A DNA stretch of 64,000 bases from Roseivirga seohaensis. GTDB taxonomy: Bacteria > Bacteroidota > Bacteroidia > Cytophagales > Cyclobacteriaceae. The notes under the pieces were generated by a model. The model was not told the origin of the DNA and did not search any database. It saw only the letters and a program-made list of their open reading frames with translations. Position 1 is the first letter of the stretch. Every line of letters begins with the position of its first letter. Positions 1-64,000 of this stretch are shown here, in pieces. The translations under genes and the position numbers were made by a program. The stretch is from positions 372,001-436,000 of the forward strand of contig NZ_LRPB01000023.1 of the NCBI RefSeq assembly GCF_001592945.1, in the 5' to 3' direction.

Positions 1-333
1 AATACAATCTGCCGTTCCTGCATGAATTCTAGCTGAAGCCAATGCAATAGCTTCTAGACCAGATCCACAATAACGGTTAACCGTTACTCCTGGCACAGGA
101 ATAGGTAATGACAATAATGAAATCATTCTTCCCATTTGCATTCCTTGCTCTGCCTCAGGCACAGCGTTACCTACGATCAGGTCATCAACTCTGGTTGGGT
201 CGAAGTTAGCCACCTGGCCCACCAAGTGTTTAATTACTTCAGCAGCCATGTCGTCAGAACGTACACTTTTGAGTACACTGCGCTTGCCACGTCCTACGGC
301 TGTTCTATATCCTGCAACTATATATGCGTCCAT
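1..333 (-). CDS. fadA: Acetyl-CoA C-acyltransferase (thiolase), N-terminal part, cut by window edge
   Basis: Reading the minus strand from the ATG at 333 gives an open frame to the window edge (111 residues) beginning MDAYIVAGYRTAVGRGKR, the typical thiolase start. The nucleophilic cysteine is at residue 89 in NRYCGSGLEAI, the hallmark of the family. Thiolases cleave 3-ketoacyl-CoA with CoA to acetyl-CoA and a shortened acyl-CoA, the last step of beta-oxidation. It lies 58 bp after the HAD/enoyl-CoA hydratase gene on the same strand, so the two probably form one operon. The C-terminal part with the His and second Cys lies outside the window. Symbol by analogy; acetyl-CoA acetyltransferase is the alternative. 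Confidence 0.9.
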   Translation of the reverse strand, partial: MDAYIVAGYRTAVGRGKRSVLKSVRSDDMAAEVIKHLVGQVANFDPTRVDDLIVGNAVPEAEQGMQMGRMISLLSLPIPVPGVTVNRYCGSGLEAIALASARIHAGTADCI

Positions 334-391
334 ATTTTAAGATTTTAGAGGTCAGACATTAGATGTCAGACTAAATTTTTAATGATCGGTT

Positions 392-2776
392 TTAGTTTCT
401 AAGCGGTTTTCCTTTGAAAAGAATGCTGTGAATTCGCTCTAAGGTTTTTGGCTCGGCAGTAAGTGCCAAGAAAGCTTCGCGCTCTAAATCAAGAAGATAT
501 TGTTCTGAAACTTCCTGCGGAGCAGTTAAATCTCCTCCACACATTACATAACCTACTTTTCTCGCAATTTTAGCATCATGCTCAGAAATATAATTACCGA
601 AAAGCATTCCGTTAATTCCTGCTTCGAAAAGCGCTAAACCAGTTACACCTTGTACCTTAATGTCTGTTCTTTCCACTGGCTGGGTATAACCTGCTTCATA
701 AAGTTCGAGCACTTTTTTCTTAGCATCAGAAATCAATCGTTTTCTGTTCATTGTAATGCCATCTGTAGGTCGAAGAATATTCATTCCTCTGGCTTCTTCA
801 GCTGAAGTAGCAACCTTAGCAGTTGCGATATTCATAAAGGCTTCTTGAAGTCGGTTCAGTTCAGGATCTCCAGCTACATAAGAATCTGCTGCCCTTAAGG
901 CGAGCTCCTTAGTTCCACCACCACCAGGGATAAGGCCAACGCCTACTTCAACCAAACCAATGTAGGTTTCGGCATGGGCTTGAATGGCATCGCAGTGCAA
1001 TGACAACTCACAACCTCCACCAAGAGCAAGACCAGCTGGCGCTGCCACTACAGGTATTGATGAGAATTTTGCACGTTTCATGGTGTTCTGGAATTGAGCG
1101 ATCATCAAATTGATCTCGTCAAAATCTTGATCTCCTGCATACATAAACAGCATGGCTAAGTTTGCCCCTGCCGAGAAGTTTGGCCCTTCATTTCCAATTA
1201 CCAAACCTTTATAGTCCTTCTCTGCCATAGAAATGGCTGTTTGAATTCCTTCAATGACTTCGGCACCCATTGAATTCATTTTGGTATGGAATTCTAAACA
1301 AAGTACTCCATCTCCGATATCGAAAACAGATGCACCCGCATTGCCCCAAACCTTATTAGTTTCACGGATATTTTCTAAGATGATTAACTCATCTAAGCCC
1401 GGAATTACTTTATATGATTTTGAAGGAATATCATAATAGTGCTTAATTCCTTTTTCGATTTTGTAGAAGGAATCGTTTCCGGCTTCAAGCATTTCATACA
1501 CCCAAGCCGCTGGCTTTAGGTCCATGGCTTCCATTTTATCAACAGTAGCTTTAACACCTAGTAAATCCCAAGTTTCATATGGTCCTAATTCCCAACCAAA
1601 ACCAGCACAAACCGCTTGATCTATTCTGTAGAGTTCGTCTGAAATTTCTGGAATTCTGAACGAAACATATTTGAAGGTATCGTAGAAGGTTGTTCTGTAG
1701 AATTCACCCGCTTTGTCATCAAAGTTGACAAGTGTTTTAATTCTCGCTTTTAGGTTTTCTTCGTCCTTAACAGCATCGAGCGCTTTAAAATTCGCCCTTG
1801 TTCTTTCTCCGTATTCGTAAGTTTTTAAATCAAGCTCAAGAATTTCTGTCTTACCGTTGGTGTCTTTCGTTTTCTTGAAATAGCCTTGTTTAGACTTATC
1901 GCCAAACCAACCTCTTTTATGAACTTCTTCGACAATACCAGGGAGAACAAATTTCTCTCTAGCCTCATCATTTTCTAAGCCTTTGTACAAGTTGTTGGCT
2001 ACGTTAACCGTGGTATCAAGCCCAACAACGTCCATGGTACGGAAAGTGGCAGATTTTGCACGACCAATAATTGGCCCAGTCAATCTATCAACTTCGCCCA
2101 CTGTAAGCCCCATTTCTTCAATAGTATGCATGGCCGACATGATAGCATAAATACCAATTCTATTGGCAATAAAGGCTGGGGTGTCTTTACAAAGCACAGT
2201 TTCCTTTCCTAAGAAAAGGTCTCCATAATGCATTAAGAAGTCGATAATCGCAGGATCCGTTTTCGGTCCAGGAATGATTTCCAACAAGCGTAAATACCTT
2301 GGGGGATTGAAGAAGTGAGAGCCACAGAAGTGTTTCTGGAAATCTTCGCTTCTGCCTTCGCACATCAAATGCATAGGAATACCAGATGTATTCGATGTAA
2401 TGAGCGTGCCTGGTTTTCTATGCTTTTCAACTTGGTCGAAGATAATCTTCTTAATATCGAGTCTTTCTACAACCACTTCAATGATCCAATCCACTTCAGA
2501 AATTTTTGACATATCGTCTTCAAAATTTCCGGTAGAAATTCTATTTGAAAAACTCAAATCGTAAATGGGAGATGGCTTTGATTTTAATGCCGTTGCTAAT
2601 GCATCGTTTACCAGTTTATTTCTGGCCGCCTTATTGGATTTCTGATCTTCGGGCAAATCCCTTGGTACCATATCCAATAACAATACTTCTACTCCGATAT
2701 TAGCGAAATGGCAAGCTATTCTTGAGCCCATCACTCCAGAACCTAATACCGCGACTTTTCTAATCGATCTGTTCAT
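392..2776 (-). CDS. fadN: 3-hydroxyacyl-CoA dehydrogenase / enoyl-CoA hydratase fusion (FadN-like)
   Basis: A 794-residue bifunctional beta-oxidation enzyme. The N-terminal Rossmann fold (GSGVMGSRIACHFA, about residues 12-25) and NPPRYLRLLEIIPG region mark a 3-hydroxyacyl-CoA dehydrogenase; the C-terminal third has a crotonase fold (FSAGANLAM, then LALGGGCELSLHCDA with the oxyanion glycines, and GLIPGGGG). This order, dehydrogenase first and hydratase last, is that of Bacillus FadN rather than E. coli FadB. It hydrates enoyl-CoA and oxidises 3-hydroxyacyl-CoA with NAD. It sits 5 bp downstream of a MarR regulator and directly before a thiolase, so the three are probably one fatty-acid degradation operon controlled by that regulator. 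Confidence 0.93.
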   Translation of the reverse strand: MNRSIRKVAVLGSGVMGSRIACHFANIGVEVLLLDMVPRDLPEDQKSNKAARNKLVNDALATALKSKPSPIYDLSFSNRISTGNFEDDMSKISEVDWIIEVVVERLDIKKIIFDQVEKHRKPGTLITSNTSGIPMHLMCEGRSEDFQKHFCGSHFFNPPRYLRLLEIIPGPKTDPAIIDFLMHYGDLFLGKETVLCKDTPAFIANRIGIYAIMSAMHTIEEMGLTVGEVDRLTGPIIGRAKSATFRTMDVVGLDTTVNVANNLYKGLENDEAREKFVLPGIVEEVHKRGWFGDKSKQGYFKKTKDTNGKTEILELDLKTYEYGERTRANFKALDAVKDEENLKARIKTLVNFDDKAGEFYRTTFYDTFKYVSFRIPEISDELYRIDQAVCAGFGWELGPYETWDLLGVKATVDKMEAMDLKPAAWVYEMLEAGNDSFYKIEKGIKHYYDIPSKSYKVIPGLDELIILENIRETNKVWGNAGASVFDIGDGVLCLEFHTKMNSMGAEVIEGIQTAISMAEKDYKGLVIGNEGPNFSAGANLAMLFMYAGDQDFDEINLMIAQFQNTMKRAKFSSIPVVAAPAGLALGGGCELSLHCDAIQAHAETYIGLVEVGVGLIPGGGGTKELALRAADSYVAGDPELNRLQEAFMNIATAKVATSAEEARGMNILRPTDGITMNRKRLISDAKKKVLELYEAGYTQPVERTDIKVQGVTGLALFEAGINGMLFGNYISEHDAKIARKVGYVMCGGDLTAPQEVSEQYLLDLEREAFLALTAEPKTLERIHSILFKGKPLRN

Positions 2777-2781
2777 GTGTT

Positions 2782-3216
2782 CTAAAAGATTGATTTTTTA
2801 TCTATAAGATTATTTATCTGTTCTATTACCTCGAAAAAGGTATCTAATTTTTCTTTCTCTATAAGCTTGTATGTAGCCTCATTAAACTGTAGTACGGTTG
2901 ATCGAGAAATTTCTCGTTTTTGCTTTCCTAGGTCTGTCAAGAATATTCTAACGGATCTACCATCATTAGGGTCTTTCTCTCTGTAGATAAAACCTTTCTC
3001 TTCCATACTCTTCAACATTCGAGTAAGGCTACGAGATTCAAGACCCATAAGAGGTGCAATTTTGGTAGCGGGTGTACCTTCTTTACTATTTATAATAAGA
3101 AGTACAAAACCAATTGAAGTGGTGATGTCGTGCTTAACTGCTTGCTGGTTATACATACGGTAAATCGCATGCCAGAGCATTTTTACGTTGTGGTCTATAG
3201 TTTCTTCTCTCTTCAT
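2782..3216 (-). CDS. MarR-family transcriptional regulator of the beta-oxidation operon
   Basis: 144 residues with a central winged helix-turn-helix (TPATKIAPLMGLESRSLTRM, then KGFIYREKDPNDGRSVRIFL), where the DxR of the wing is typical for MarR. MarR dimers usually repress until a ligand binds; in fatty-acid operons the ligand is often an acyl-CoA, but that is not visible here. It is the first gene of the transcript and only 5 bp before the fadN-like gene. A 12-bp perfect palindrome lies 37 bp upstream of its start (3253-3264), which would fit autoregulation. Confidence 0.88.
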   Translation of the reverse strand: MKREETIDHNVKMLWHAIYRMYNQQAVKHDITTSIGFVLLIINSKEGTPATKIAPLMGLESRSLTRMLKSMEEKGFIYREKDPNDGRSVRIFLTDLGKQKREISRSTVLQFNEATYKLIEKEKLDTFFEVIEQINNLIDKKSIF

Positions 3217-3252
3217 AATCCTGTAAGGGTTACGAAGTTAAAGAAAATTTGT

Positions 3253-3264
3253 TATGCATGCATA
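3253..3264. promoter_or_regulatory. Candidate MarR operator palindrome
   Basis: TATGCATGCATA is a perfect 12-bp palindrome in the 94-bp gap upstream of the MarR gene. A second overlapping inverted repeat, CATACT...AGTATG, spans about 3261-3287. MarR proteins usually bind 16-20 bp palindromes near their own promoter, so this is a plausible operator; binding is inferred. Confidence 0.4.
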
Positions 3265-3310
3265 CTATTTATTAGAAAAAAGTATGTTACTAAATTATGA
3301 ATACGTTTGC

Positions 3311-6037
3311 CTATTTTATACTCTGAACCAGGACAATAGTGGTTAAGGTAGAGCTTACAATTGCTGCAATTGTCCCAAAGTTTTCCAAAAACTTACCGTT
3401 ATCACGGGGTTCTTTAGGTGGTTTAGCTGAAACTGTAATAACTGATCCGTCCAAAACTTTTGGGTTAGAAAGGAAACCAATCTTACGTGTAAAGCCATTG
3501 GGGTTGGTAAGATATACTTTATCTCCCTGTTTGGTTTTTCCTCCAGCGTTCTTAACATAAGAGCGAACTGTTTTGTTTTCTAAATACTTTTGAAGCGATG
3601 GGTTCGCAACTTCTCCTTCCACCTTAACAGTATAAATAGACTCAGGAAAGTAAATACTATCTGCGTTTTGGAGAATGATATCAAATTTTTCGTTTTGTTC
3701 TCCCAAGGCTTTTTGAAAATCAAAAGCTAGTTGAACTCCATTTCTGTATAGCCTTGCACCAGCTAAATAAACATTTGGCGAAAGGCCACCCGCTCTTTCA
3801 GTTACCTCTGTTAATTTTTCACTTTTCGATTCTAAATAATATGTTCCAGGAAACTTGATCTCACCGGTGAGCTGCACCGCTCTTTGATCTGATGAACCAG
3901 GAATATAGCTTACTGAAATTTGATCATTGTCTTGAAGAATATAGTTTGATGATGACTTCTTACTTGCTCCCAAAAGGTAATTCAGGTCTAAGTCAACATC
4001 AGTGTTGAACGCAATTTTATTTCCAGTAAAATCAAAGTTTTCACGTGACACAGTAACTCTCTCACGATATGATTTTTTAAGAAATCCACCAGACTGAATT
4101 ATTAGGTCTTCAACAGTCATGCTATCGGTAAGCAAGTATTTTCCTTCATTCTTAACTGCTCCTTTGACGAATACATATTTATCCAAAGTCTCTGTAATGT
4201 CTTTACTATATAAAATCACCCTATCCTTCGGCTTGAGTACAGCATTGAACTTCTTATCCAACACTTCATCTAGATTAAAAGGAATAACTTGATATTCAAG
4301 TTTACCTTGCTGATATCGTAATAAATCAGCTCTACTGGTTAGAATACGGTTTCTATATTCTAAATCCTCTACATTGGCCGACATAAAGATGAGGTCATAA
4401 AGACTTAAGTCTTTTCTCCATAAAATAGTTTTAGGCTCCGATAAAAACCCTTCTATTGAAACTGTTTCTAAAGACTTAAGCTCTTCATTATTATATACTT
4501 TTAGTGAGTCGTCTGCCTGAAGAACAATGTTTTGTGATGAGTTAACATCTGCCATAATTTCGGATAAGGAGAAAGACAAAAACTTAAGCTCTCCATTTCG
4601 GTCTTTTCGAAACACATCTATTTTATCGAGATACGTATTTGGCCTTATACCCCCAGCCGAATTAATGAGTTCTCGGATTTTTAAGTCATTATTTAGTTGA
4701 TAATCACCTGGCCTGAACACTGAACCAGCTATTGTGACCAAATTATCATATTTGTCAAGCACCTCACCAAATGTCACTTCATCTCCGTCCTGAAGCTTAA
4801 AATTTATTCCGTTTCTTAAAAGACTATCATAGTTTACAGAAACAATTTCTCGATCAAAAGAACTTCCATTCGAACGATTATTGGTTGCACGAATTCTCTT
4901 TACTGTTACTGTTTTTGTAAAAGCAGTTGGCTTAAGGCCTCCAGCAAAACCAATTAAATCGAGTAGCCCTTCATTATCTTTTAATTCATAAATCGCAGGC
5001 TTATTTACTTCCCCTTTAAGCCTGATGGCATTCATTCTTGTAGGGATGAAAATAACATCATTATTCATTAATCTTAAGTCTTCACGAAGCGCTCCTTTTA
5101 CTAAATAATCGTATAAATCGACATTGGAAATAAAGCGGTTGTTTCTGAATACCTTTATATCACGAAGTGAGCCTGAGGTTTGGATTCCTCCTGAAACATA
5201 AAGTGAATTTAAGGTGGTTGCAAAGGAATTGATAAGGTGTGAGCCCGGATTTTTTGATTCTCCCATTACCACAATTCGTATGGGTCTTAACTTGGTTAAT
5301 GAAACATCTAAAAATATTTTTGGGGGATCTTTCTTTAAGCCTGAATAAAACTTAGAAAGAAATTCTTTCATTCTTACATTCAGCCCTTCATATGAGGTGC
5401 CAGCTACAAATACTTGTCCTACGTTTGGAATAAATAGATTTCCATTAATATCTACTTTTCCTTCGAACTGAAATTCCGCTTCTCCCCAGAGGTAAACTCT
5501 TAATTCGTCTCCAGGCCCTATCAAATAACCTGGGTCAATATTGCCTACTAGTGCCTGTTCGTTTGCGAAGGGGTTATTGTTGAAAATATTGTAACCGAAA
5601 TAAACTAAGCTATCTTTTGAGATTTCAGTTTTTGATCGTTTTGGGGTAGTTATAATAGTATCCTTTTTCTCGCTATTATAATTTAAGGTATCCTTTCCTA
5701 TTTTCTGTATTGACTCTAAAGAAGTTGGTTCTTCATTTTTTGAGATATACTTTCTTATGTACTCATCATAATCCAAACCATAGAGGCGGGCTTGCCTACG
5801 TGCGTCATCTTCTGACATTCCTCGCTTTCTCAGTTCGGAAAGTATTTCTTCTTGTGTATTGATACCTCGTTTTTCAAGTTCTTGTTTTACTTGCTGTTCA
5901 GACTGCGCATATCCATTGAAGCAAATGGTCAGCAGGAGCAATATAATGCAGGTAAACGAAGATTTAGTTCTCGTTCTTTTCAAGGTTCGGTATCTGTTTG
6001 GTATCTGAGGTAAGCATCTCACAAATGTGAGATACAA
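3311..6037 (-). CDS. SLBB-domain polysaccharide export outer-membrane protein
   Basis: A 908-residue exported protein. After the signal segment (hydrophobic IILLLLTICFNGYAQ, about residues 31-45) comes a charged region with two helical repeats (ELEKRGINTQEE, ELRKRGMSEDDA), then the polysaccharide-export domain (YLIGPGDELRVYLWGEAEFQ) and a run of at least five SLBB beta-grasp units (each with a GEV..P..Y..L core). A hydrophobic helix ends the protein (about 890-905). Wza/GfcE-type proteins form outer-membrane channels for capsule or exopolysaccharide. No glycosyltransferase, Wzc kinase or flippase gene is adjacent, so it is an orphan. The listed start leaves a long pre-signal stretch; a later non-ATG start near LKRTRTKSS is possible. 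Confidence 0.85.
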   Translation of the reverse strand: MYLTFVRCLPQIPNRYRTLKRTRTKSSFTCIILLLLTICFNGYAQSEQQVKQELEKRGINTQEEILSELRKRGMSEDDARRQARLYGLDYDEYIRKYISKNEEPTSLESIQKIGKDTLNYNSEKKDTIITTPKRSKTEISKDSLVYFGYNIFNNNPFANEQALVGNIDPGYLIGPGDELRVYLWGEAEFQFEGKVDINGNLFIPNVGQVFVAGTSYEGLNVRMKEFLSKFYSGLKKDPPKIFLDVSLTKLRPIRIVVMGESKNPGSHLINSFATTLNSLYVSGGIQTSGSLRDIKVFRNNRFISNVDLYDYLVKGALREDLRLMNNDVIFIPTRMNAIRLKGEVNKPAIYELKDNEGLLDLIGFAGGLKPTAFTKTVTVKRIRATNNRSNGSSFDREIVSVNYDSLLRNGINFKLQDGDEVTFGEVLDKYDNLVTIAGSVFRPGDYQLNNDLKIRELINSAGGIRPNTYLDKIDVFRKDRNGELKFLSFSLSEIMADVNSSQNIVLQADDSLKVYNNEELKSLETVSIEGFLSEPKTILWRKDLSLYDLIFMSANVEDLEYRNRILTSRADLLRYQQGKLEYQVIPFNLDEVLDKKFNAVLKPKDRVILYSKDITETLDKYVFVKGAVKNEGKYLLTDSMTVEDLIIQSGGFLKKSYRERVTVSRENFDFTGNKIAFNTDVDLDLNYLLGASKKSSSNYILQDNDQISVSYIPGSSDQRAVQLTGEIKFPGTYYLESKSEKLTEVTERAGGLSPNVYLAGARLYRNGVQLAFDFQKALGEQNEKFDIILQNADSIYFPESIYTVKVEGEVANPSLQKYLENKTVRSYVKNAGGKTKQGDKVYLTNPNGFTRKIGFLSNPKVLDGSVITVSAKPPKEPRDNGKFLENFGTIAAIVSSTLTTIVLVQSIK

Positions 6038-6117
6038 TATTATGCATCAAATTAGCAAAAAAAGATCTGTAACTAAAGTAATTTTATTAGCACGGGCATT
6101 TGATAACAGATATTTAA

Positions 6118-6324
6118 TCATTTATTCAATTCTTCAATATCGAAATCATCTCCTTTTCCATATTGAATTAGGCTAAAAAGATTATAGTATTCTAATGTAT
6201 TTATATCCTTTAAACAACAATCTCCATTTTCGAATATTTCTATTACTTCAAATTCAAAAGACTCGGAAAAATTAAGAAGTGTGAATTTTTTTCCTACGCG
6301 TAAGTTGTTAAATGATTTAGCCAT
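6118..6324 (-). CDS. Small hypothetical protein, 68 aa
   Basis: Not recognised. The product starts MAKSFNNLRVGKKFTLLNFSES, is acidic at its C-terminus (GDDFDIEELNK) and looks like a short all-beta protein (alternating hydrophobics in FEVIEIFENGDCCLKD). No signal peptide or membrane segment. It starts 12 bp after the acyl-CoA synthetase stop codon on the same strand, so it is probably the last gene of that transcript. It may be a lineage-specific protein. Confidence 0.55.
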   Translation of the reverse strand: MAKSFNNLRVGKKFTLLNFSESFEFEVIEIFENGDCCLKDINTLEYYNLFSLIQYGKGDDFDIEELNK

Positions 6325-6336
6325 TGGGCGAAGGTA

Positions 6337-8100
6337 TTAGACTGCGTAAATCTTCTCTATAAGATCGGCATATTTTTCTTTTATAATCCGCCTTTTAAGT
6401 TTTAACGTTGGTGTAAGCTCTCCTGAAGCTATGCCCCATTGTTCGTTTATAATCTCAAATTTCTTTACTTGTTCCCAATGACCAAAACTCTGATTGGTAG
6501 CATCTACTTCTGCTTTAAACTTATTTATGACCTCAGTATTTTTCAATAATTCGGGATCGGTTTTATTCAAACCATGACGCTCTGCCCAAGCTCCAACTGC
6601 TTCTAAATTTGGAACAATTAAGGCCGCTGGAAATTTTCTGTTTTCACCTATCACCATTACCTGTTCTATAAGAACGGACTCTTTCAGTTTATTTTCCATT
6701 ACCTGAGGGGCTATGTATTTACCTCCTGAGGTTTTAAACATTTCCTTTTTTCGGTCGGTGATTTTTAAAAAACTATCATTTGTTAATTCGCCTATATCGC
6801 CCGTATGAAACCAGCCATCCACAATTACCTCATTAGTTTTTTCTGAATCTTTGTAATAGCCCATCATTACGTTAGGTCCTTTTACTAAAATTTCTCCGTC
6901 ATCGGCTATTTTAACTTGCACACCTGTAAGTAGTGGGCCAACGTAATCCAGTTTAGCCTGAATTGGATCTGGCATACCAATACTTATACCTGGAGATGTT
7001 TCGGTCAGTCCGTAACCTTCTAAAATTTTAATGTCTGCCGCCCAAAACACCCTTTTCAATCGGGGTTGAATTGCCGATGCTCCAACTATTATGTGTCGAA
7101 CATTTCCTCCTAAAGCTGCTTGCCATTTACTGAAAATAAGTTTTCGTGCTATCTTCAGTTTAAAATCATATGCAAATCCCATTTGCTGATCTGGATTATA
7201 TTTAAGACCCAAGTTTACAGCCCAAAAGAATAACTGCTTCTTGATTCCAGAAAGTGCGAAACCCTTGGCGATAATTTTATCGTAAATTTTTTCGATGAGC
7301 CTAGGAACTGTATTGAATCCATGCGGCTTAATTTCTTGCAGATTATCACTAATCGTTTCTAAGCTTTCGGCATAATGAACAGATAAGCCAAGCTGAAAAT
7401 AGAAGTAAATTGCGGTTCGTTCAAAAATATGGCATAGAGGCAAAAAACTTAGTACTTTATCATGGCCTTTTTTGTATTCTGCTCTTTCTGAAACGGCAGT
7501 GGCGTTAGAAATAATGTTTTTATGATTAAGCATTACGCCTTTAGGGCGACCAGTGGTGCCAGAAGTATAAATGATAGTAACAAGATCGAGTTCGGTAATT
7601 TGGCCTTGTATGTCAGCCATTTCCTTTTTTTGTTCGGCAGAACCATCGGCTAAAAGTGAAGACCAATGCTCTGTAAGTTTGGACTCATCAAAAATATAAA
7701 TCGGTAAATCAAGATTTGCTTTTAGTGCACCGTTTTTCGCTTTAAGATAAATTTCCTCTGTAGAAACGAAGACCAATTTGGTTTCGGAGTGTTCAAAAAT
7801 AAAAGCGTAATCGTCATCAGAAATAGTAGGATACATAGGTACACTGATGGCACCAATTTGCTGGATGGCTACATCTGCAAAATTCCACTCTGTTCTATTT
7901 TCGCTTATAATGGCTACTTTTTCTCCTGGTCGTATACCTTTATTCATCAGCCCAAACGAAAGTTGGGTTGATTTATCTATTACTTCCTGAGTAGAAAATT
8001 TTCGCCATTTGCCATTTTTTTTATCAGCTAGGCAAACATCAAGATTATACTGTTCTAACTGCTTAGGGAGCAGTTCAAAAAGGCGTGTAGCAGTGTTCAT
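6337..8100 (-). CDS. Long-chain fatty acid-CoA ligase (AMP-forming)
   Basis: 587 residues of the ANL superfamily. The P-loop-like AMP-binding signature is IIYTSGTTGRPKGVML; further conserved motifs are EGYGLTETSPG, GWFHTGDIG and the hinge DRKKEMFKTSGGKYIAP. The enzyme activates free fatty acids with ATP and CoA; this form of about 600 residues is the FAA1/FadD15 type common in Bacteroidota. It would feed the beta-oxidation genes at the left of the window, although these are separated from it by the SLBB gene. Substrate chain length cannot be read from the sequence. Confidence 0.92.
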   Translation of the reverse strand: MNTATRLFELLPKQLEQYNLDVCLADKKNGKWRKFSTQEVIDKSTQLSFGLMNKGIRPGEKVAIISENRTEWNFADVAIQQIGAISVPMYPTISDDDYAFIFEHSETKLVFVSTEEIYLKAKNGALKANLDLPIYIFDESKLTEHWSSLLADGSAEQKKEMADIQGQITELDLVTIIYTSGTTGRPKGVMLNHKNIISNATAVSERAEYKKGHDKVLSFLPLCHIFERTAIYFYFQLGLSVHYAESLETISDNLQEIKPHGFNTVPRLIEKIYDKIIAKGFALSGIKKQLFFWAVNLGLKYNPDQQMGFAYDFKLKIARKLIFSKWQAALGGNVRHIIVGASAIQPRLKRVFWAADIKILEGYGLTETSPGISIGMPDPIQAKLDYVGPLLTGVQVKIADDGEILVKGPNVMMGYYKDSEKTNEVIVDGWFHTGDIGELTNDSFLKITDRKKEMFKTSGGKYIAPQVMENKLKESVLIEQVMVIGENRKFPAALIVPNLEAVGAWAERHGLNKTDPELLKNTEVINKFKAEVDATNQSFGHWEQVKKFEIINEQWGIASGELTPTLKLKRRIIKEKYADLIEKIYAV

Positions 8101-8150
8101 AATTATTGGCTAATGTTTATCAAGATAATAAAATCTGTGAGCAGTAAAAA

Positions 8151-9995
8151 TTAACCAAAGTCTCCTCGCAGTTCTCTCAATCTTTTACGGGCTTCGGAAA
8201 CGAAAATGCTTCCTTTATATTTTTCCAGCAATTGAAGGTAAACATCCATTGCTTTTTCTTTGTCTTTTAAGTCATCCTCTAAAATAACTCCTGTTAGAAA
8301 CAGAGCGTCATCTCCTAAAATTTCAAAATAATGTGTCTGATTTATAACTCCTAAAGCGGCTAAAGCTTTATCAAAATGGCCAAGCTCTCTTTCTGTTTTT
8401 GCCATTAAAAAATATACCTCGTCAATAATTGAGTGCTTAGGATATTTTTCAATCATTTGGTTTAGAGCCACAATAGCTTCATTTTTTTGATTCTGAAAGA
8501 GTTGTAATTCAATATTGGCGTATTCTTGCATCACCACATCTGTAGAATCAAAAACGGTATTATTTTTAATTAGAATACTGAGGTTTAAGGCATCATTTGC
8601 AATTTCTCGTGATGTAGCAAGTTTTAGAATATCTAAATGACTTTGGGCAAGCTCAAACTCTCCTTTGAAGTAAGAAAGTTTCGCGCTTTTCAGTTTTGCC
8701 TCATAACCAAGGGGCTCGTCTTTAAACATTCTTTCTACTTGAGCATAGAGTAAAATTGATTCCCAAGGTTCTTCATTAAGTAGATAGATATCTGCCAAAT
8801 CCATTTTTGATTCTGCAATTACCCGATGTTTACCTACTGGTTGGTTCACATTCTCTGTTAGGATTTCGATGGCTTTTGGTATTTCATTTAAATAAAAAGC
8901 ATGCAAATGCGCAACCCTTCTATTGGCATCAATGATATTAAAAACGTCTCTTAAGTTTTCTTTATAGGCATCATATTTCACAATTAAGCTTCTAATTGCA
9001 GTAGTATCCACAGGATAGGTTTGCTTGACCACTTCTTCATCGGCCAACAAAACATAACGTTGTGCTAAATTTTTACTCGGACTATCGGGAAACTCCGTAA
9101 GTACATAATCAAATGCCTTTTGTGCTGTTTTGTATTCTTGATTTCTGAATGCAATCAAACCCACGTTAATAATATTTTCTGCATTATTCTGAAGCCTTCT
9201 ATCTAAGGCCCTAGCCTGCCGTAAGGCAGCCGCGAAATTTTTCTGCTGTAGGTGGGTCCAAACTAATAGATCGTTGTAAATAGGATTACCTGCGTCTTTC
9301 TGAATGAAATCGTACAGCGTTGTTTCAAGTGTATCTAAATCTTCAGGTTCTGTAAGTACTCGTTGAAATGAGTTTTTAACATAGCTCAAGTTTTGTGGCT
9401 GCGATTTTGAAAAAATGAGATATTCTAAAACCATCTCCTGCTTTTGATTCATTAACTGGTAAGCATTTGCCAATTCTAATGAAAACATTTCAGGCCGGTT
9501 CATTGCTTTTCTTCCTTGCTGATAAGTTTCTAGGGCCTTTTCTCTTAAGTTTTTTTCAAAGAATACCTGAGCTAAGAATCTTATACCATTTGTTTTCTGA
9601 TTTTCTCCGGCATCCTTCGCTTGCTCAGCAATTATGTCATCAAATACTTGCTCTGACTTTCCCTCTTCTTTTTGACTTTTGTAGAGCATTCCCAAATCTA
9701 CCTTATAGAAGAAGTTTTCTGGATTATCTTTAATTACACCCTTTAGGTACTTTTCGGCTTCTTTAAATTCTTCTTCGCTTAAAAGTAATTTTAAATAGTT
9801 GTCGTGTATTCTAGGAATGTTTGAGTTGTTCTTGGCTAATTTTTTATACTCAGTTAATGCCTTCTCAAACTCTCCTTGCTCGTAATATTCATTTGCAAGT
9901 GCAATGGCATCAACTTGCGAAAATGCAGCACTAGTGATAAGTATCATAAATAGAAAAAGAGCTGTCTTCCTCATAGTTGTTAACATTTTCAACAC
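8151..9995 (-). CDS. Exported tetratricopeptide-repeat protein
   Basis: 614 residues with an N-terminal signal peptide (about residues 8-26, ending in AAFSQ) followed by TPR units nearly to the C-terminus, for example YYEQGEFEKALTEYKKLAK, AAQKAFDY and KALAALGVI. A TPR scaffold in the periplasm is likely; partner and role are unknown. Start choice is between M1 and the internal methionines M4 and M8 ahead of the signal peptide (MLKMLTTMRKTALF); the last fits a signal peptide best. It is the first gene to the left of the putative origin segment and reads away from it. Confidence 0.8.
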   Translation of the reverse strand: MLKMLTTMRKTALFLFMILITSAAFSQVDAIALANEYYEQGEFEKALTEYKKLAKNNSNIPRIHDNYLKLLLSEEEFKEAEKYLKGVIKDNPENFFYKVDLGMLYKSQKEEGKSEQVFDDIIAEQAKDAGENQKTNGIRFLAQVFFEKNLREKALETYQQGRKAMNRPEMFSLELANAYQLMNQKQEMVLEYLIFSKSQPQNLSYVKNSFQRVLTEPEDLDTLETTLYDFIQKDAGNPIYNDLLVWTHLQQKNFAAALRQARALDRRLQNNAENIINVGLIAFRNQEYKTAQKAFDYVLTEFPDSPSKNLAQRYVLLADEEVVKQTYPVDTTAIRSLIVKYDAYKENLRDVFNIIDANRRVAHLHAFYLNEIPKAIEILTENVNQPVGKHRVIAESKMDLADIYLLNEEPWESILLYAQVERMFKDEPLGYEAKLKSAKLSYFKGEFELAQSHLDILKLATSREIANDALNLSILIKNNTVFDSTDVVMQEYANIELQLFQNQKNEAIVALNQMIEKYPKHSIIDEVYFLMAKTERELGHFDKALAALGVINQTHYFEILGDDALFLTGVILEDDLKDKEKAMDVYLQLLEKYKGSIFVSEARKRLRELRGDFG

Positions 9996-10366
9996 GGTAG
10001 TAATTAAATATAGTTAATTGATTAAAGATAATTATTCTCTATTAAGACTGTGGATATGTGTACAACTTGATTCCCCACATTTGTTCTTCAAATCTGTTGG
10101 TAAGTTGTATAGAGTATTTCATTTATGCACATCTTATTAACTTACAAATTACTGATTATTAGTTAGTTATTTTTTTATGTGAATAGCGATCAATTTTGTG
10201 GATAATAATTACTGACTTTTAAAATGTGGATGGGGTTCTTAAAATTACTTGAAAGGTTACGAATTTATCCACTTGGCTTTAAGTGGGCACTGATGAATGT
10301 GGAGTAGTGTGGATTGTAGTTGGTCTATCCTCGTTCTTATTCACAGTTAATCCTTGTTATTCACAG
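9996..10366. other. Putative replication origin segment with DnaA-box cluster
   Basis: A 351-bp gene-free, AT-rich stretch between two minus-strand genes, extending slightly into the 3' end of the right one. Matches to the DnaA box TTATNCACA: exact at 10197-10205 (minus, TGTGGATAA), 10337-10345 and 10357-10365 (plus, TTATTCACA); one mismatch at 10049-10057 (TGTGGATAT) and 10265-10273 (TTATCCACT); weaker at 10225, 10298 and 10308. Between boxes, 10140-10195 is a run of A/T suited to unwinding. mnmG (gidA), a frequent origin neighbour, and two parS sites lie within 2.5-4.5 kb. Function as oriC is inferred; both flanking genes point left, and no skew could be computed. Confidence 0.55.
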
Positions 10367-11978
10367 TGTGAGAAATGTTTATATCGCCTATTTCCCAGTT
10401 CTTTTTAACGCTAATGGTTTTGCTTTTCGAAATGGGATCTGTGTAGAATATTATGGATTCTGAAGGTGTTCTTGTAAGTATATTTCCAACATCATGTCTT
10501 TTATTATTGTTGGTATCGATAATCATTCTCACTTTATAATTACCTGCATCAAGGTTGTTGAAGGTGTAATTCTTAATGTTATACAGCTCACGAATTACGT
10601 TTCCTTGATTATTTATTAATTGTATGATGAAGTGAGGAGCATCTGTTGTTATGGTGCCCTGTATTAGCCCTGAGTCTTCTGATTTGGCTACTTGAAATGC
10701 TTTTTGAATGAGTGATGATGTATCTGCTTCAACACTTACAAATGCTCCTTTTTCGAAAATGGCTTGTAATTGCTCACCAGGTTCTATATAGTTGCTTGCA
10801 TTTAAGGTCCAGGAAATTTCTGTTTTTGATCTGTTCCATGTCATCAATGAATCAGGTATGGAAAATTGATTGAGACTATCTTTTTGAAGAATTACTTTCT
10901 CAGAATTATAAGCTACTATGGGTTTGTTAAATGCTACTTTAAGATTGAAGATATTTGAAATATAAGGGCTTGATGGATATATGTCGTGCGTTAGCTTATC
11001 TCCTTCCAAGTTGGATTCGTTGAAATAGAGTTTAACAATTTGTTTCAATCTGCTGTCAATAGAATCATTTGCGTTTATGACCAAGTTGGTGGAATCACCA
11101 TAAGTTTCCATCGTATTGTAAATTCTAATTTTGTCGGGACTATATAAATGATGGCTTAGAGGTATATCGCTTTCTAATTCATAAGATGTAATGGGTTTGT
11201 TGAAAGTGATATCGTAGTATTTTCCGAAATGGCGATTCGTTTTGATAGCCAAAGGAAGAACATTGAGTCTTTGTAATGAGAATGATTGTTGAGCGATATT
11301 CTCTGTTAGATATACCGTGTCCATCAGAAAACCATAAAGCTCTTTTTCAGTATCGGCTTTAGAATTATTGTTTTTATCTACTGCTGCATACACTAAGAAA
11401 TTTCCGGAAGGAAGGTTTTGGAATTTATAGTTTCCTGCCGTGTCGGTTTTTGTTAAATATAGAGCGGCTCCAGAAGTGATATTCAACGTGTCGGAAGCCG
11501 GATACAATGAAACGAGTGCTTGTTTTACTGGTTCAGATGTATATAAATTGGTTATTTTTCCTGAAATGGATAATGAGTCAATTGTTTCACCAGTTGAAAA
11601 ACTGAGATAAAGGTTTTCAGGAATATTGCCTTCATTTAGGTCTACTATTGTATTTCCGAAGTTAAAGGAATAGGTAGTGTTTGCTCTCCACGCGCTATCG
11701 AATAACAATTGTACAGTATTACGTTTGATTTTTGTCTTAAAGTTACCACCTATTGAAGGTGTAATGATCAGGTTGTTCTCAATAGATTTTGTAGTAACTG
11801 CTTCGTTGAAAACTAGTGTTACTGTTTTTTGATTGTATTGAGTTTGACCATCACTTGGGTTGGAAGTAATTAGAATGGGTGGATCTTTATCTTCAGGTCC
11901 GCCAGTTGGTGATGATATACGGGCACAACCTAGTATTGATAATAGTATGGCAGTGGAAAGCATCTGTATTCTTGTCAT
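10347..11978 (-). CDS. Ig-like (Big_5) domain lipoprotein
   Basis: 543 residues. The signal peptide ends in a lipobox (LLSILGC, Cys at about residue 18). Directly after it, GGPEDKDPP followed by NPSDGQTQYNQKTVTLVFNE is the typical start of a Big_5 Ig-like domain as found in Bacteroidota surface lipoproteins; a carboxypeptidase-regulatory-like beta-sandwich (SISGKITNLYTSEPVKQALVSL) follows. Probably anchored in the outer membrane; function unknown. Its ATG overlaps the stop of the methyltransferase gene by 4 bp, so the two are translationally coupled. Its last codons contain one of the DnaA-box matches. Confidence 0.82.
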   Translation of the reverse strand: MTRIQMLSTAILLSILGCARISSPTGGPEDKDPPILITSNPSDGQTQYNQKTVTLVFNEAVTTKSIENNLIITPSIGGNFKTKIKRNTVQLLFDSAWRANTTYSFNFGNTIVDLNEGNIPENLYLSFSTGETIDSLSISGKITNLYTSEPVKQALVSLYPASDTLNITSGAALYLTKTDTAGNYKFQNLPSGNFLVYAAVDKNNNSKADTEKELYGFLMDTVYLTENIAQQSFSLQRLNVLPLAIKTNRHFGKYYDITFNKPITSYELESDIPLSHHLYSPDKIRIYNTMETYGDSTNLVINANDSIDSRLKQIVKLYFNESNLEGDKLTHDIYPSSPYISNIFNLKVAFNKPIVAYNSEKVILQKDSLNQFSIPDSLMTWNRSKTEISWTLNASNYIEPGEQLQAIFEKGAFVSVEADTSSLIQKAFQVAKSEDSGLIQGTITTDAPHFIIQLINNQGNVIRELYNIKNYTFNNLDAGNYKVRMIIDTNNNKRHDVGNILTRTPSESIIFYTDPISKSKTISVKKNWEIGDINISHTVNNKD

Positions 11979-12856
11979 TTTCTGAGGATATAGATTAAAC
12001 TGCTGTATTCGCCATTGCTGTTCGCTTTGCTATTGGATTTAAATCCATTTAATATTCCGCGAACTAGAGTCATAGAATTGCCCAAATATTTTTCTGAAAG
12101 CATACTTACGTAAAAAGCATCAAACACCATTGGTTCAATTTTATCAATTTTTAGGCCATGTTGTTTAGCTAATTGATTTACACTTGTTCTATCGAAATGA
12201 TAAAGATGTCTGGGTACATCATAACCAGCCCAATGCTGTTTGTAGTGCTTCGCATCATATGATTTATGATTAGGAAGTGCTAATAATAATATTCCATTTG
12301 GTTTGAGTTGATTGATCAATAACCCTAACACGGAGTTAAGGTTATGTACATGTTCTAAAACATGAAATAAGGTGATTACATCGTAAGAATTATCTTTAAT
12401 TGATTCTAAATTATGTAGAATCAACTTCTGAATTGATTTATTATTATGAGATAAGGCATTTTGATCTGGTTCATAGCCTTTAGATATCCAGCCCTTATTT
12501 GAAGTATAATCTATAAAATGACCAGTTCCTGAACCGTAATCTAAATGATGAATTTGTGAGGTCTGGTGGAGCTGCGATTTAATAAGTCTATATTTTTTTC
12601 CAAGCGTATATGATCTTACTAGTTTGTATAGAAGGCTAGAAAGACTTTTGGTTTTATTGGAATGCGAAATATAATCTACGGATTTATAATAAGGGGCTAT
12701 TTCTGTTTGTGTAGGTCTTGGATTGGTAAAGACTAAATGGCATGAAGTGCACTTCTGAAGTTGAAACTCTTCATGGCTCAAGAAATGATCATTGATTTTC
12801 AAATAGTTTTCAAACTGGGCATTTCCGCAGAGTGGACATTCCTCTAATCTTTCCAT
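11975..12856 (-). CDS. Class I SAM-dependent methyltransferase with N-terminal zinc ribbon
   Basis: 293 residues. The N-terminus has two CxxC pairs (CPLCG and CTSCH, about residues 8-39) that probably bind zinc. The methyltransferase core follows, with the SAM-binding motif LDYGSGTGHFIDY and motif FHVLEHVHN, typical of Methyltransf_23 proteins. The substrate is unknown; such zinc-ribbon methyltransferases often act on sugars or quinone-like small molecules. It starts 3 bp before the mnmG end and overlaps the downstream lipoprotein by 4 bp, so it is part of the mnmG transcript. Confidence 0.82.
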   Translation of the reverse strand: MERLEECPLCGNAQFENYLKINDHFLSHEEFQLQKCTSCHLVFTNPRPTQTEIAPYYKSVDYISHSNKTKSLSSLLYKLVRSYTLGKKYRLIKSQLHQTSQIHHLDYGSGTGHFIDYTSNKGWISKGYEPDQNALSHNNKSIQKLILHNLESIKDNSYDVITLFHVLEHVHNLNSVLGLLINQLKPNGILLLALPNHKSYDAKHYKQHWAGYDVPRHLYHFDRTSVNQLAKQHGLKIDKIEPMVFDAFYVSMLSEKYLGNSMTLVRGILNGFKSNSKANSNGEYSSLIYILRK

Positions 12857-12859
12857 GTT

Positions 12860-14725
12860 TTATTTACCCATATATACCATAAGTACTGAAATATCTGCTG
12901 GCGAAACTCCACTTATTCTTGAAGCTTGCCCAATTGTAGATGGCTTTATTTTCTTGAATTTCTCTCGAGCTTCAGCAGATAAAGCACTAATGGAATCGAA
13001 ATCGAAATCATTTTGAATAGTATGGTTTTCTAAACTGTTGATTTTCTCTGCCAACTTTTCTTCTTTATCTATATAGTCTTCGTATTTGATAAGAATGTCA
13101 ACCTGTTCTAGAATTTCATGATCATACTTTGCCAAGTAGTTTGCAAGCTCTTCATCGAATGCTGGTAGATCATAAATATTGATTTGTGGCCGCTTTAACA
13201 GCTTGGCATAATTGGTTCGGTGTTCTATAGTTGCTGTACCAAGCGCAGCGAGGGCTGGATTAGCTTTGTCTGGGTCGATCTTCTTTTGTCGAATATCATT
13301 TAGCAGTTTCGAAACAGACTTCTTTTTCTCTTCAACATTTGTAAGTCTTTCGTCTGAGGCCAATCCAAGTTTATGACCTTTGGCCGTAAGGCGAATATCT
13401 GCATTATCTTGTCGTAAGAGTATTCTGTATTCGGCTCTAGAAGTAAACATTCTGTAAGGTTCATCAGTACCTTTATTAATCAGGTCATCAATTAATACTC
13501 CGATATAGGCTTCAGACCTTCCTAAAACAAAAGGTTCTTTATCGTGTGTTTTATTATGCGCATTAATTCCAGCCATTAACCCTTGGCAAGCTGCTTCTTC
13601 GTAACCGGTGGTTCCGTTAATTTGGCCAGCAAAGTACAGGTTTTGAATAAGGTTGGTTTCGAGAGTCGTACTTAACTGTGTTGGGGGAAAGTAGTCATAC
13701 TCAATAGCATAACCTGGTCTGAACATTTTGGCATTTTCAAAACCAGCTATTTTACGTATTGCCTTAAACTGTACGTCTTCTGGTAATGATGTTGAAAACC
13801 CATTGACATAGATTTCAACAGTGTCCCAGCCTTCTGGTTCAACAAAGATTTGATGTCTCGTTCTTTCGGCAAAACGATTGATTTTATCTTCTATAGATGG
13901 GCAATAGCGCGGTCCTAAACCTTGAATTCTACCATTGAACATTGGCGATCTGTCGAAACCAGTTTCCAAGATTGCGTGTACTTCTGGATTGGTATAGGTG
14001 ATATAGCAACTTTTTTGTTGAAGCAACGGTGTAGTTGAAGGAGAAAAAGAGAATTTTCCAGGCACATCGTCACCCTTTTGTTCTTCCATTTTGGAATAGT
14101 CTAAAGATCGACCATCTACTCTTGGAGGTGTTCCAGTCTTCATTCTGCCTGATTCAAATCCAAGCTGAACGAGTTGTTCAGTGATTCCTTTAGATGCTCC
14201 TTCTCCTGTTCTACCACCACCAAATTGTTTTTCACCAATATGAATGAGGCCATTAAGAAAAGTGCCATTCGTAAGCACAACAGATTTTGATCTAATCTCA
14301 ATACCCATTCCGGTGGTAATACCTACTGCAGTATTGTTTTCTACAATAATGCCAGTGACCATCTCTTGCCAAAAATCGATATTAGGATTACGCTCTAGTG
14401 CCAATCGCCATTCTTCCGCAAACCTCATTCGGTCACTTTGAGTACGTGGGCTCCACATTGCCGGACCTTTGGACTTGTTGAGCATCCTGAATTGGATCAT
14501 AGATTTATCGGTAATAATTCCCGACATACCTCCAAGTGCATCTATTTCTCTTACAATTTGTCCTTTTGCTACCCCGCCCATTGCGGGATTACATGACATT
14601 TGAGCTATGGTATTCATGTTCATGGTTACTAAAAGAACCTTTGAACCCATAGTTGCAGCAGCATTTGCAGCTTCGCAACCAGCGTGGCCAGCACCAACAA
14701 CTATGACATCGTATTGATTGAACAT
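12860..14725 (-). CDS. mnmG: tRNA uridine-5-carboxymethylaminomethyl modification enzyme MnmG (GidA)
   Basis: With MnmE, this FAD enzyme adds the carboxymethylaminomethyl group to U34 of certain tRNAs. The FAD-binding motif GAGHAGCEAA is at residues 11-20, followed by the family blocks MSCNPAMGGVAKG, GTGMEG-like GTFLNGLIHIG, RTGEGAS, and RFAERTRHQIFVEPEG. The chosen ATG at 14725 gives 621 residues starting MFNQYDVIVVGAG, the normal family length and N-terminus. An in-frame GTG at 14749 would add 8 residues but falls inside a parS site and is less likely. mnmG is often close to oriC, which agrees with the DnaA boxes and parS sites here. Confidence 0.96.
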   Translation of the reverse strand: MFNQYDVIVVGAGHAGCEAANAAATMGSKVLLVTMNMNTIAQMSCNPAMGGVAKGQIVREIDALGGMSGIITDKSMIQFRMLNKSKGPAMWSPRTQSDRMRFAEEWRLALERNPNIDFWQEMVTGIIVENNTAVGITTGMGIEIRSKSVVLTNGTFLNGLIHIGEKQFGGGRTGEGASKGITEQLVQLGFESGRMKTGTPPRVDGRSLDYSKMEEQKGDDVPGKFSFSPSTTPLLQQKSCYITYTNPEVHAILETGFDRSPMFNGRIQGLGPRYCPSIEDKINRFAERTRHQIFVEPEGWDTVEIYVNGFSTSLPEDVQFKAIRKIAGFENAKMFRPGYAIEYDYFPPTQLSTTLETNLIQNLYFAGQINGTTGYEEAACQGLMAGINAHNKTHDKEPFVLGRSEAYIGVLIDDLINKGTDEPYRMFTSRAEYRILLRQDNADIRLTAKGHKLGLASDERLTNVEEKKKSVSKLLNDIRQKKIDPDKANPALAALGTATIEHRTNYAKLLKRPQINIYDLPAFDEELANYLAKYDHEILEQVDILIKYEDYIDKEEKLAEKINSLENHTIQNDFDFDSISALSAEAREKFKKIKPSTIGQASRISGVSPADISVLMVYMGK

Positions 14726-14741
14726 ATAATTTTCTTCTTGA

Positions 14742-14757
14742 TGTTTCACGTGGAACA
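14742..14757. promoter_or_regulatory. parS: parS centromere site 1
   Basis: TGTTTCACGTGGAACA, a 16-bp near-palindrome that matches the parS consensus bound by chromosomal ParB (Spo0J). It lies 17 bp upstream of the mnmG ATG. ParB loads here, spreads, and recruits SMC and ParA for origin segregation. Sites of this type are usually near oriC. Confidence 0.88.
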
Positions 14758-14787
14758 GTTCTACAATGCTAGTTGATTGCGTTACAG

Positions 14788-14803
14788 TGTTTCACGTGGA
14801 ACA
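14788..14803. promoter_or_regulatory. parS: parS centromere site 2
   Basis: A second copy, TGTTTCACGTGGAACA, identical in all 16 bases to the first and in the same orientation, 46 bp centre to centre. Both sit in the 87-bp gap between ybeY and mnmG. An exact repeat of a 16-bp sequence in one short gap cannot be chance. Confidence 0.88.
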
Positions 14804-14812
14804 GTTGATTTT

Positions 14813-15241
14813 TTAATTGATTTGTAAAGATAGATAAGCTTCTTCTTTTTCTCTCATGAGCTGTTGCTCTTCTTCTGTCTTGTCGTTATAACCGATGAGG
14901 TGAAGTAAGCCATGTGCGAGAACTCTTTTGAGTTCAAGTTCGAAGGATACATTTTGATCAGAGGCATTTTCTGTTACCCTGTCAATCGAGATGAAAATGT
15001 CAGATTCTATTGGGTCTTCTGGGTTATCGCGATTATCAAAAGTGATAATGTCTGTATAATAATCGTGATCTAAATACTCTTGATTGATTTTCAATAGATA
15101 ATCATCTGAGCAGAAAACATAGCTAATCTCTTCTATCGAACTATTTTCGGCCTCTGCAATGCGCTGTAGCCAAGCAATTATTTGATCTTCTGATTTTAAA
15201 GTGAAGTCAATGTCTTCAGAAAAGAAGTTAATATTGTCCAT
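14813..15241 (-). CDS. ybeY: Endoribonuclease YbeY (16S rRNA maturation)
   Basis: 142 residues, the full size of the family. The metal site motif HGLLHLIGYND has H110 and H114 with D120 in place of the third His found in E. coli, a substitution I believe is common in Bacteroidota. YbeY takes part in 16S rRNA 3'-end processing and ribosome quality control. Its ATG overlaps the stop of the preceding ATPase gene by one base, so the two are coupled. The gap to mnmG holds the two parS sites. Confidence 0.93.
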   Translation of the reverse strand: MDNINFFSEDIDFTLKSEDQIIAWLQRIAEAENSSIEEISYVFCSDDYLLKINQEYLDHDYYTDIITFDNRDNPEDPIESDIFISIDRVTENASDQNVSFELELKRVLAHGLLHLIGYNDKTEEEQQLMREKEEAYLSLQIN

Positions 15242-15642
15242 TAATTAAGGTAGAACGTAAGTTTAACTTCTTGTCCGTTATCATTGAAAGCAACTTCGTC
15301 AGCTAAATGCTTCATTAAGAAGATACCTCTTCCACCTGGTTTAGCTAAGTTTTCAGGTGCCGTTGGATCGGGTAAGTTGTTGATAACAAACCCTTTACCT
15401 TCATCTTTTATCATAAATGTAACCGAGGTTTCTTCCAAAATCATAGAAAGATGCACGAACTTACTTTTCTCTAATTGGTTACCATGAATAATGGCATTGT
15501 TTACCGATTCGATAACGGCAATCATGATGTTTCCGTAAAGGTCATCATCTAACTGATACTTTTCTTTGGCGTTGTCTATAAAACTTTCGACAATACGAAT
15601 GTTCTCAACTAGAGAAGGAATTTCAATGCTAATAGTGTTCAT
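15241..15642 (-). CDS. RsbW/SpoIIAB-type histidine-kinase-like ATPase
   Basis: 133 residues forming only a GHKL ATP-binding fold: N-box AVIESVNNAIIHGN, G1 box IKDEGKGF, and GGRGIFLMKHLADEV. There is no phosphoacceptor histidine or sensor domain. Proteins of this kind act as anti-sigma factors or serine kinases in partner-switching systems with STAS-domain antagonists. No sigma factor or STAS protein is nearby, so the partner is unknown. It lies 8 bp after the DUF4175 gene and overlaps ybeY by one base. This gene-ybeY-mnmG order suggests one transcript. Confidence 0.82.
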   Translation of the reverse strand: MNTISIEIPSLVENIRIVESFIDNAKEKYQLDDDLYGNIMIAVIESVNNAIIHGNQLEKSKFVHLSMILEETSVTFMIKDEGKGFVINNLPDPTAPENLAKPGGRGIFLMKHLADEVAFNDNGQEVKLTFYLN

Positions 15643-15650
15643 GTAGAGAA

Positions 15651-18600
15651 TTAATTCTTCTGCTTTATTTTTTTGAAATACTTATTGGTTTCTTGCTTGT
15701 AATATGGATTAAGAACAGCAGGAATAGTTTTTAATAATTCAATTTCTTTTTCCTTTGCCTTAAGGTATTCGTTTAAAGATTCTGGTACTGATATGTCATA
15801 GTCAGTTGCCGTTTCTCCTTTTCTTTCTTCATCTTCACCCCTTTCGTTCATTGCGTTTTCAGCTTCTAACAAACGGGTAAGTATTTCTTGTTGTCTTTCT
15901 ACAGTTTCTTCCGTCAGATTTTTATTGATAAGGTCTTCCTCATTCTTTTCCATCTGGTTAATGAGCTTATCAATTTTCTCGCCTAAATTATCTCCATCAA
16001 CTCCGGTTTCAAAATTTTCAAGTGCATTTCTCAAACGTTGCTGCTCTGCTGCTAGTTTTGCTAATTCTTCAGAAAGTTGCCTTCCGGATTTTCCACTTTT
16101 CTTTAATTCACTTATTTGTTCACTAAGCTGTTTCTGGAGTTCACTTAATCCACCAGGCATTGGCTTATTCTTTTTATTGCCTTTGTTAGACGAGCTGGCC
16201 ATTTGGTTTTGCATTTGCTGAACGATATCATCTAATAATAGGGCCAAATTATTAATAGAAGTCATTGTAAACTGCTGTTTTCCAGTAGCTTGATTGATTC
16301 TTTTTTCTTTCAATTCGTCCAAAGCGCCATCCATTTGTCGGTTCATTTCGCTTACTTCTCTCATTACAAATGACGAGATTTGGAATACCCGCTGAGAAAG
16401 GGAAATTAAGCTATCCTGAACAATTTTAGAGTCGTCTTTAAGCTTGAGTTGCTTCTGAGTAAGATCTACAAATCTAGGGTCACTCTCGCGTATTTCACGG
16501 AAAGAATTCATCAGGTCTTCTTGATTGAAAGAAAGCGTAACAAGGTTATCTACAAGCTCTTTTAAGAACTCAAGGTTTTCTTGCTGCTGTTCCATTTCCA
16601 TACCACCTTGCAATGATTCAAGGTTCTTTTTCATTTCCTTCATTTTCTCAGCTGCTTTTTGCTGAGCTTTGGTTGCGTTTTGTCTTTGTTGCGAAGGTTT
16701 ACCCTTTTGTTGTTCTTCTTCGCTCTTCTCGTTTTGCTCTTCTTGTCCTTTTTCCTGTTCTTCTTTAGATTTCTCTTGGCTATTTTCTTGCTCAGATTCC
16801 TGTTGAAGTTCTTCTTGCGCTTTTTCTTGCTCTTCCTTTATTTCTTCAAATTGTTCTTTTAAGTCGCTAGGTAGGTCATCTGGGGTTTTTCTTTCTTCAT
16901 TTAACTCATTTAGCTTCTCCATTTGCTCTTGAAGTTTTTCGAGGTCTTTCTTTTCTTGAGCTTGTTTTTGGCTGAGAGAATCTGAACTTGATTTTTCGTT
17001 TTGAGTTTCTTCAATCAGCTGTTCTTGGTCTTTAATGGCTTGCTCTAATTCCTTTATGTTCTGCTCCAATTTCATGTCGAATTGAAGTTTTTTGAATAAT
17101 TCTAAAGTTCTTTCTATCTCCTTTTCAAGGTCGCCACCCTTGTTTTTCATCTCTTCTATTTTATCTCTGAACTCAGATATATCACCTTGTTCTTCAAGCA
17201 GTTCTCTCAATTCATCATAGAGCTTTTTGGTTTCATCATCAAGAATATCATTCATCAACTCTTGTAGTTGATTCATTTTTTCTTGAATCTTATCGTTTTG
17301 AGGAGAGAATTGCTCTTTCTTCATGTTGTTAAGCTGATTTTCTTTCTTTAACTCCTCCAACTTCTCTGCTAGTTGATCTTTCTGCTTAAGAATATCTTGC
17401 ATCAGCTTTTCATCTTGCCAATCCAATTCTTTTTTAGTTTTCAGGCGTTCATCTACCTCACTTAGTTTTTCATTAAGCTCTTTGGCCTCTTTTAAGGTTT
17501 TATCTATGTCTTTCTGAACCTTTTCTGCGGTGCGATCAATTTCTTCTTCAATTTCTTCTTTTGAAGGTATTTTGAATGAATAGGTGCTTGTTTTTACAGA
17601 TTTTGACCCATTAACTCCGTCATTATCAGAAACTTGTACATAATATTTGATTTCTGCGCCAGCAGTAATTTTAGCTGAATCTAAATTGAAAACCTTATAA
17701 TAACTCTGGCTATTCAAAGCTTTATTCAGTTCTAAAGGAAGTTCTTCAAAGTTTTGGTCGTCCTGATATTGGTAGAAAATAGAAAGGCGAGAAAAGCCAT
17801 GGTCATCAGTAATATTTCCACCTAAAACTAAAGATTTGAATAAGACGGTATCTTGATATTGATCTAAGGTGATTTCGGGATAACGATCTTTTACTGCTTC
17901 AACTGCGAAAACAAGTGAGTCGCGGTTGAGGCTGTATTCATTCTTGAGTTGGATGGAATAACGACTAGACTTACTGATTTTTTGTTCGTAGCTGAAAGTA
18001 CCGTTTGAGCTCTTTTTTGCCTTTTCATATATGTCAAGCTCTGGAAAATTGAGTTTTACTTCATCTGTATTATCGGTATCGAATTTCCATTTAACAATGG
18101 TGCCTTCGGGAACAGAAACGTTTCCAGAGTTTTCTAACTGCTCTTTTTCTCGTTTTAAATACTTCGGAAACTCAAGTTCAAGGTTGAATAATGAGAGTGA
18201 TGGTCTAGAAACAACTTCAATTTTATATTCTGACGAAGTAATACTTTCCGCTTCTAACGAAAACTTAGTATCTGCTTGAATTCTGGTGAATGTGTACTGA
18301 AAGCTTTCTGGCCCTGTTTTATTGGCTTTTACCTTACGGTTATTTGTCCATACATAAAGATTTTGAGGAATAGAGCGCCCTTCAGTATTTACTTCCAATG
18401 TAAAGTTTTCGCCCTTAAAGGCCTTAAAATCGGTGTTTTTAATAGAAAAGGAAAAAGGAGCTTCAGGAAGAAACTCAGTATTATAGTTTATTATTCTTGT
18501 AGAACTTTCTGTAAGAAACTGGGGAATGAAAAGCAGTAGAATAACGATTATGGCACCTGGTCCTATCACATATCGGAGGTATTTTCGGTTGCCTTTGTAG

Positions 18601-19037
18601 TCTATGGCATTCACGAATGAAATTTTACCGACTTCCTTACTTTTCTGCTCTATACTGGCCAAAAGCAACTCGTTTTGTGCCCTATTGAGCTTTTCTAACT
18701 GAATTATGTTTAACAGCTTGTCTGAAATTTCTGGAAAATGAGCTCCAATTTGCTTAGAGGCCTCTTCGTTCGATAAGTGTTTTTGTGCGTTTCTTAAGTG
18801 GTATAAATTTTTACCAACAAACCAGAAGAAAGCTAATAAGCTTCCAAAAACGAAAGAAAAGAAAAGGATAGCCCTACCCCCGCCACTTAGACGTGCCGAA
18901 AACTCAAAAGCATTGGCTATAATAAAAAGGCTAAGAAAAAAGGCTAAGAACAGAATAGAGCCTTTGATCAACCGGTTAGTGTAGAACTTTTTCTTATATG
19001 CCTGAAGTTGCTGTTTTAGTAGTTGGTTAGAACTCAT
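15651..19037 (-). CDS. DUF4175-family membrane protein with long coiled coil
   Basis: 1128 residues. Two membrane helices near the N-terminus (about 25-50 and 55-75) and a third at about 155-170 precede a beta-rich periplasmic part (200-500), followed by a very long Glu/Lys/Gln-rich coiled coil from about 510 to the C-terminus. This matches the DUF4175 proteins of Bacteroidota, whose function is unknown. Low-complexity charged repeats (EEQEKAQEELQQ...) make the reverse strand open as well, but those antisense frames are shadows. It is upstream of the RsbW-like gene by 8 bp. A role in envelope organisation is only a guess. Confidence 0.85.
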   Translation of the reverse strand: MSSNQLLKQQLQAYKKKFYTNRLIKGSILFLAFFLSLFIIANAFEFSARLSGGGRAILFFSFVFGSLLAFFWFVGKNLYHLRNAQKHLSNEEASKQIGAHFPEISDKLLNIIQLEKLNRAQNELLLASIEQKSKEVGKISFVNAIDYKGNRKYLRYVIGPGAIIVILLLFIPQFLTESSTRIINYNTEFLPEAPFSFSIKNTDFKAFKGENFTLEVNTEGRSIPQNLYVWTNNRKVKANKTGPESFQYTFTRIQADTKFSLEAESITSSEYKIEVVSRPSLSLFNLELEFPKYLKREKEQLENSGNVSVPEGTIVKWKFDTDNTDEVKLNFPELDIYEKAKKSSNGTFSYEQKISKSSRYSIQLKNEYSLNRDSLVFAVEAVKDRYPEITLDQYQDTVLFKSLVLGGNITDDHGFSRLSIFYQYQDDQNFEELPLELNKALNSQSYYKVFNLDSAKITAGAEIKYYVQVSDNDGVNGSKSVKTSTYSFKIPSKEEIEEEIDRTAEKVQKDIDKTLKEAKELNEKLSEVDERLKTKKELDWQDEKLMQDILKQKDQLAEKLEELKKENQLNNMKKEQFSPQNDKIQEKMNQLQELMNDILDDETKKLYDELRELLEEQGDISEFRDKIEEMKNKGGDLEKEIERTLELFKKLQFDMKLEQNIKELEQAIKDQEQLIEETQNEKSSSDSLSQKQAQEKKDLEKLQEQMEKLNELNEERKTPDDLPSDLKEQFEEIKEEQEKAQEELQQESEQENSQEKSKEEQEKGQEEQNEKSEEEQQKGKPSQQRQNATKAQQKAAEKMKEMKKNLESLQGGMEMEQQQENLEFLKELVDNLVTLSFNQEDLMNSFREIRESDPRFVDLTQKQLKLKDDSKIVQDSLISLSQRVFQISSFVMREVSEMNRQMDGALDELKEKRINQATGKQQFTMTSINNLALLLDDIVQQMQNQMASSSNKGNKKNKPMPGGLSELQKQLSEQISELKKSGKSGRQLSEELAKLAAEQQRLRNALENFETGVDGDNLGEKIDKLINQMEKNEEDLINKNLTEETVERQQEILTRLLEAENAMNERGEDEERKGETATDYDISVPESLNEYLKAKEKEIELLKTIPAVLNPYYKQETNKYFKKIKQKN

Positions 19038-19127
19038 CTCCTGAATTTAAACTTGTAAATACTCATACGTGATTGAAACGTATTTGATTGTATAACAATT
19101 GACTAAAGGAGAAATATACGATTTAAA

Positions 19128-19889
19128 TTATCGAATTTCTAGGAGTATCGGGCAGTGGTCTGAATGAATAGCATCGTTTAAGATAGATGCGCTCACTAAT
19201 CGGTCTTGCATTTCTGCTGTGGTCATGTGATAATCGATTCTCCAGCCCTTGTTATTTGCTCTTGAGTTTGCTCTGTAGCTCCACCAAGAGTATTCGTGCG
19301 GGTTTTGATTAAAAACTCTGAAGGAATCAATAAAACCCGCTTCTGTATATTTTGTCAGCCATTCTCTTTCTTCAGGCAAGAAGCCAGATGAGTTTTTGTT
19401 AGAAACGGGGTTGTGAATATCAATCTCTTTGTGAGCAATATTGTAATCTCCGCTTATAATTAAGTTAGGAATGGTTTTTCTTAATTCATTGGCGTACTCA
19501 AAAAAGAAGTCGAGCCATTCATATTTAAAGTCTTGGCGAATGTCTCCGCTTGTTCCGCTTGGCATATAAACGCTCATAACCGAGAAATCTTCATAATCGG
19601 CTCTGATTACCCTTCCTTCAGCATCATACAAAGGGTTTCCGCAACCATGTTCCACGTGAAGCGGCTCAATTTTACTGAAAATCGCTACTCCACTGTATCC
19701 TTTTTTTTGTGCAGGCTCCCAATATAAATGGTAGCCTAAAGCCTTAAATTCAGAAGTATCTACTTGATCGGGCAATGCCTTTAGCTCTTGTAAACAAAGA
19801 ATATCAGGGTTTTCGGTTTTTAGCCAGCCCACAAAGTCTTTTTTCATGGCGGCCCTAATTCCGTTTACGTTATAGCTGATAATCTTCAT
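19128..19889 (-). CDS. xth: Exodeoxyribonuclease III
   Basis: 253 residues of the endonuclease/exonuclease/phosphatase fold. Visible catalytic motifs are NVNGIRAA, LQELKA (metal-binding Glu), SGDYNIAHKEID (Asp and Asn) and the terminal SDHCPI (Asp-His). It removes 3' blocking groups and cuts at abasic sites in base-excision repair. Its start overlaps the stop of the upstream 120-aa protein by 4 bp. The coding sequence contains a degenerate parS-like sequence at 19648-19663. Confidence 0.93.
   Translation of the reverse strand: MKIISYNVNGIRAAMKKDFVGWLKTENPDILCLQELKALPDQVDTSEFKALGYHLYWEPAQKKGYSGVAIFSKIEPLHVEHGCGNPLYDAEGRVIRADYEDFSVMSVYMPSGTSGDIRQDFKYEWLDFFFEYANELRKTIPNLIISGDYNIAHKEIDIHNPVSNKNSSGFLPEEREWLTKYTEAGFIDSFRVFNQNPHEYSWWSYRANSRANNKGWRIDYHMTTAEMQDRLVSASILNDAIHSDHCPILLEIR
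19648..19663. promoter_or_regulatory. Degenerate parS-like site inside xth
   Basis: TGTTCCACGTGAAGCG matches the parS consensus TGTTNCACGTGAAACA at 14 of 16 positions, including the complete CACGTG core. It is about 4.9 kb from the two full sites. Codon constraint may explain the mismatches. Whether ParB binds it is unknown. Confidence 0.5.
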
Positions 19890-20248
19890 AATTCAATTTT
19901 TAATTCAGTCTCAAAATATTCAATTACATGCATTTTGAGAAGCTTTTCTTGATCCATTAAATCGAAATGAGGTAATGAAACATCTGTTTTTTTCCAGTGA
20001 GGCCAACCATCAGCATCAATTCCCTCTAGTTCATAAAATCCTGAAAGACTTAATACTTTGCAAATAGCAATGTGCATCAAATCTTGCTTTTCTTCCTTAG
20101 TAAAATTTTGTTTGCCGTTGCCAAGCTCTTGAACCCCAATAAGAAATAGAACCCCATTAAGATCTTTGGGCCTTTTGCCCAAAAGCTGCTCTAAATGGGT
20201 AAGCAACCTTGCCCAATTCCTCTGAAGTTCTAAATCCTTTTTATACAT
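19886..20248 (-). CDS. Conserved hypothetical protein, 120 aa
   Basis: I do not recognise a characterised family. It is soluble with no signal peptide; notable segments are LLTHLEQLLGKRPKDLNGVLFLIGVQ and a tryptophan-rich WPHWKKTD. It overlaps xth downstream (4 bp) and abuts the AhpD-like gene upstream (one base shared), so the three genes are one tightly packed operon. The close coupling suggests a real gene. I infer no function. Confidence 0.7.
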   Translation of the reverse strand: MYKKDLELQRNWARLLTHLEQLLGKRPKDLNGVLFLIGVQELGNGKQNFTKEEKQDLMHIAICKVLSLSGFYELEGIDADGWPHWKKTDVSLPHFDLMDQEKLLKMHVIEYFETELKIEL

Positions 20249-20586
20249 TATTTATTGAGCTCATCCCAAAATTCAACTGCCCTTCTAAGGTGAGGAATTA
20301 CAATGGTTCCGCCAATCAAGTTTGCAATTGAAAAGACTTCGAAAACTTCTTTAGTGGTCACTCCCAATTCGTGGCATTTTCCTAAATGGTATTTGATGCA
20401 GTCGTCACACCTTAATACCATAGAGCTAGAAAGCCCGATTAGCTCTTTTACTTTTCCATCCAATGCACCAGGAGCAAAGGCATTAGTGTCTAGATTAAAT
20501 AATCTTTTCAACACTGTGTTGTTCTCTTCCAAGATTTTTTCGTTCATCTTGGCGCGATAATCATTGAATTCTTCTACAATAGTCAT
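20248..20586 (-). CDS. Carboxymuconolactone decarboxylase / AhpD-like protein
   Basis: 112 residues with the CxxC active site of AhpD-type proteins: LRCDDCIKYHLGKC has C60, C63 and H67, the pattern of the alkylhydroperoxidase core. Such proteins form all-helical oligomers and reduce peroxides or act in detoxification; the true substrate is unknown. First gene of the minus-strand operon with the 120-aa protein and xth. A Bacteroidota -7 box with a matching TTG lies just upstream (20603-20610). Confidence 0.85.
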   Translation of the reverse strand: MTIVEEFNDYRAKMNEKILEENNTVLKRLFNLDTNAFAPGALDGKVKELIGLSSSMVLRCDDCIKYHLGKCHELGVTTKEVFEVFSIANLIGGTIVIPHLRRAVEFWDELNK

Positions 20587-20602
20587 TACCTTAATATTTC
20601 GT

Positions 20603-20610
20603 CAAATATA
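20603..20610 (-). promoter_or_regulatory. Bacteroidota-type promoter for AhpD-like operon
   Basis: TATATTTG on the minus strand fits TAnnTTTG, with TTG (CAA at 20633-20635 on plus) 22 bp upstream, within the usual 17-23 bp spacing. It lies 17 bp before the start codon of the AhpD-like gene. Confidence 0.6.
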
Positions 20611-20624
20611 GTTTCGTTTTCTGA

Positions 20625-21323
20625 ATGCCTAGCAAGATAAATTTAATCTTGAACGACTTTGTCGCTCTCTTTTTTCCAAACATATGTATTGGATGTAAAG
20701 GGTCGTTACCCAACGGCATGAATCATATTTGTCCTGCTTGTCAATACGATTTGCCGAAAACAAATAATTATAAGGAAGAGGTTCCGCATATTGATCAAAA
20801 GTTGGCAGGCTCTATCCAGTTCAGTCATATACTCGCTTACCTCCATTTTCAGAAAAAGGGAATTGTTCAGCATATTTTACATGAACTAAAGTATAATCAT
20901 AAAGAAGATATTGGCCTTATGATAGGGCGATGGTATGGTCACGATTTATTGCTGGGCGGCTTTACCAACGAGTTCGATATGATTATTCCAGTTCCCTTAC
21001 ATTCGTCTAAGCAACGAAAGAGAGGTTATAACCAAAGTGAAGCTTTTGCCAAAGGGCTTTCAGAAGTATTAAAAGCAGAAGTTTGTCTTGGGCTTAGCAG
21101 GGTGGCTGCCAGTGAAACGCAAACGAGAAAGAGTAGGGTTGAGAGGCTAGAGAATGTGAAATCAATTTTTGAGATAGTAAATGCCTCGGAAATTCAGGGT
21201 AAACGGGTTCTTTTGGTGGACGATGTAATTACCACGGGTGCTACTTTGTTGGCTTGCGGAAATGTATTAATTGAAGCAGGCATTAAAGAACTCAGTTTTG
21301 CTGTAATTGCTGCTACTCGTTAA
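20625..21323 (+). CDS. comF: ComF-family phosphoribosyltransferase-like protein
   Basis: 232 residues. An N-terminal zinc-ribbon (CIGCKG... CPAC, about residues 21-40) is followed by a type I phosphoribosyltransferase domain whose PRPP loop is RVLLVDDVITTGATLLAC near the C-terminus. The middle block RKRGYNQSEAFAKGLS is typical of ComF/GntX. In naturally competent bacteria ComF acts in DNA uptake; here competence is not shown by any neighbour. It is divergent from the AhpD-like gene and ends at a bidirectional terminator shared with gldJ. Confidence 0.87.
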   Translation: MPSKINLILNDFVALFFPNICIGCKGSLPNGMNHICPACQYDLPKTNNYKEEVPHIDQKLAGSIQFSHILAYLHFQKKGIVQHILHELKYNHKEDIGLMIGRWYGHDLLLGGFTNEFDMIIPVPLHSSKQRKRGYNQSEAFAKGLSEVLKAEVCLGLSRVAASETQTRKSRVERLENVKSIFEIVNASEIQGKRVLLVDDVITTGATLLACGNVLIEAGIKELSFAVIAATR

Positions 21324-21335
21324 TGGGCATAAAAC

Positions 21336-21371
21336 AAAAAAGGCCGCTTCTTATGCAGAAACGGCCTTTTA
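21336..21371. terminator. Bidirectional terminator between comF and gldJ
   Basis: A hairpin with AAAAGGCCG/CGGCCTTTT arms (with TTC/GAA next to the TTATGCA loop) has A-rich flank before it and T-rich after it, so it can end both convergent genes. Confidence 0.85.
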
Positions 21372-21387
21372 ATGATTTTTCTTCTAT

Positions 21388-22848
21388 TTATTCTTTACCT
21401 CCAAAGATTCCACCACCACTGGATTTCGGTTCGAAACCAATAGAAATCATGGCACATCTAAAACCAATGGTATTTGTGGCTTTATCTTGATCTAAAAATC
21501 TTCTTGTTCCTGGCGACATCCAGTAAGCTACATCTTTCCAAGAACCGCCTTTATATACTTTCGCTCTGTCGTTAATTAATGATCTGAAGTCGGTTCTATT
21601 TCCATCCCAACCGTAAAGTTGTTCTCCGTCAGCCGTACCATCTTTTCTAACGGGGTTTAGATCGTCAACTGCTTGGAATGAAAGTGGTCGGTAGGTATCG
21701 TTTACCCACTCGCTTACGTTACCTGCCATGTTGAATAAACCGAAGTCGTTTGGCTCATATCCTCCCACTGGGCGTGGAATTACATCTCCGTCATTATTAA
21801 TATTTCCGGCAATACCAGCATAATCGCCTCGGCCCCTTTTAAAGTTGGCCAAAAGCTCACCTCGTTTTTTACCGTATGGATTTCTTACTCCCCTTCCATC
21901 CCAAGGGTAAATTCTACCATACTCTTCGTTTTCATCTAGGTATTGAGTTCCAATAGTCGCTTTAGCAGCATATTCCCATTCGGCTTCATTTGGTAACCTA
22001 AATTCAGGTAGGTAAATACCTCTTTCGATAAATAATTTTTTGTTGGCGTTGATAAAAGCGATTTGATCTTGCTGAAGATCATCTAATTCTTGTGGTGTAA
22101 TTTGACCACCGCCCGTTGAGCTATTTCCTCCAGCACTTCCAAGAATTTGAAGTGTACCATCTGGGTCGTAAAATTCTAATTTATAAGCATCTGGAAGATC
22201 TTCGAATGGTAATTGACTGATAGTAATGTAATTAACAAAATCAGTTCTCCATTTACAGTAGTCTACAGCCTGTCTCCAAGTAACTCCAACAACTGGGTGA
22301 TTATTGTAGCCTGGGTTGCTGTAGTAGTTTTCGCTATATACATCGTTAAAAGAAAAATCACTAGACCAAACACTGTCGTTTGGAATGAGGTCTTTCATGG
22401 TTTGTCCGTTATGCGAAGTAGTTGGCGGAAGAAATGGGTTAGCAGGATCATCCACTATTTCAATATCCTTGCCTAAGCTTAGTGGTATAGGGTTGAATTG
22501 GTAAAAAACATATTCTTTCCAGTCCTTGTTGGTCACCTCGGTTTCGTCCATATAGAAAGAATTCACAGTTACGGTTCTTTCTATGTTGTCTCTGGTTCCT
22601 AACAAATCTTCTTCAAAAGAACCTAAAACGGTTCTACCCCCTTGAATATAAACCATTCCTGGAGGGTTAGGTAAGTTTTTTGTATCGAATGGGGTAAAAC
22701 TGAGGGTGTCTTTTGAGTTACCATAAGCCATACCAGTTGTAGAACTCACTCCTCCTTTGTTTTTATTAAAAAGGAAGCAAGAAGATAATAATGAGGTTGA
22801 CAGTAATATAAATACTGAAACCTTCAAAAACCCAGCTGTATTTTTCAT
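21388..22848 (-). CDS. gldJ: Gliding-motility lipoprotein GldJ-like (formylglycine-generating fold)
   Basis: 486 residues from the ATG at 22848. That start gives a proper lipoprotein signal with Cys at residue 24 (LLSSC), unlike the longer open frame upstream. The rest is a SUMF1/formylglycine-generating-enzyme fold: MVYIQGGRTVLGSFEED, FYMDETEVTNKDWKEYV, RLPNEAEWEYAAKA and KVYKGGSWKDVAYW...IGFRCAM. GldJ is an outer-membrane lipoprotein needed for gliding and type IX secretion in Flavobacterium; GldK is a paralogue usually next to gldL-M-N. gldLMN is not here, so GldJ is the better call. Such proteins do not act as sulfatase activators. Its presence suggests gliding or T9SS. Confidence 0.72.
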   Translation of the reverse strand: MKNTAGFLKVSVFILLSTSLLSSCFLFNKNKGGVSSTTGMAYGNSKDTLSFTPFDTKNLPNPPGMVYIQGGRTVLGSFEEDLLGTRDNIERTVTVNSFYMDETEVTNKDWKEYVFYQFNPIPLSLGKDIEIVDDPANPFLPPTTSHNGQTMKDLIPNDSVWSSDFSFNDVYSENYYSNPGYNNHPVVGVTWRQAVDYCKWRTDFVNYITISQLPFEDLPDAYKLEFYDPDGTLQILGSAGGNSSTGGGQITPQELDDLQQDQIAFINANKKLFIERGIYLPEFRLPNEAEWEYAAKATIGTQYLDENEEYGRIYPWDGRGVRNPYGKKRGELLANFKRGRGDYAGIAGNINNDGDVIPRPVGGYEPNDFGLFNMAGNVSEWVNDTYRPLSFQAVDDLNPVRKDGTADGEQLYGWDGNRTDFRSLINDRAKVYKGGSWKDVAYWMSPGTRRFLDQDKATNTIGFRCAMISIGFEPKSSGGGIFGGKE

Positions 22849-23173
22849 GTTAGTGTTTTTATTCAGACCTTTTAGGTGAATTAAGGGGGCTAATATACAC
22901 TTATCCCTTATGTTTAACAAAGGTGTAATTCACTCATTGTTATGCCTAAACGTTGGTTCTAATTACATATTTTACAATTCAGCATCAAAATGCGAGATTG
23001 AAAATAATACAATGACTGAAAAGACAGTGTATAATTAACCATTATTTAATCCGAACAGGTAGAAGGTTGAGTCTTTCTATTTCTGATCAGGCTTATTTTA
23101 TGGTTAATCCGAATATTAAACCTTTTAGTAAAATGATCGGAGAGGTGTTGAATAAATATATTTGCTTTAGGTT
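22849..23173. other. Intergenic region upstream of gldJ and the first LytS gene
   Basis: 325 bp without an evident gene. It must hold the divergent control signals of gldJ (left) and the sensor kinase (right). I see a -7 type box for the right gene (23157-23164) and no clear element for gldJ; CACCTTTG near 22919-22926 (minus) is only an imperfect match. Confidence 0.5.
23157..23164 (+). promoter_or_regulatory. Possible -7 box for LytS-type kinase gene
   Basis: TATATTTG fits the Bacteroidota -7 consensus but is only 9 bp before the ATG, leaving almost no leader, and no TTG is correctly spaced. Weak support. Confidence 0.3.
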
Positions 23174-24313
23174 ATGAAAAAGAATCAGCTGTATTGGATG
23201 CTCCAAATTGGAGGTTGGGGCGGGCTCCATATAACCAGCTTTTTGGCCATTGCTTTTATTCTGCCTTTTTGGGCCTCTATCATTTCTACCATAGTCAGTG
23301 TTCTTTGTGCTGTTCTTATTAGCCATTTGTACAGGCTTTACGCAAAAAAGAGAAAGTGGAAAGACTTAAAAATTGTAAAGCTTATTCCTCGCGTATTTTT
23401 TAGTAGCATTATTCAGGGGGCGCTTTTGGCCATTCTTACCTTTTTGGTTGCTATTGGTTCTGTTGTGTTATTGATCAAGGTAGATCCCAATTTAATGGAT
23501 CATTTTACAGGACTTTCTAAAATGGAAGGCGTAGATGAAGCCACGCTCGAAAAATTAAGAGAGGTAAATCGTGGAATATTTACCCCTAGCACCCTAATTA
23601 TAATGGCGGTGAGCTTTATTGGCAGCTATTCAGTATATTTTATTAGTTGGTCGTCTATCTATTTTGCTTACCAGTTTCTTCAAAAAAACAGAGAGGTTGA
23701 AATTGAAAAATGGAAGCTTCAGGCTACGGTGAAAGATGCCGAATTGAGTGCCTTGAAATCTCAGATCAATCCGCACTTTATATTCAATAGTCTCAATAAT
23801 ATTCGATCATTGGTGGTAGAAGATGCCGAAAAAGCCAGAGATTCAATTACGCACCTTTCTGATCTTTTAAGATTTTCCATTCAATTCGATCATTATGAAA
23901 AAGTGAGCCTTGAGAAAGAAATGGAAGTTGTGGCTCATTATTTAAACCTTGAGTCTATTCAGCTGGAAGACCGACTGAGGTATCAGTTTTTGATTGATAG
24001 TGAAAGTAAAGATGTTGTTGTTCCGCCAATGATTATTCAAACCTTGGTTGAAAACGCTATTAAACATTGTATCAATAATTTACCTGAAGGAGGAGAAATC
24101 ATAGTGGAGTCAAAAATGACAAATAACTTCCTAAGTATTTTTGTGAAAAACACAGGCCAATTGAAAGGGCCAAATGGTACTAAGCGAAAAGGAATTGGAA
24201 TTGGAAACGCGAGAGAAAGACTACGCTTGCTTTATGGAGATAAAGCTTCTTTAAATATTGAAAATATGAATGAGCACATGGTCTGTGCAACGGTCAAAAT
24301 CCCTTTAAATTAA
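23174..24313 (+). CDS. Sensor histidine kinase, LytS/YehU type (pair 1)
   Basis: 379 residues. Four or five hydrophobic segments in the first 170 residues form a membrane sensor domain with no recognisable ligand fold. The His_kinase (PF06580) motif follows with phosphoacceptor H201 in SQINPHFIFNSLNNI; the ATP-binding part has QTLVENAIKHCI and KGIGIGNARERL. The partner response regulator starts 19 bp downstream and is certainly cotranscribed. The signal is unknown. This is one of three pairs of this type in the window. Confidence 0.92.
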   Translation: MKKNQLYWMLQIGGWGGLHITSFLAIAFILPFWASIISTIVSVLCAVLISHLYRLYAKKRKWKDLKIVKLIPRVFFSSIIQGALLAILTFLVAIGSVVLLIKVDPNLMDHFTGLSKMEGVDEATLEKLREVNRGIFTPSTLIIMAVSFIGSYSVYFISWSSIYFAYQFLQKNREVEIEKWKLQATVKDAELSALKSQINPHFIFNSLNNIRSLVVEDAEKARDSITHLSDLLRFSIQFDHYEKVSLEKEMEVVAHYLNLESIQLEDRLRYQFLIDSESKDVVVPPMIIQTLVENAIKHCINNLPEGGEIIVESKMTNNFLSIFVKNTGQLKGPNGTKRKGIGIGNARERLRLLYGDKASLNIENMNEHMVCATVKIPLN

Positions 24314-24332
24314 AACCTCAAAATTAAGCGAT

Positions 24333-25055
24333 ATGAAAACTTTAGTAATAGACGATTCAAGACTTGCCAGAAACGAATTAAAAAGGCTACTCAAAGAGTT
24401 TGACAATGTTCAGGTTGTTGGAGAAGCGGCAAGTGTTGATGAAGCAATTGAAAAAATCACCGAACTAAAGCCCGACTTAATTTTCTTGGATATTCAAATG
24501 CCAGGCAAAACAGGTTTTGATTTACTTGAGGAGCTGGAAATTGTGCCAGAGGTAATTTTTTCTACGGCTTATGATGAATATGCGCTCAAAGCTTTTGAAT
24601 ACAATGCACTCGATTATTTGGTAAAGCCCGTTCAGAAGGATAGGTTGGCGGGAGCCATTTCTAAGGTGATTGAAAAAGTAGAGAAAAAAGAAAGAGATAA
24701 AGAAAGTGGAAGCGATAAGCTCACCATCCACGATCAGGTTTTTGTAAAAGATGGCGAAAAATGCTGGTTTGTTCAGTTGGCTGATATTCGTCTTTTTGAG
24801 GTAAGTGGGAATTATACCACCGTGTATTTCGACAAATCGAAACCAATGATTACCCGAACGCTAAACTATTTAGAATCAAGGCTAGACGAGAAAACCTTCT
24901 TTAGGGCCAATCGTCAACAAATCATCAATTTAAAATGGATCGAAAGAATTGAACCTTGGTTTAGTGGTAGCTTAAGAATATATATGAAAGGGGGCGAAGA
25001 AATCGATGTTTCGCGTAGGCAAACCCTTAAGTTCAAAGATATTATGAGTTTCTAG
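24333..25055 (+). CDS. LytTR-family response regulator (pair 1)
   Basis: 240 residues: a receiver domain with D7/D8 and phosphoacceptor D53 (FLDIQMPGKTG), and a C-terminal LytTR DNA-binding domain (about residues 140-240) with FFRANRQQIINLKWIERIEPW. Such regulators bind direct repeats upstream of target promoters. It is 19 bp downstream of its kinase and followed by a strong terminator at 25077-25114. Targets are not known. Confidence 0.93.
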   Translation: MKTLVIDDSRLARNELKRLLKEFDNVQVVGEAASVDEAIEKITELKPDLIFLDIQMPGKTGFDLLEELEIVPEVIFSTAYDEYALKAFEYNALDYLVKPVQKDRLAGAISKVIEKVEKKERDKESGSDKLTIHDQVFVKDGEKCWFVQLADIRLFEVSGNYTTVYFDKSKPMITRTLNYLESRLDEKTFFRANRQQIINLKWIERIEPWFSGSLRIYMKGGEEIDVSRRQTLKFKDIMSF

Positions 25056-25076
25056 TTTTTGCTACTAATCATATTC

Positions 25077-25114
25077 AAACGCTCCAAATATAAACTTTGG
25101 AGCGTTTTTCTTTT
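25077..25114 (+). terminator. Terminator after LytTR regulator (also faces mfd)
   Basis: Perfect 12-bp stem AAACGCTCCAAA / TTTGGAGCGTTT with a 7-nt loop, followed by TTC and more T residues. It lies in the 63-bp gap between two convergent genes and probably serves the regulator mainly. Confidence 0.9.
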
Positions 25115-25118
25115 TAAC

Positions 25119-28100
25119 CTAAGCGCTCATATTTTGTAAAACCTCTATTGCTTTTCCGATAGAAAGCACCTCGTCAATTCGTAGAATCAAACGGGTTTTG
25201 TGCTCTTTCATATGGCAACTTTTTGGGTGCGACTGTACATAAGCAATTACTTTTCCGAAGGCAGCCGATTGGAAATAGCGCTCATTGTCAGAAGGTAAAA
25301 AGTAGCATTTCATCGATTCGTTTTTGATGACTACTTTTTCAAAACCCAGATTTTCAGCCAACCAACGTAGCCTCACCGTTTCTATCAAGTCTAAAACAGG
25401 GACAGGAATAGGCCCAAAACGATCTTTAATGCTGGCCGTAAACTTGGCCAATCCTTCTTCATTCTTAATGTTATCGATTTTAGAATAGAGGCCAAGTCGT
25501 TCCGAAATATTAGAAACATAGGTTTCCGGAATTAGAATTTCCAAATCGGTTTCAATCGAAGTATCTACCTTAATGGCTTCGGCAGCTTCTTTTACCAAAT
25601 CTTTGTAAAACAGGTCTTTGAATTCCGTTTCCTTCAATTCTTGAACGGCTTCGTCCAAAATTTTATGGTACATCTCAAAACCTAAATCGGTAATGAAACC
25701 TGTTTGTTCGGCTCCTAATAAATTACCTGCTCCACGAATGTCTAAATCGCGCATGGCCACTTTAAAGCCATCGCCTAAATCAGAGAATTCTTCCAAAGCG
25801 CTCAAACGTTTTCTGGAATCGGAACTCAACCCAATAGAAGGAGGAGTTAATAAATAACAGAAGGCTTTTCGGTTAGAACGCCCCACTCTTCCACGCATTT
25901 GGTGCAAATCGGAAAGCCCAAACATGTGCGCATGATTAATGATAATCGTATTGGCGTTTGGAATATCAAGTCCAGATTCAATGATATTGGTAGAAATCAG
26001 CACATCATATTCACCCTCAATGAATTTCACCATGCGCTTTTCAAGCACACTTCCTTCCATTTGGCCATGCGCCACACCAATTCGGGCATCGGGCACAAGC
26101 TTCAGAATAATATTTCCTACCTGAACAATGTCTTTAATTCGGTTATGCACAAAGAAAACCTGACCGCCACGTCTGAGCTCAAAACTGATGGCATCGCGAA
26201 TAATGGTTTCGTCAAAAGTGTGAATTTCCGTAGTAACAGGCTGACGGTTTGGAGGAGGCGTAGCAATTACGCTTAAATCTCTGGCGCCCATTAAAGAGAA
26301 ATGCAAAGTTCTAGGAATTGGCGTAGCTGTGAGGGTAAGCACATCCACATCTACTTTAAATTCTTTCAGTTTATCTTTTACCCGTACCCCAAATTTCTGC
26401 TCCTCATCAATAATCAAAAGGCCTAAATCCTTGAACTGAACATCCTTATTTACGATTCTGTGCGTACCGACCAATATTTCAGTTTTTCCTTCTTTTACAC
26501 GCTGAAGGGTTTCTTTAATTTCTTTGGCGGTTTTAAATCGGTTGATGTATTCCACATTGACCGGGAAGTTCTCCAGTCTTTCAGCAAAAGTACGGTAGTG
26601 CTGCATGGCCAAAATGGTAGTAGGCACTAAAACCGCTACCTGTTTGCCATTGGCGCAAGCCTTGAATGCGGCACGAATGGCCACTTCGGTTTTACCAAAA
26701 CCTACATCGCCACAAACCAATCGGTCCATTGGGTGAGGCAATTCCATGTCGGCTTTAACATCTTCGGTGGCCTTGGCTTGATCAGGAGTGTCTTCATAAA
26801 TAAAAGAGGATTCCAGTTCGGCCTGCATAAAACCATCTGGCTGAAAAGCAAAACCGCTGGCTCCCTTCCTTTTCGCGTAAAGCGCAATCAGGTCTTTGGC
26901 AATGTCTTTAACCTTCTTCTTAACCTTCGATTTCTTGGTTTCCCATTCAGGAGAGCCCAATTTACTCATGGTAGGCGGTGTGCCTTCTTTGCCTGAATAT
27001 TTTGAAATTTTATGAAGGGCATGGAGACTGACATAAAGCAAATCGTCATCGCGATAGACCAAACGAATGGATTCTTGCTGATTTCCATTCACTTCCACTT
27101 TTTCCATTCCCGCAAAACGCCCTACGCCATAATCAATGTGGGTAACGTAATCTCCTGGGTGCAAAGAGCGCAGTTCTTTGAGCGTTAGGGCTTTGGATTT
27201 GCTATGCTTTGTTCGGCTTTTGTATTTGTGAAATCTATCGAAAAGCTGATGGTCTGTATAGCAGAGCATCTGGAGCGTTTTATCGATAAATCCTTGTCTG
27301 AGGCCGATATTAAGGGGTTGAATCTTAATAATAGGATTCAATTCCGTGAAGATTTTTTCTAATCGGCCAATTTGAGTTTCAGATTCCGCAGAAATTAAAA
27401 GTGTATGATTCTTCATTTGCCAACCGGCAAGGTTATCGGCAATGAGGTCGAAATTTTTGTTGAATGATTGTTGCACTTCGGCATCGAACCTATATTCGAA
27501 ACCAGATTTTTTAGTAAAGCGATTTCCAAATTCGATTTGGGCTAAACTCTCGATTCCCTTTTTAAAGGACTTTTGAGTCTCGAAAAGTGCATCTGGGCTA
27601 AGCACCACTTGGGCATCGGTAACTGAAAGCACTTCGTCAAAATTGGCAGAAGCCTTTTCAAAGTATTTTTCGATCGTGTCTAAGGTTTGTTGGTAATCCT
27701 TAAACCAGATTTTGGTGTTGTTCGGAATAAAATCCAAAAACGATTGTCTTACTTCTTGCAACAGTCGGGTTTGAATATTCGGAATGATGTTGATGTGTTT
27801 TACACTTTCCTGACTCAGCTGAGAAACGGGATCGAACGTTCTGATGCTTTCAACCTCGTTACCAAAAAGCTCAATTCTGTAAGGTAAATCGTGGGCGTAA
27901 GAATAAACATCTACAATACCACCTCGTACTGAAAACTGGCCTGCTTCATAAACAAAGTCGGTTTTCTCGAAATCGTAGGTCATCAGCAGTTCTGCTAAAA
28001 ACTCCACATCAATTTCTTCCCCCACTTTGGTAGAAAAGGTATTGGTGGCTAGGGCCTTTTTGTTGATTACCTTTTCGGTAAGCGCTTCGGGATAAGTAAC

Positions 28101-28469
28101 GATGATTTCACCTGTGGAAGCCTTATGGTTAATCCTGTTTAGGATCTCGGCACGCATGAGAATGTTGGCATTTTCAGTTTCATCAAACTGATAAGGCCTT
28201 TTGTAGGAAGTAGGGAAAAGCAAAACCTCTTTTTCACCTACCAAATTCTGCATATCGTTATGAAAATAAGCAGCTTCTTCTTTATCGTGCATTACAAAAA
28301 GGCAAGTTTGCTTATTGTGCTGATACACGGCAGCCGCCACAACGGCATCTAAACTACCCACCAATCCCTTAAGCTGAATGCTATTTCCCTCATTGGGCTT
28401 GATTCGCTCGGCAATGGTTTGAATGATAGGGTCTTCCCTATAAATCTTTATGAAGTCTTTTACTTTCAA
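25119..28469 (-). CDS. mfd: Transcription-repair coupling factor Mfd
   Basis: 1116 residues, close to the usual 1150. In order: UvrB-homology N-terminal part (about 1-420), the CarD-like RNA polymerase interaction domain (GDYVTHIDYGVGRFAG, about 440-500), the superfamily-2 translocase with Walker A GDVGFGKTEVAIRAAF and DEEQ box (IDEEQKFG), helicase motif QMRGRVGRSNRKA, and the C-terminal TRCF domain. Mfd removes RNA polymerase stalled at lesions and recruits UvrA. Transcribed alone; a promoter box with a proper TTG sits at 28492-28499. Confidence 0.97.
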   Translation of the reverse strand: MKVKDFIKIYREDPIIQTIAERIKPNEGNSIQLKGLVGSLDAVVAAAVYQHNKQTCLFVMHDKEEAAYFHNDMQNLVGEKEVLLFPTSYKRPYQFDETENANILMRAEILNRINHKASTGEIIVTYPEALTEKVINKKALATNTFSTKVGEEIDVEFLAELLMTYDFEKTDFVYEAGQFSVRGGIVDVYSYAHDLPYRIELFGNEVESIRTFDPVSQLSQESVKHINIIPNIQTRLLQEVRQSFLDFIPNNTKIWFKDYQQTLDTIEKYFEKASANFDEVLSVTDAQVVLSPDALFETQKSFKKGIESLAQIEFGNRFTKKSGFEYRFDAEVQQSFNKNFDLIADNLAGWQMKNHTLLISAESETQIGRLEKIFTELNPIIKIQPLNIGLRQGFIDKTLQMLCYTDHQLFDRFHKYKSRTKHSKSKALTLKELRSLHPGDYVTHIDYGVGRFAGMEKVEVNGNQQESIRLVYRDDDLLYVSLHALHKISKYSGKEGTPPTMSKLGSPEWETKKSKVKKKVKDIAKDLIALYAKRKGASGFAFQPDGFMQAELESSFIYEDTPDQAKATEDVKADMELPHPMDRLVCGDVGFGKTEVAIRAAFKACANGKQVAVLVPTTILAMQHYRTFAERLENFPVNVEYINRFKTAKEIKETLQRVKEGKTEILVGTHRIVNKDVQFKDLGLLIIDEEQKFGVRVKDKLKEFKVDVDVLTLTATPIPRTLHFSLMGARDLSVIATPPPNRQPVTTEIHTFDETIIRDAISFELRRGGQVFFVHNRIKDIVQVGNIILKLVPDARIGVAHGQMEGSVLEKRMVKFIEGEYDVLISTNIIESGLDIPNANTIIINHAHMFGLSDLHQMRGRVGRSNRKAFCYLLTPPSIGLSSDSRKRLSALEEFSDLGDGFKVAMRDLDIRGAGNLLGAEQTGFITDLGFEMYHKILDEAVQELKETEFKDLFYKDLVKEAAEAIKVDTSIETDLEILIPETYVSNISERLGLYSKIDNIKNEEGLAKFTASIKDRFGPIPVPVLDLIETVRLRWLAENLGFEKVVIKNESMKCYFLPSDNERYFQSAAFGKVIAYVQSHPKSCHMKEHKTRLILRIDEVLSIGKAIEVLQNMSA

Positions 28470-28491
28470 GGTTCTTGCTAAAAAGAGGGGG

Positions 28492-28499
28492 CAAATGTA
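28492..28499 (-). promoter_or_regulatory. Bacteroidota-type promoter for mfd
   Basis: TACATTTG on the minus strand, with TTG (CAA at 28523-28525 on plus) 23 bp upstream, fits TTG-N17-23-TAnnTTTG. It is 23 bp before the mfd ATG. Confidence 0.65.
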
Positions 28500-28601
28500 A
28501 ATAATTCTGAAGCCATTCGTGGCAAAACAGTGTAAGCAATGAATAAATTAACCGACATTTAACCCAACTCTTTAATTGCTTTTATTGTTAGAGCATTTGT
28601 A

Positions 28602-29228
28602 GTGAAAAAAGAAAAAGTTAGAATCGGCTTAAGGCGCGAAGCCTTTAATAAAATGGAGCAGATGCATCCGCATCAAGTTATGCTCTATGTGGCCTTGATT
28701 GGTAGTTCTGTCCTTTTCCTCTTTTTAGTGGTTGCTTTTACGGCTAGCAGACCGATTCATAGTGATTTCCTTAAAATTGAATTTCCTAAATTCTTTGTGG
28801 TAAGTACGGTATTAATGCTTCTTTCGAGTTTTTCGGTGTCCAAAATTATTCCGGCTTATGAAAAGGACGAGCTGGAAAAACTGAAAAAATGGCTGGGCAT
28901 TACCTTTTTACTAGGTTTGGCTTTTGCCACTTCTCAGTTTTTAGGCTGGCGCGAACTTCAAGAAAGTCAGATTCTTTTTAGCGGAGCACGCTCTGGTGCT
29001 TATCTCTATGTCATTACAGGTTTACACGTGGTACATCTAGTGGCCATTTTACTTTATGCAGTTCGGTTACTCGTCAAATGCAATAAGGTTTCGCTGGATG
29101 CTGTGCAAAGCTTGATTTACTGCACCAATCCTTACCAAAAAATCAGGTTCAAAATGCTAACAGACTTTTGGCATTTTGTAGATGTGCTTTGGTTGTTGCT
29201 CTTCTTTTATTTGCTGTTTAGCTTTTAA
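28602..29228 (+). CDS. Orphan heme-copper oxidase subunit III-like membrane protein
   Basis: 208 residues with a GTG start at 28602. Five membrane helices; conserved marks of cytochrome c oxidase subunit III are HPHQVMLYVALIGSS in helix 1, GWRELQESQ, VITGLHVVHLV and DFWHFVDVLWLLLFF at the end. Subunit III carries no redox centre and supports proton uptake and stability of subunit I. No subunit I or II or assembly gene is in the window, so this is a stand-alone copy, either serving an oxidase elsewhere or with an independent role. It starts 132 bp from mfd, divergently. Confidence 0.78.
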   Translation: MKKEKVRIGLRREAFNKMEQMHPHQVMLYVALIGSSVLFLFLVVAFTASRPIHSDFLKIEFPKFFVVSTVLMLLSSFSVSKIIPAYEKDELEKLKKWLGITFLLGLAFATSQFLGWRELQESQILFSGARSGAYLYVITGLHVVHLVAILLYAVRLLVKCNKVSLDAVQSLIYCTNPYQKIRFKMLTDFWHFVDVLWLLLFFYLLFSF

Positions 29229-29260
29229 AAAAAGAAGGCCACAACGTAGCTGCAGCCTTC
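29227..29260 (-). terminator. Terminator after paralogue A (29295-30530)
   Basis: On the minus strand a stem GAAGGC / GCCTTC encloses a 15-nt loop and is followed by seven T residues. Stem is short (6 bp) but the T run is clear. It lies 34 bp after the stop of paralogue A, and it may also serve the convergent COX3-like gene weakly. Confidence 0.6.
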
Positions 29261-29294
29261 AAATTGACCAATATACTGTTTTTGACTTTTGGGC

Positions 29295-30530
29295 TTAGTT
29301 AAAATTAATCTGCTTAATGTTTTGGTATTTCACGTAAGTTGGCTTTCCGCTTGAATTGAAAACAAGAACGCCTTCATTTTCATCGCTTACATCTCTACCC
29401 GAACCAAGGGTTAATTCTTTACCGCTTTTCAACATAATTCTTGCGTTATCGTAATTTCTTGGGCTGAAGGATTTGATGTTTTCAATTGGAATAAAGTATT
29501 CAATGTCATCGTCTTCCCCTTGAATAATTTCGAAGTTGTATTCTTCATCTAGGTCGAAAATGATTTCGCCAGAAAGGGTTTCTCCGTTGGTAGTTTCTAC
29601 GGTTCCTGAGATTTTCTTCACTTCGAAATCAGAATATGCTTTTCCAGAATTTGGTGCATTTGTGAATTCAACACGCTTAAATTCTTTCCATGGAATATCT
29701 ACTCTACCGAAATCGGTACTCACGATAATCCCACCATTCGAATTGTCTACATCATTCGAACCTCTCAAATAAAGCTCTCTTCCTGATTTTGTCACCACAT
29801 TACTACCAGAACGATCTCTTTCTATGGACTTAATATTGCTGAATTCGATTTTCATGTCGCCATCGCGGGTATCGCCATCGAGTACATTTGTGGTATATCT
29901 TTCATCATGGTCCCACTGAACAAACCCAGTGATTGAACCTCCGTAATATTCAACAGTTCCGTAGATAGGGTCACCAATTTTGTTTGCGAGCTTACTTGGT
30001 GTATCCATAAATTCTATGGTTTCAATTCTGCTCCAGTTGAATTTCATGCTTCCCAATTCTTGATCTAGAATGGTGATTGTTCCACCCATATCGTCTGATC
30101 CGTCTTTAACAAAAACTCTATCCCCATTGCGAAGTGTTAACTCTACTTCGGAACGTCTGTTAATATCTATTCTAGAAATGTTGCCAAATTCAGTTCTGAA
30201 TTCGTGCGTAGTTTCCCAGCTGTTATTGCCCCAACTTATGCTAAAGTTTCCCCAGCTGCTGTTTCTCCTTCTTTGTTCGTCCCTTAAGTCGTTTCTTTCT
30301 TCTCTTGTCAGGTGACGGTAATTGTCGTTTTCTTCCTTATTTCCATTAAAATGGTCTGTCCAATAGCCTTCTCCACGATCGCCCCATCGCATTTGACCTG
30401 TATAACTGTTGCCATCAATGGTGGTGAGTTTTCCGTAGATGAATCCTTCATCTTGTGCATTGGCCGAAAGAAATGAAGCCGTAATGAGCCCGAGAAAAAT
30501 GGCAGATTTTGAAATAATTGATTTAATCAT
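29295..30530 (-). CDS. Secreted three-repeat protein, paralogue A
   Basis: 411 residues; signal peptide about residues 1-25 (SAIFLGLITASFLSANAQ). I recognise no named domain. Three copies of a module of about 100-130 residues cover the mature protein, each with a G-x-V...G-x-I-x-W-D opening, an I-x-F-x-x-IKSI strand, and LKSGREL.L.GS-x-DV-x-x-x-N-x-GV, ending V-x-I-x-W-x-x-F-x-x-VEF. Examples: YGKLTTIDGNSYTGQMRWG, YGTVEYYGGSITGFVQWD, ISGTVETTNGETLSGEIIFD. It is homologous throughout to the gene at 32563-33867. It is the last gene of the block with the LytS/LytTR pair 2, separated from the regulator by 223 bp, and could be its target. Likely all-beta and periplasmic or secreted. Confidence 0.75.
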   Translation of the reverse strand: MIKSIISKSAIFLGLITASFLSANAQDEGFIYGKLTTIDGNSYTGQMRWGDRGEGYWTDHFNGNKEENDNYRHLTREERNDLRDEQRRRNSSWGNFSISWGNNSWETTHEFRTEFGNISRIDINRRSEVELTLRNGDRVFVKDGSDDMGGTITILDQELGSMKFNWSRIETIEFMDTPSKLANKIGDPIYGTVEYYGGSITGFVQWDHDERYTTNVLDGDTRDGDMKIEFSNIKSIERDRSGSNVVTKSGRELYLRGSNDVDNSNGGIIVSTDFGRVDIPWKEFKRVEFTNAPNSGKAYSDFEVKKISGTVETTNGETLSGEIIFDLDEEYNFEIIQGEDDDIEYFIPIENIKSFSPRNYDNARIMLKSGKELTLGSGRDVSDENEGVLVFNSSGKPTYVKYQNIKQINFN

Positions 30531-30753
30531 GGTTGTGTTGTTTGAGTTTTATTCTTTTTGACGAATCAAAGATGCAGAATGACATCTTGCCAAAAAATAC
30601 AGATTGGCTCTATCTAGTTATTCTTTAACCGAAACGGGAGGAGAACTTACTGAACTGGAAATGATGGTTGAACTCTCCAAAAGCTTTGATTCTAGATCCT
30701 GAGAAAATGATAGCCATTAGGGAATTATGACACCAACTTTTGGAGAGGTGTTT

Positions 30754-31515
30754 TTAGTTATCTAACCACTGTTTGAAAAGCGGTGTCTTTTCTGAACTCA
30801 CCACAATGTCTTCATCAATTTCTGGGCTAAGGCTCAATTTTACGCGGCCTTTGAAGTAAGGGTGAATGTCGCTAACGGCATCGAAATGCACCAAAAATTT
30901 ACGGTTTACCCTAAAGAACTGCTTTGGGTTTAGCATTTGATCTACTTCTTCTAGGGTATTATCGATAATGTACTTTTGCTTTTCAAAAGTGACGATATAG
31001 GTAAGCTTATCGTGGGTATAGAAATAGGCGATTTTTTCTGTAGGAATGGCGCGAATCCGCTGGCCAATTTTGGTGAGGAATCGTGATTTATATTCTTTGT
31101 TCTGTTCGTTAATTAGCGCTTTGATTTGGCTAAGGTCAAATGCTGGAGAAGTGGAAATCGCGGATTGCTCTTCAATTTTTTCTAGCGCATTGGCTAACTT
31201 TTCGCGCTGAATGGGTTTGAGCAAGTAATCCACACTATTTACCTCAAATGCTTTAATCGCATACTGATTGTAAGCTGTTGTAAAGATTACTTTACATTTA
31301 GGTTTGTGTTGTTCAAAAATTTCAAAGCTAGTTCCGTCAAGTAGCTGAATATCGCTGACAATGAAGTTGGGATGCTCATTATTTTCGAACCACAGCAAAC
31401 CAGCTTCTACTGACCTGATGGTGGCTACGATTTCCAGTTCCGGTTTGAGTTCTTTTAGCAGTTCAATTAACCTTTCTGAGGCCAGCCTTTCGTCTTCAAT
31501 AATCAGTACTTTCAT
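30754..31515 (-). CDS. LytTR-family response regulator (pair 2)
   Basis: 253 residues: receiver domain with phosphoacceptor D55 (FIVSDIQLLDGTSF), then LytTR DNA-binding domain from about residue 150 (RAIPTEKIAYFYTHDKLTYIV, FFRVNRKFLVHFDAV). It starts 17 bp after its kinase gene, both within the minus-strand block of paralogues A and B. The likely target is the 223-bp gap upstream of paralogue A or the region in front of paralogue B; neither has been shown. Confidence 0.92.
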   Translation of the reverse strand: MKVLIIEDERLASERLIELLKELKPELEIVATIRSVEAGLLWFENNEHPNFIVSDIQLLDGTSFEIFEQHKPKCKVIFTTAYNQYAIKAFEVNSVDYLLKPIQREKLANALEKIEEQSAISTSPAFDLSQIKALINEQNKEYKSRFLTKIGQRIRAIPTEKIAYFYTHDKLTYIVTFEKQKYIIDNTLEEVDQMLNPKQFFRVNRKFLVHFDAVSDIHPYFKGRVKLSLSPEIDEDIVVSSEKTPLFKQWLDN

Positions 31516-31532
31516 TCGCTTAGCTTTTAAGG

Positions 31533-32552
31533 TTAAATTTCAGAAATATTGATGAGAGGAACACGAACGATGAACGAGTTTGGGTTCTTGATTACCTCAA
31601 CGGGCTTTGTAGTAAAGTAGGAATACCTACGCTTAATATTTTCTAAACCAGTTTGTCCACTGTTCGGCAATTCAACTTTCTTTTCTTGCAGATTATTTTT
31701 TACTGAGATATAGCCGTTCTGACTTTCAACATGAATTTTTAGTGGACGTATTTCCGAAACGGTATTGTGCTTAATGGCATTCTCAATGAGCATTTGCAGG
31801 GTGAGCGGAGGCAAGTATAAAGCTTCGTCTTTTTTATCTATGGCCATGCTCAGCTGAATGGTGTCTTCAAACCGAATTTCTAACAAATACATATAAGCGC
31901 TAATAAAACTGAGCTCCTCTTTCAACTCCACCAATTCTTCGGAACTGCTTTGAAGAATAATGCGATAAACTTCCGCAAACTTTTCTAGATAAGCCTGTGA
32001 TTGCTTTTGGTCTTTGGAAATGAGCGAAGAAAGAATGTTGAGGTTGTTGAAAAGAAAATGCGGATCTAAGTGGTTTTTTAAAGCATTAAGCTCTGCCTTG
32101 ATCGATTCTTTCTGAAATTCTTCCGAAGCCAATTGAGCATTTTTCCAGCGTTTCAAAAACTGAATTCCAAAATTGATTGAAATGATGGGCAACAGAATCA
32201 AAATGGATAATGCGTTTATGGTCGCAATTTGACTTCCAACAGGTGGATCTTCTGTGAGGGTAATCTTGAACAGAAAATAGCTCAAGTTGATGATGACTAA
32301 AGAGACTAATACGCCTATACCCAATTGGGAGTAAAAACGCTTATTGCCGTGGGTAAGCCAAGGCAGTTTTCGGTCTAATGAAATTGTTAAGGCGCGGTTG
32401 GCCAGGAGAATTAAGAGTAAAACCGCAACAATAAGCCCTGCTGTCAGGTAAAGTTCGCGGGGTGCTGAAGTGGCGTAAAGAAAGACAAAAACGCCCGCCA
32501 CCAAACTGATGGCAATACTGTTTTGGATGATTTGACTACGACTGAACTTCAA
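31533..32552 (-). CDS. Sensor histidine kinase, LytS type (pair 2)
   Basis: 339 residues. Four membrane helices in the first 135 residues, then the His_kinase domain with phosphoacceptor H165 (NHLDPHFLFNNLNILSSLI, a variant of the usual SQINPHF) and ATP-binding motif MLIENAIKHNTV. Starts 10 bp after paralogue B and 17 bp before its regulator, so paralogue B, this kinase and the regulator are very probably one transcript. Confidence 0.92.
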   Translation of the reverse strand: MKFSRSQIIQNSIAISLVAGVFVFLYATSAPRELYLTAGLIVAVLLLILLANRALTISLDRKLPWLTHGNKRFYSQLGIGVLVSLVIINLSYFLFKITLTEDPPVGSQIATINALSILILLPIISINFGIQFLKRWKNAQLASEEFQKESIKAELNALKNHLDPHFLFNNLNILSSLISKDQKQSQAYLEKFAEVYRIILQSSSEELVELKEELSFISAYMYLLEIRFEDTIQLSMAIDKKDEALYLPPLTLQMLIENAIKHNTVSEIRPLKIHVESQNGYISVKNNLQEKKVELPNSGQTGLENIKRRYSYFTTKPVEVIKNPNSFIVRVPLINISEI

Positions 32553-32562
32553 AGTGTTTTAC

Positions 32563-33867
32563 TCAATCAAAGATGATTTCGTCAATTTGCGACCAACGTA
32601 TGTAGGTCGGTTTGGCGTCTTTCGAAGTAAATATAAGCACTCCATCATTGTCTTCTGACACATCGCGACTTTCACCTAATAGAAGCTCCTTGCCATTTCT
32701 AAGAATAATTAATGAGTAACTATAATTTTTAGGAATGATGTTTTTGATATTTCGGAAGGGGATTTTATAAACTACTCGGTCATCTTGGCCATCTAAAGTT
32801 TCATATTCCCAAGCCTCGTCTAAGTCATAGGCAATGAGGCCGCTTATTTTTTCACCATCTCTGTTAATTACAGTTCCTCTCAAACCTGTTGAGGATGGGA
32901 ATTCACTATAAGACGGCCCTTGGTTGTTCGATTCAATAATTTCCAGTTCTTCGAAATCGCGCCAAGGAACCACGATTTGACCAATTTCCTTATCGTTGAT
33001 TAAAACGCCAGCGTTTTCGCTGTTCACATCGTTAGAGCCTGTTAAGTAGAATTCTCGTCCTGATTTAAGTGTTACATCTACCCCATTTCGGTTTTTTACA
33101 ATTTTCGTAATCGACCTGAATGGAATGTTTTTGTCACCATCACGGTCTTTACCATTCAGAATATCTTCTAAAAAACGCTCATTGTGAGTGTTTTTGCTCG
33201 TGCCTTGGTCCCACTGAATGGTTCCTTCAAAAGTACCTCTTCTGCCTGCTTTTACTTTTCCGTAAATGGCTTCACCAAAGAGCGATTTCGGTATTTTGCC
33301 ACTTTCCAAAAACTCCACTTTTTCTATTCTCGCCCAATCTAGCTTTACAATACCTAATTCTTCATCGTAAACGCTAACGCTTGCGCCTACGTCTTCAAAA
33401 CCATTGCCACTGACTTCTACAATTACACCGTTTTTTAACGCTACTTGCGCCCGGCTTCTGCCCGTAGGTTTAATGCTTTTGATGTCGCCAAAACGGGTAT
33501 CGAATTGGTGATTGGTACGGCTGTATTTATCGTCCCAAATGCTCAGTATACCAAGGTCAATGCCTAGCCATGAACTTCCGCCTTCTTGATCTGAAATCTG
33601 TTGTATTTCTTTTTTTGAAAGGAATTTTAAAAAATCGCTTGAGGTTTTTTGTGCATTAAAAAGGTCGACCCAGTACACTTCATCACCTCCCCAGCGCAAA
33701 GCACCTTGGTATTTATCGCCATTAATGGTGGTTACTTTTCCGTACAGGTAAATGTTCTTTTCCTGCGATTTCGCTTCTGAAACAATAATCAACAAGCCTA
33801 CCGCAATGCCAATGCACAGCATCAGCTTTCTCACCTTTTTCTCAATGTTATGTTGCAGACTACCCAT
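32563..33867 (-). CDS. Secreted three-repeat protein, paralogue B
   Basis: 434 residues from the ATG at 33867; the longer frame to 33954 lacks support, and this start puts a signal segment (LMLCIGIAVGLLIIVSEAKSQ) near the N-terminus. Same architecture as paralogue A: three modules starting YGKVTTINGDKYQGALRWG, YGKVKAGRRGTFEGTIQWD and RGTVINRDGEKISGLIAYD. Closest similarity is in the LKSGREFYLTGSNDV block of module 2. No family recognised. It overlaps nothing but precedes the LytS kinase by 10 bp and follows the amidohydrolase by 99 bp. A sensor ligand, envelope or matrix protein are all possible; none is shown. Confidence 0.75.
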   Translation of the reverse strand: MGSLQHNIEKKVRKLMLCIGIAVGLLIIVSEAKSQEKNIYLYGKVTTINGDKYQGALRWGGDEVYWVDLFNAQKTSSDFLKFLSKKEIQQISDQEGGSSWLGIDLGILSIWDDKYSRTNHQFDTRFGDIKSIKPTGRSRAQVALKNGVIVEVSGNGFEDVGASVSVYDEELGIVKLDWARIEKVEFLESGKIPKSLFGEAIYGKVKAGRRGTFEGTIQWDQGTSKNTHNERFLEDILNGKDRDGDKNIPFRSITKIVKNRNGVDVTLKSGREFYLTGSNDVNSENAGVLINDKEIGQIVVPWRDFEELEIIESNNQGPSYSEFPSSTGLRGTVINRDGEKISGLIAYDLDEAWEYETLDGQDDRVVYKIPFRNIKNIIPKNYSYSLIILRNGKELLLGESRDVSEDNDGVLIFTSKDAKPTYIRWSQIDEIIFD

Positions 33868-33966
33868 GCAACAAACGTAATTTGAATTGTTGGTAGAAAA
33901 AACGTTTCTAGACTGTACTAGCATATTCAAACCCTGAATCGGGAAAAGCACCACTTCAAATAATTT

Positions 33967-35052
33967 CTATTTCGGAAAAGCAGAAGCGTCAATACCCGGT
34001 ACCAAACGAATTGCATTCTTGTAATAGATCTTTTTTAGCACTTCATCTGAGAGCCCCAAACCGTACATTTTCCAATAGGCGTGGTACTTTTTGTAATAAG
34101 GAAAGTATTCATCGTTCGTTTCCAGTACTCTAAAATAAGTGGCGTACTCCTCAGGGTTGTAAGCATCTTTTCCAAACAGCACGCGGTCTTGGTATTTGGT
34201 GAGGAAGTTATTTGCCATACGTGGTTGGCGACCCAACTCAGCGATTACTGCTCCGATTTCTACATTCATATTTGGCATTTCGTCCAAGAGTTTTCCCAAA
34301 TGGGCTAAGTCGTTGCCATACCAGCCTAAGTGCGCGGCAATAAATTGGGTATTCTTATGCTTTTTGAAAACGTTGTGTTGTTCTTGAATTAGGGTTTCCC
34401 AAGGCACGGGATTATCATCTTCTCTTTTTCTATTCGGATGTGTTTTCAACTCCAACCATCTTTCATTTTCAGCATCAAAAGGTGCCCAAAATTGTTTTGG
34501 ATCTGCAGTGTGGATCAGTACTGGAATACCTAATTCACCACATTTTGCCCAAATCGGGTCAAGCCTTGGGTCGTCCACTGCTACGCGATTTCCATCAGTA
34601 TCTTTTACGGAGAAACCTAAGCTTTTGAAAATTTTAAGCCCTCGTGCACCTTGGTTATAATCCCTTTCTAGTTGGGCTGCGGCCCTTTCTCCCCAGCCTT
34701 CTTCGCCTACATTAATAAAGTTTACATTGGCGAAAACAATAAAGCGTTTGGGTTGATTAGCTTTTATATTTGCGGAGGCGTCTGCAATTGATTTGCCGCT
34801 ACCACCACTTAGATTTACCATAAGCCCCATGTTGATTCCATCCATTTCCGCAGCAAGTGCATTTAAATCTTGTTGACCCATTCGCCTCTGATGACTGTGG
34901 ATATCGATAAAAGGAAATTTCGATCGGGTGATCGGGTGTTCAGGAACAACGAGTGTTGATGGCGGATTATATCCTTCAAAATCCATCGTTTGGGCGGTAA
35001 TTGTGGTTCCTAAAAATAGACCAATGGAGCAGGCAATCAATTTGATTTTCAT
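33967..35052 (-). CDS. Secreted amidohydrolase-family metal hydrolase
   Basis: 361 residues with a signal peptide (residues 1-20, ending TTITAQ). The rest resembles the amidohydrolase_2 family, a TIM-barrel metal hydrolase: metal-binding HxH in DIHSHQRR, a second His pair region PVLIHTADPKQFW, and FIAAHLGWYGNDL. Such enzymes act on cyclic amides, lactones or decarboxylate aromatic acids; here the export signal is unusual and the substrate is unknown. It is 99 bp upstream of paralogue B on the same strand and might be cotranscribed. Confidence 0.82.
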   Translation of the reverse strand: MKIKLIACSIGLFLGTTITAQTMDFEGYNPPSTLVVPEHPITRSKFPFIDIHSHQRRMGQQDLNALAAEMDGINMGLMVNLSGGSGKSIADASANIKANQPKRFIVFANVNFINVGEEGWGERAAAQLERDYNQGARGLKIFKSLGFSVKDTDGNRVAVDDPRLDPIWAKCGELGIPVLIHTADPKQFWAPFDAENERWLELKTHPNRKREDDNPVPWETLIQEQHNVFKKHKNTQFIAAHLGWYGNDLAHLGKLLDEMPNMNVEIGAVIAELGRQPRMANNFLTKYQDRVLFGKDAYNPEEYATYFRVLETNDEYFPYYKKYHAYWKMYGLGLSDEVLKKIYYKNAIRLVPGIDASAFPK

Positions 35053-35233
35053 GGCTTAAGATAGTTTTTAGCTTAATCGAAGTAGAATAATAAAGGTTTT
35101 GCGCTTGTGATCAAAATCAACACAACTGCTTAAGATAGAATGATTCAGTCTTTTCCAAACCAATAAATGATTTTGACGGTAAGAAAGAAGCCTAGTTTTT
35201 GAATTAATTTGAAAGGAATAAATAGATTGAATC

Positions 35234-35992
35234 ATGGAGGTTTCATTAAAAGGCAAGGTAATATTGGTCACGGGCGGTTCGAGGGGCATTGGCCGCGCTC
35301 TTTCCAAACAGCTTTCAGACACTGGCGCTGCTGTGGCTGTTCACTATAATTCTAATAAAGAACAGGCACAATCCATTCTAAATGAGCTGAATTCCGATTG
35401 TCAGCTTTTTCAAGCGGATCTTTCTAATACACCTGAAACAATAAACTTGTTTAAACAAGTAATAAAGGAAATGAATGGTTTGGATGTGTTGATTAACAAT
35501 GCGGGAGTAGCCATTTCTTCTGATTTAGTGAAAGCAGATGATGACTGGTTAAACGACTGGCAGTTTACCATGAACGTGAACCTTCAGGCTACTGGACTTT
35601 TGTGTAAAAAAAGCATCGAACACTTCTTAGAGAATGGCGGAGGAAGAATTATCAATATTTCATCTCGGGCTGCTTTTCGTGGAGATACTGCTGATTACTT
35701 GGCTTATGCGGCTTCGAAAGGTGGAGTGGTGGCGCTTACGCGTTCCATAGCTCGGGCTTACGGAAAAAATGAAATTAAAGCATTTACCATTGCGCCTGGT
35801 TTTGTAAGAACCGACATGGCGCAAGATTTTATGGACCAATATGGCGAAGGATTTGCCCTGAACGATATTGCATTGAATCAATTAACCGAGCCGAAGGATT
35901 TAGCACCTCTAGTAACGCTTATGGCCAGCGGGTTAATGGATCATGCTACAGGCTGCACCATTGATGTGAATGCCGCCAGTTATGTGCATTAA
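35234..35992 (+). CDS. Short-chain dehydrogenase/reductase (FabG-like)
   Basis: 252 residues of the classical SDR family: cofactor motif TGGSRGIGRAL (residues 14-24), NNAG motif, and catalytic Ser-Tyr-Lys in INISSRAAF... YAASKGG. GSRG with basic residues suggests NADP(H). It may be a 3-oxoacyl-ACP reductase or a general ketone reductase; the sequence does not say. Transcribed divergently from the amidohydrolase; its 3' end overlaps the stop of the convergent histidine kinase by 4 bp. Confidence 0.9.
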   Translation: MEVSLKGKVILVTGGSRGIGRALSKQLSDTGAAVAVHYNSNKEQAQSILNELNSDCQLFQADLSNTPETINLFKQVIKEMNGLDVLINNAGVAISSDLVKADDDWLNDWQFTMNVNLQATGLLCKKSIEHFLENGGGRIINISSRAAFRGDTADYLAYAASKGGVVALTRSIARAYGKNEIKAFTIAPGFVRTDMAQDFMDQYGEGFALNDIALNQLTEPKDLAPLVTLMASGLMDHATGCTIDVNAASYVH

Positions 35993-37320
35993 CTATGGAA
36001 TATTATTTCAATAGTAAAGCTTGTTTTACTTTTTAAAAGTAAAAACTGGTAGTTGTGTTTTTCTATCACCTGCTTCGCAATTTGTAAACCAAGCCCCATT
36101 CCTTTCTGAAGGGTATCAATATTTTCCGCAACTCCGTTTTGAATATGTAAGGAAAGCATCTCTTTTTGTTCCGAGATTTCAACCGAAACAGCTTGCTTAC
36201 TTTCTCCATATTTTCGGATGTTATCAAAGAGGTTGACGAGCACACCTTCTAGCTTTTCTCTATCTGCATTTATCGTAAGCTTTTCAGGGTTTGCATTGAT
36301 GGAAAGCTTGATGTCGAAATTCTTTGTAGACAAAGTCGGGCGCATTCTTTCCAGCATATCATAAATCAAATCGTCCAATCTGAAATTGGATTTGCGCAGT
36401 ACAAGCGTTTCAGATTTGAGCTGACTCATCAGCAGAAAATCCTGCACAATGTTTTTTAGCCTAATCACTTCTTCGCGTAAGCTATTGAGCGTATCCTGGC
36501 TTAGTTCTTTTTCAGACGAGCCCATTCTGTACTCCAATTCCGACTGCATATTGGCCAAAGGGGTTCGCAGTTCATGGGCGGCCATGGCGAAAAACTGATT
36601 CTGGCTACGAATGGAAGTTTCAATCCTTGAAATCATTTCGTTCATCGTGGCCGAAAGCTGAGTGATTTCATCATTCGCAGAAGAAACGGGTAAACGATCC
36701 ATTTGAGGCGAGGCCTTTACACTTTGAGCCTTGGCAATTAATTTTTGAAGCGGGGCTAAAGTGAAATGAGCAATTAAAACGGCAGCGATAAATGCAATAA
36801 GCGCAGCACCCAAGTTGGCAAAAATCAATCTGGACTTTAAGGCAGAAATTTCATCATAGACGATTTGATTGTTTTTTGCCAGCACCAAACTGATTTGCGC
36901 ACCGGTGCTTTCATCCAAAGGCCTTCGGGCAATGCAATACGTAAACGAATCGATCTTGATAAACTCCATCAATGGAGCCCGCCCCTCCAAAGTTGGTTGC
37001 TCTATTTCAACAAAAACAGAAGAGAATATTTCGGGGAAATCGGGCCGCTCATATACCATTTGGCTTTCGAACATGTTGCCAAACCACAATTGAATGGGCT
37101 GATCTTCTTGCGTAACGGGGATTTGCGTTAGCTCATCATCTACTCCGTTTAAAATGCTCAAGGCTTCAACTTTTCCACTATTCTGAAAAGCATTGATGAG
37201 GCTGGTTCGGATGGATTGAAAAAGGGAATAGTTAAAGGCGAGCGAAATGCCAAAAAAGACAACGAAGAAGGCCGCAGCAATCTTAAATCGAATACTTTTA
37301 AAAAACTGAATCTGCGGCAA
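35989..37320 (-). CDS. Sensor histidine kinase, HisKA type
   Basis: 443 residues. Two membrane helices (about 12-30 and 168-185) enclose a periplasmic sensor of about 135 residues, then HAMP and a HisKA domain with phosphoacceptor H249 (AMAAHELRTPLANMQ), N-box VNLFDNIRKYG and G-box KGMGLGLQIAKQVIEKH. Organised with the OmpR regulator 2 bp upstream and an unknown secreted protein before that. The ligand is unknown. Confidence 0.93.
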   Translation of the reverse strand: MPQIQFFKSIRFKIAAAFFVVFFGISLAFNYSLFQSIRTSLINAFQNSGKVEALSILNGVDDELTQIPVTQEDQPIQLWFGNMFESQMVYERPDFPEIFSSVFVEIEQPTLEGRAPLMEFIKIDSFTYCIARRPLDESTGAQISLVLAKNNQIVYDEISALKSRLIFANLGAALIAFIAAVLIAHFTLAPLQKLIAKAQSVKASPQMDRLPVSSANDEITQLSATMNEMISRIETSIRSQNQFFAMAAHELRTPLANMQSELEYRMGSSEKELSQDTLNSLREEVIRLKNIVQDFLLMSQLKSETLVLRKSNFRLDDLIYDMLERMRPTLSTKNFDIKLSINANPEKLTINADREKLEGVLVNLFDNIRKYGESKQAVSVEISEQKEMLSLHIQNGVAENIDTLQKGMGLGLQIAKQVIEKHNYQFLLLKSKTSFTIEIIFHS

Positions 37321-37322
37321 GC

Positions 37323-38006
37323 TTAACTTTTTACGAGTTCACCTTGAATTTTATAGCCGTAACCTACTTGGGTTTCTATCAGCTTGGGCTCAAAATCAAA
37401 GTCTATTTTTTTTCTGAGCTGATGCATGTGCACCTCCACCACATTGCTTCCACGGTCGAAATTAATGTTCCAGATTTTCTGGGTAATTTCTGATTTGGAA
37501 AGCACGCGATTGGTGTTGCTCATCAGCAGTTCTAAGATAGAGAACTCTCGCTTACTTAACTCGATTAATTGATCGGCTCGGGTTACTTCGCGCTTAATCA
37601 AATCTACTTTAAGGTCTTTTACCTGAAGAGTTGAAGCCCGTGTTGAGCCGAATTTTCTTTGCACATTTCTTACTCTGGCCTTCAATTCTTCAAAATCGAA
37701 GGGTTTTTTAACGTAATCAATCGCACCTAAATCCAGCCCCTTGATTACGTGTTCACTTTCATTCAAAGCACTCATAAAAATGATGGGCGTATGAATGGAA
37801 AACTCACGCATGTTTTTCAACACCTCAAAACCATTTTGACCAGGCAGCATAATGTCTAAAAGTATCAAGTCGAAATCGTTGGTGGCTGCGGTTTCTAATG
37901 CTTCGCTGCCATTGGTTTCATGGGCAACAGAATAGCCTTCCTCTTCTAAGCCTTTTACTAAAAAATTACCCAGCTTAACTTCGTCTTCTATTAAGAGAAT
38001 TTTCAT
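37323..38006 (-). CDS. OmpR-family response regulator
   Basis: 227 residues: receiver with phosphoacceptor D51 (LILLDIMLPGQNG) and a C-terminal winged-helix (about 130-227; FSILELLMSN, SKSEITQKIWN, VVEVHMHQLRKKID). It precedes its HisKA kinase by 2 bp and its start overlaps the end of the secreted-protein gene by 4 bp, so the three are translationally coupled. Confidence 0.94.
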   Translation of the reverse strand: MKILLIEDEVKLGNFLVKGLEEEGYSVAHETNGSEALETAATNDFDLILLDIMLPGQNGFEVLKNMREFSIHTPIIFMSALNESEHVIKGLDLGAIDYVKKPFDFEELKARVRNVQRKFGSTRASTLQVKDLKVDLIKREVTRADQLIELSKREFSILELLMSNTNRVLSKSEITQKIWNINFDRGSNVVEVHMHQLRKKIDFDFEPKLIETQVGYGYKIQGELVKS

Positions 38007-39379
38007 AGTGAGCGAGTAAGGTTTACTTGGTCTTTAAAAGTTGTTCCGTCTACAGTGATTTTTGAAGGGATAAAAATACTGTAGCCCAATTTATTAATTT
38101 CTCCCTCAAGCCCTTTTCTTTTCCAACCTTCGATTTTAATCGTTTTGCCCTCTTTAATTAGGTTTGAAATAGAAGAAGCGATTCGGGTACTAATCTTAAT
38201 GTAAGACTTGTCATCTAAAACCACGCCTCTTAATACATCATCTTTATTTACTCGTTCTAAGTCAATGCCGGTTACCACTCCGCTTACTTCTTCAGACTCC
38301 GTTTCGTAATTTTCTTTTGCTTGGGCAAAACCGTATAAACGGAGGGTGTCCTTATTTGTGCATAAGGCATATAGAAAATTATAGTGTTCACTACGGAAAT
38401 AGCCATTGTTTGTGCGGTTACGATAGAAAAGTGAAAGCTCTTCGTTTTTGTGGTTCTGAATGAAAGAATCAATTGCTTTTGCATCGTTTTCACTAAACCT
38501 ATAAGTAACCTTCTCGCTGTCCGATTGCGTCTTCAAATAAGAAATTAGTCCAAGCTCATTTGGAATAAGCTCATTTGCAATGCCTGTCTTATGATCTAAG
38601 AACATAGAAATTTGTCCGAAAGAAGGCATTATAGAACTTCCATACTTTGTGCCAATGATCATTCCATGAGCCATTTCTAGGGTGTTCTTAGTTTTTACTA
38701 CAGAACCAGCAATATAGTTTTTAACAGGGCGAACATAGCTTACAAAGTTTGATTCAATATGATCGTCATTGTTTGATATAGACTTTTTGGCTAGCAAGCT
38801 ATCTCCGTTTTCCAAAAACAGTAAATATTCACGTCCTTTGATTTTTGTACTACTTAATACTTTAGCCGCTATCACTGTTTCAAAAGTTTGACTATTTCTT
38901 AAACCTGTTTTATTTGCTTCAATACTCTTTCGTTCGATTAAAAAAACTTCTTTTTTCGTTCTGACTTCTAGTAAAGAACCTATTCCTGAAATCTTTTTAC
39001 TCAGTTCTTTTTCTGCTTTTCTTGTAGAAGTGGTTTTATAGGGAGCTTTTTCTAAAAACTCTTGGTCTCCACTTACTTTAATTTCAACAGTTTCCTTTAA
39101 AGCAATAAGAGGTTTCATCATTGCCCCATTTTCAGCCGGGAAGGTTAGACTTAATAAGTCTCCATTTTCTTTTTGGAAAACGGCACCAATTAAATAGCTT
39201 TCTATAGTCCTATCACCATAAATGGACTTGATAAATTTTCCTCGGTAGGTTACCTCTATATGTTTAGACTTATCATTAAAGCGTTTTGCATAATCGAGCA
39301 TTTTAGGAGGAATTTCTTGACCCACTACTGGAATAGAAAGTAGTAAAGCGAATAACAAAAAAGTAAACCGATTTTTCAT
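38003..39379 (-). CDS. Secreted protein of unknown function coupled to OmpR/HisKA system
   Basis: 458 residues; signal peptide about residues 1-20 (LLFALLLSIPVVGQ). I recognise no domain. It is rich in beta-type alternation and charged residues; a repeat-like pattern with the KIKGREYLLFLENGDSLL segment recalls SH3-like barrels. It overlaps the response regulator by 4 bp. In such triads the secreted protein often feeds the sensor or is its target. No transposon, atypical codon use or truncation seen. Confidence 0.6.
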   Translation of the reverse strand: MKNRFTFLLFALLLSIPVVGQEIPPKMLDYAKRFNDKSKHIEVTYRGKFIKSIYGDRTIESYLIGAVFQKENGDLLSLTFPAENGAMMKPLIALKETVEIKVSGDQEFLEKAPYKTTSTRKAEKELSKKISGIGSLLEVRTKKEVFLIERKSIEANKTGLRNSQTFETVIAAKVLSSTKIKGREYLLFLENGDSLLAKKSISNNDDHIESNFVSYVRPVKNYIAGSVVKTKNTLEMAHGMIIGTKYGSSIMPSFGQISMFLDHKTGIANELIPNELGLISYLKTQSDSEKVTYRFSENDAKAIDSFIQNHKNEELSLFYRNRTNNGYFRSEHYNFLYALCTNKDTLRLYGFAQAKENYETESEEVSGVVTGIDLERVNKDDVLRGVVLDDKSYIKISTRIASSISNLIKEGKTIKIEGWKRKGLEGEINKLGYSIFIPSKITVDGTTFKDQVNLTRSL

Positions 39380-39458
39380 AACCTTAAATTTCTTCGAACC
39401 TAAAACACTCTTATTAAAACTAGCTTAAATTCAGATTAATATTCCTTAATTTCATAAT

Positions 39459-40031
39459 ATGAAAAAACGCTGCACTTGGTGCGAAAACACCTTTGAAGAA
39501 TACGAAAGATACCACGATGAGGAATGGGGCGTGCCTGTGCATGACGATAAAACGCATTTCGAATTTTTGATTTTAGAAGGCGCACAAGCAGGTTTAAGTT
39601 GGTCGACCGTTTTGAAGAAAAGAGAAGGCTATCGTCAGCTATTTGCCGATTTTAATGTGGAGGCCGTTGCGGAATTTACTCCAGCCGAAGTAGAAATTAT
39701 ACTTCAAAACCCCGCCATTATTCGAAATCGACTAAAGGTTGCTGGAACGGTGATTAATGCCCAGAAATTTATAGCGGTGCAAAAAGAGTTCGGTTCTTTC
39801 GACAAATACGTATGGTCTTTTGTAGGCGGAAAGCCCATTGTGAATGCTTGGGAAAGCATGAAGCAAGTGCCTGCCACTACCCCTGAATCAGATGCACTGA
39901 GCAAAGATTTGAAAAAGCGAGGGTTTAAATTTGTTGGCAGTACAATAATGTACGCCTATATGCAGGCCTGCGGCTTGGTAATGGACCATACCACAGACTG
40001 TTTTAGATACAAGGCGCTAAGCGGAAAATAG
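39459..40031 (+). CDS. tag: DNA-3-methyladenine glycosylase I
   Basis: 190 residues, the size of Tag. Family marks: CTWCENTFEEYERYHDEEWG (Cys and His that bind structural zinc), GLSWSTVLKKREGYR and DALSKDLKKRGFKFVGSTIMYAYMQACGLV, nearly as in E. coli Tag. It removes 3-methyladenine from alkylated DNA. Transcribed alone; ends 3 bp from the stop of the next, convergent gene. Confidence 0.95.
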   Translation: MKKRCTWCENTFEEYERYHDEEWGVPVHDDKTHFEFLILEGAQAGLSWSTVLKKREGYRQLFADFNVEAVAEFTPAEVEIILQNPAIIRNRLKVAGTVINAQKFIAVQKEFGSFDKYVWSFVGGKPIVNAWESMKQVPATTPESDALSKDLKKRGFKFVGSTIMYAYMQACGLVMDHTTDCFRYKALSGK

Positions 40032-40034
40032 TCT

Positions 40035-40502
40035 TTATTGGGAAACGCTCAAAACAATCGTTTTACGCGGAATTTTTATGTACCACATTCCCACTTCTTT
40101 GCCTTCTGCTACCATAGCAGATGAATACAACACAAATTGAGTGTCTTCCATGAATTGAACGTTTCCAGGCGATTTAATGTCGTTTTTACTATTGTATTGG
40201 TAAGCTTCATAAATGGCTTTCCCTTTTCCCTCTAAGCTATTTTCTTCGTTGAAAGCAAAACCCTTTACTTCAATATCTGCTGATTCGACTGCTGTCCAGA
40301 CTACTTTTTCTTCTTCAAGATTTACCTTGAGTTTAGCGGAAATACTATCGCCTATTTCCTTGGCTTTTTCAATGATTTGCACATCCGACACCACCTGAAT
40401 TTCCTGGCTTTTCATGTCTTGAAGCGCCTTTTTTGTATCTACCTTTTGGTTAGAACAATTGAAAGCCAAAAGAGCGAGAATTACGATGCTTAGCTTTTTC
40501 AT
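40035..40502 (-). CDS. Small lipoprotein, hypothetical
   Basis: 155 residues. Signal peptide with lipobox LLAFNC (Cys at about 16) followed by SNQKVDTKKALQD. Mature part is a mixed alpha/beta domain with IVLSVSQ at its C-terminus. I do not recognise it; a copper/metal or peptide-binding role would be a guess. Convergent with tag, divergent from prfA. Confidence 0.65.
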   Translation of the reverse strand: MKKLSIVILALLAFNCSNQKVDTKKALQDMKSQEIQVVSDVQIIEKAKEIGDSISAKLKVNLEEEKVVWTAVESADIEVKGFAFNEENSLEGKGKAIYEAYQYNSKNDIKSPGNVQFMEDTQFVLYSSAMVAEGKEVGMWYIKIPRKTIVLSVSQ

Positions 40503-40558
40503 GAAATAAAATATTTACTCAGTTGGGTGTAAAATTAACAGCCTTGTCAATTGTTTGT

Positions 40559-40566
40559 TAATTTTG
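40559..40566 (+). promoter_or_regulatory. Candidate promoter -7 box for prfA
   Basis: TAATTTTG matches TAnnTTTG and is 19 bp before the prfA ATG. A TTG lies only 12 bp upstream, shorter than the usual spacing, so support is partial. Confidence 0.5.
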
Positions 40567-40585
40567 TGGATTAATTCGCATAAAT

Positions 40586-41659
40586 ATGATTGACAAGCTA
40601 GAGACACTTAAAGCACGATTCGAAGAAGTAGGTCAGCTCCTTGTACAGCCTGATGCCATGACAGACATGAAGCATTACTCTAAACTGAACAAGGAATACA
40701 AAGACTTAGAGAAGATTGTGACGGTCTATGATGAATATATCAATGTGAATGAAAATATTGAGTCATCCAAAGAACTTCTGAAAACTGAAAAAGATGAAGA
40801 GTTTCGTGAGATGGCCAAAATGGAAATCAGTGAACTGTCTGAGCGAAAAGAGGAAATAGAAGAAGAGCTAAAGGTAATGCTTATTCCTAAAGACCCTGAT
40901 GACTCTAAGGATGTAATCATGGAAATTAGAGCAGGTGCTGGTGGTGATGAAGCTGCAATTTTTGCTGGTGATTTATACAGAATGTATGACAGGTACATTG
41001 AAAGCAAAGGCTGGAAGAAGGAACTCATCAATGTAAACGAAGCGGCTTCTGGTGGTTTTAAAGAAATCACTTTTGGCGTTTCTGGCGAAGACGTTTACGG
41101 AGCTTTAAAATTTGAATCGGGCGTTCACCGTGTGCAACGTGTTCCTGTAACCGAGTCTCAAGGGCGAGTACATACTTCAGCTGCTTCAGTAGCAGTTTTA
41201 CCCGAAGTGGAAGATGTGGATGTTCACCTCGATATGAAAGATGTTCGGAAAGACACCTATCGTTCGTCAGGTGCGGGTGGTCAGCACGTAAACAAAACAG
41301 AATCCGCTGTTCGACTGACGCACATACCTACGGGTATTGTGGTAGAATGCCAAGATGGGCGTTCCCAACATAAAAACTTCGATAAGGCATTGAGTGTTCT
41401 TCGCTCGCGTATGTACGAAATTGAGTTGAAAAAGCAGGAAGACGAACAGGCAGGAAAACGAAAATCTTTAGTAGGCAGTGCCGATAGGTCCGATAAAATT
41501 AGAACTTATAACTATCCTCAGGGCCGCGTTACAGATCATAGAATTGGTTATTCTCAACACAATTTACCTACCGTGATGGATGGCGAAATTGGCGAGTTTG
41601 TAGAGCGTTTAAGAATGGCCGAAGCCTCTGAAAAAATGGCACAAGACAGTATGGTTTAA
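40586..41659 (+). CDS. prfA: Peptide chain release factor 1
   Basis: 357 residues. The catalytic GGQ (231-233, in [14 protein letters not shown]) and the stop-codon recognition motif PVT (187-189; RF2 has SPF) identify RF1, which reads UAA and UAG. It releases the peptide from peptidyl-tRNA in the ribosome. Stops immediately at the convergent 70-aa regulator (adjacent bases). No frameshift site or anomalies seen. Confidence 0.97.
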
Positions 41660-41872
41660 TTACTTAGCTTGGTAATCCATCGGTTCTAGCTCAAACAATC
41701 GGTTTACTGTAGTATTGAAAATCTCAGAAATTTTAAGGGCCAGAGTGGTAGATGGCGTGTATTTACCGCGCTCAATTGCATTGATGCTTTGTCGCGATAC
41801 TCCTGCAAGGCTGGCCAGTTGTTCCTGAGTTATCTTTTTTCGCTTGCGCTCTTCGCGGAGTGTGTTTTTCAT
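41660..41872 (-). CDS. Cro/C1-type helix-turn-helix regulator
   Basis: 70 residues, essentially a single HTH_3 domain: KITQEQLASLAGVSRQSINAIERGKYTPS gives the recognition helix. Proteins of this size (YgzD/Xre type) commonly regulate neighbouring membrane proteins. Two short inverted repeats in the 188-bp region upstream (41954-41970 and 41984-42004) may be operators. It is divergent from the 45-aa membrane protein. Confidence 0.88.
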   Translation of the reverse strand: MKNTLREERKRKKITQEQLASLAGVSRQSINAIERGKYTPSTTLALKISEIFNTTVNRLFELEPMDYQAK

Positions 41873-41953
41873 TTTGATTCCAATTCTTACGTAAAACTAG
41901 AACGATCAGCCCTTTGAACGGCCTTTTAATTAGTTAAGTTTATATTACATTTT

Positions 41954-42004
41954 TGTTCCTAAAACGAACAGAATGTTACAAGGCTGTTAAAAATTCGTGA
42001 ACAG
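41954..42004. promoter_or_regulatory. Two inverted repeats between the HTH gene and small membrane protein gene
   Basis: TGTTC-N7-GAACA (41954-41970) and CTGTT-N11-AACAG (41984-42004). Both share the TGTT/AACA arms and occupy the divergent control region, so they may be binding sites of the Cro-like regulator. Short arms, so moderate support at best. Confidence 0.35.
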
Positions 42005-42028
42005 TTTCTTAACATTGGCATTTTGATT

Positions 42029-42036
42029 TATCTTTG
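42029..42036 (+). promoter_or_regulatory. Bacteroidota -7 box for the 45-aa membrane protein gene
   Basis: TATCTTTG matches TAnnTTTG and is followed by an A-rich leader with AAGAAGAAACC before the ATG at 42061. No correctly spaced TTG upstream. Confidence 0.45.
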
Positions 42037-42060
42037 CCCCCCATAATAAAAGAAGAAACC

Positions 42061-42198
42061 ATGTTATTCGACCCACCAATTGCTTCTGGAGCTAATACCT
42101 TTATTTGGATTGTTGTAATTCTTGTTGGCTTTGTAGCTGCTTTAAGTCAGCACGATGCCCTTTTTAAAGGAAAGAAGAAAAAAGAAGGAGAGCACTAA
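42061..42198 (+). CDS. Small membrane protein, 45 aa
   Basis: Below the usual ORF cutoff. ATG to TAA encodes MLFDPPIASGANTFIWIVVI and onward: a short N-terminus, one membrane helix (about 14-30), then a basic KGKKKKEGEH tail. A good -7 box, A-rich leader and the lack of an overlapping gene argue for a real gene. The Lys-rich end probably faces the cytoplasm. Function unknown; the divergent Cro-like gene may control it. Confidence 0.65.
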   Translation: MLFDPPIASGANTFIWIVVILVGFVAALSQHDALFKGKKKKEGEH

Positions 42199-42265
42199 GT
42201 CTATTTCTCCCCATTTCTTTATTTCATAGGTCAACTAAAAATTGGCCTTTAATCATTCCTTCTGG

Positions 42266-43690
42266 TTAGTATTCACTGGCCAAAACCCCTTTTGCTTTTT
42301 CTTGAATTAAAGCCCAAGCGTTTTCTACATGTTTGGCTTCTAGGTTTGTATTTCCAAAGGCCAGTCGTAACGAAAACTTATTATTCAATTTGGTTTGGGC
42401 AAAAAAGAGCTTTCCTGTAGCATTCACCCTGTTCATTATTTCTTCATTCAAACTATCCAGTTTGTCCTCGCTAATATTTGGAGCAAACCTAAAACAAATT
42501 GTGTTTAGTGGAACTGGCGCTAAAAGCTCAAAATCAGGGTGCTTTTCAATTTCGGTTTTCAGCCATTGACCAAGTGCAATATGCTTTCTGATTTTAGCTT
42601 GAATGCCTTCAACACCCATTTCGCGAATTACAAACCAGAGTTTGAGTGCTCGGAATCTTCTCCCTAAAGGCACGCCCCAATCACGGTAATTTTTTACCTC
42701 ATCGTCTACTGAGGTTTTTAAGTAATCGGGTGAAATAGCGAAGGTATTGATTAAGGCACGAGGGTCTTTTACATAATAAGCCGTGCAGTCAAAATTGGTG
42801 AACATCCATTTATGCGGGTTGAAAACAAAGGAGTCTGCCAATTCAACACCCTCTGCCATCCAACGCATTTCTGGTAAAACTAGAGCCGTGCCTGCATAAG
42901 CGGCATCTACATGGTGCCAAATATCATACTTCTGGCAAATTTTGCTAATGGCCATAATTGGGTCGATGGCCGTTGTGCTTGTGGTGCCTATGGCAGACAC
43001 TACACAAAGTGGCTTTCTTCCTTCAGCAATGTCTTTTTTGATTAGTGCTTCTAAATGCGCAGGGTCTAAAGCAAAAGCTTCATCTACATTTACCTTGCGA
43101 AGGTTATTTGAGCCTATGCCTGCAATTTTTACTGCCTTATCAATGGAAGAGTGAATTTGGTTTGAAGCGTACACTATGTATTTTTCTGCTCCAGAAAAAC
43201 CTTCTTCATTCACTTTATAACCCGAAGCTTTTTCTCGCGCAGTAAGAATGGCACAAAGCGTAGCGGTAGAAGCCGTATCTTGAATTACACCAGTAAAATG
43301 CTTTGGCAAGGCCAGCATTTCTTTCATCCACTCCATCATTTGCTCCTCCAACTCGGCTGCGGCAGGCGAGGTAAGCCAAATCATGCATTGTGCACCTAAA
43401 GTAGCAGTGAGCATTTCACCCAAAATGGAAGGCATACTTTTATTGCCAGGGAAGTAAGCCATAAAATTAGGGCTCTCCCAGTGGGTCATTCCTGGCACAA
43501 TTTGTTGCTTGAAATCGGCAAAAATGGCCTCAAACTGCTCCGATTGCTCGGGAGGGAGTTTCGGGAACTGCTTTTTTATATCACCCGGCTTTACATCGGG
43601 TAAAACGGGATATTCTTCTACGTTTTGTAGGTAATCGGCCATCCAGTCCACAAGGCTGTGGGCGTGTTTTCTAAAAGAATCGTTATCCAT
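42266..43690 (-). CDS. Group II pyridoxal-dependent decarboxylase (aromatic-L-amino-acid-type)
   Basis: 474 residues. The PLP-binding Lys is in NPHKWMFTNFDCTAYYV, and HVDAAYAG provides the Asp-Ala pair that contacts the cofactor. The N-terminus has MTHWESPNFMAYFPGNKS, as in DOPA/tryptophan decarboxylases. The reaction would be decarboxylation of an aromatic amino acid; substrate (Trp, Tyr, DOPA, Phe) cannot be told. Single gene with a TATCTTTG box upstream (43726-43733). Confidence 0.88.
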   Translation of the reverse strand: MDNDSFRKHAHSLVDWMADYLQNVEEYPVLPDVKPGDIKKQFPKLPPEQSEQFEAIFADFKQQIVPGMTHWESPNFMAYFPGNKSMPSILGEMLTATLGAQCMIWLTSPAAAELEEQMMEWMKEMLALPKHFTGVIQDTASTATLCAILTAREKASGYKVNEEGFSGAEKYIVYASNQIHSSIDKAVKIAGIGSNNLRKVNVDEAFALDPAHLEALIKKDIAEGRKPLCVVSAIGTTSTTAIDPIMAISKICQKYDIWHHVDAAYAGTALVLPEMRWMAEGVELADSFVFNPHKWMFTNFDCTAYYVKDPRALINTFAISPDYLKTSVDDEVKNYRDWGVPLGRRFRALKLWFVIREMGVEGIQAKIRKHIALGQWLKTEIEKHPDFELLAPVPLNTICFRFAPNISEDKLDSLNEEIMNRVNATGKLFFAQTKLNNKFSLRLAFGNTNLEAKHVENAWALIQEKAKGVLASEY

Positions 43691-43725
43691 TATTTTATTG
43701 CTTTCTACTCAACATTGAATGTGAC

Positions 43726-43733
43726 CAAAGATA
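43726..43733 (-). promoter_or_regulatory. Candidate -7 box for decarboxylase gene
   Basis: TATCTTTG on the minus strand, 36 bp before the start. The next CAA (43761) is 27 bp upstream, slightly beyond normal spacing. Confidence 0.45.
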
Positions 43734-43806
43734 ACTGAAGATACTTAATGGAATCGGCTTCAAACTTTCGATTTACTATTTTCCATAGAATTCGTTACTT
43801 TCATGT

Positions 43807-44034
43807 ATGGATATTCAGGCGGAAAAATTAAGGTTGATTGAATGGCTGGCTAGTTTGAGGGATTCCAATACTATTTCTGAGTTAGTCGCTTTTAAAAAAT
43901 CTAAAGAAATAGATTGGTGGGATGAAATTAGTGAGGATGAAAAGTCCGAAATAAACGAAGGTTTGGCGCAGGCTGACAAAGGAGAGCTAATACCACATGA
44001 TAAGGTAATGTCTAAATACGACAAATGGCGTTAG
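43807..44034 (+). CDS. Antitoxin of a ParE/RelE toxin-antitoxin pair
   Basis: 75 residues, acidic and hydrophilic, with a helix rich in Leu at the start (MDIQAEKLRLIEWLASLRD) and the segment DWWDEISEDEKSEINEGLAQADKGELIPHDKVMSKY. This resembles the addiction-module antitoxins that precede RelE/ParE toxins. It overlaps the toxin gene by 10 bp in the usual antitoxin-first order. The C-terminus should bind the toxin; the DNA-binding end is not distinct. Confidence 0.75.
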   Translation: MDIQAEKLRLIEWLASLRDSNTISELVAFKKSKEIDWWDEISEDEKSEINEGLAQADKGELIPHDKVMSKYDKWR

Positions 44035-44321
44035 AGATAGTTTGGACAAAGCGCGCAATTGCTGGCTTCGATAATACCATTAAATATTTAGAGAAGAACT
44101 TTACTGATAAGGAAGTAAAACGCTTTGTTAAACAATCCACAGAATTTTTTGAGTTGCTTAAACTCTATCCAGAAATGCTTGAAAAAACGGAAAAGCAAGA
44201 AAACGTTTATCGAGGCCCAATTAATAAATACACCATACTCACTTACAGGCTAGTTAAGAAAACGAATCAAATACAACTTATCAATATTCGTTCGGCAAGA
44301 AGAAAACCATTGAAAGGATAA
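44025..44321 (+). CDS. RelE/ParE-family toxin
   Basis: 98 residues, basic, with the ParE fold pattern: IVWTKRAIAGFDNTIKYLEKN at the start (strand then helix), KTEKQENVYRGPINKYTILTYRL and a basic IRSARRKPLKG end. ParE toxins poison gyrase, RelE toxins cut mRNA on ribosomes; which applies is not clear. It overlaps the antitoxin by 10 bp and is followed by 125 bp and the LemA operon. The unit may be a mobile or acquired cassette. Confidence 0.8.
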   Translation: MALEIVWTKRAIAGFDNTIKYLEKNFTDKEVKRFVKQSTEFFELLKLYPEMLEKTEKQENVYRGPINKYTILTYRLVKKTNQIQLINIRSARRKPLKG

Positions 44322-44446
44322 TCTTTAACTATTACAGCGATCACAACTCTGTTTTCAATACGTTTATCCGCCATATTGTCCGAAAACAAAGTTAGCATAT
44401 ATCTTGCAGGCCTAAGAACGTACTTTAATCTAAAGCACTAAAAATT

Positions 44447-45040
44447 ATGAAAACGAAATGGATTGTTTTAATCGTTGTTGCTCTTGTGGTCATCATCGGT
44501 TACTCTACTTTTAAAGGATCTTATAACGGAATGGTTCAACGCGAGGAAAGCATCAGTGGTGCTTGGGCGCAAGTTGAAAACCAATATCAAAGAAGGTCAG
44601 ACCTTATTCCAAACTTGGTAAACACAGTAAAAGGCTATGCCGATTTTGAGCAAGAAACTTTAACAGGTGTTATTGAAGCGAGGGCCAAAGCTACTTCGGT
44701 AAGTATCAACCCAGAAAACTTAAGCCCAGATGCCATTGCCCAATTTGAGCAAGCACAACAAGGGGTGAGTTCGGCTTTGAGCAGACTTTTGGTAACAGTA
44801 GAGCGCTACCCTGATTTAAAAGCGAGCACTCAGTTTAGTCAGCTTCAAGTTCAATTAGAAGGAACAGAAAATAGAATTGCTGTAGAAAGAAGAAATTTCA
44901 ACACAGCAGTTCAAGGATACAATACTTTCATCAAAACCTTCCCTAAAAACATCATTGCGGGTATGTTTGGTTTTGAGAAGAAGGGATACTTTGAGTCAAA
45001 GCCAGGGTCTGATGTAGCACCAGAAGTAACTTTTGACTAA
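44447..45040 (+). CDS. lemA: LemA-family membrane protein
   Basis: 197 residues. One N-terminal membrane helix (about 4-22) then a helical LemA domain: NGMVQREESISGAWAQVENQYQRRSDLIPNLVNTVKGYADFE, ERRNFNTAVQGYNTFIKTFP and AGMFGFEKKGYFE. LemA proteins occur with TPM-domain proteins and form helical scaffolds on the membrane; their role is not settled. Its stop codon shares one base with the next gene, the first TPM gene, and a second TPM gene follows: one operon of three. Confidence 0.93.
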   Translation: MKTKWIVLIVVALVVIIGYSTFKGSYNGMVQREESISGAWAQVENQYQRRSDLIPNLVNTVKGYADFEQETLTGVIEARAKATSVSINPENLSPDAIAQFEQAQQGVSSALSRLLVTVERYPDLKASTQFSQLQVQLEGTENRIAVERRNFNTAVQGYNTFIKTFPKNIIAGMFGFEKKGYFESKPGSDVAPEVTFD

Positions 45041-45480
45041 TGGCTGAGGATTTATTCAGTAGCGACCAGAAAAAGCGAATCAAAGCGGCAATTCAGGAAG
45101 CTGAATTGAACACCAGCGGAGAGGTTCGAGTGCATTTGGAAAACCATTGCAAAACGGAAAATGTACTCGATAGGGCCTCCCAAATGTTTTCTAAGTTGCA
45201 AATGCATAAAACGGATGCTAGAAATGGCGTATTGATTTACATGGCGGTGAAAGATCACCGCTTTGCCATTATTGGCGATGCCGGCATTAATCAAAAAGTG
45301 GGGGATGATTTTTGGGATACCACCAAGGATAAAATGTTGGCCCATTTCAAAAACGGGAATCTTACTACAGGTTTGGTGGAAGGAATCCTATGTGCGGGAG
45401 AAAAGCTAAAGGAGCATTTTCCTTACCAAAAGGACGACAAAAACGAACTGTCAGACGACATCTCATTCGGAAAAAATTAA
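45040..45480 (+). CDS. TPM-domain protein, cytoplasmic form
   Basis: 146 residues with no signal peptide or membrane helix. The TPM (TLP18.3/Psb32/MOLO-1) fold is shown by TSGEVRVHLENHCKTENVLDRA, GVLIYMAVKDHRFAIIGDAGINQKVGDDFW. Its start overlaps the LemA stop by one base. The third gene of the operon is a second TPM protein with an export signal, so the two probably act on different sides of the membrane. Confidence 0.87.
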   Translation: MAEDLFSSDQKKRIKAAIQEAELNTSGEVRVHLENHCKTENVLDRASQMFSKLQMHKTDARNGVLIYMAVKDHRFAIIGDAGINQKVGDDFWDTTKDKMLAHFKNGNLTTGLVEGILCAGEKLKEHFPYQKDDKNELSDDISFGKN

Positions 45481-45481
45481 T

Positions 45482-46282
45482 ATGCGATACTTACTTACCA
45501 TAGTCTTAATCTTCAGTCAAGCACTTGCTTTTGCGCAGGGAATCCCAGAGAAACCCAGCCAAAAGCGATTGGTAAATGACTTTACGGGCACAACCTTATC
45601 AACTGCTGAAGCGAATGCGCTTGAGCAAAAACTCTTGAATTACGAGGATACTACTTCAACCCAAGTGTCAATTCTTATTGTAGAGTCACTGGGTGGATAC
45701 GAGGTGGTGGATTTTGCTCAGCAAACAGCGCAAAAATGGGGTGTTGGCCAAGCGAATAAAGATAATGGGATCTTTATAGTTGTATCCATTAATGATAGAA
45801 AGGCGGCTATTGTTTCTGGCTATGGTATGGAAGGTTCTATTACCGATGCCGCAACTTACACCATTCGTGAAGATTATATGACTCCACGTTTTAGAGAAGG
45901 TAACTTCTATAAAGGCTTAGACGATGCCACAACGGTGATCTTTAAACTGGCCTCTGGCGAATATACTTCTGATGATGTAGCGAGCGGAAGAACTGGAGAT
46001 GGCGGTGGTGGTTTTCCATTCTTCACGCTGTTTATTCTTTTCTTCTTTATCATTCCGGCTTTGGTGGGAAAAAGAAGAGGTAATAGTCATGGTTCGCGAG
46101 GTATTCCATGGTGGGCTTGGCTTATGATGGGCAGCGGAGGTGGAAATCATAACGACAAATGGGACAATTTTCGTGGAGGCGGAGGCTCATTTGGTGGAGG
46201 CTCTGGCTTCGGTGGTGGAGGCGGCTTTGGCGGTTTCGGTGGCGGAAGCTTCGGAGGTGGCGGTTCTGGCGGAAGCTGGTAA
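45482..46282 (+). CDS. TPM-domain protein with Gly-rich tail (YgcG-like)
   Basis: 266 residues. Signal peptide (1-19), TPM domain (KRLVNDFTGTTLSTAEANALE, WGVGQANKDNGIFIVVSI, AAIVSGYGMEGSITD), a membrane helix (about 177-195), and a Gly/Ser/Phe tail with repeated GGGGF/GGSFGGG. The tail is typical of YgcG proteins. The open frames on other strands over the tail are shadows of the repetitive GC. It is the last gene of the LemA operon, ending at a terminator at 46310. Confidence 0.9.
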   Translation: MRYLLTIVLIFSQALAFAQGIPEKPSQKRLVNDFTGTTLSTAEANALEQKLLNYEDTTSTQVSILIVESLGGYEVVDFAQQTAQKWGVGQANKDNGIFIVVSINDRKAAIVSGYGMEGSITDAATYTIREDYMTPRFREGNFYKGLDDATTVIFKLASGEYTSDDVASGRTGDGGGGFPFFTLFILFFFIIPALVGKRRGNSHGSRGIPWWAWLMMGSGGGNHNDKWDNFRGGGGSFGGGSGFGGGGGFGGFGGGSFGGGGSGGSW

Positions 46283-46309
46283 ACCTAATTCAATTAAAAA
46301 GATATTTGA

Positions 46310-46341
46310 ACCCCTTTCAAGAAATTGGAAGGGGCTTTTTG
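46310..46341 (+). terminator. Terminator of the LemA-TPM operon
   Basis: CCCCTTTC / GGAAGGGG stem with an 8-nt loop (AAGAAATT; one T-G pair), then CTTTTT. 28 bp after the stop of the second TPM gene. Confidence 0.8.
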
Positions 46342-46377
46342 ATTGAAAACTCGATTTTGAAAAGCATTTAGATTGTT

Positions 46378-46403
46378 CACCTCCCAACCCTCCTCAAGGA
46401 GGG
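46378..46403 (-). repeat. GC-rich palindromic intergenic repeat, copy 1 (minus orientation)
   Basis: Read on the minus strand: a palindrome CCCTCCTTGAGGAGGG followed by TTGGGAGGTG. The layout (perfect palindrome plus short G-rich tail) is that of short intergenic repeats seen in many Bacteroidota genomes. It is much richer in GC than its surroundings. Confidence 0.65.
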
Positions 46404-46467
46404 ACTGCTATGAGAGTTAACAAAAAAGGTGGAGCACAAAAGTATCAACGGAATCTGATGTAATTAT

Positions 46468-46493
46468 CCCCCGCTGGCGGGGGCAGGGGGTGG
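46468..46493 (+). repeat. GC-rich palindromic intergenic repeat, copy 2 (plus orientation)
   Basis: CCCCCGCTGGCGGGGG followed by CAGGGGGTGG: same arrangement as copy 1 but on the opposite strand, 64 bp away, so the two tails point outward. Arm sequences differ but the palindrome-plus-tail layout is the same. Confidence 0.65.
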
Positions 46494-46560
46494 ACTTTCT
46501 TGTCCTAAAATAGGTTGAAAAGCTTAAAACGGCACGTCTACACCTCAACACACAAACACT

Positions 46561-47307
46561 TCAATACTTCAACACCTCTTTCAACTTACTGTGCCCACTG
46601 CGGCTTACAGGCAATTGAGCGCCTGTTTTTAGGCTGAGTAAATAAGAGTCCTTTTCGTAAAGCTCCAGCTTCTCGATGTGCTTAATGGAGACGATGTGAG
46701 AACGATGTACACGAATAAAGTTACCAGAAGGAAGATTATCTTCCAGGTGCTTCATACGCATCAATTTCAAAAATTTACCTTGGTCTGAATGAATGGCTAC
46801 GTAATCATCTTGCGCCTCGAAATGCGCAATTTGGTCTAAGCCTAGAATATGGATTTTGTTTCCAGTTTTCACCACCAATCGATCAATACCTTCCGAAAGC
46901 TCTTCGCGTTTTTCTGTTAAAGTTTCAATTTCTTTTTGGGCAGAAGTTTTGGTTTGAATTTTATCGATCGCTTTTTGCACCGCTCCTTTAAAGCGCTCTT
47001 CGGCATAAGGCTTTAGTAAATAATCGGTGGCATTCAGTTCAAAAGCTTTGATAGCATACTGATCGAAAGCGGTGCTGAAGATGACCACTGGAGGGTTTTC
47101 AATTAACTCTAGCATTTCAAAACCCGTGATTTTGGGCATTTGAATGTCCAGAAAAAGCAAATCTGGTTCGTGTTCCTGAATAGCCTTTAAACCCTGAAAA
47201 CCATCACCGCATTCTGCAATCACTTCCACTTGAGCAAAGTTTTGTAAATAAGCCTTGATAATATCGCGGGCTAATTTTTCATCGTCAACTATTATGGCTT
47301 TGATCAT
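46561..47307 (-). CDS. LytTR-family response regulator (pair 3)
   Basis: 248 residues: receiver with phosphoacceptor D54 (LLFLDIQMPKITG) and LytTR domain (NFIRVHRSHIVSIKHIEKLE). Overlaps its kinase gene by 4 bp. The closest similarity in the window is to the receivers of pairs 1 and 2 (FLDIQMP, ATDYLLKP), so they share ancestry. Confidence 0.93.
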   Translation of the reverse strand: MIKAIIVDDEKLARDIIKAYLQNFAQVEVIAECGDGFQGLKAIQEHEPDLLFLDIQMPKITGFEMLELIENPPVVIFSTAFDQYAIKAFELNATDYLLKPYAEERFKGAVQKAIDKIQTKTSAQKEIETLTEKREELSEGIDRLVVKTGNKIHILGLDQIAHFEAQDDYVAIHSDQGKFLKLMRMKHLEDNLPSGNFIRVHRSHIVSIKHIEKLELYEKDSYLLSLKTGAQLPVSRSGHSKLKEVLKY

Positions 47308-48359
47308 TTTTCGCTGGGTTGGGGAATGTCTAAACGGACGGTAAATAGATTTTCGTTGGTTTCAGTAAACACCAATTTCGGCACACCATAAATGACGCGC
47401 AAACGTTCACGCACATTTTTAAGCCCAATGCCCTTTCCTTTTTTGCTCACGGCTTTTGGGTCGAACTCGTTGGTCATGGAAAGCCGAAGAATACCATTTT
47501 CGGTTTTTGCTGTTACCCGAATGGTCACATCTTCTAAGCTTTCATAAATGCCATGTTTAACAGCGTTTTCAATTAAGGGCTGAAGAATAAGGTTGGGTAA
47601 AGTGAGGTTTAAAGCGTCAATTTCAATTTGAGTTTCTACTTGAAGTCGATCGCCAAAACGGACTTTCTCTATTTCTAGGTAGAGCATCAGGTTGGCCATT
47701 TCTTCTTCCAAAGTATTCAGCTGATGATTTTCTTTACCTAAGGAATAGCGAAGAAAATCAGAAAGCTTTACCACCATTTCGCGTGCTTGGTTTGGAGCCG
47801 TTATGGTAAGCGAAGCGATTGAGTTAAGGCTATTAAATATAAAGTGAGGATTGATCTGCGATTTCAACATCTCCAACTCCGACTCCTTCAGCATGGTTTC
47901 AAGCTGGGCTTGCTGTTGGCCTCTATCTCTTAAATCATCATAATATTTTATAAGGTGATAGACCAAAATAAGCACCGCGTAGTAGAGCAAACCTAAACCC
48001 GACCGCCAAACAACTGAGCTATTCAGATAAACCAACGATTCCTCAGTTTGTGGTAATATGTTTTTTAAAACTGTTATTGTAATAAAAACCCCAGCGGCTA
48101 CAGAAAGTGCTGCCGCGGCCAAATGACTTACAATAAGGTTGAGAATTTGGGAAGAATCAAATGAGTTATAACGTACTACAAACCAAAAGGCGAGGCCTAA
48201 ACAATAGAAAGTACCGTTAAAAATGAAGCTATCAATGTTTGCCTCTTTTGTACTGAAATCGTAAAAATACCTTAGCGCCAGCCCAAATAGAATGGCAATG
48301 AATAACCACGCTGCGGTATAAAAAATAATGCCTTTGTTCTTTATAAAAGGGTGATTCAT
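47304..48359 (-). CDS. Sensor histidine kinase, LytS type (pair 3)
   Basis: 351 residues; about four membrane helices in the first 140 residues, then His_kinase with phosphoacceptor H172 (SQINPHFIFNSLNSIASL) and ATP-binding QPLIENAVKHGI, GKGIGLKNVRERL. Its stop overlaps the regulator start by 4 bp. Downstream of LiaF-like gene on the same strand, with a strong terminator between, so transcription is separate. Confidence 0.93.
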   Translation of the reverse strand: MNHPFIKNKGIIFYTAAWLFIAILFGLALRYFYDFSTKEANIDSFIFNGTFYCLGLAFWFVVRYNSFDSSQILNLIVSHLAAAALSVAAGVFITITVLKNILPQTEESLVYLNSSVVWRSGLGLLYYAVLILVYHLIKYYDDLRDRGQQQAQLETMLKESELEMLKSQINPHFIFNSLNSIASLTITAPNQAREMVVKLSDFLRYSLGKENHQLNTLEEEMANLMLYLEIEKVRFGDRLQVETQIEIDALNLTLPNLILQPLIENAVKHGIYESLEDVTIRVTAKTENGILRLSMTNEFDPKAVSKKGKGIGLKNVRERLRVIYGVPKLVFTETNENLFTVRLDIPQPSEK

Positions 48360-48406
48360 AGAAATCTAAACGAAACGAAAATTAACGATTTCTTTTAAGG
48401 CTTTGG

Positions 48407-48460
48407 TAAAAAATAAAAAGAGTATTGAATCAAGAGCGACCAACTCTAACTCAATACTCT
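48407..48460 (-). terminator. Terminator of the LiaF-like gene
   Basis: On the minus strand: AGAGTATTGA, then a loop with a small AGAG/CTCT hairpin, then TCAATACTCT, followed by TTTTTATTTTTT. The outer stem is 10 bp and perfect, the T tract strong. It separates the LiaF-like gene from the downstream LytS gene. Confidence 0.88.
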
Positions 48461-48477
48461 AGATTTAAGCTACCGTT

Positions 48478-49176
48478 TTACCTTACTTCGCCCCCACCAA
48501 AAAGCACCAATCCTTTTACTACTAGTTCTTTTCCGTTGTTGGCTTCGTTTTCGGTGATTACCTTTCTTTCGTCTGAAAAGCCACCAAAAATTGCAGTTAC
48601 CTGTACTTTCACATTCATGTCGGACGGAACTCTAATTTCAGTTCCACCAAACAATACAAATACATCCAAAATATTCGTGCCGCTGGCAAGTTCTGCGTTT
48701 AGAAGGTTCAAGTCAGTTCCACCAAAAATGGTAGTCAACTTTCCTCCTCTAAACTGTTTCGAGGTAACTTTTCTTTCTGCTCCACAAAAAATCGCGATTT
48801 CATCTACGCCATCTATTTCTGACTCAGTATTTTTTTTTTCACTAGAACCGTCTTTATCTATCCCTCTTCGGAAAAGAAGCGACCCACCGATAATGATGAA
48901 GATAACTGGCCAGAATTCGAAGATGTCTCTAAAGTCAAGATAATATACATCTCTTATTAAGAAAGCGGCCCCAATGGCTACAAAGGTTAAGCCCAAACCT
49001 ACTTTTTCTCTTACTGTGGCAATTAAAATACCGATGAGTATTAGAATTGAATACCATTCGGTAAAGTACCAAGGAAGACGAATGTTAAGGACACCAATGT
49101 TATCTAAAGTCCAAAGAGAACCGATGACAAGAAATAGCGCTCCGACTATATACCTTTTACTAGCTGACTGTGACAT
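48478..49176 (-). CDS. LiaF-like membrane protein (cell-wall-active antibiotics response domain)
   Basis: 232 residues. Four membrane helices in the N-terminal half (about 7-110; LFLVIGSLWTLDNIGVL, ILILIGILIATV, LTFVAIGAAFLI, FWPVIFIIIGGSLLF), then a beta-rich C-terminal domain with repeats such as IFGGTDLNL, LFGGTEIRV and IFGGFSDERK, the YvqF/LiaF pattern. In Firmicutes LiaF inhibits the LiaS kinase; here it is upstream of the LytS/LytTR pair 3 on the same strand and separated by a terminator, so a link to it is only suggestive. A hairpin in its leader (49193-49216) may matter. Confidence 0.82.
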   Translation of the reverse strand: MSQSASKRYIVGALFLVIGSLWTLDNIGVLNIRLPWYFTEWYSILILIGILIATVREKVGLGLTFVAIGAAFLIRDVYYLDFRDIFEFWPVIFIIIGGSLLFRRGIDKDGSSEKKNTESEIDGVDEIAIFCGAERKVTSKQFRGGKLTTIFGGTDLNLLNAELASGTNILDVFVLFGGTEIRVPSDMNVKVQVTAIFGGFSDERKVITENEANNGKELVVKGLVLFGGGEVR

Positions 49177-49192
49177 AATTTTTTAGTTAAAT

Positions 49193-49216
49193 GCAGGCAG
49201 AAAAAGTTCTGCCTGC
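49193..49216. other. 10-bp hairpin in the leader of the LiaF-like gene
   Basis: GCAGGCAGAA / TTCTGCCTGC: a perfect 10-bp stem with a 4-nt loop (AAAG), 17 bp before the start codon on the minus strand. No T-run follows on either side, so it is not a normal terminator. It may be an RNA control element or a protein-binding site. Confidence 0.5.
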
Positions 49217-49449
49217 TGTGGTTGTTGTTTTGAGTAATTGTTGTTGTTTAATTGACCAGTGTTTTTTGACCTTTGGGCTTGAAACACATTCAAATGTACG
49301 TGGCTTTATCATGTCTTTGTTGGCTGAATTCGGTGAACGAACGCCTGAACTCGGTAAACGCACAATGTTTTCGACCATCTAATTCAGCAGTTTTAAATAA
49401 TCGGTGAATAACATCTCCGAATTACTTTCTAACTAGTGGTTCATTGCCT

Positions 49450-49457
49450 AATTTTGA
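49450..49457 (+). promoter_or_regulatory. Candidate -7 box for fumC
   Basis: TAATTTTG fits TAnnTTTG, 20 bp before the ATG; no TTG at the usual distance. Confidence 0.45.
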
Positions 49458-49477
49458 ATTGAATAAAATCTCATCAC

Positions 49478-50878
49478 ATGGAATATAGAATAGAAAAGGA
49501 TACCATGGGGGACGTTAAAGTTCCTGCAGACAAGTATTGGGGAGCCCAAACTGAGCGCTCTAGAAACAACTTTAAAATTGGTCCAGAAGCCAGTATGCCA
49601 CTTGAGGTAGTATATGGTTTTGCATATCTTAAAAAAGCCGCAGCCCATACTAACCACGCCTTAGGAGTTTTGTCGGTAGAAAAGCGCGACCTTATTTCAA
49701 AAGTGTGTGATGAAATTTTAGAAGGAAAACACGATGACCAATTTCCGTTGGTAATTTGGCAAACAGGCTCGGGAACGCAGTCAAATATGAATGTGAACGA
49801 AGTAGTAGCCAATAGAGCGCATGTAATTGCTGGGCATAAATTAGGCGAAGGCAAAACAGAAGTTCACCCAAATGACGATGTGAATAAATCACAGTCGTCT
49901 AATGATACCTACCCAACAGGTATGCACATAGCGGCCTACAAGATGATTGTAGAAACGACTATTCCGGGAGTGGAAATGTTAAGAGATACGCTTCAGGCAA
50001 AGTCTCAAGACTTTATGAAAGTGGTAAAAATTGGCCGTACCCACTTAATGGACGCTACACCACTTACTTTAGGTCAAGAGTTTTCTGGCTACGTTTCTCA
50101 ATTGAATCATGGCTTGAAAGCCTTAAAAAATACTTTAGAACACCTTTCAGAATTGGCTTTGGGGGGTACTGCGGTAGGAACGGGAATTAATACTCCAGAA
50201 GGTTATTCTGAACTGGTAGCTCAGAAAATTGCAGAGTTTACTGGCCACCCTTTTATTACTGCTGAAAACAAATTTGAAGCACTAGCGGCCCACGATGCCT
50301 TGGTAGAAACCCACGGAGCTTTGAAGCAAATGGCTGTTTCTTTGAATAAAATTGCCAATGATATTAGAATGTTAGCCTCTGGACCTCGTTCAGGAATTGG
50401 TGAAATCATTATACCATCAAACGAACCAGGCTCTTCAATTATGCCAGGCAAAGTAAATCCAACACAGTGCGAGGCCATGACCATGGTTTGTGCCCAGGTA
50501 ATGGGTAATGATGTGGCTGTTTCTGTTGGGGGTGCACAAGGGCATTATGAACTGAATGTATTCAAACCAATGATGGCATACAATGTATTACAGTCGGCAC
50601 GTTTAATTGGTGATGCTTGCGTTTCTTTCACAGAGAATTGCGCAGTTGGAATTGAACCAAACTATAACAGTATTCAACAACATTTGAATAATTCGCTAAT
50701 GTTGGTTACGGCCTTAAATACCAAAATTGGTTATGAAAAAGCCGCTAAAATTGCCAAAACCGCGCATGAGAATGGAACTACCTTAAAGCAAGAAGCCGTT
50801 AATTTAGGATACCTAACAGCCGAAGAATTTGACGAATGGGTAAGACCAGAAGATATGATCGGAAGTTTGAAAAGCTGA
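49478..50878 (+). CDS. fumC: Fumarate hydratase, class II
   Basis: 466 residues, full size. The aspartase/fumarase signature [18 protein letters not shown] is complete; [22 protein letters not shown] and [15 protein letters not shown] supply the other active-site loops, and SSNDTYPTG is the fumarase form. It converts fumarate to malate in the TCA cycle, without the iron-sulfur cluster of class I. First gene of the plus-strand series; the next gene starts 56 bp downstream and has a separate function. Confidence 0.96.
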
Positions 50879-50934
50879 CATTAAAGTTATAATTTGTCAT
50901 TTAATGGGTTTCACTCAAATAAATCAAAGATAAG

Positions 50935-51597
50935 ATGAAAACTTCTAAAGTATTTTTCACGCTTTTGCTGGGCATGTTTATTGCCACAGCCGCTATTGGT
51001 CAAGAAATGACCAAGGCAGAAAAAAAGGCTTTCAAACAAGAAATGAAGATTTGGAAGAAGAAGAAAAAAGCCATGTCTCCAGAAGACTTTAAGGCGCTTT
51101 CGGAGGAACATCTTAAACTAAAGGCAGCTAATGCTGGAGCTTTGAGTGATATTCAAACGCTTGAAACACAGCTGAGTGCTAAGGATGGTCAGATTGGTGA
51201 TTTGCAAAAACAAGTAACTAGAATGCAAGCCGCCTATCAAGCTTCCCAAAAAGAAGTAGAGAACCTGAAGGCTCAAAATGACAAACGTCCTGCTTATAAC
51301 CCCGACATCATCAATGGCGAAGATTTCAGCATTGGTGTTGTATTCAAGGTACAAGTAGGTGCTTTTAGAAAAGTAGACTTAAAAAAATACGCAGATACTT
51401 CTAAAGATTTTGCAGAAGAAGGAGCAGATGATTTACGCAAATATGTAATTGGCAACTTTAGGAATTACGAGGACGCCAATGTTCTAAAAAGATACCTAAG
51501 AGAAATGGGTGTTGAAGATGCTTGGATTGTACCTTACAGAGATGGCAAAAGAGTACCGCTTAAAGAGGTGCTTCCTACTGCAGAAAAAACGAAGTAA
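50935..51597 (+). CDS. Secreted SPOR-like domain protein
   Basis: 220 residues. Signal peptide (1-22, ending AAIGQ), a Lys-rich helical stretch then a coiled coil (about 60-120: QTLETQLSAKDGQIGDLQKQ), and a C-terminal domain of about 80 residues (VVFKVQVGAFRKV..., VIGNFRNYEDANVLKRYLREMGVEDAWIVPYRDGKRV) that looks like a SPOR fold, which binds denuded peptidoglycan glycan. The gene is followed by a strong terminator. Role in cell division or envelope is inferred. Confidence 0.75.
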   Translation: MKTSKVFFTLLLGMFIATAAIGQEMTKAEKKAFKQEMKIWKKKKKAMSPEDFKALSEEHLKLKAANAGALSDIQTLETQLSAKDGQIGDLQKQVTRMQAAYQASQKEVENLKAQNDKRPAYNPDIINGEDFSIGVVFKVQVGAFRKVDLKKYADTSKDFAEEGADDLRKYVIGNFRNYEDANVLKRYLREMGVEDAWIVPYRDGKRVPLKEVLPTAEKTK

Positions 51598-51618
51598 ACA
51601 TTTCATACATAAGAAATT

Positions 51619-51653
51619 AGCAGTGCTTTATTTATTGAAGCACTGCTTTTTTA
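51619..51653 (+). terminator. Terminator after the SPOR-like gene
   Basis: Perfect stem AGCAGTGCTT / AAGCACTGCT, 9-nt loop, then TTTTTT. It separates the SPOR-like gene from recJ. Confidence 0.92.
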
Positions 51654-51689
51654 TATCCTTTTTAGGTTCAATATTTACTATTTTTATAC

Positions 51690-53390
51690 ATGGAAAAGAG
51701 GTGGCTATTTAATAATGAAGCAGATGCAGAGTTGGTACAGTCCCTTCAGGAAAACCTTGGCCTATCAGAAAATCTAGCTTTTTTATTTGCTCAAAAGGGA
51801 ATCAAAAATTATGAAGAGGCCAAAGCTTATTTTAGGCCTCAGTTAGATCAATTGCACGACCCTTTTCTGATGAAAGACATGGATCGTGCTGTAGATCGGT
51901 TGTCTTCGGCACTCGAGAATGGTGAGAAAATACTCGTTTATGGCGATTACGATGTAGACGGAACCACTTCTGTGGCCACGTTTTACGGTTTTCTTTCCGA
52001 GACACACGATACACTTGAGTTTTATATTCCAGATAGATACAAAGAAGGCTACGGTGTTTCTAAAACCGGAATTGAATATGCCATTGAAAACGGCTTTACA
52101 CTTATTGTTACGCTAGATTGTGGCATTAAAGCCCACGACAGGGTTGCCCAAGCCCAAGCAGGAGGAATTGATGTAATTATTTGTGACCACCATACCCCAG
52201 GCGATGAACTTCCAGCGGCTTACGCTGTATTAGACCCTAAGCGAACAGATTGCGAATATCCTTATAAAGAACTTTCGGGCTGTGGTGTGGGCTTTAAGCT
52301 GTTGCAGGCTTATTGCCAAAAGAAAGAAATTTCGCAAGAACGCCTTTTTCAGTACCTCGATTTGCTGGCAGTGAGTATTGCTTCTGATATTGTTCCCATT
52401 ACTGGGGAAAACAGGGTGCTCACCTATTTCGGCCTCAAAAAACTAAACCAAGACCCGAGACCTGGATTGAAGGCCTTGGTAGACCTCTGTAAGAATAAAA
52501 ATGATTTTACGGTTTCGAGTATCGTTTTTGGTATTGGCCCAAGAATAAATGCCGCTGGCCGAATGGACCACGCAAGAGCTTCGGTAAAACTACTTTTAGC
52601 CAAAACTGAAGAAGATGCAGATGCGAAAGCATCGCTTATCAACGATAAGAATGATGCGCGCAGAGATTTCGATAGCTCAATTACCGAAGAGGCCTTGCAA
52701 ATGATTCAGTCGGATGAGGTGCTACTCAATGCAAAATCAACCGTGTTATATAAAGAAGATTGGCATAAGGGAGTGATAGGTATTGTGGCTTCTCGTTGTA
52801 TCGAAAAACATTATCGTCCAACAGTTATTTTGACAGAATCCAACGGAAAAGTAACTGGCTCGGCTCGTTCAGTAATGGGTTTTGATGTATACAATGCCAT
52901 AACCGAATGTGCCGATTTACTCAATCAATATGGTGGACATATGTATGCGGCTGGTGTCACTATGGAAATTGAAAATGTGGAGGCCTTTCAAGAAAGGTTT
53001 GAGTCGGTAGTGGCCAGTACAATTACCGAAGAACAGCTTGTTCCAGCCATCAAAATTGATTTGGTCATTTTTTTAGACGACATCAACTTTAAGTTTTATG
53101 AAACTATTAGGCAGATGGGACCATTTGGGCCGCAAAACATGCAACCCGTTTTTGTTTCTGAAAACGTTCATGCTGAAAATGTAAAAGTGTTGAAAGAACA
53201 ACACCTTAAGTTTACAGTAAAACAAGAGGGAACTAACGCTTCAATTGACGCCATAGGTTTTGGCTTGGGCGAATATTTCGATTTGGTAAAATCTGGCATG
53301 AAATTTCACATGGCCTATACCGTTGAAGAGAACGATTTTAGAGGACATAAGAGTCTTCAACTCTTCATTAAGGATATTAAGTTTGAATGA
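51690..53390 (+). CDS. recJ: Single-stranded-DNA-specific exonuclease RecJ
   Basis: 566 residues. DHH phosphoesterase motifs: VYGDYDVDGTTSVA, ICDHHTPGDELPAA (DHH itself) and GCGVGFKLLQA, followed by DHHA1 (GPRINAAGRMDHA) and a C-terminal OB region. RecJ degrades 5'-ended single strands in recombination and mismatch repair. It is 24 bp upstream of lptB; both genes and the following GH3 gene lie on the same strand. Confidence 0.95.
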   Translation: MEKRWLFNNEADAELVQSLQENLGLSENLAFLFAQKGIKNYEEAKAYFRPQLDQLHDPFLMKDMDRAVDRLSSALENGEKILVYGDYDVDGTTSVATFYGFLSETHDTLEFYIPDRYKEGYGVSKTGIEYAIENGFTLIVTLDCGIKAHDRVAQAQAGGIDVIICDHHTPGDELPAAYAVLDPKRTDCEYPYKELSGCGVGFKLLQAYCQKKEISQERLFQYLDLLAVSIASDIVPITGENRVLTYFGLKKLNQDPRPGLKALVDLCKNKNDFTVSSIVFGIGPRINAAGRMDHARASVKLLLAKTEEDADAKASLINDKNDARRDFDSSITEEALQMIQSDEVLLNAKSTVLYKEDWHKGVIGIVASRCIEKHYRPTVILTESNGKVTGSARSVMGFDVYNAITECADLLNQYGGHMYAAGVTMEIENVEAFQERFESVVASTITEEQLVPAIKIDLVIFLDDINFKFYETIRQMGPFGPQNMQPVFVSENVHAENVKVLKEQHLKFTVKQEGTNASIDAIGFGLGEYFDLVKSGMKFHMAYTVEENDFRGHKSLQLFIKDIKFE

Positions 53391-53396
53391 TTATTC

Positions 53397-53404
53397 TATT
53401 TTTG
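53397..53404 (+). promoter_or_regulatory. Possible -7 box for lptB
   Basis: TATTTTTG overlaps the short gap after recJ and is 10 bp before the lptB start. No matching TTG. It could allow separate transcription of lptB and GH3. Confidence 0.3.
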
Positions 53405-53414
53405 CCATTCCATC

Positions 53415-54146
53415 ATGAAGTTAAGAGCCGACAATCTCGTCAAGACATATAAAAAAAGAAAAGTAGTTAACGATGTTTCCGTGCAAGTAGAGCAAGGAGA
53501 AATCGTTGGTTTGCTTGGACCAAATGGAGCAGGAAAAACCACTACATTCTATATGATTGTGGGCTTGATTAAGCCTAATGAAGGAAATATCTATCTTGAA
53601 GATGAAGATATCACTCCTCTGCCTATGTTTAAAAGGGCCAAATTAGGTATCGGATATTTGGCCCAGGAACCCAGTGTTTTCAGAAAACTTACGGTAGAAG
53701 AAAATATTATGGCAGTACTTGAAATGACAAAGCTGCCTAAGAAACTTCAGAAGGAAAAAATGGAATCTCTTTTAGAAGAATTTAGCCTTACCCATGTAAG
53801 AAAAAACAAAGGGCAGGTGCTTTCTGGAGGAGAAAGAAGACGAACAGAAATAGCAAGAGCCTTATCTGTAGACCCAAAGTTTGTATTGCTTGACGAACCC
53901 TTTGCTGGAGTAGATCCCATTGCAGTAGAAGAAATTCAGTCTATAGTTTTTAAGTTGAAGCAGAGAAACATAGGCATTCTGATTACAGATCACAACGTAA
54001 ACGAAACCCTATCCATTACCGACCGAGCCTACCTTATGTTTGAAGGTAAACTTTTAAAGGCCGGTACGGCAGAAGAACTAGCAGCAGATGAGCAAGTGAG
54101 AAAGGTGTATCTAGGCAAAAATTTCGAACTTAAGCGGAAAGTATAA
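53415..54146 (+). CDS. lptB: LPS export ABC transporter ATP-binding protein LptB
   Basis: 243 residues. Walker [10 protein letters not shown], signature [15 protein letters not shown], Walker [12 protein letters not shown] and the H-loop [28 protein letters not shown] is characteristic of LptB. It powers LPS extraction from the inner membrane with LptF/LptG, which are not in this window. The stop TAA is directly followed by the GTG start of the next gene. Confidence 0.95.
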
Positions 54147-55682
54147 GTGGCAATCATTAATTCAATACTAACATGGGTAATGAAAAAGCGGATGTACCAA
54201 ATCGGCCTTTTCATGAAATACCCATTGGAGGTTCAAGATGAGTTATTTAAAAAACTGATTACCACAGCTCGAAATACAGAATTTGGCCGTACTCATGGCT
54301 TCGCAGATATTCAAAATCAAGAGCAGTTTAGAAAGAACGTTCCCGTCTTCTCTTATGAAGAAATTAACCCCTATATAGAAAGGAACATGATGGGTGAGCA
54401 AAATTTGCTTTGGCCATCAGATATAAAGTGGTTTGCTAAATCATCAGGTACCACCAATGCTAGGAGTAAATTCATCCCTGTTTCTTATGAGGCTTTAGAA
54501 GAATGCCACTTTAAAGGAGGCAAGGATATGCTTTCTATTTACTGCAATAACAACCCCGAAACTCGGATGTTTGATGGCAAAGGGCTGACGATTGGCGGAA
54601 GCCAACAGGTAAACCAATTCGATACCAGCCAAGAATCGTTTTATGGAGATGTTTCTGCGGTAATCATGTCAAACCTTCCTTACTGGACTAGGTTTGTCCG
54701 TACTCCGGCTTTGGATATTGCTCTAATGGATGAATGGGAAGCGAAGATCGAATTGATGGCAAAAACCACCATGGACGAGAACGTGACCAGTATTTCGGGT
54801 GTGCCTACTTGGACAATTATTCTGCTTCAGAAAATTATGGAGCTGAAAGGAACAGATAATGTTCTTGATGTTTGGCCAAACTTGGAAGTGTTTTTTCATG
54901 GAGCTGTGGCTTTTGGCCCTTACAAAAACATCTTTCAGAAAATGATTCCTTCAAACCAAATGCACTATATGGAAACATATAATGCATCGGAAGGCTTTTT
55001 TGGAATTCAAGACCAAATTGACTCTGATGAGATGTTACTCATGCTTGATTATGGCATCTTTTATGAGTTTATACCCTTTGCTGAAATCCATAGCGATTCG
55101 CCCAAGGTAATAGGCTTAGAAGAGGTAGAGGTAGGCGAAAATTATGCTTTACTGATTTCTACCAACGCTGGTTTATGGAGGTATAAAATCGGAGACACGG
55201 TTCAGTTTACCTCTATTTCACCTTATAGAATTAGAATTTCAGGTAGAACAAAGCATTATATCAATGCATTTGGAGAAGAGCTGGTTGTGGAAAACGCAGA
55301 AAGAGGAATTGCCACTGCTGCCGAAAAAACGGGTGCTTTGATAAACAATTTTACCGCGGCTCCTAAATACTTTAGTCAGGATGAAAAGGCTGCTCACGAA
55401 TGGGTAGTTGAGTTTGAAAAGGAGCCCTCTAGTCTAGAGGATTTCACAAGGTTTTTGGATGAAAAGCTTCGCGAAATCAATTCAGATTATGACGCCAAGC
55501 GTTATAAAGACATGGCATTGACCAGCCCTATAGTTCATAAAGCAGAGGTGGGCACTTTTTATAAGTGGATGAAGAGTAGGGGTAAACTGGGCGGCCAAAA
55601 TAAAGTTCCTCGACTTTCTAATACAAGAGAGTATCTCGATGATATTTTGAAGATACTAGAAACACACTCTACACAGGTTTAG
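54147..55682 (+). CDS. GH3 auxin-responsive-promoter family protein (acyl-adenylate-forming fold)
   Basis: 511 residues from GTG at 54147. Family marks: KSSGTTNARSKFIPVS (adenylate-forming ANL-type P-loop), MHYMETYNASEGFFGIQDQ, LISTNAGLWRYKIGDTVQF and SGRTKHYINAFGEELVVENAE. Plant GH3 enzymes join amino acids to auxin or jasmonate; bacterial members are common in Bacteroidota, but the substrate is not known. The start immediately follows the lptB stop. Nothing signals transfer. Confidence 0.9.
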   Translation: MAIINSILTWVMKKRMYQIGLFMKYPLEVQDELFKKLITTARNTEFGRTHGFADIQNQEQFRKNVPVFSYEEINPYIERNMMGEQNLLWPSDIKWFAKSSGTTNARSKFIPVSYEALEECHFKGGKDMLSIYCNNNPETRMFDGKGLTIGGSQQVNQFDTSQESFYGDVSAVIMSNLPYWTRFVRTPALDIALMDEWEAKIELMAKTTMDENVTSISGVPTWTIILLQKIMELKGTDNVLDVWPNLEVFFHGAVAFGPYKNIFQKMIPSNQMHYMETYNASEGFFGIQDQIDSDEMLLMLDYGIFYEFIPFAEIHSDSPKVIGLEEVEVGENYALLISTNAGLWRYKIGDTVQFTSISPYRIRISGRTKHYINAFGEELVVENAERGIATAAEKTGALINNFTAAPKYFSQDEKAAHEWVVEFEKEPSSLEDFTRFLDEKLREINSDYDAKRYKDMALTSPIVHKAEVGTFYKWMKSRGKLGGQNKVPRLSNTREYLDDILKILETHSTQV

Positions 55683-55686
55683 CCTT

Positions 55687-56289
55687 TTATTTTATAGTAC
55701 AGCCAATCGCTTTCGTGCTATTGGTCTCTATGCTTTGTCCATTTAAAAGGGCGTCTACAGCGCTCTCTACATAACGTTTAGTGGCCGCTTCTGGATTGCG
55801 ACTGTTGTTATCAATGGCGCCAATATAGCCAACTCTAAAGCCAGAGGCTTCCTTATTCAACACAAATACTTGAGGGGTGTTAGTAGCTCCATAAGCGGCT
55901 GTGGTTTCTTGGCTATCGGTGTCTATTAAATAGGCAAATGGAAATTCCTTATCGTTAGCTCTTTCTTTCATTTTAGAATAAGAGTCTCCTACAGAAACTT
56001 TTGGGTTGTTGGGCTGAATTGCAATTACAGGATAGCCCAAAGCTGAATATTTGTTGTGTAAAGCGATGATTCTATCTTCATACATTTCAGAATAAGGACA
56101 AGTATTGCAGGTAAAAACAATGATGTAGCCTTTAACATTTTTATTGGTGTTGAGTGAAACGATTTTGCCATCCACGTTTTTAAGATTAAAATCTGGAGCG
56201 ATATCTCCTATTTTAACACCTTGTGGAGTTTGGCTCGAGCCTCCAACTATTAAAAGGAATGAGATTAATAATGCTTTAATGTAAATCAT
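55687..56289 (-). CDS. Exported thioredoxin-like peroxiredoxin (AhpC/TSA family)
   Basis: 200 residues with signal peptide (about 1-18) and thioredoxin fold. The redox motif is FTCNTCPYSEMYEDR, a CNTC pair instead of the usual CGPC. Later ATNTPQVFVLNKE contains the cis-proline. Likely an exported thiol-disulfide enzyme; the substrate is unknown. It is convergent with GH3 (4-bp gap). Confidence 0.85.
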   Translation of the reverse strand: MIYIKALLISFLLIVGGSSQTPQGVKIGDIAPDFNLKNVDGKIVSLNTNKNVKGYIIVFTCNTCPYSEMYEDRIIALHNKYSALGYPVIAIQPNNPKVSVGDSYSKMKERANDKEFPFAYLIDTDSQETTAAYGATNTPQVFVLNKEASGFRVGYIGAIDNNSRNPEAATKRYVESAVDALLNGQSIETNSTKAIGCTIK

Positions 56290-56923
56290 AATACTTGATC
56301 TTGATTAGCAATTCTGTTTTCAACCTTTGAAGCTCGTCATTATCCTTCTTTGATTCAACATATTTTATAAACTGTTGTTCGTAAAACTTTGATTTAACTT
56401 AACCCAATGGTATTTCGAACCGGAAACTGAAAATATAAATTTTCCAATATATGCTCTAAGCACCTTGATCGCTTTGATTTCCTTTTTTTTGGATACCACC
56501 TACAAAAAAATAATGTGCTCATATGGGCATAATATTGGGTTAACATTGTGGTTGAAATAGTCTAATCTATTTGTGTTTTGGTTGGAGTCAACTCTTACCC
56601 ACAAAAATACAATTGAAGGTGATGTAGGAATGCGCATTTCTGGTTCACAAATAGACTTTCAAAAACGGACTATTGGTAATCCATTTAGACAAAACAAAGA
56701 TTGAAGAAAATCAAATAATCTTTTCCACAAAATGAAAAAGTTGTCCACACTTTTTATGTGCTTTTTTGCAAGTATTTGATTATGAGATATATATAATAAG
56801 CAAGTGTAATTTGATTTTTGTTGATAAGTATTTAAAAAACCAGCTTAGAACATTCTGAGTAGATATATTGGCGATTTTCGATGAAAGATATTTTCGAATA
56901 AAAAATATACATTTTTGAAAATG
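56290..56923. other. 634-bp AT-rich gap, no gene seen
   Basis: Longest gap in the window. No frame of note. It contains two near-DnaA boxes, TTTTCCACA (56721-56729) and TTGTCCACA (56741-56749), each one mismatch from TTATCCACA, and a short palindrome at its right end. The redoxin promoter must also be in the left part, but I found no clear -7 box. Confidence 0.6.
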
Positions 56924-56924
56924 T
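56909..56924 (-). terminator. Weak terminator candidate after ClC gene
   Basis: ACATTTTTGAAAATGT, a palindrome just after the stop codon, is followed on the minus strand by ATATTTTTTATT. AU-only stem, low stability. Confidence 0.3.
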
Positions 56925-58699
56925 CATTCTTTATTTTGACGCTTGAGTTTAGTTCGGTACGCATTGAAAATACGCGACTTTGACACAATTCCAACGTATT
57001 TATTATCCTTAATTACTGGAAGGTTCCATGCGCCTGTCTTTTCAAACTTAGTCATTACTTCCTCCATTTTATCACTCAGAAAAACTGTTTCAGGGGGTTT
57101 GTGCATTAAGGTCGCAACAATTACACTTTTTTGAGAAGCAGGGTCAAACATAATTTCTCGAATGTCGTCTAAGGTAATTATTCCTTGAAGCTCGTTGTTA
57201 TTGTTTACTACGGGGAAAATATTCCTTTTCGATTTTCTAACTAGTGTTACTAAATCACCCAAAGTTTTGTCTTGGTGAATAGTGAGTAAATCGTGTTCAA
57301 TGAGTTTTTCAATTTTAATTAGACTTAACACCTGTCGGTCTTTGTCATTAGTAATAAGGTCTCCGGCTTTAATTAAGCGGCCTGTATAAAAAGAGTACTG
57401 TTCGAAATAACGAGAGGTACTTAGACCAATGGCTGATACTAGCATTAGAGGCAAAAACAAGGTATATCCGCTTGTAATTTCAGCAATAAGAAATATGGCA
57501 GTAAGAGGAGCGTGCAATACCCCACTCATTACCCCGCACATGCCTACCAAGGTAAAATTGCTAATCGAAAGGGTTTTGCCTATACCTAAAAAGTTAATGG
57601 TTTGAGAGTAGATGTAGCCCGTAATCGCTCCAATAAAAAGCGAAGGAGCAAAAATTCCACCACTGCCTCCAGCCCCTAAAGTGAGTCCAGTGGCTATTGG
57701 TTTGATGAGTAAAATTCCTAATGAGAAAAGAATGAGAAAAATTGTGCTGTCTTCATTCTTTAGAAAAAAGCTTTCTTTTAAAAGAGCCTCGGGGTTTCCA
57801 TTCAGAATGGTGGTAATTGAATCATAACCTTCTCCATAAATCGGATGAAAAACGAAAATGATTATACCTAGGGCCAATCCCCCAAAAATGGCTCGGCCTG
57901 TTTTATTTTTAATTCTAACAGCTACCGATTCTGTAAACTGGGTTAACCGAGTAAAATAAACGGAAACCAAGCCACATAAAGCCCCTAAAACCAAGAAGTA
58001 TGGAAAATCTGAGGCTAAAAAAGGGTCTGTAAGGTCGAATGAGAATAGTACATCTGAACCTAAAGTGAGCATAGACACCAGAGAGCCTATTACCGATGCA
58101 ATTAATAATGGGATAAAGGCTGCAATAGTAACATCCGTTAAAATAACTTCGATACTAAAAATAACGCCAGCTACTGGGGAGTTGAAAATCCCAGAAATTG
58201 CAGCCGCAGCCCCACAACCAATCATCAGAGTACGCTGCTTATAACTAAGGTGCATTAGCTGCCCAATATTCGAACCAATGGCAGAGCCTGTAACCACAAT
58301 TGGCGCCTCTAAACCAACCGAACCGCCAAAGCCTACGGTAATGGCAGAAGTAATCATACTACTATAGGTTTTTATTCGGCTTATAATGCTCGACTTTTTG
58401 GAGATAGTGTAAAGAATACTCGTAATGCCATGGCCCAATTTTTCCTTTAGTAATTTATCGGCTACAATTGATGTAATTACTATTCCAATAAGAGGGTAAA
58501 TTAAAAAGAGGTAATGAGCAACATCTTCCTTAAAATCACTGAGGGTGTGTTGAATATAATGAACGGTACTTTTTAGAATTACAGCTGCAATTCCTCCTGC
58601 AACCCCTATTACTCCGCTAAGAATCATAAGAAAATTACGCGTACTAACGTGGCGTATTCTCCAGACTAAAAACTTTGAAAGGGTCTTGTTGAATTTCAT
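56924..58699 (-). CDS. ClC-family chloride channel/transporter with CBS domains
   Basis: 591 residues. About ten membrane helices up to residue 430. The selectivity motifs are GSVGLEAPIV (gating Glu at 131, so a proton-coupled antiporter or gated channel) and GAGGSGGIFAPSLFIG. Two CBS domains follow (about 450-580; HDLLTIHQDKTLGDLV and VATLMHKPPETVFLSD), which may bind nucleotides. It is 20 bp upstream of nothing coupled; mazG lies 20 bp before its start on the same strand, so the two may share a transcript. Confidence 0.92.
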   Translation of the reverse strand: MKFNKTLSKFLVWRIRHVSTRNFLMILSGVIGVAGGIAAVILKSTVHYIQHTLSDFKEDVAHYLFLIYPLIGIVITSIVADKLLKEKLGHGITSILYTISKKSSIISRIKTYSSMITSAITVGFGGSVGLEAPIVVTGSAIGSNIGQLMHLSYKQRTLMIGCGAAAAISGIFNSPVAGVIFSIEVILTDVTIAAFIPLLIASVIGSLVSMLTLGSDVLFSFDLTDPFLASDFPYFLVLGALCGLVSVYFTRLTQFTESVAVRIKNKTGRAIFGGLALGIIIFVFHPIYGEGYDSITTILNGNPEALLKESFFLKNEDSTIFLILFSLGILLIKPIATGLTLGAGGSGGIFAPSLFIGAITGYIYSQTINFLGIGKTLSISNFTLVGMCGVMSGVLHAPLTAIFLIAEITSGYTLFLPLMLVSAIGLSTSRYFEQYSFYTGRLIKAGDLITNDKDRQVLSLIKIEKLIEHDLLTIHQDKTLGDLVTLVRKSKRNIFPVVNNNNELQGIITLDDIREIMFDPASQKSVIVATLMHKPPETVFLSDKMEEVMTKFEKTGAWNLPVIKDNKYVGIVSKSRIFNAYRTKLKRQNKE

Positions 58700-58719
58700 A
58701 AGTACTTCAATGCAAATCT

Positions 58720-59529
58720 CTAAAGTTTCTTAGCCCTTTCCCAATATTTATCCATTTCCTGTAGGCTCATTTCTGCTATATTTTTTCCGTCCTTTTTAGA
58801 TTCAGACTCTAAAAACTGAAAGCGCTTTATAAACTTAAGGTTTGTTCGCTCCAAGGCCTCTTCAGCATTAATGTCTATAAAGCGGGAATAATTAATGAGA
58901 GAGAAAAGCAGATCACCAAACTCGGCAGAGGCCTTTTCTTTATCAATTTTAGCGGTTTCTTCAATGTTGAATTCATCTCTGAACTCTTGCATTTCCTCTT
59001 CTACCTTTTCCCAAACTTGTTCTTTCTTTTCCCAGTCAAAGCCAACCCCTCTGGCTTTGTCCTGAATTCGCATGGCTTTTATCATGGCTGGCAAGCCTTT
59101 CGGAACACCGCCTAAAACAGAAGTGTTTCCTTTTTCTTTAAGCTTAATTTTTTCCCAATTTTCTTTTACCGCCTGTTCGTCTTTGGCTTCTACATCACCA
59201 TAAATATGTGGGTGGCGATGGATCAGTTTATCGCAAATGGCGTTTATGCTATCGGCTACATCAAAGGCATTTTGTTCATCGGCTATTTTAGAATAGAAGA
59301 CCAAATGGAGCATTACATCTCCTATTTCCTTTTTGATTTCATCTAAGTTGTTTTCAAGTATGGCTTCTGAAAGCTCATATGTTTCTTCGATGGTTAAGTG
59401 GCGGAGGCTTTCTAGTGTTTGCTTTTTGTCCCAAGGGCAGTTTAAGCGCAACTCGTCCATAATGGTCAGCAGGCGATCGAAGGCTTCTAGTTTTTCTTTT
59501 CTACGAAGGTCTTTTTTGGGTTTAAGCAT
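58720..59529 (-). CDS. mazG: Nucleoside triphosphate pyrophosphohydrolase MazG
   Basis: 269 residues with tandem MazG domains. The Mg-binding EExxE motifs are in TIEETYELSEAILEN and VEEEMQEFRDEF; CPWDKKQTLESLRH starts the first domain and is typical. It hydrolyses non-canonical (d)NTPs to monophosphate plus PPi. Its promoter box (59562-59569) faces left. Downstream ClC gene follows 20 bp later. Confidence 0.94.
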   Translation of the reverse strand: MLKPKKDLRRKEKLEAFDRLLTIMDELRLNCPWDKKQTLESLRHLTIEETYELSEAILENNLDEIKKEIGDVMLHLVFYSKIADEQNAFDVADSINAICDKLIHRHPHIYGDVEAKDEQAVKENWEKIKLKEKGNTSVLGGVPKGLPAMIKAMRIQDKARGVGFDWEKKEQVWEKVEEEMQEFRDEFNIEETAKIDKEKASAEFGDLLFSLINYSRFIDINAEEALERTNLKFIKRFQFLESESKKDGKNIAEMSLQEMDKYWERAKKL

Positions 59530-59561
59530 TTAGATAAAGGCTTTTTGGGAAACTTACTCTT

Positions 59562-59569
59562 CAAAGGTA
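59562..59569 (-). promoter_or_regulatory. Candidate promoter for mazG
   Basis: TACCTTTG on the minus strand, 32 bp before the mazG start. No correctly spaced TTG. It lies only 21 bp from the opposite -7 box at 59591-59598, so the two promoters are nearly back to back. Confidence 0.45.
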
Positions 59570-59590
59570 GCGTTCTACGCACAACTATCT

Positions 59591-59598
59591 TAAATTTG
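59591..59598 (+). promoter_or_regulatory. Candidate promoter for 76-aa membrane protein gene
   Basis: TAAATTTG, 17 bp before the ATG at 59616, matches the Bacteroidota -7 consensus. Divergent from the mazG box. Confidence 0.45.
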
Positions 59599-59615
59599 CA
59601 GAAAATTAGTCTATT

Positions 59616-59846
59616 ATGACAACTTTATATTTGACCTTAGGACTTGTCGGATTGTTTTTCGTGTTCATGTCTGTACGCTTGATTTTTTTGAAAAACGGAG
59701 AATTTAAAGGCACTTGTGCCTCGCAAAATCCCTTTTTGAATAAAGACGGTGCGCCTTGCAGCTTTTGTGGCAAAACTATACAAGCAGGAGAAAGCTGTGG
59801 AAACCCAGACAATGAGGTAGATAAAGTGCTCTCTAAATTCAAGTAA
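59616..59846 (+). CDS. Small membrane protein with Cys-rich tail, 76 aa
   Basis: One N-terminal membrane helix (about 5-24: LTLGLVGLFFVFMSVRLIFL) and a hydrophilic tail with four cysteines (C..., CSFCGK, SCGNPDNEVDKVL). The CxxC pair could bind metal or redox partners. I believe similar small proteins exist across Bacteroidota, but the role is unknown. It is between divergent mazG and the glmM gene with its own promoter boxes. Confidence 0.72.
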   Translation: MTTLYLTLGLVGLFFVFMSVRLIFLKNGEFKGTCASQNPFLNKDGAPCSFCGKTIQAGESCGNPDNEVDKVLSKFK

Positions 59847-59895
59847 GCTTGGTTTCAAAAGTCGATTAAAAGCGACTGTCATATTGCGTTTTTGC

Positions 59896-59903
59896 TAGCT
59901 TTG
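59896..59903 (+). promoter_or_regulatory. Candidate promoter for glmM
   Basis: TAGCTTTG, 25 bp before the GTG start, fits TAnnTTTG. No matching TTG. Confidence 0.45.
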
Positions 59904-59928
59904 TAATTACAATCAACCAAATATATAC

Positions 59929-61320
59929 GTGACCTTAATCAAATCTATTTCAGGAATAAGAGGAACCATTGGTGGTAAAGTAAATGAATCACTTACACCA
60001 ATTGATGTTGTTAAATTTTCTGCTGCTTTTGGCACCTGGGCAAAACAAAACTCTAAGCAAAATACCATTGTTATCGGTCGAGATGCCAGACCTTCTGGTG
60101 AAATGGTTTCTAACTTAGTTTCGTCTACATTGAGGGGGTTAGGCCTAAACGTGGTTGACCTTGGCCTTTCTACTACGCCAACCGTTGAAATGGCTGTTGC
60201 AGCTGAGAATGCTTGTGGAGGAATTATTCTAACTGCCAGTCATAACCCTGTGCAATGGAACGCCCTAAAACTGTTAAACGCAAAAGGCGAGTTTATTAGT
60301 GGTGATGACGGAAAAGAAGTATTAGAAATTGCAGAGAACGATGCCTATGAATTTGCTCCTGTTAAGTCTATAGGCAAGTATAGAACGGACGATACTTATA
60401 TTCAAAAACATATTGATGCCATTTTGAAACTTCCTTTAGTGGATGTTGAAGCGATTACAGCGGCCAAATTCAAAGTGGCCATTGACTGCGTAAACTCTAC
60501 AGGTGGTATTTCACTTCCTCCTTTATTAAAGGCGCTGGGTGTTGTACAAGTTGAAGAACTTTATTGCGAACCAAACGGGCATTTTCCTCATAACCCCGAA
60601 CCGCTTCCAGAGCATTTAGGAGACATTACCAGAATTATGCAGAAAGGCATTTATGACGTTGGTTTTGTAGTCGATCCTGATGTAGACCGTTTGGCAATGG
60701 TGTCAGAAAATGGAGACCCATTTGGCGAAGAATATACCTTAGTAGCGGTGGCCGATTATGTGCTTTCGCAAACCAAAGGTAATACCGTTTCAAATCTTTC
60801 TTCAACTAGAGCTTTGAGAGATGTAACCGAAAAAAGAGGAGGTACTTACGAAGCCGCTGCTGTAGGCGAAGTGAACGTGGTGACCAAAATGAAAGAAACG
60901 AATGCCGTAATTGGTGGTGAAGGAAATGGTGGAATCATTTATCCTGAATTACATTATGGTAGAGATGCCTTAGTAGGAATCGCCCTTTTCTTAACTCACT
61001 TGGCGAAAAGTGGAAAGAAAATGTCTCAACTGAGGGCCAGCTACCCTAACTACCATATCTCAAAAAATAAGATTGATTTATCGCCAGAGATTGACGTGGA
61101 TAAAGTGCTGGAAGGAATGCAAAATCGATATGCTAAGCAGCCAGTAAACACCATTGATGGTGTAAAAATAGAGTTTGACAAAGAATGGGTACATTTGCGA
61201 AAGTCGAACACTGAGCCAATTATTCGTATTTATTCTGAGTCTGAATCGCAGGCAACTGCCGAGTATTTGGCCAATAAAATTATTACAGATATTAAAGAAA
61301 TCGTTTCGTCAAAATCTTGA
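59929..61320 (+). CDS. glmM: Phosphoglucosamine mutase (alpha-D-phosphohexomutase family)
   Basis: 463 residues from a GTG start. Catalytic loop ILTASHNPVQWNALKL contains the phosphorylated Ser; the metal loop VVDPDVDRLAM and sugar loop GGEGNGG complete the active site. GlmM makes GlcN-1-P for UDP-GlcNAc, peptidoglycan and LPS. Phosphomannomutase is the usual alternative call; the GEGNGG loop fits the Bacteroidota GlmM/ManB group. The next gene starts 4 bp after its stop. Confidence 0.85.
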   Translation: MTLIKSISGIRGTIGGKVNESLTPIDVVKFSAAFGTWAKQNSKQNTIVIGRDARPSGEMVSNLVSSTLRGLGLNVVDLGLSTTPTVEMAVAAENACGGIILTASHNPVQWNALKLLNAKGEFISGDDGKEVLEIAENDAYEFAPVKSIGKYRTDDTYIQKHIDAILKLPLVDVEAITAAKFKVAIDCVNSTGGISLPPLLKALGVVQVEELYCEPNGHFPHNPEPLPEHLGDITRIMQKGIYDVGFVVDPDVDRLAMVSENGDPFGEEYTLVAVADYVLSQTKGNTVSNLSSTRALRDVTEKRGGTYEAAAVGEVNVVTKMKETNAVIGGEGNGGIIYPELHYGRDALVGIALFLTHLAKSGKKMSQLRASYPNYHISKNKIDLSPEIDVDKVLEGMQNRYAKQPVNTIDGVKIEFDKEWVHLRKSNTEPIIRIYSESESQATAEYLANKIITDIKEIVSSKS

Positions 61321-61324
61321 TAGA

Positions 61325-62467
61325 ATGAAAAGGATATATTTAGACAACGCTGCTACAACACCATTGGATCCTGAGGTTTTTGAGGCCATGAAACCAATGA
61401 TGTTGGAAATGTATGGTAATCCATCGTCTACTCATGCCCATGGCCGTGAGGTAAGAACGAAGATTGAACGTGCAAGAAAAACGGTAGCTGAGTTGCTAAA
61501 TACAACTCCTTCTGAAATCTTCTTTACTTCTGGCGGAACTGAGGCCGATAATACTGCCATTACTTGCAGTGTAGAAGCCTATGATTTAAAGCATTTAATT
61601 ACTTCGAAAATTGAGCACAAGGCGGTTTTGCAAACAGCAGAAAAACTTGAAGCTCAAGGTAAAGTGAAATTGAGCTTTGTAGACCTCGATCACCAAGGCC
61701 ACATTGATTATGACCATCTGAATAGCCTCTTAAAGAACAATTCAAGGTCAATGGTGTCTATTATGCACGCCAATAATGAAATTGGAACATTAAACGACAT
61801 TGCCAGAATTGGTGAGATGTGTAAAGAGTACGATGCCGTTTTTCATTCCGATACGGTGCAAACCATGGGGCATTTCAAACATGATTTGCAGGCATTGGCT
61901 TGCCACTTTATTGTTGGTGCAGGGCACAAATTCAACGGCCCAAAAGGTGTTGGCTTTTTAAGGGTGTGCAAAAGCAAAAAGATTGGTCGTTTTGTGGAAG
62001 GCGGAGGCCAAGAGCGAAACCACCGAGGCGGAACAGAAAACGTTTACGGCATTGTTGGTTTGGCCAAGGCTTTAGAAATCGCTTACCGCGATATGGACAG
62101 CCATGCTAAGCACATTCAAGGCTTAAAAACCAGAATGATTGAAGGTTTGAAAAACAACATTTCTGGAATAGAATTTAATGGTGACATCAGAGAAGGCCAC
62201 AGCCTTTACACGGTGTTGAATGCAAGTTTTCCTGCACACGAAGACAATGATATGCTGCTCTTCAACTTAGATATTAATGGAATTTCTGCTTCTGGCGGAA
62301 GTGCCTGTTCTAGCGGTGCCAATACAGGCTCTCATGTGTTGACAGGAATAAAAGCAGACCCAGAAAGACAAGGCATTCGTTTTTCTTTTGGAAAATACTC
62401 TACAGCAGAAGAAGTAGACTATACGGTTGAAAAACTCGTTGAGATTCTAAACCCAGTACACGCTTAA
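61325..62467 (+). CDS. iscS: Cysteine desulfurase (NifS/IscS family)
   Basis: 380 residues from the ATG at 61325; the longer frame from 61175 overlaps glmM by over 140 bp and is a shadow. PLP-Lys is in GAGHKFNGPKGVGFL, and the active Cys is in GSACSSGANTGSHVL. N-terminus MKRIYLDNAATTPLDP is typical. It transfers sulfur from cysteine for iron-sulfur clusters and tRNA thiolation. No iscU or sufE follows; a lipoprotein gene begins 2 bp downstream. Confidence 0.93.
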   Translation: MKRIYLDNAATTPLDPEVFEAMKPMMLEMYGNPSSTHAHGREVRTKIERARKTVAELLNTTPSEIFFTSGGTEADNTAITCSVEAYDLKHLITSKIEHKAVLQTAEKLEAQGKVKLSFVDLDHQGHIDYDHLNSLLKNNSRSMVSIMHANNEIGTLNDIARIGEMCKEYDAVFHSDTVQTMGHFKHDLQALACHFIVGAGHKFNGPKGVGFLRVCKSKKIGRFVEGGGQERNHRGGTENVYGIVGLAKALEIAYRDMDSHAKHIQGLKTRMIEGLKNNISGIEFNGDIREGHSLYTVLNASFPAHEDNDMLLFNLDINGISASGGSACSSGANTGSHVLTGIKADPERQGIRFSFGKYSTAEEVDYTVEKLVEILNPVHA

Positions 62468-62469
62468 AA

Positions 62470-62814
62470 ATGAAGAACGAATTTCGTTCCATATTATATA
62501 AAATCACAACAAGGCCAATTTATGTATTGGCCTTATTCACTATATTCCTTTTTGGCTGCTCTGATGAGGACATTGATATTGCTGAACTCAGGGGTACAAT
62601 TGTAGAAGGCACTACGGTAAGTCTCAGTTGTGAATACATTTTCCAAACCGATGGCGGACGATACTACGTTCCTACATTTTTACCCGCCCAATACAAGCAA
62701 AATGGGGCTTTAGTATTCATAAAAGGTGAAATTCTCAATGAACTTTCCGACTGCGCGAACCTATCAGGAGACGGCCAATTTATTCGGATAGAACAAATTA
62801 GCGCAGCGAATTAG
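62470..62814 (+). CDS. Small lipoprotein, 114 aa
   Basis: Signal sequence (about 10-29) with lipobox LFGC, Cys near residue 30, preceding SDEDIDIAELRG. Mature domain of about 85 residues with no recognised fold. It starts 2 bp after the desulfurase stop, so is probably cotranscribed, and ends 4 bp from the stop of the convergent hemH. Confidence 0.65.
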   Translation: MKNEFRSILYKITTRPIYVLALFTIFLFGCSDEDIDIAELRGTIVEGTTVSLSCEYIFQTDGGRYYVPTFLPAQYKQNGALVFIKGEILNELSDCANLSGDGQFIRIEQISAAN

Positions 62815-62818
62815 TCGC

Positions 62819-63838
62819 TTAAGCGTTCTCAACCATTTCTTTCAAACCTTCAATCCAAGTTGGTGAGTTATTAAGGCTTGGTACCAAATCCCAAACTTCT
62901 CCGCCCGCTTCCATAAAATCTTCTTTAAATTGTTCGCCTACTTCAACAGTAGTTTCGAGGCAATCGGCAATAAAAGCAGGAGAATAGGCCAATACTTTCT
63001 TAATTCCTTTTTTTGGAAGGTCTTTCAAAATTTCATCAGTGTAAGGCTTGATCCATGGGTCTTTACCCAGCCTAGATTGAAAACTGATTGTATACTGATC
63101 TTCTTTTAAACCCAGTTTTTCAGCCAAAAGGCGCGAAGTATAAAAACATTGCGCTCTGTAGCAGTAGCGGTTTTTTTCATGGAATTTATTACAGCAACTA
63201 CCCAACTGACACTGATTTCCATCTGAACCTTTTTTGATTTGGCGTTCTGGCAAACCATGGTAACTGAAAACCACATGATCGTAATCAGTGGTTTCCATTA
63301 GTTTAAGTCCGTTTTCTGCAAAAGCCTGAATAAACTTAGGGTGATCCATAAACTGGTTAATGTAACTCATGGAAGGAATCACTTGCCATTTGTTAACCAC
63401 ATCATTCACCTCTTGTACAGCAGAGCCAGTGGAGGCCGATGCATATTGAGGGAACAGCGAAATCACAATAATTCGGCTTACGCTAGCTGCTTTTAATTCG
63501 TTTAATGCCTCTTCAATACTTGGGTTTTGGTAACGCATGCCCAAAGCCACTTTATAGCCAGGCCCTAATAACTCTTGCAAAGAATCGCGAACATCATAAC
63601 CGTAAAATTTCAAAGGGCTGCCCCGTTCTATCCATAGCTTGGCATATTCTTTTGCCGATTTGGGTGCTCTTAAAGGGGCTATAATGCCCTGAACTAAGAG
63701 AAATCTTGAAAGAAAAGGAATGTCAATTACTCTTCCATCCATTAAAAACTGGCGTAAGTATTTGCGAACGTCTGATGTGGAAGGACTATCTGGTGTGCCT
63801 AGATTAACGAGTAATACACCAATTTTTTCTTTTTGCAT
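62819..63838 (-). CDS. hemH: Ferrochelatase
   Basis: 339 residues. GVLLVNLGTPDSP at the N-terminus; catalytic His in VVFSYHGLPERQI; Glu in DCLETTVEVGEQF. A cysteine-rich segment (CQLGSCCNKFH...CYRAQCF) is typical of Bacteroidota ferrochelatases. It inserts iron into protoporphyrin IX (or coproporphyrin III) to make haem. Single gene, promoter at 63869-63876. Confidence 0.95.
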   Translation of the reverse strand: MQKEKIGVLLVNLGTPDSPSTSDVRKYLRQFLMDGRVIDIPFLSRFLLVQGIIAPLRAPKSAKEYAKLWIERGSPLKFYGYDVRDSLQELLGPGYKVALGMRYQNPSIEEALNELKAASVSRIIVISLFPQYASASTGSAVQEVNDVVNKWQVIPSMSYINQFMDHPKFIQAFAENGLKLMETTDYDHVVFSYHGLPERQIKKGSDGNQCQLGSCCNKFHEKNRYCYRAQCFYTSRLLAEKLGLKEDQYTISFQSRLGKDPWIKPYTDEILKDLPKKGIKKVLAYSPAFIADCLETTVEVGEQFKEDFMEAGGEVWDLVPSLNNSPTWIEGLKEMVENA

Positions 63839-63868
63839 GGTAGGAATTTAGCCTTGATAAACCGTTTG

Positions 63869-63876
63869 CAAAGATA
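63869..63876 (-). promoter_or_regulatory. Bacteroidota-type promoter for hemH
   Basis: TATCTTTG on the minus strand with TTG (CAA at 63897-63899 on plus) 20 bp upstream; both elements and spacing agree with the consensus. 31 bp before the start. Confidence 0.7.
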
Positions 63877-63915
63877 TTTGTTTTAAGCGGCTAGGCCAAT
63901 TGATCTTTTCAATAG

Positions 63916-63948
63916 AAAATAAAAAAGCACTATCGGTTAAGATAGTGC
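63916..63948 (-). terminator. Terminator of a gene entering from the right edge
   Basis: GCACTATC / GATAGTGC (8-bp stem, 6-nt loop), followed on the minus strand by TTTTTTATTTTC. It ends a minus-strand gene that lies mostly outside the window. Confidence 0.85.
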
Positions 63949-63949
63949 C

Positions 63950-64000
63950 TCATCTATATCGTTCAAATTTGTTGTTTTGTTCTTCTATCGGACTCCTCTT
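63950..64000 (-). CDS. 3' end of a minus-strand gene, cut by the window edge
   Basis: The last 51 bases read on the minus strand as 16 codons (KRSPIEEQNNKFERYR) and TGA, directly before the terminator. The frame is not certain; another frame ends at ATT TGA 15 bases earlier. No product can be named. Confidence 0.35.
   Translation of the reverse strand, partial: KRSPIEEQNNKFERYR

Follow-up and report, generated by a model that had tools for sequence, protein, structure and literature searches.

Several described regulatory systems share part of their layout with the locus analyzed here. In LiaFSR of Bacillus subtilis, an accessory protein, a kinase and a regulator are encoded together and the system induces its own locus and an output, LiaF being described as a membrane inhibitor specific for LiaRS (PMC3543457). 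The LytTR Regulatory Systems, HdrRM and BrsRM, are presented as two-protein systems, in which a LytTR regulator has a membrane inhibitor as its partner and which regulate themselves via direct repeats upstream of the promoter (PMC6193735). YpdA/YpdB-like LytS/LytTR systems pair a kinase with a LytTR response regulator that recognizes two repeats (PMC4847170). We compared these systems with a locus in a window of 64,000 nucleotides of Roseivirga DNA, which is the whole stretch analyzed.

The B-K-R-A locus

A sequence-only reading of the window had proposed that two three-module secreted paralogues flank a LytS/LytTR pair. This arrangement was borne out: four minus-strand genes lie in the order B-K-R-A.

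32563..33834, minus strand: B, exported or membrane-held three-module paralogue beside K (GTG start proposed; an earlier ATG is at 33867)
31533..32552, minus strand: K, sensor kinase with a His_kinase domain, four hydrophobic stretches and short outside loops, 10 bp after B
30754..31515, minus strand: R, response regulator with receiver and LytTR DNA-binding domains, 17 bp after K
29295..30530, minus strand: A, exported three-module paralogue with an ordinary signal peptide (judged by eye)

In Pfam, K matches His_kinase (PF06580, 77.4 bits) and R matches both Response_reg (52.7 bits) and LytTR (73.7 bits), all over cut-off; PF06580 is the only Pfam domain on K to pass. LytS proper has a named sensor domain on the kinase. 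K shows no named LytS sensor domain over cut-off and is in this respect not a LytS proper. Its hydropathy profile gives four putative membrane helices with short outside loops. The loop between helices 3 and 4 reads P-x3-Q in 35 of 35 rows (by eye), and a P-x3-Q-like expression matched none of 12 other kinases.

A and B are paralogues built of three related modules

A and B align over almost their full length with 162 of 427 residues identical (38%, E 2e-100), in agreement with the earlier view that they share one fold from end to end. With B as query, the genome of the window returned B and A alone, and no third family member, at E <= 1. The three modules proposed for each protein are homologous by profile comparison, with probabilities of 99.0% for m1-m2 (E 2e-18), 99.6% for m2-m3 (E 1e-24) and 98.5% for m1-m3 (E 4e-15). 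Nor did a recognized family emerge, as had been surmised: no Pfam or NCBIfam model passed its cut-off for A or B, the weak Pfam matches, all under cut-off, being YcxB (E 0.0059), bPH_6, Myosin_N, FERM_C, ISP1_C and LytTR (E 0.062, on A). Neither a LiaF-type family nor the ImpE profile was among the Pfam families at E <= 1 on A or B, and searching the PDB by sequence with A returned no match at E <= 1.

The predicted structure of B has a mean pLDDT of 90.3 and a pTM of 0.86, and module 2 of A modelled alone has values of 95.7 and 0.88, respectively. Foldseek against the PDB gave no match at E 0.001, the top match for a single module being HsiE1 (3.6e-3). The modelled module aligned with residues 156-286 of HsiE1 at Z 7.8 (rmsd 2.4, 93 of 107 residues) and with VPA1032 at Z 6.5 (92 residues), two structures of one family and Z values below 8 that possibly reflect just a common arrangement; it aligned with the LytTR domain of AgrA at Z 4.8 (61 residues) and with an Sm-like protein at Z 3.6. 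Identity in the module-ImpE structure alignment is 8-11%. These comparisons of models are suggestive of the C-terminal barrels of ImpE-family type VI secretion proteins as the closest solved folds. A beta-propeller or SH3-like barrel had been put forward for checking; no propeller or plain SH3 barrel is among the closest solved folds or heads any of the structure-match lists, an absence that does not amount to exclusion. HsiE1 is described as binding a peptide in a groove that starts at its barrel (PMC4239648), and a peptide-like ligand would be our guess by analogy.

A match to B was found in 33 of 147 relatives. Two copies are present in 17 of the 19 genus genomes (the remaining two assemblies have a completeness of 84% and 80%), and all 17, the window and 16 others, have B-K-R-A, so that the four-gene order, whose conservation had been suggested as a check, is indeed kept. 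By both B and A, the window's nearest named kin are R. ehrenbergii and R. echinicomitans. Genomes from the rest of the order vary: B-K-R-A is present in some, B-K-R with A at another place or not found in others, and a lone A-type gene in yet others. We also scanned named genomes (92 relatives, 79 loci kept), writing F for either paralogue, A-like or B-like. F-K-R or F-K-R-F occurs in Roseivirga, Fulvivirga, Marinoscillum, Chryseotalea, Splendidivirga and other Cytophagales. In the stretch examined, F has no close K or R in Marinifilum, Labilibaculum and Ancylomarina or in assemblies labelled Calditrichia, Acidobacteriota and Zixiibacteriota.

A quick tree built from 103 rows places the K-adjacent B genes together in a single group (34 rows, SH-aLRT 99), the B-type label having itself been assigned by K adjacency. 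The A genes form another group (43 rows, SH-aLRT 98), which includes nine solo genes and one single-copy locus. Six single-copy F-K-R loci all fall outside the B group.

A candidate operator is common to the A and B promoters

Upstream alignments from 17 Roseivirga genomes revealed one conserved block per promoter, located in the window as follows.

30649..30654, minus strand: candidate operator of A, half-site 1, TTCAGT
30628..30633, minus strand: candidate operator of A, half-site 2, TTCGGT, with CCCGT before it, 21 bp from half-site 1
30567..30574, minus strand: -7 box of the A promoter, CATCTTTG, 59 bp from half-site 2
33954..33959, minus strand: candidate operator of B, weak half-site 1, TTGAAG
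33933..33938, minus strand: candidate operator of B, half-site 2, TTCAGG, with CCCGA before it, 21 bp from half-site 1
33912..33917, minus strand: possible third half-site of B, TACAGT, 21 bp further down (inspection only)
33872..33879, minus strand: -7 box of the B promoter, TACGTTTG, 59 bp from half-site 2

The consensus upstream of A is TTCRGT-15 bp-TTCRGT, with CCCGW ahead of the second half. Of the 17 genomes, 15 match this consensus exactly at both halves, and L065 and L075 are each off by one half. In the B block, half-site 2 reads CCCGATTC in 17/17 and half-site 1 is weak, as it is in the window, where it is poor. The -7 box of A, at 59 bp, is strict in 16 genomes and reads GATATTTG in the remaining one, while that of B is spaced at 59 bp in 15 genomes and at 60 bp in two. 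TAnnTTTG is given as the sigma-A -7 consensus of a Flavobacterium (PMC9723704), and LytTR sites are described as two repeats of 9-11 nt separated by a spacer of 11-13 nt (PMC4847170). Two direct repeats, spaced roughly two helical turns apart (period 21 bp), are present upstream of the putative target promoters. This geometry, a 21-bp period and a gap of about 59 bp, is common to the A and B promoters in all 17 Roseivirga genomes with the locus. We consider it very probable, from the aligned upstream regions, that A and B are under common control; among the options first offered, the regulation of both paralogues appears well supported by a single operator geometry upstream of each.

The promoter also bears on the start of B, previously placed at ATG 33867. 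This ATG coincides with the transcription start predicted from the -7 box at 33872-33879, and the GTG at 33834 is an ATG in most sister genomes; we therefore favor GTG 33834, and the B coding region is probably 32563-33834.

The strict composite pattern gave 36 matches in 19 genus genomes, 33 of them at A or B, against two matches for the pattern read backward; in the genome of the window, the only two sites are those of A and B. Three strict matches fall outside the locus (in G003, G005 and G011), about the control level, one directly upstream of an open frame resembling a sigma factor and two within long open frames. Relaxed searches gave no excess over the backward control, neither with two mismatches and the gap fixed at 55 in the genome of the window (57 sites vs. 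71) nor with the bare TTCRGT-N15-TTCRGT in the 19 genomes (160 vs. 201 matches, summed by hand), and we rejected additional targets of R on these grounds. At strict stringency, the visible targets would be B-K-R and A; degenerate sites may be missed, since the first half-site of B is itself poor.

The candidate operator co-occurs with K

To look beyond the genus, we scored the 350 bp upstream of F genes at the 79 loci for half-sites, CCCG and the -7 box (maximum 22), leaving out two partial genes and one with <120 bases upstream; some rows are near-copies. As a control, 654 other upstream regions from the same loci reached at most 16, a value attained by 8 of them. Scores >= 17 were obtained for 29 of the 31 genes next to K, for 26 of the 27 lying downstream of K-R and for 8 of the 46 filed as solo; without Roseivirga, the source of the motif, the counts were 22/24, 18/19 and 7/45, respectively. 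The mean score peaked at a period of 21 and a gap of 59 in both linked sets and was flat in solo genes. The B set was also high at a gap of 61, because some rows have 60.

Three of the eight solo matches proved to be misfiled and actually lie beside K-R (L078, L092, L121), leaving five truly unlinked genes with the operator (L076, L083, L087, L095, L136). In the tree, four of the five group with A and L136 is a long branch elsewhere. We searched for K in 26 genomes of solo loci, many of them drafts in which absence of K is uncertain. The genomes of the five unlinked operator genes and of L100 have a K match of 267-333 bits, and in the other 20 the best kinase reaches <= 190 bits. No operator was found in these 20 tested genomes without a K orthologue, all scoring <= 15. 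There are exceptions: L100 scores 14 although K is in the genome, K-adjacent L149 scores 13 and has no operator, and both genes of L106 score low (16 and 15). Paralogues unlinked to LytS/LytTR in relatives had been named as evidence against a system, and they do exist, in genomes with no K orthologue found and in genomes with K; this is partly offset by the five unlinked genes that keep the operator in K genomes and by its absence from the 20 in tested genomes without K.

Four of the six single-copy F-K-R loci reach 17-20 (L046, L054, L055 and L056, L054 with poor half-sites only), and L058 and L059 are under the threshold at 13 and 15. Since most single-copy loci thus carry the operator, self-regulation may predate the A/B split.

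B differs from A in its N-terminal helix

Our assignments of signal peptides and topology rest on hydropathy and inspection by eye. Counting back from the Ala-Gln site, 25 of 33 B proteins have G at position -15 and a small residue at -11 in the N-terminal helix; the other eight lack this motif. It is absent from A (0/29, 3 more not anchorable) and from solo proteins (0/28, 12 more not anchorable). G-x3-small is a helix-packing motif. From its restriction to B and from the conserved P-x3-Q loop of K, we infer that the B helix would pack on K. The motif is no general need of K, since single-copy F-K-R loci lie outside the B clade and no such motif was seen by eye at the N-termini of L054 and L055.

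One alternative is that K senses alone in the membrane, A and B being mere effectors made when R is active and B standing in the operon by history. The conserved short outside loop of K, the operator common to both promoters and the existence of A/B relatives without K are all compatible with this view. It is nonetheless doubtful: B-type genes form one clade that is K-adjacent in all 34 rows (a label given by adjacency), whereas A-type genes unlink, and the helix motif is found in B alone. The earlier suggestion that one of the two proteins is sensed finds indirect support here, for B-type genes, which keep beside K and mostly carry a predicted helix motif absent from A and solo proteins.

Relatives without the kinase

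Some solo genes have recurrent neighbors. In the Marinifilaceae loci inspected (L131, L137, L144), a permease, an ABC ATPase, a permease and a small gene precede F, and Pfam identified HlyD, MacB/FtsX and ABC_tran next to L131. In the Ekhidna group, five Cytophagales loci whose genes nest in the A group, the recurring neighbor families are YCII on the upstream side, named in L099, and MacB permeases on the downstream side (two in L099, L101 and L115). A MacB permease is next to F in one of two Calditrichia loci. The neighbors at the remaining solo loci look unrelated. Neither the operator nor a K orthologue was found in the five Ekhidna-group genomes tested, which from their sequences may represent a natural joint loss of the two.

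The existence of relatives that lack K-R, some of them neighboring MacB-type exporters, points to a protein able to function in the absence of this regulator. On a broader reading, the family would serve MacB-type tripartite exporters as accessory components, and the kinase loop would do no more than set their amount. The solo neighborhoods in Marinifilaceae, in the Ekhidna group and at one of the two Calditrichia loci fit this explanation. We consider it unlikely: other solo genes have unrelated neighbors, and no exporter gene was seen adjoining the Roseivirga locus (by eye, 26-37 kb of the window).

Proposed mechanism

We favor an autoregulated three-component envelope system, a B-K-R loop with A as its output, to which we give a probability of roughly 55%. 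K would be a membrane kinase without an outside sensor domain, and B, kept in the inner membrane by its N-terminal helix, would be its extracytoplasmic partner, reading a putative signal through ImpE-like beta-barrel modules. K would phosphorylate R, and R~P would bind the LytTR direct repeats ahead of B-K-R and A, activating both promoters from the same position, the induction of B-K-R constituting feedback. A, with the same fold and no anchor motif, would be a soluble envelope output, either the working protein or a buffer competing for what B senses. The partnership of B with K is somewhat better than an even bet, and we place the role of A as soluble output or buffer at about the same level. 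If the visible output is just more F protein, the F proteins themselves would do the work.

This model draws on sequence evidence of six kinds: paralogy, domains, gene order, operator geometry, operator-K co-occurrence and the B-type helix motif. Counting against it are the 23 LytTR domains encoded in the genome, R being the presumed binder; the poor first half-site of B in the window; the operator exceptions L149, L106, L100, L058 and L059; the 8/33 B proteins without the helix motif; and the single-copy F-K-R loci outside the B clade. A narrower version, which we hold tentatively and below even odds, is a private loop that targets only its own sensor and the sensor's soluble twin, duplication of one ImpE-like envelope protein having given a membrane-held kinase partner, B, and an unanchored A, both effector and decoy. 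If true, such a loop would keep one protein family matched to an envelope signal.

The same architecture could work in reverse, with B inhibiting K, as LiaF inhibits LiaRS, and R repressing, so that A and B would be kept at a fixed level. An accessory inhibitor has its precedent in LiaFSR (PMC3543457), and a regulon of sensor and twin suits a self-limiting loop. We find this improbable, as the distance from the repeats down to the -7 box is large, a usual arrangement for activators, and LytTR sites just upstream of -35 are described as activating in the LytTR Regulatory Systems (PMC6193735). That another of the genome's LytTR regulators, rather than R, uses the operators is very improbable despite their number, since the operator tracks the K orthologue over 26 tested genomes with one exception and both operators flank K-R in 17 Roseivirga genomes.

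Comparison with known systems

In a literature search with most subscription journals and all bioRxiv preprints outside its scope, nothing joining LytTR with Cytophagales or with Marinoscillum was found, and LytTR, Bacteroidetes, histidine kinase and accessory protein together led to a genome report alone. Within this limited search, the original suggestion of a possible undescribed system stands. The family, which has no name and no curated Pfam or NCBIfam model, now has a confident structure model and a range that takes in Bacteroidota and assemblies labelled Acidobacteriota, Calditrichia and Zixiibacteriota. The proposed regulon is almost fully listable at two promoters per genome, so that its signal would be traceable with a single reporter. 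A kinase lacking a sensor domain seems to have taken over a free-standing envelope protein as its outside half, and the question of such capture extends to many LytTR-paired kinases of Bacteroidota.

The locus resembles LiaFSR in encoding an accessory protein with a kinase and a regulator and in its proposed induction of itself and an output. The regulator of LiaFSR is not of the LytTR class; here it is, the output is B's own paralogue, and B is an unrelated-looking beta-barrel protein, in contrast to LiaF. With the LytTR Regulatory Systems it shares a LytTR regulator, a membrane partner and putative self-regulation via direct repeats, but has a kinase and a receiver in place of regulator and inhibitor alone. 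The YpdA/YpdB-like systems likewise combine a kinase and a LytTR response regulator with two repeats, whereas K has no Pfam sensor domain over cut-off and the target is a flanking exported gene pair. The ImpE family (HsiE1, VPA1032) offers a possible likeness in the modelled module fold (Z 7.8 and 6.5), the difference being that the barrels here come three in tandem, are exported, and have no TPR domain seen and no ImpE Pfam match. We conclude that a known plan, a putatively self-regulating kinase/LytTR pair, is built here on an unnamed protein family, and that the LytTR-type promoter repeats at A and B are new.

Loss of A and the genes around the locus

The genes for the exported protein B, the sensor kinase K and the LytTR response regulator R can persist after loss of the paralogue A, since a degraded A-type gene lies 3′ of a complete B-K-R set at locus L042:

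L042:7934-8230 (G027:C109:79934-80229): A-type gene remnant, two short matches with an internal stop

In the window, the gene directly beyond A, on the opposite strand, encodes a protein resembling cytochrome c oxidase subunit III, and an exported amidohydrolase-like gene, judged by eye, lies 5′ of B. A family of about 366 residues was found in nine loci, taking the corresponding position 5′ of B in at least L086. The window also holds two LytTR domains besides that of R (genome total, 23).

28602-29228, + strand: cytochrome c oxidase subunit III-like (PF00510, E 2e-8)
33967-35052, − strand: gene 5′ of B
24759-25046, + strand: additional LytTR domain
46570-46857, − strand: additional LytTR domain

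Five Fulvivirga-type loci have, directly beyond A, another cluster made up of two kinase genes and a single regulator gene:

about 8.3-12.3 kb in L078, L079, L081, L082 and L103, strand opposite A: second regulator/two-kinase cluster

One additional strict operator-like match, L162 (G003:C2:493455-493526), occurs only in genome G003 and lies directly 5′ of an open frame resembling, by eye, an ECF sigma factor; the frequency of this extra match equals chance expectation.

Other lineages

In Marinifilaceae a small gene precedes the A/B-type gene; it is found in 14 loci, and the L131 protein had no match in Pfam:

L131:6585-6899: small gene, 105 residues, 5′ of the A/B-type gene

In the record titled Rickettsiales bacterium (L120), both genes cluster with Marinoscillum in the tree, and the record is therefore probably mislabelled or a mixed bin.
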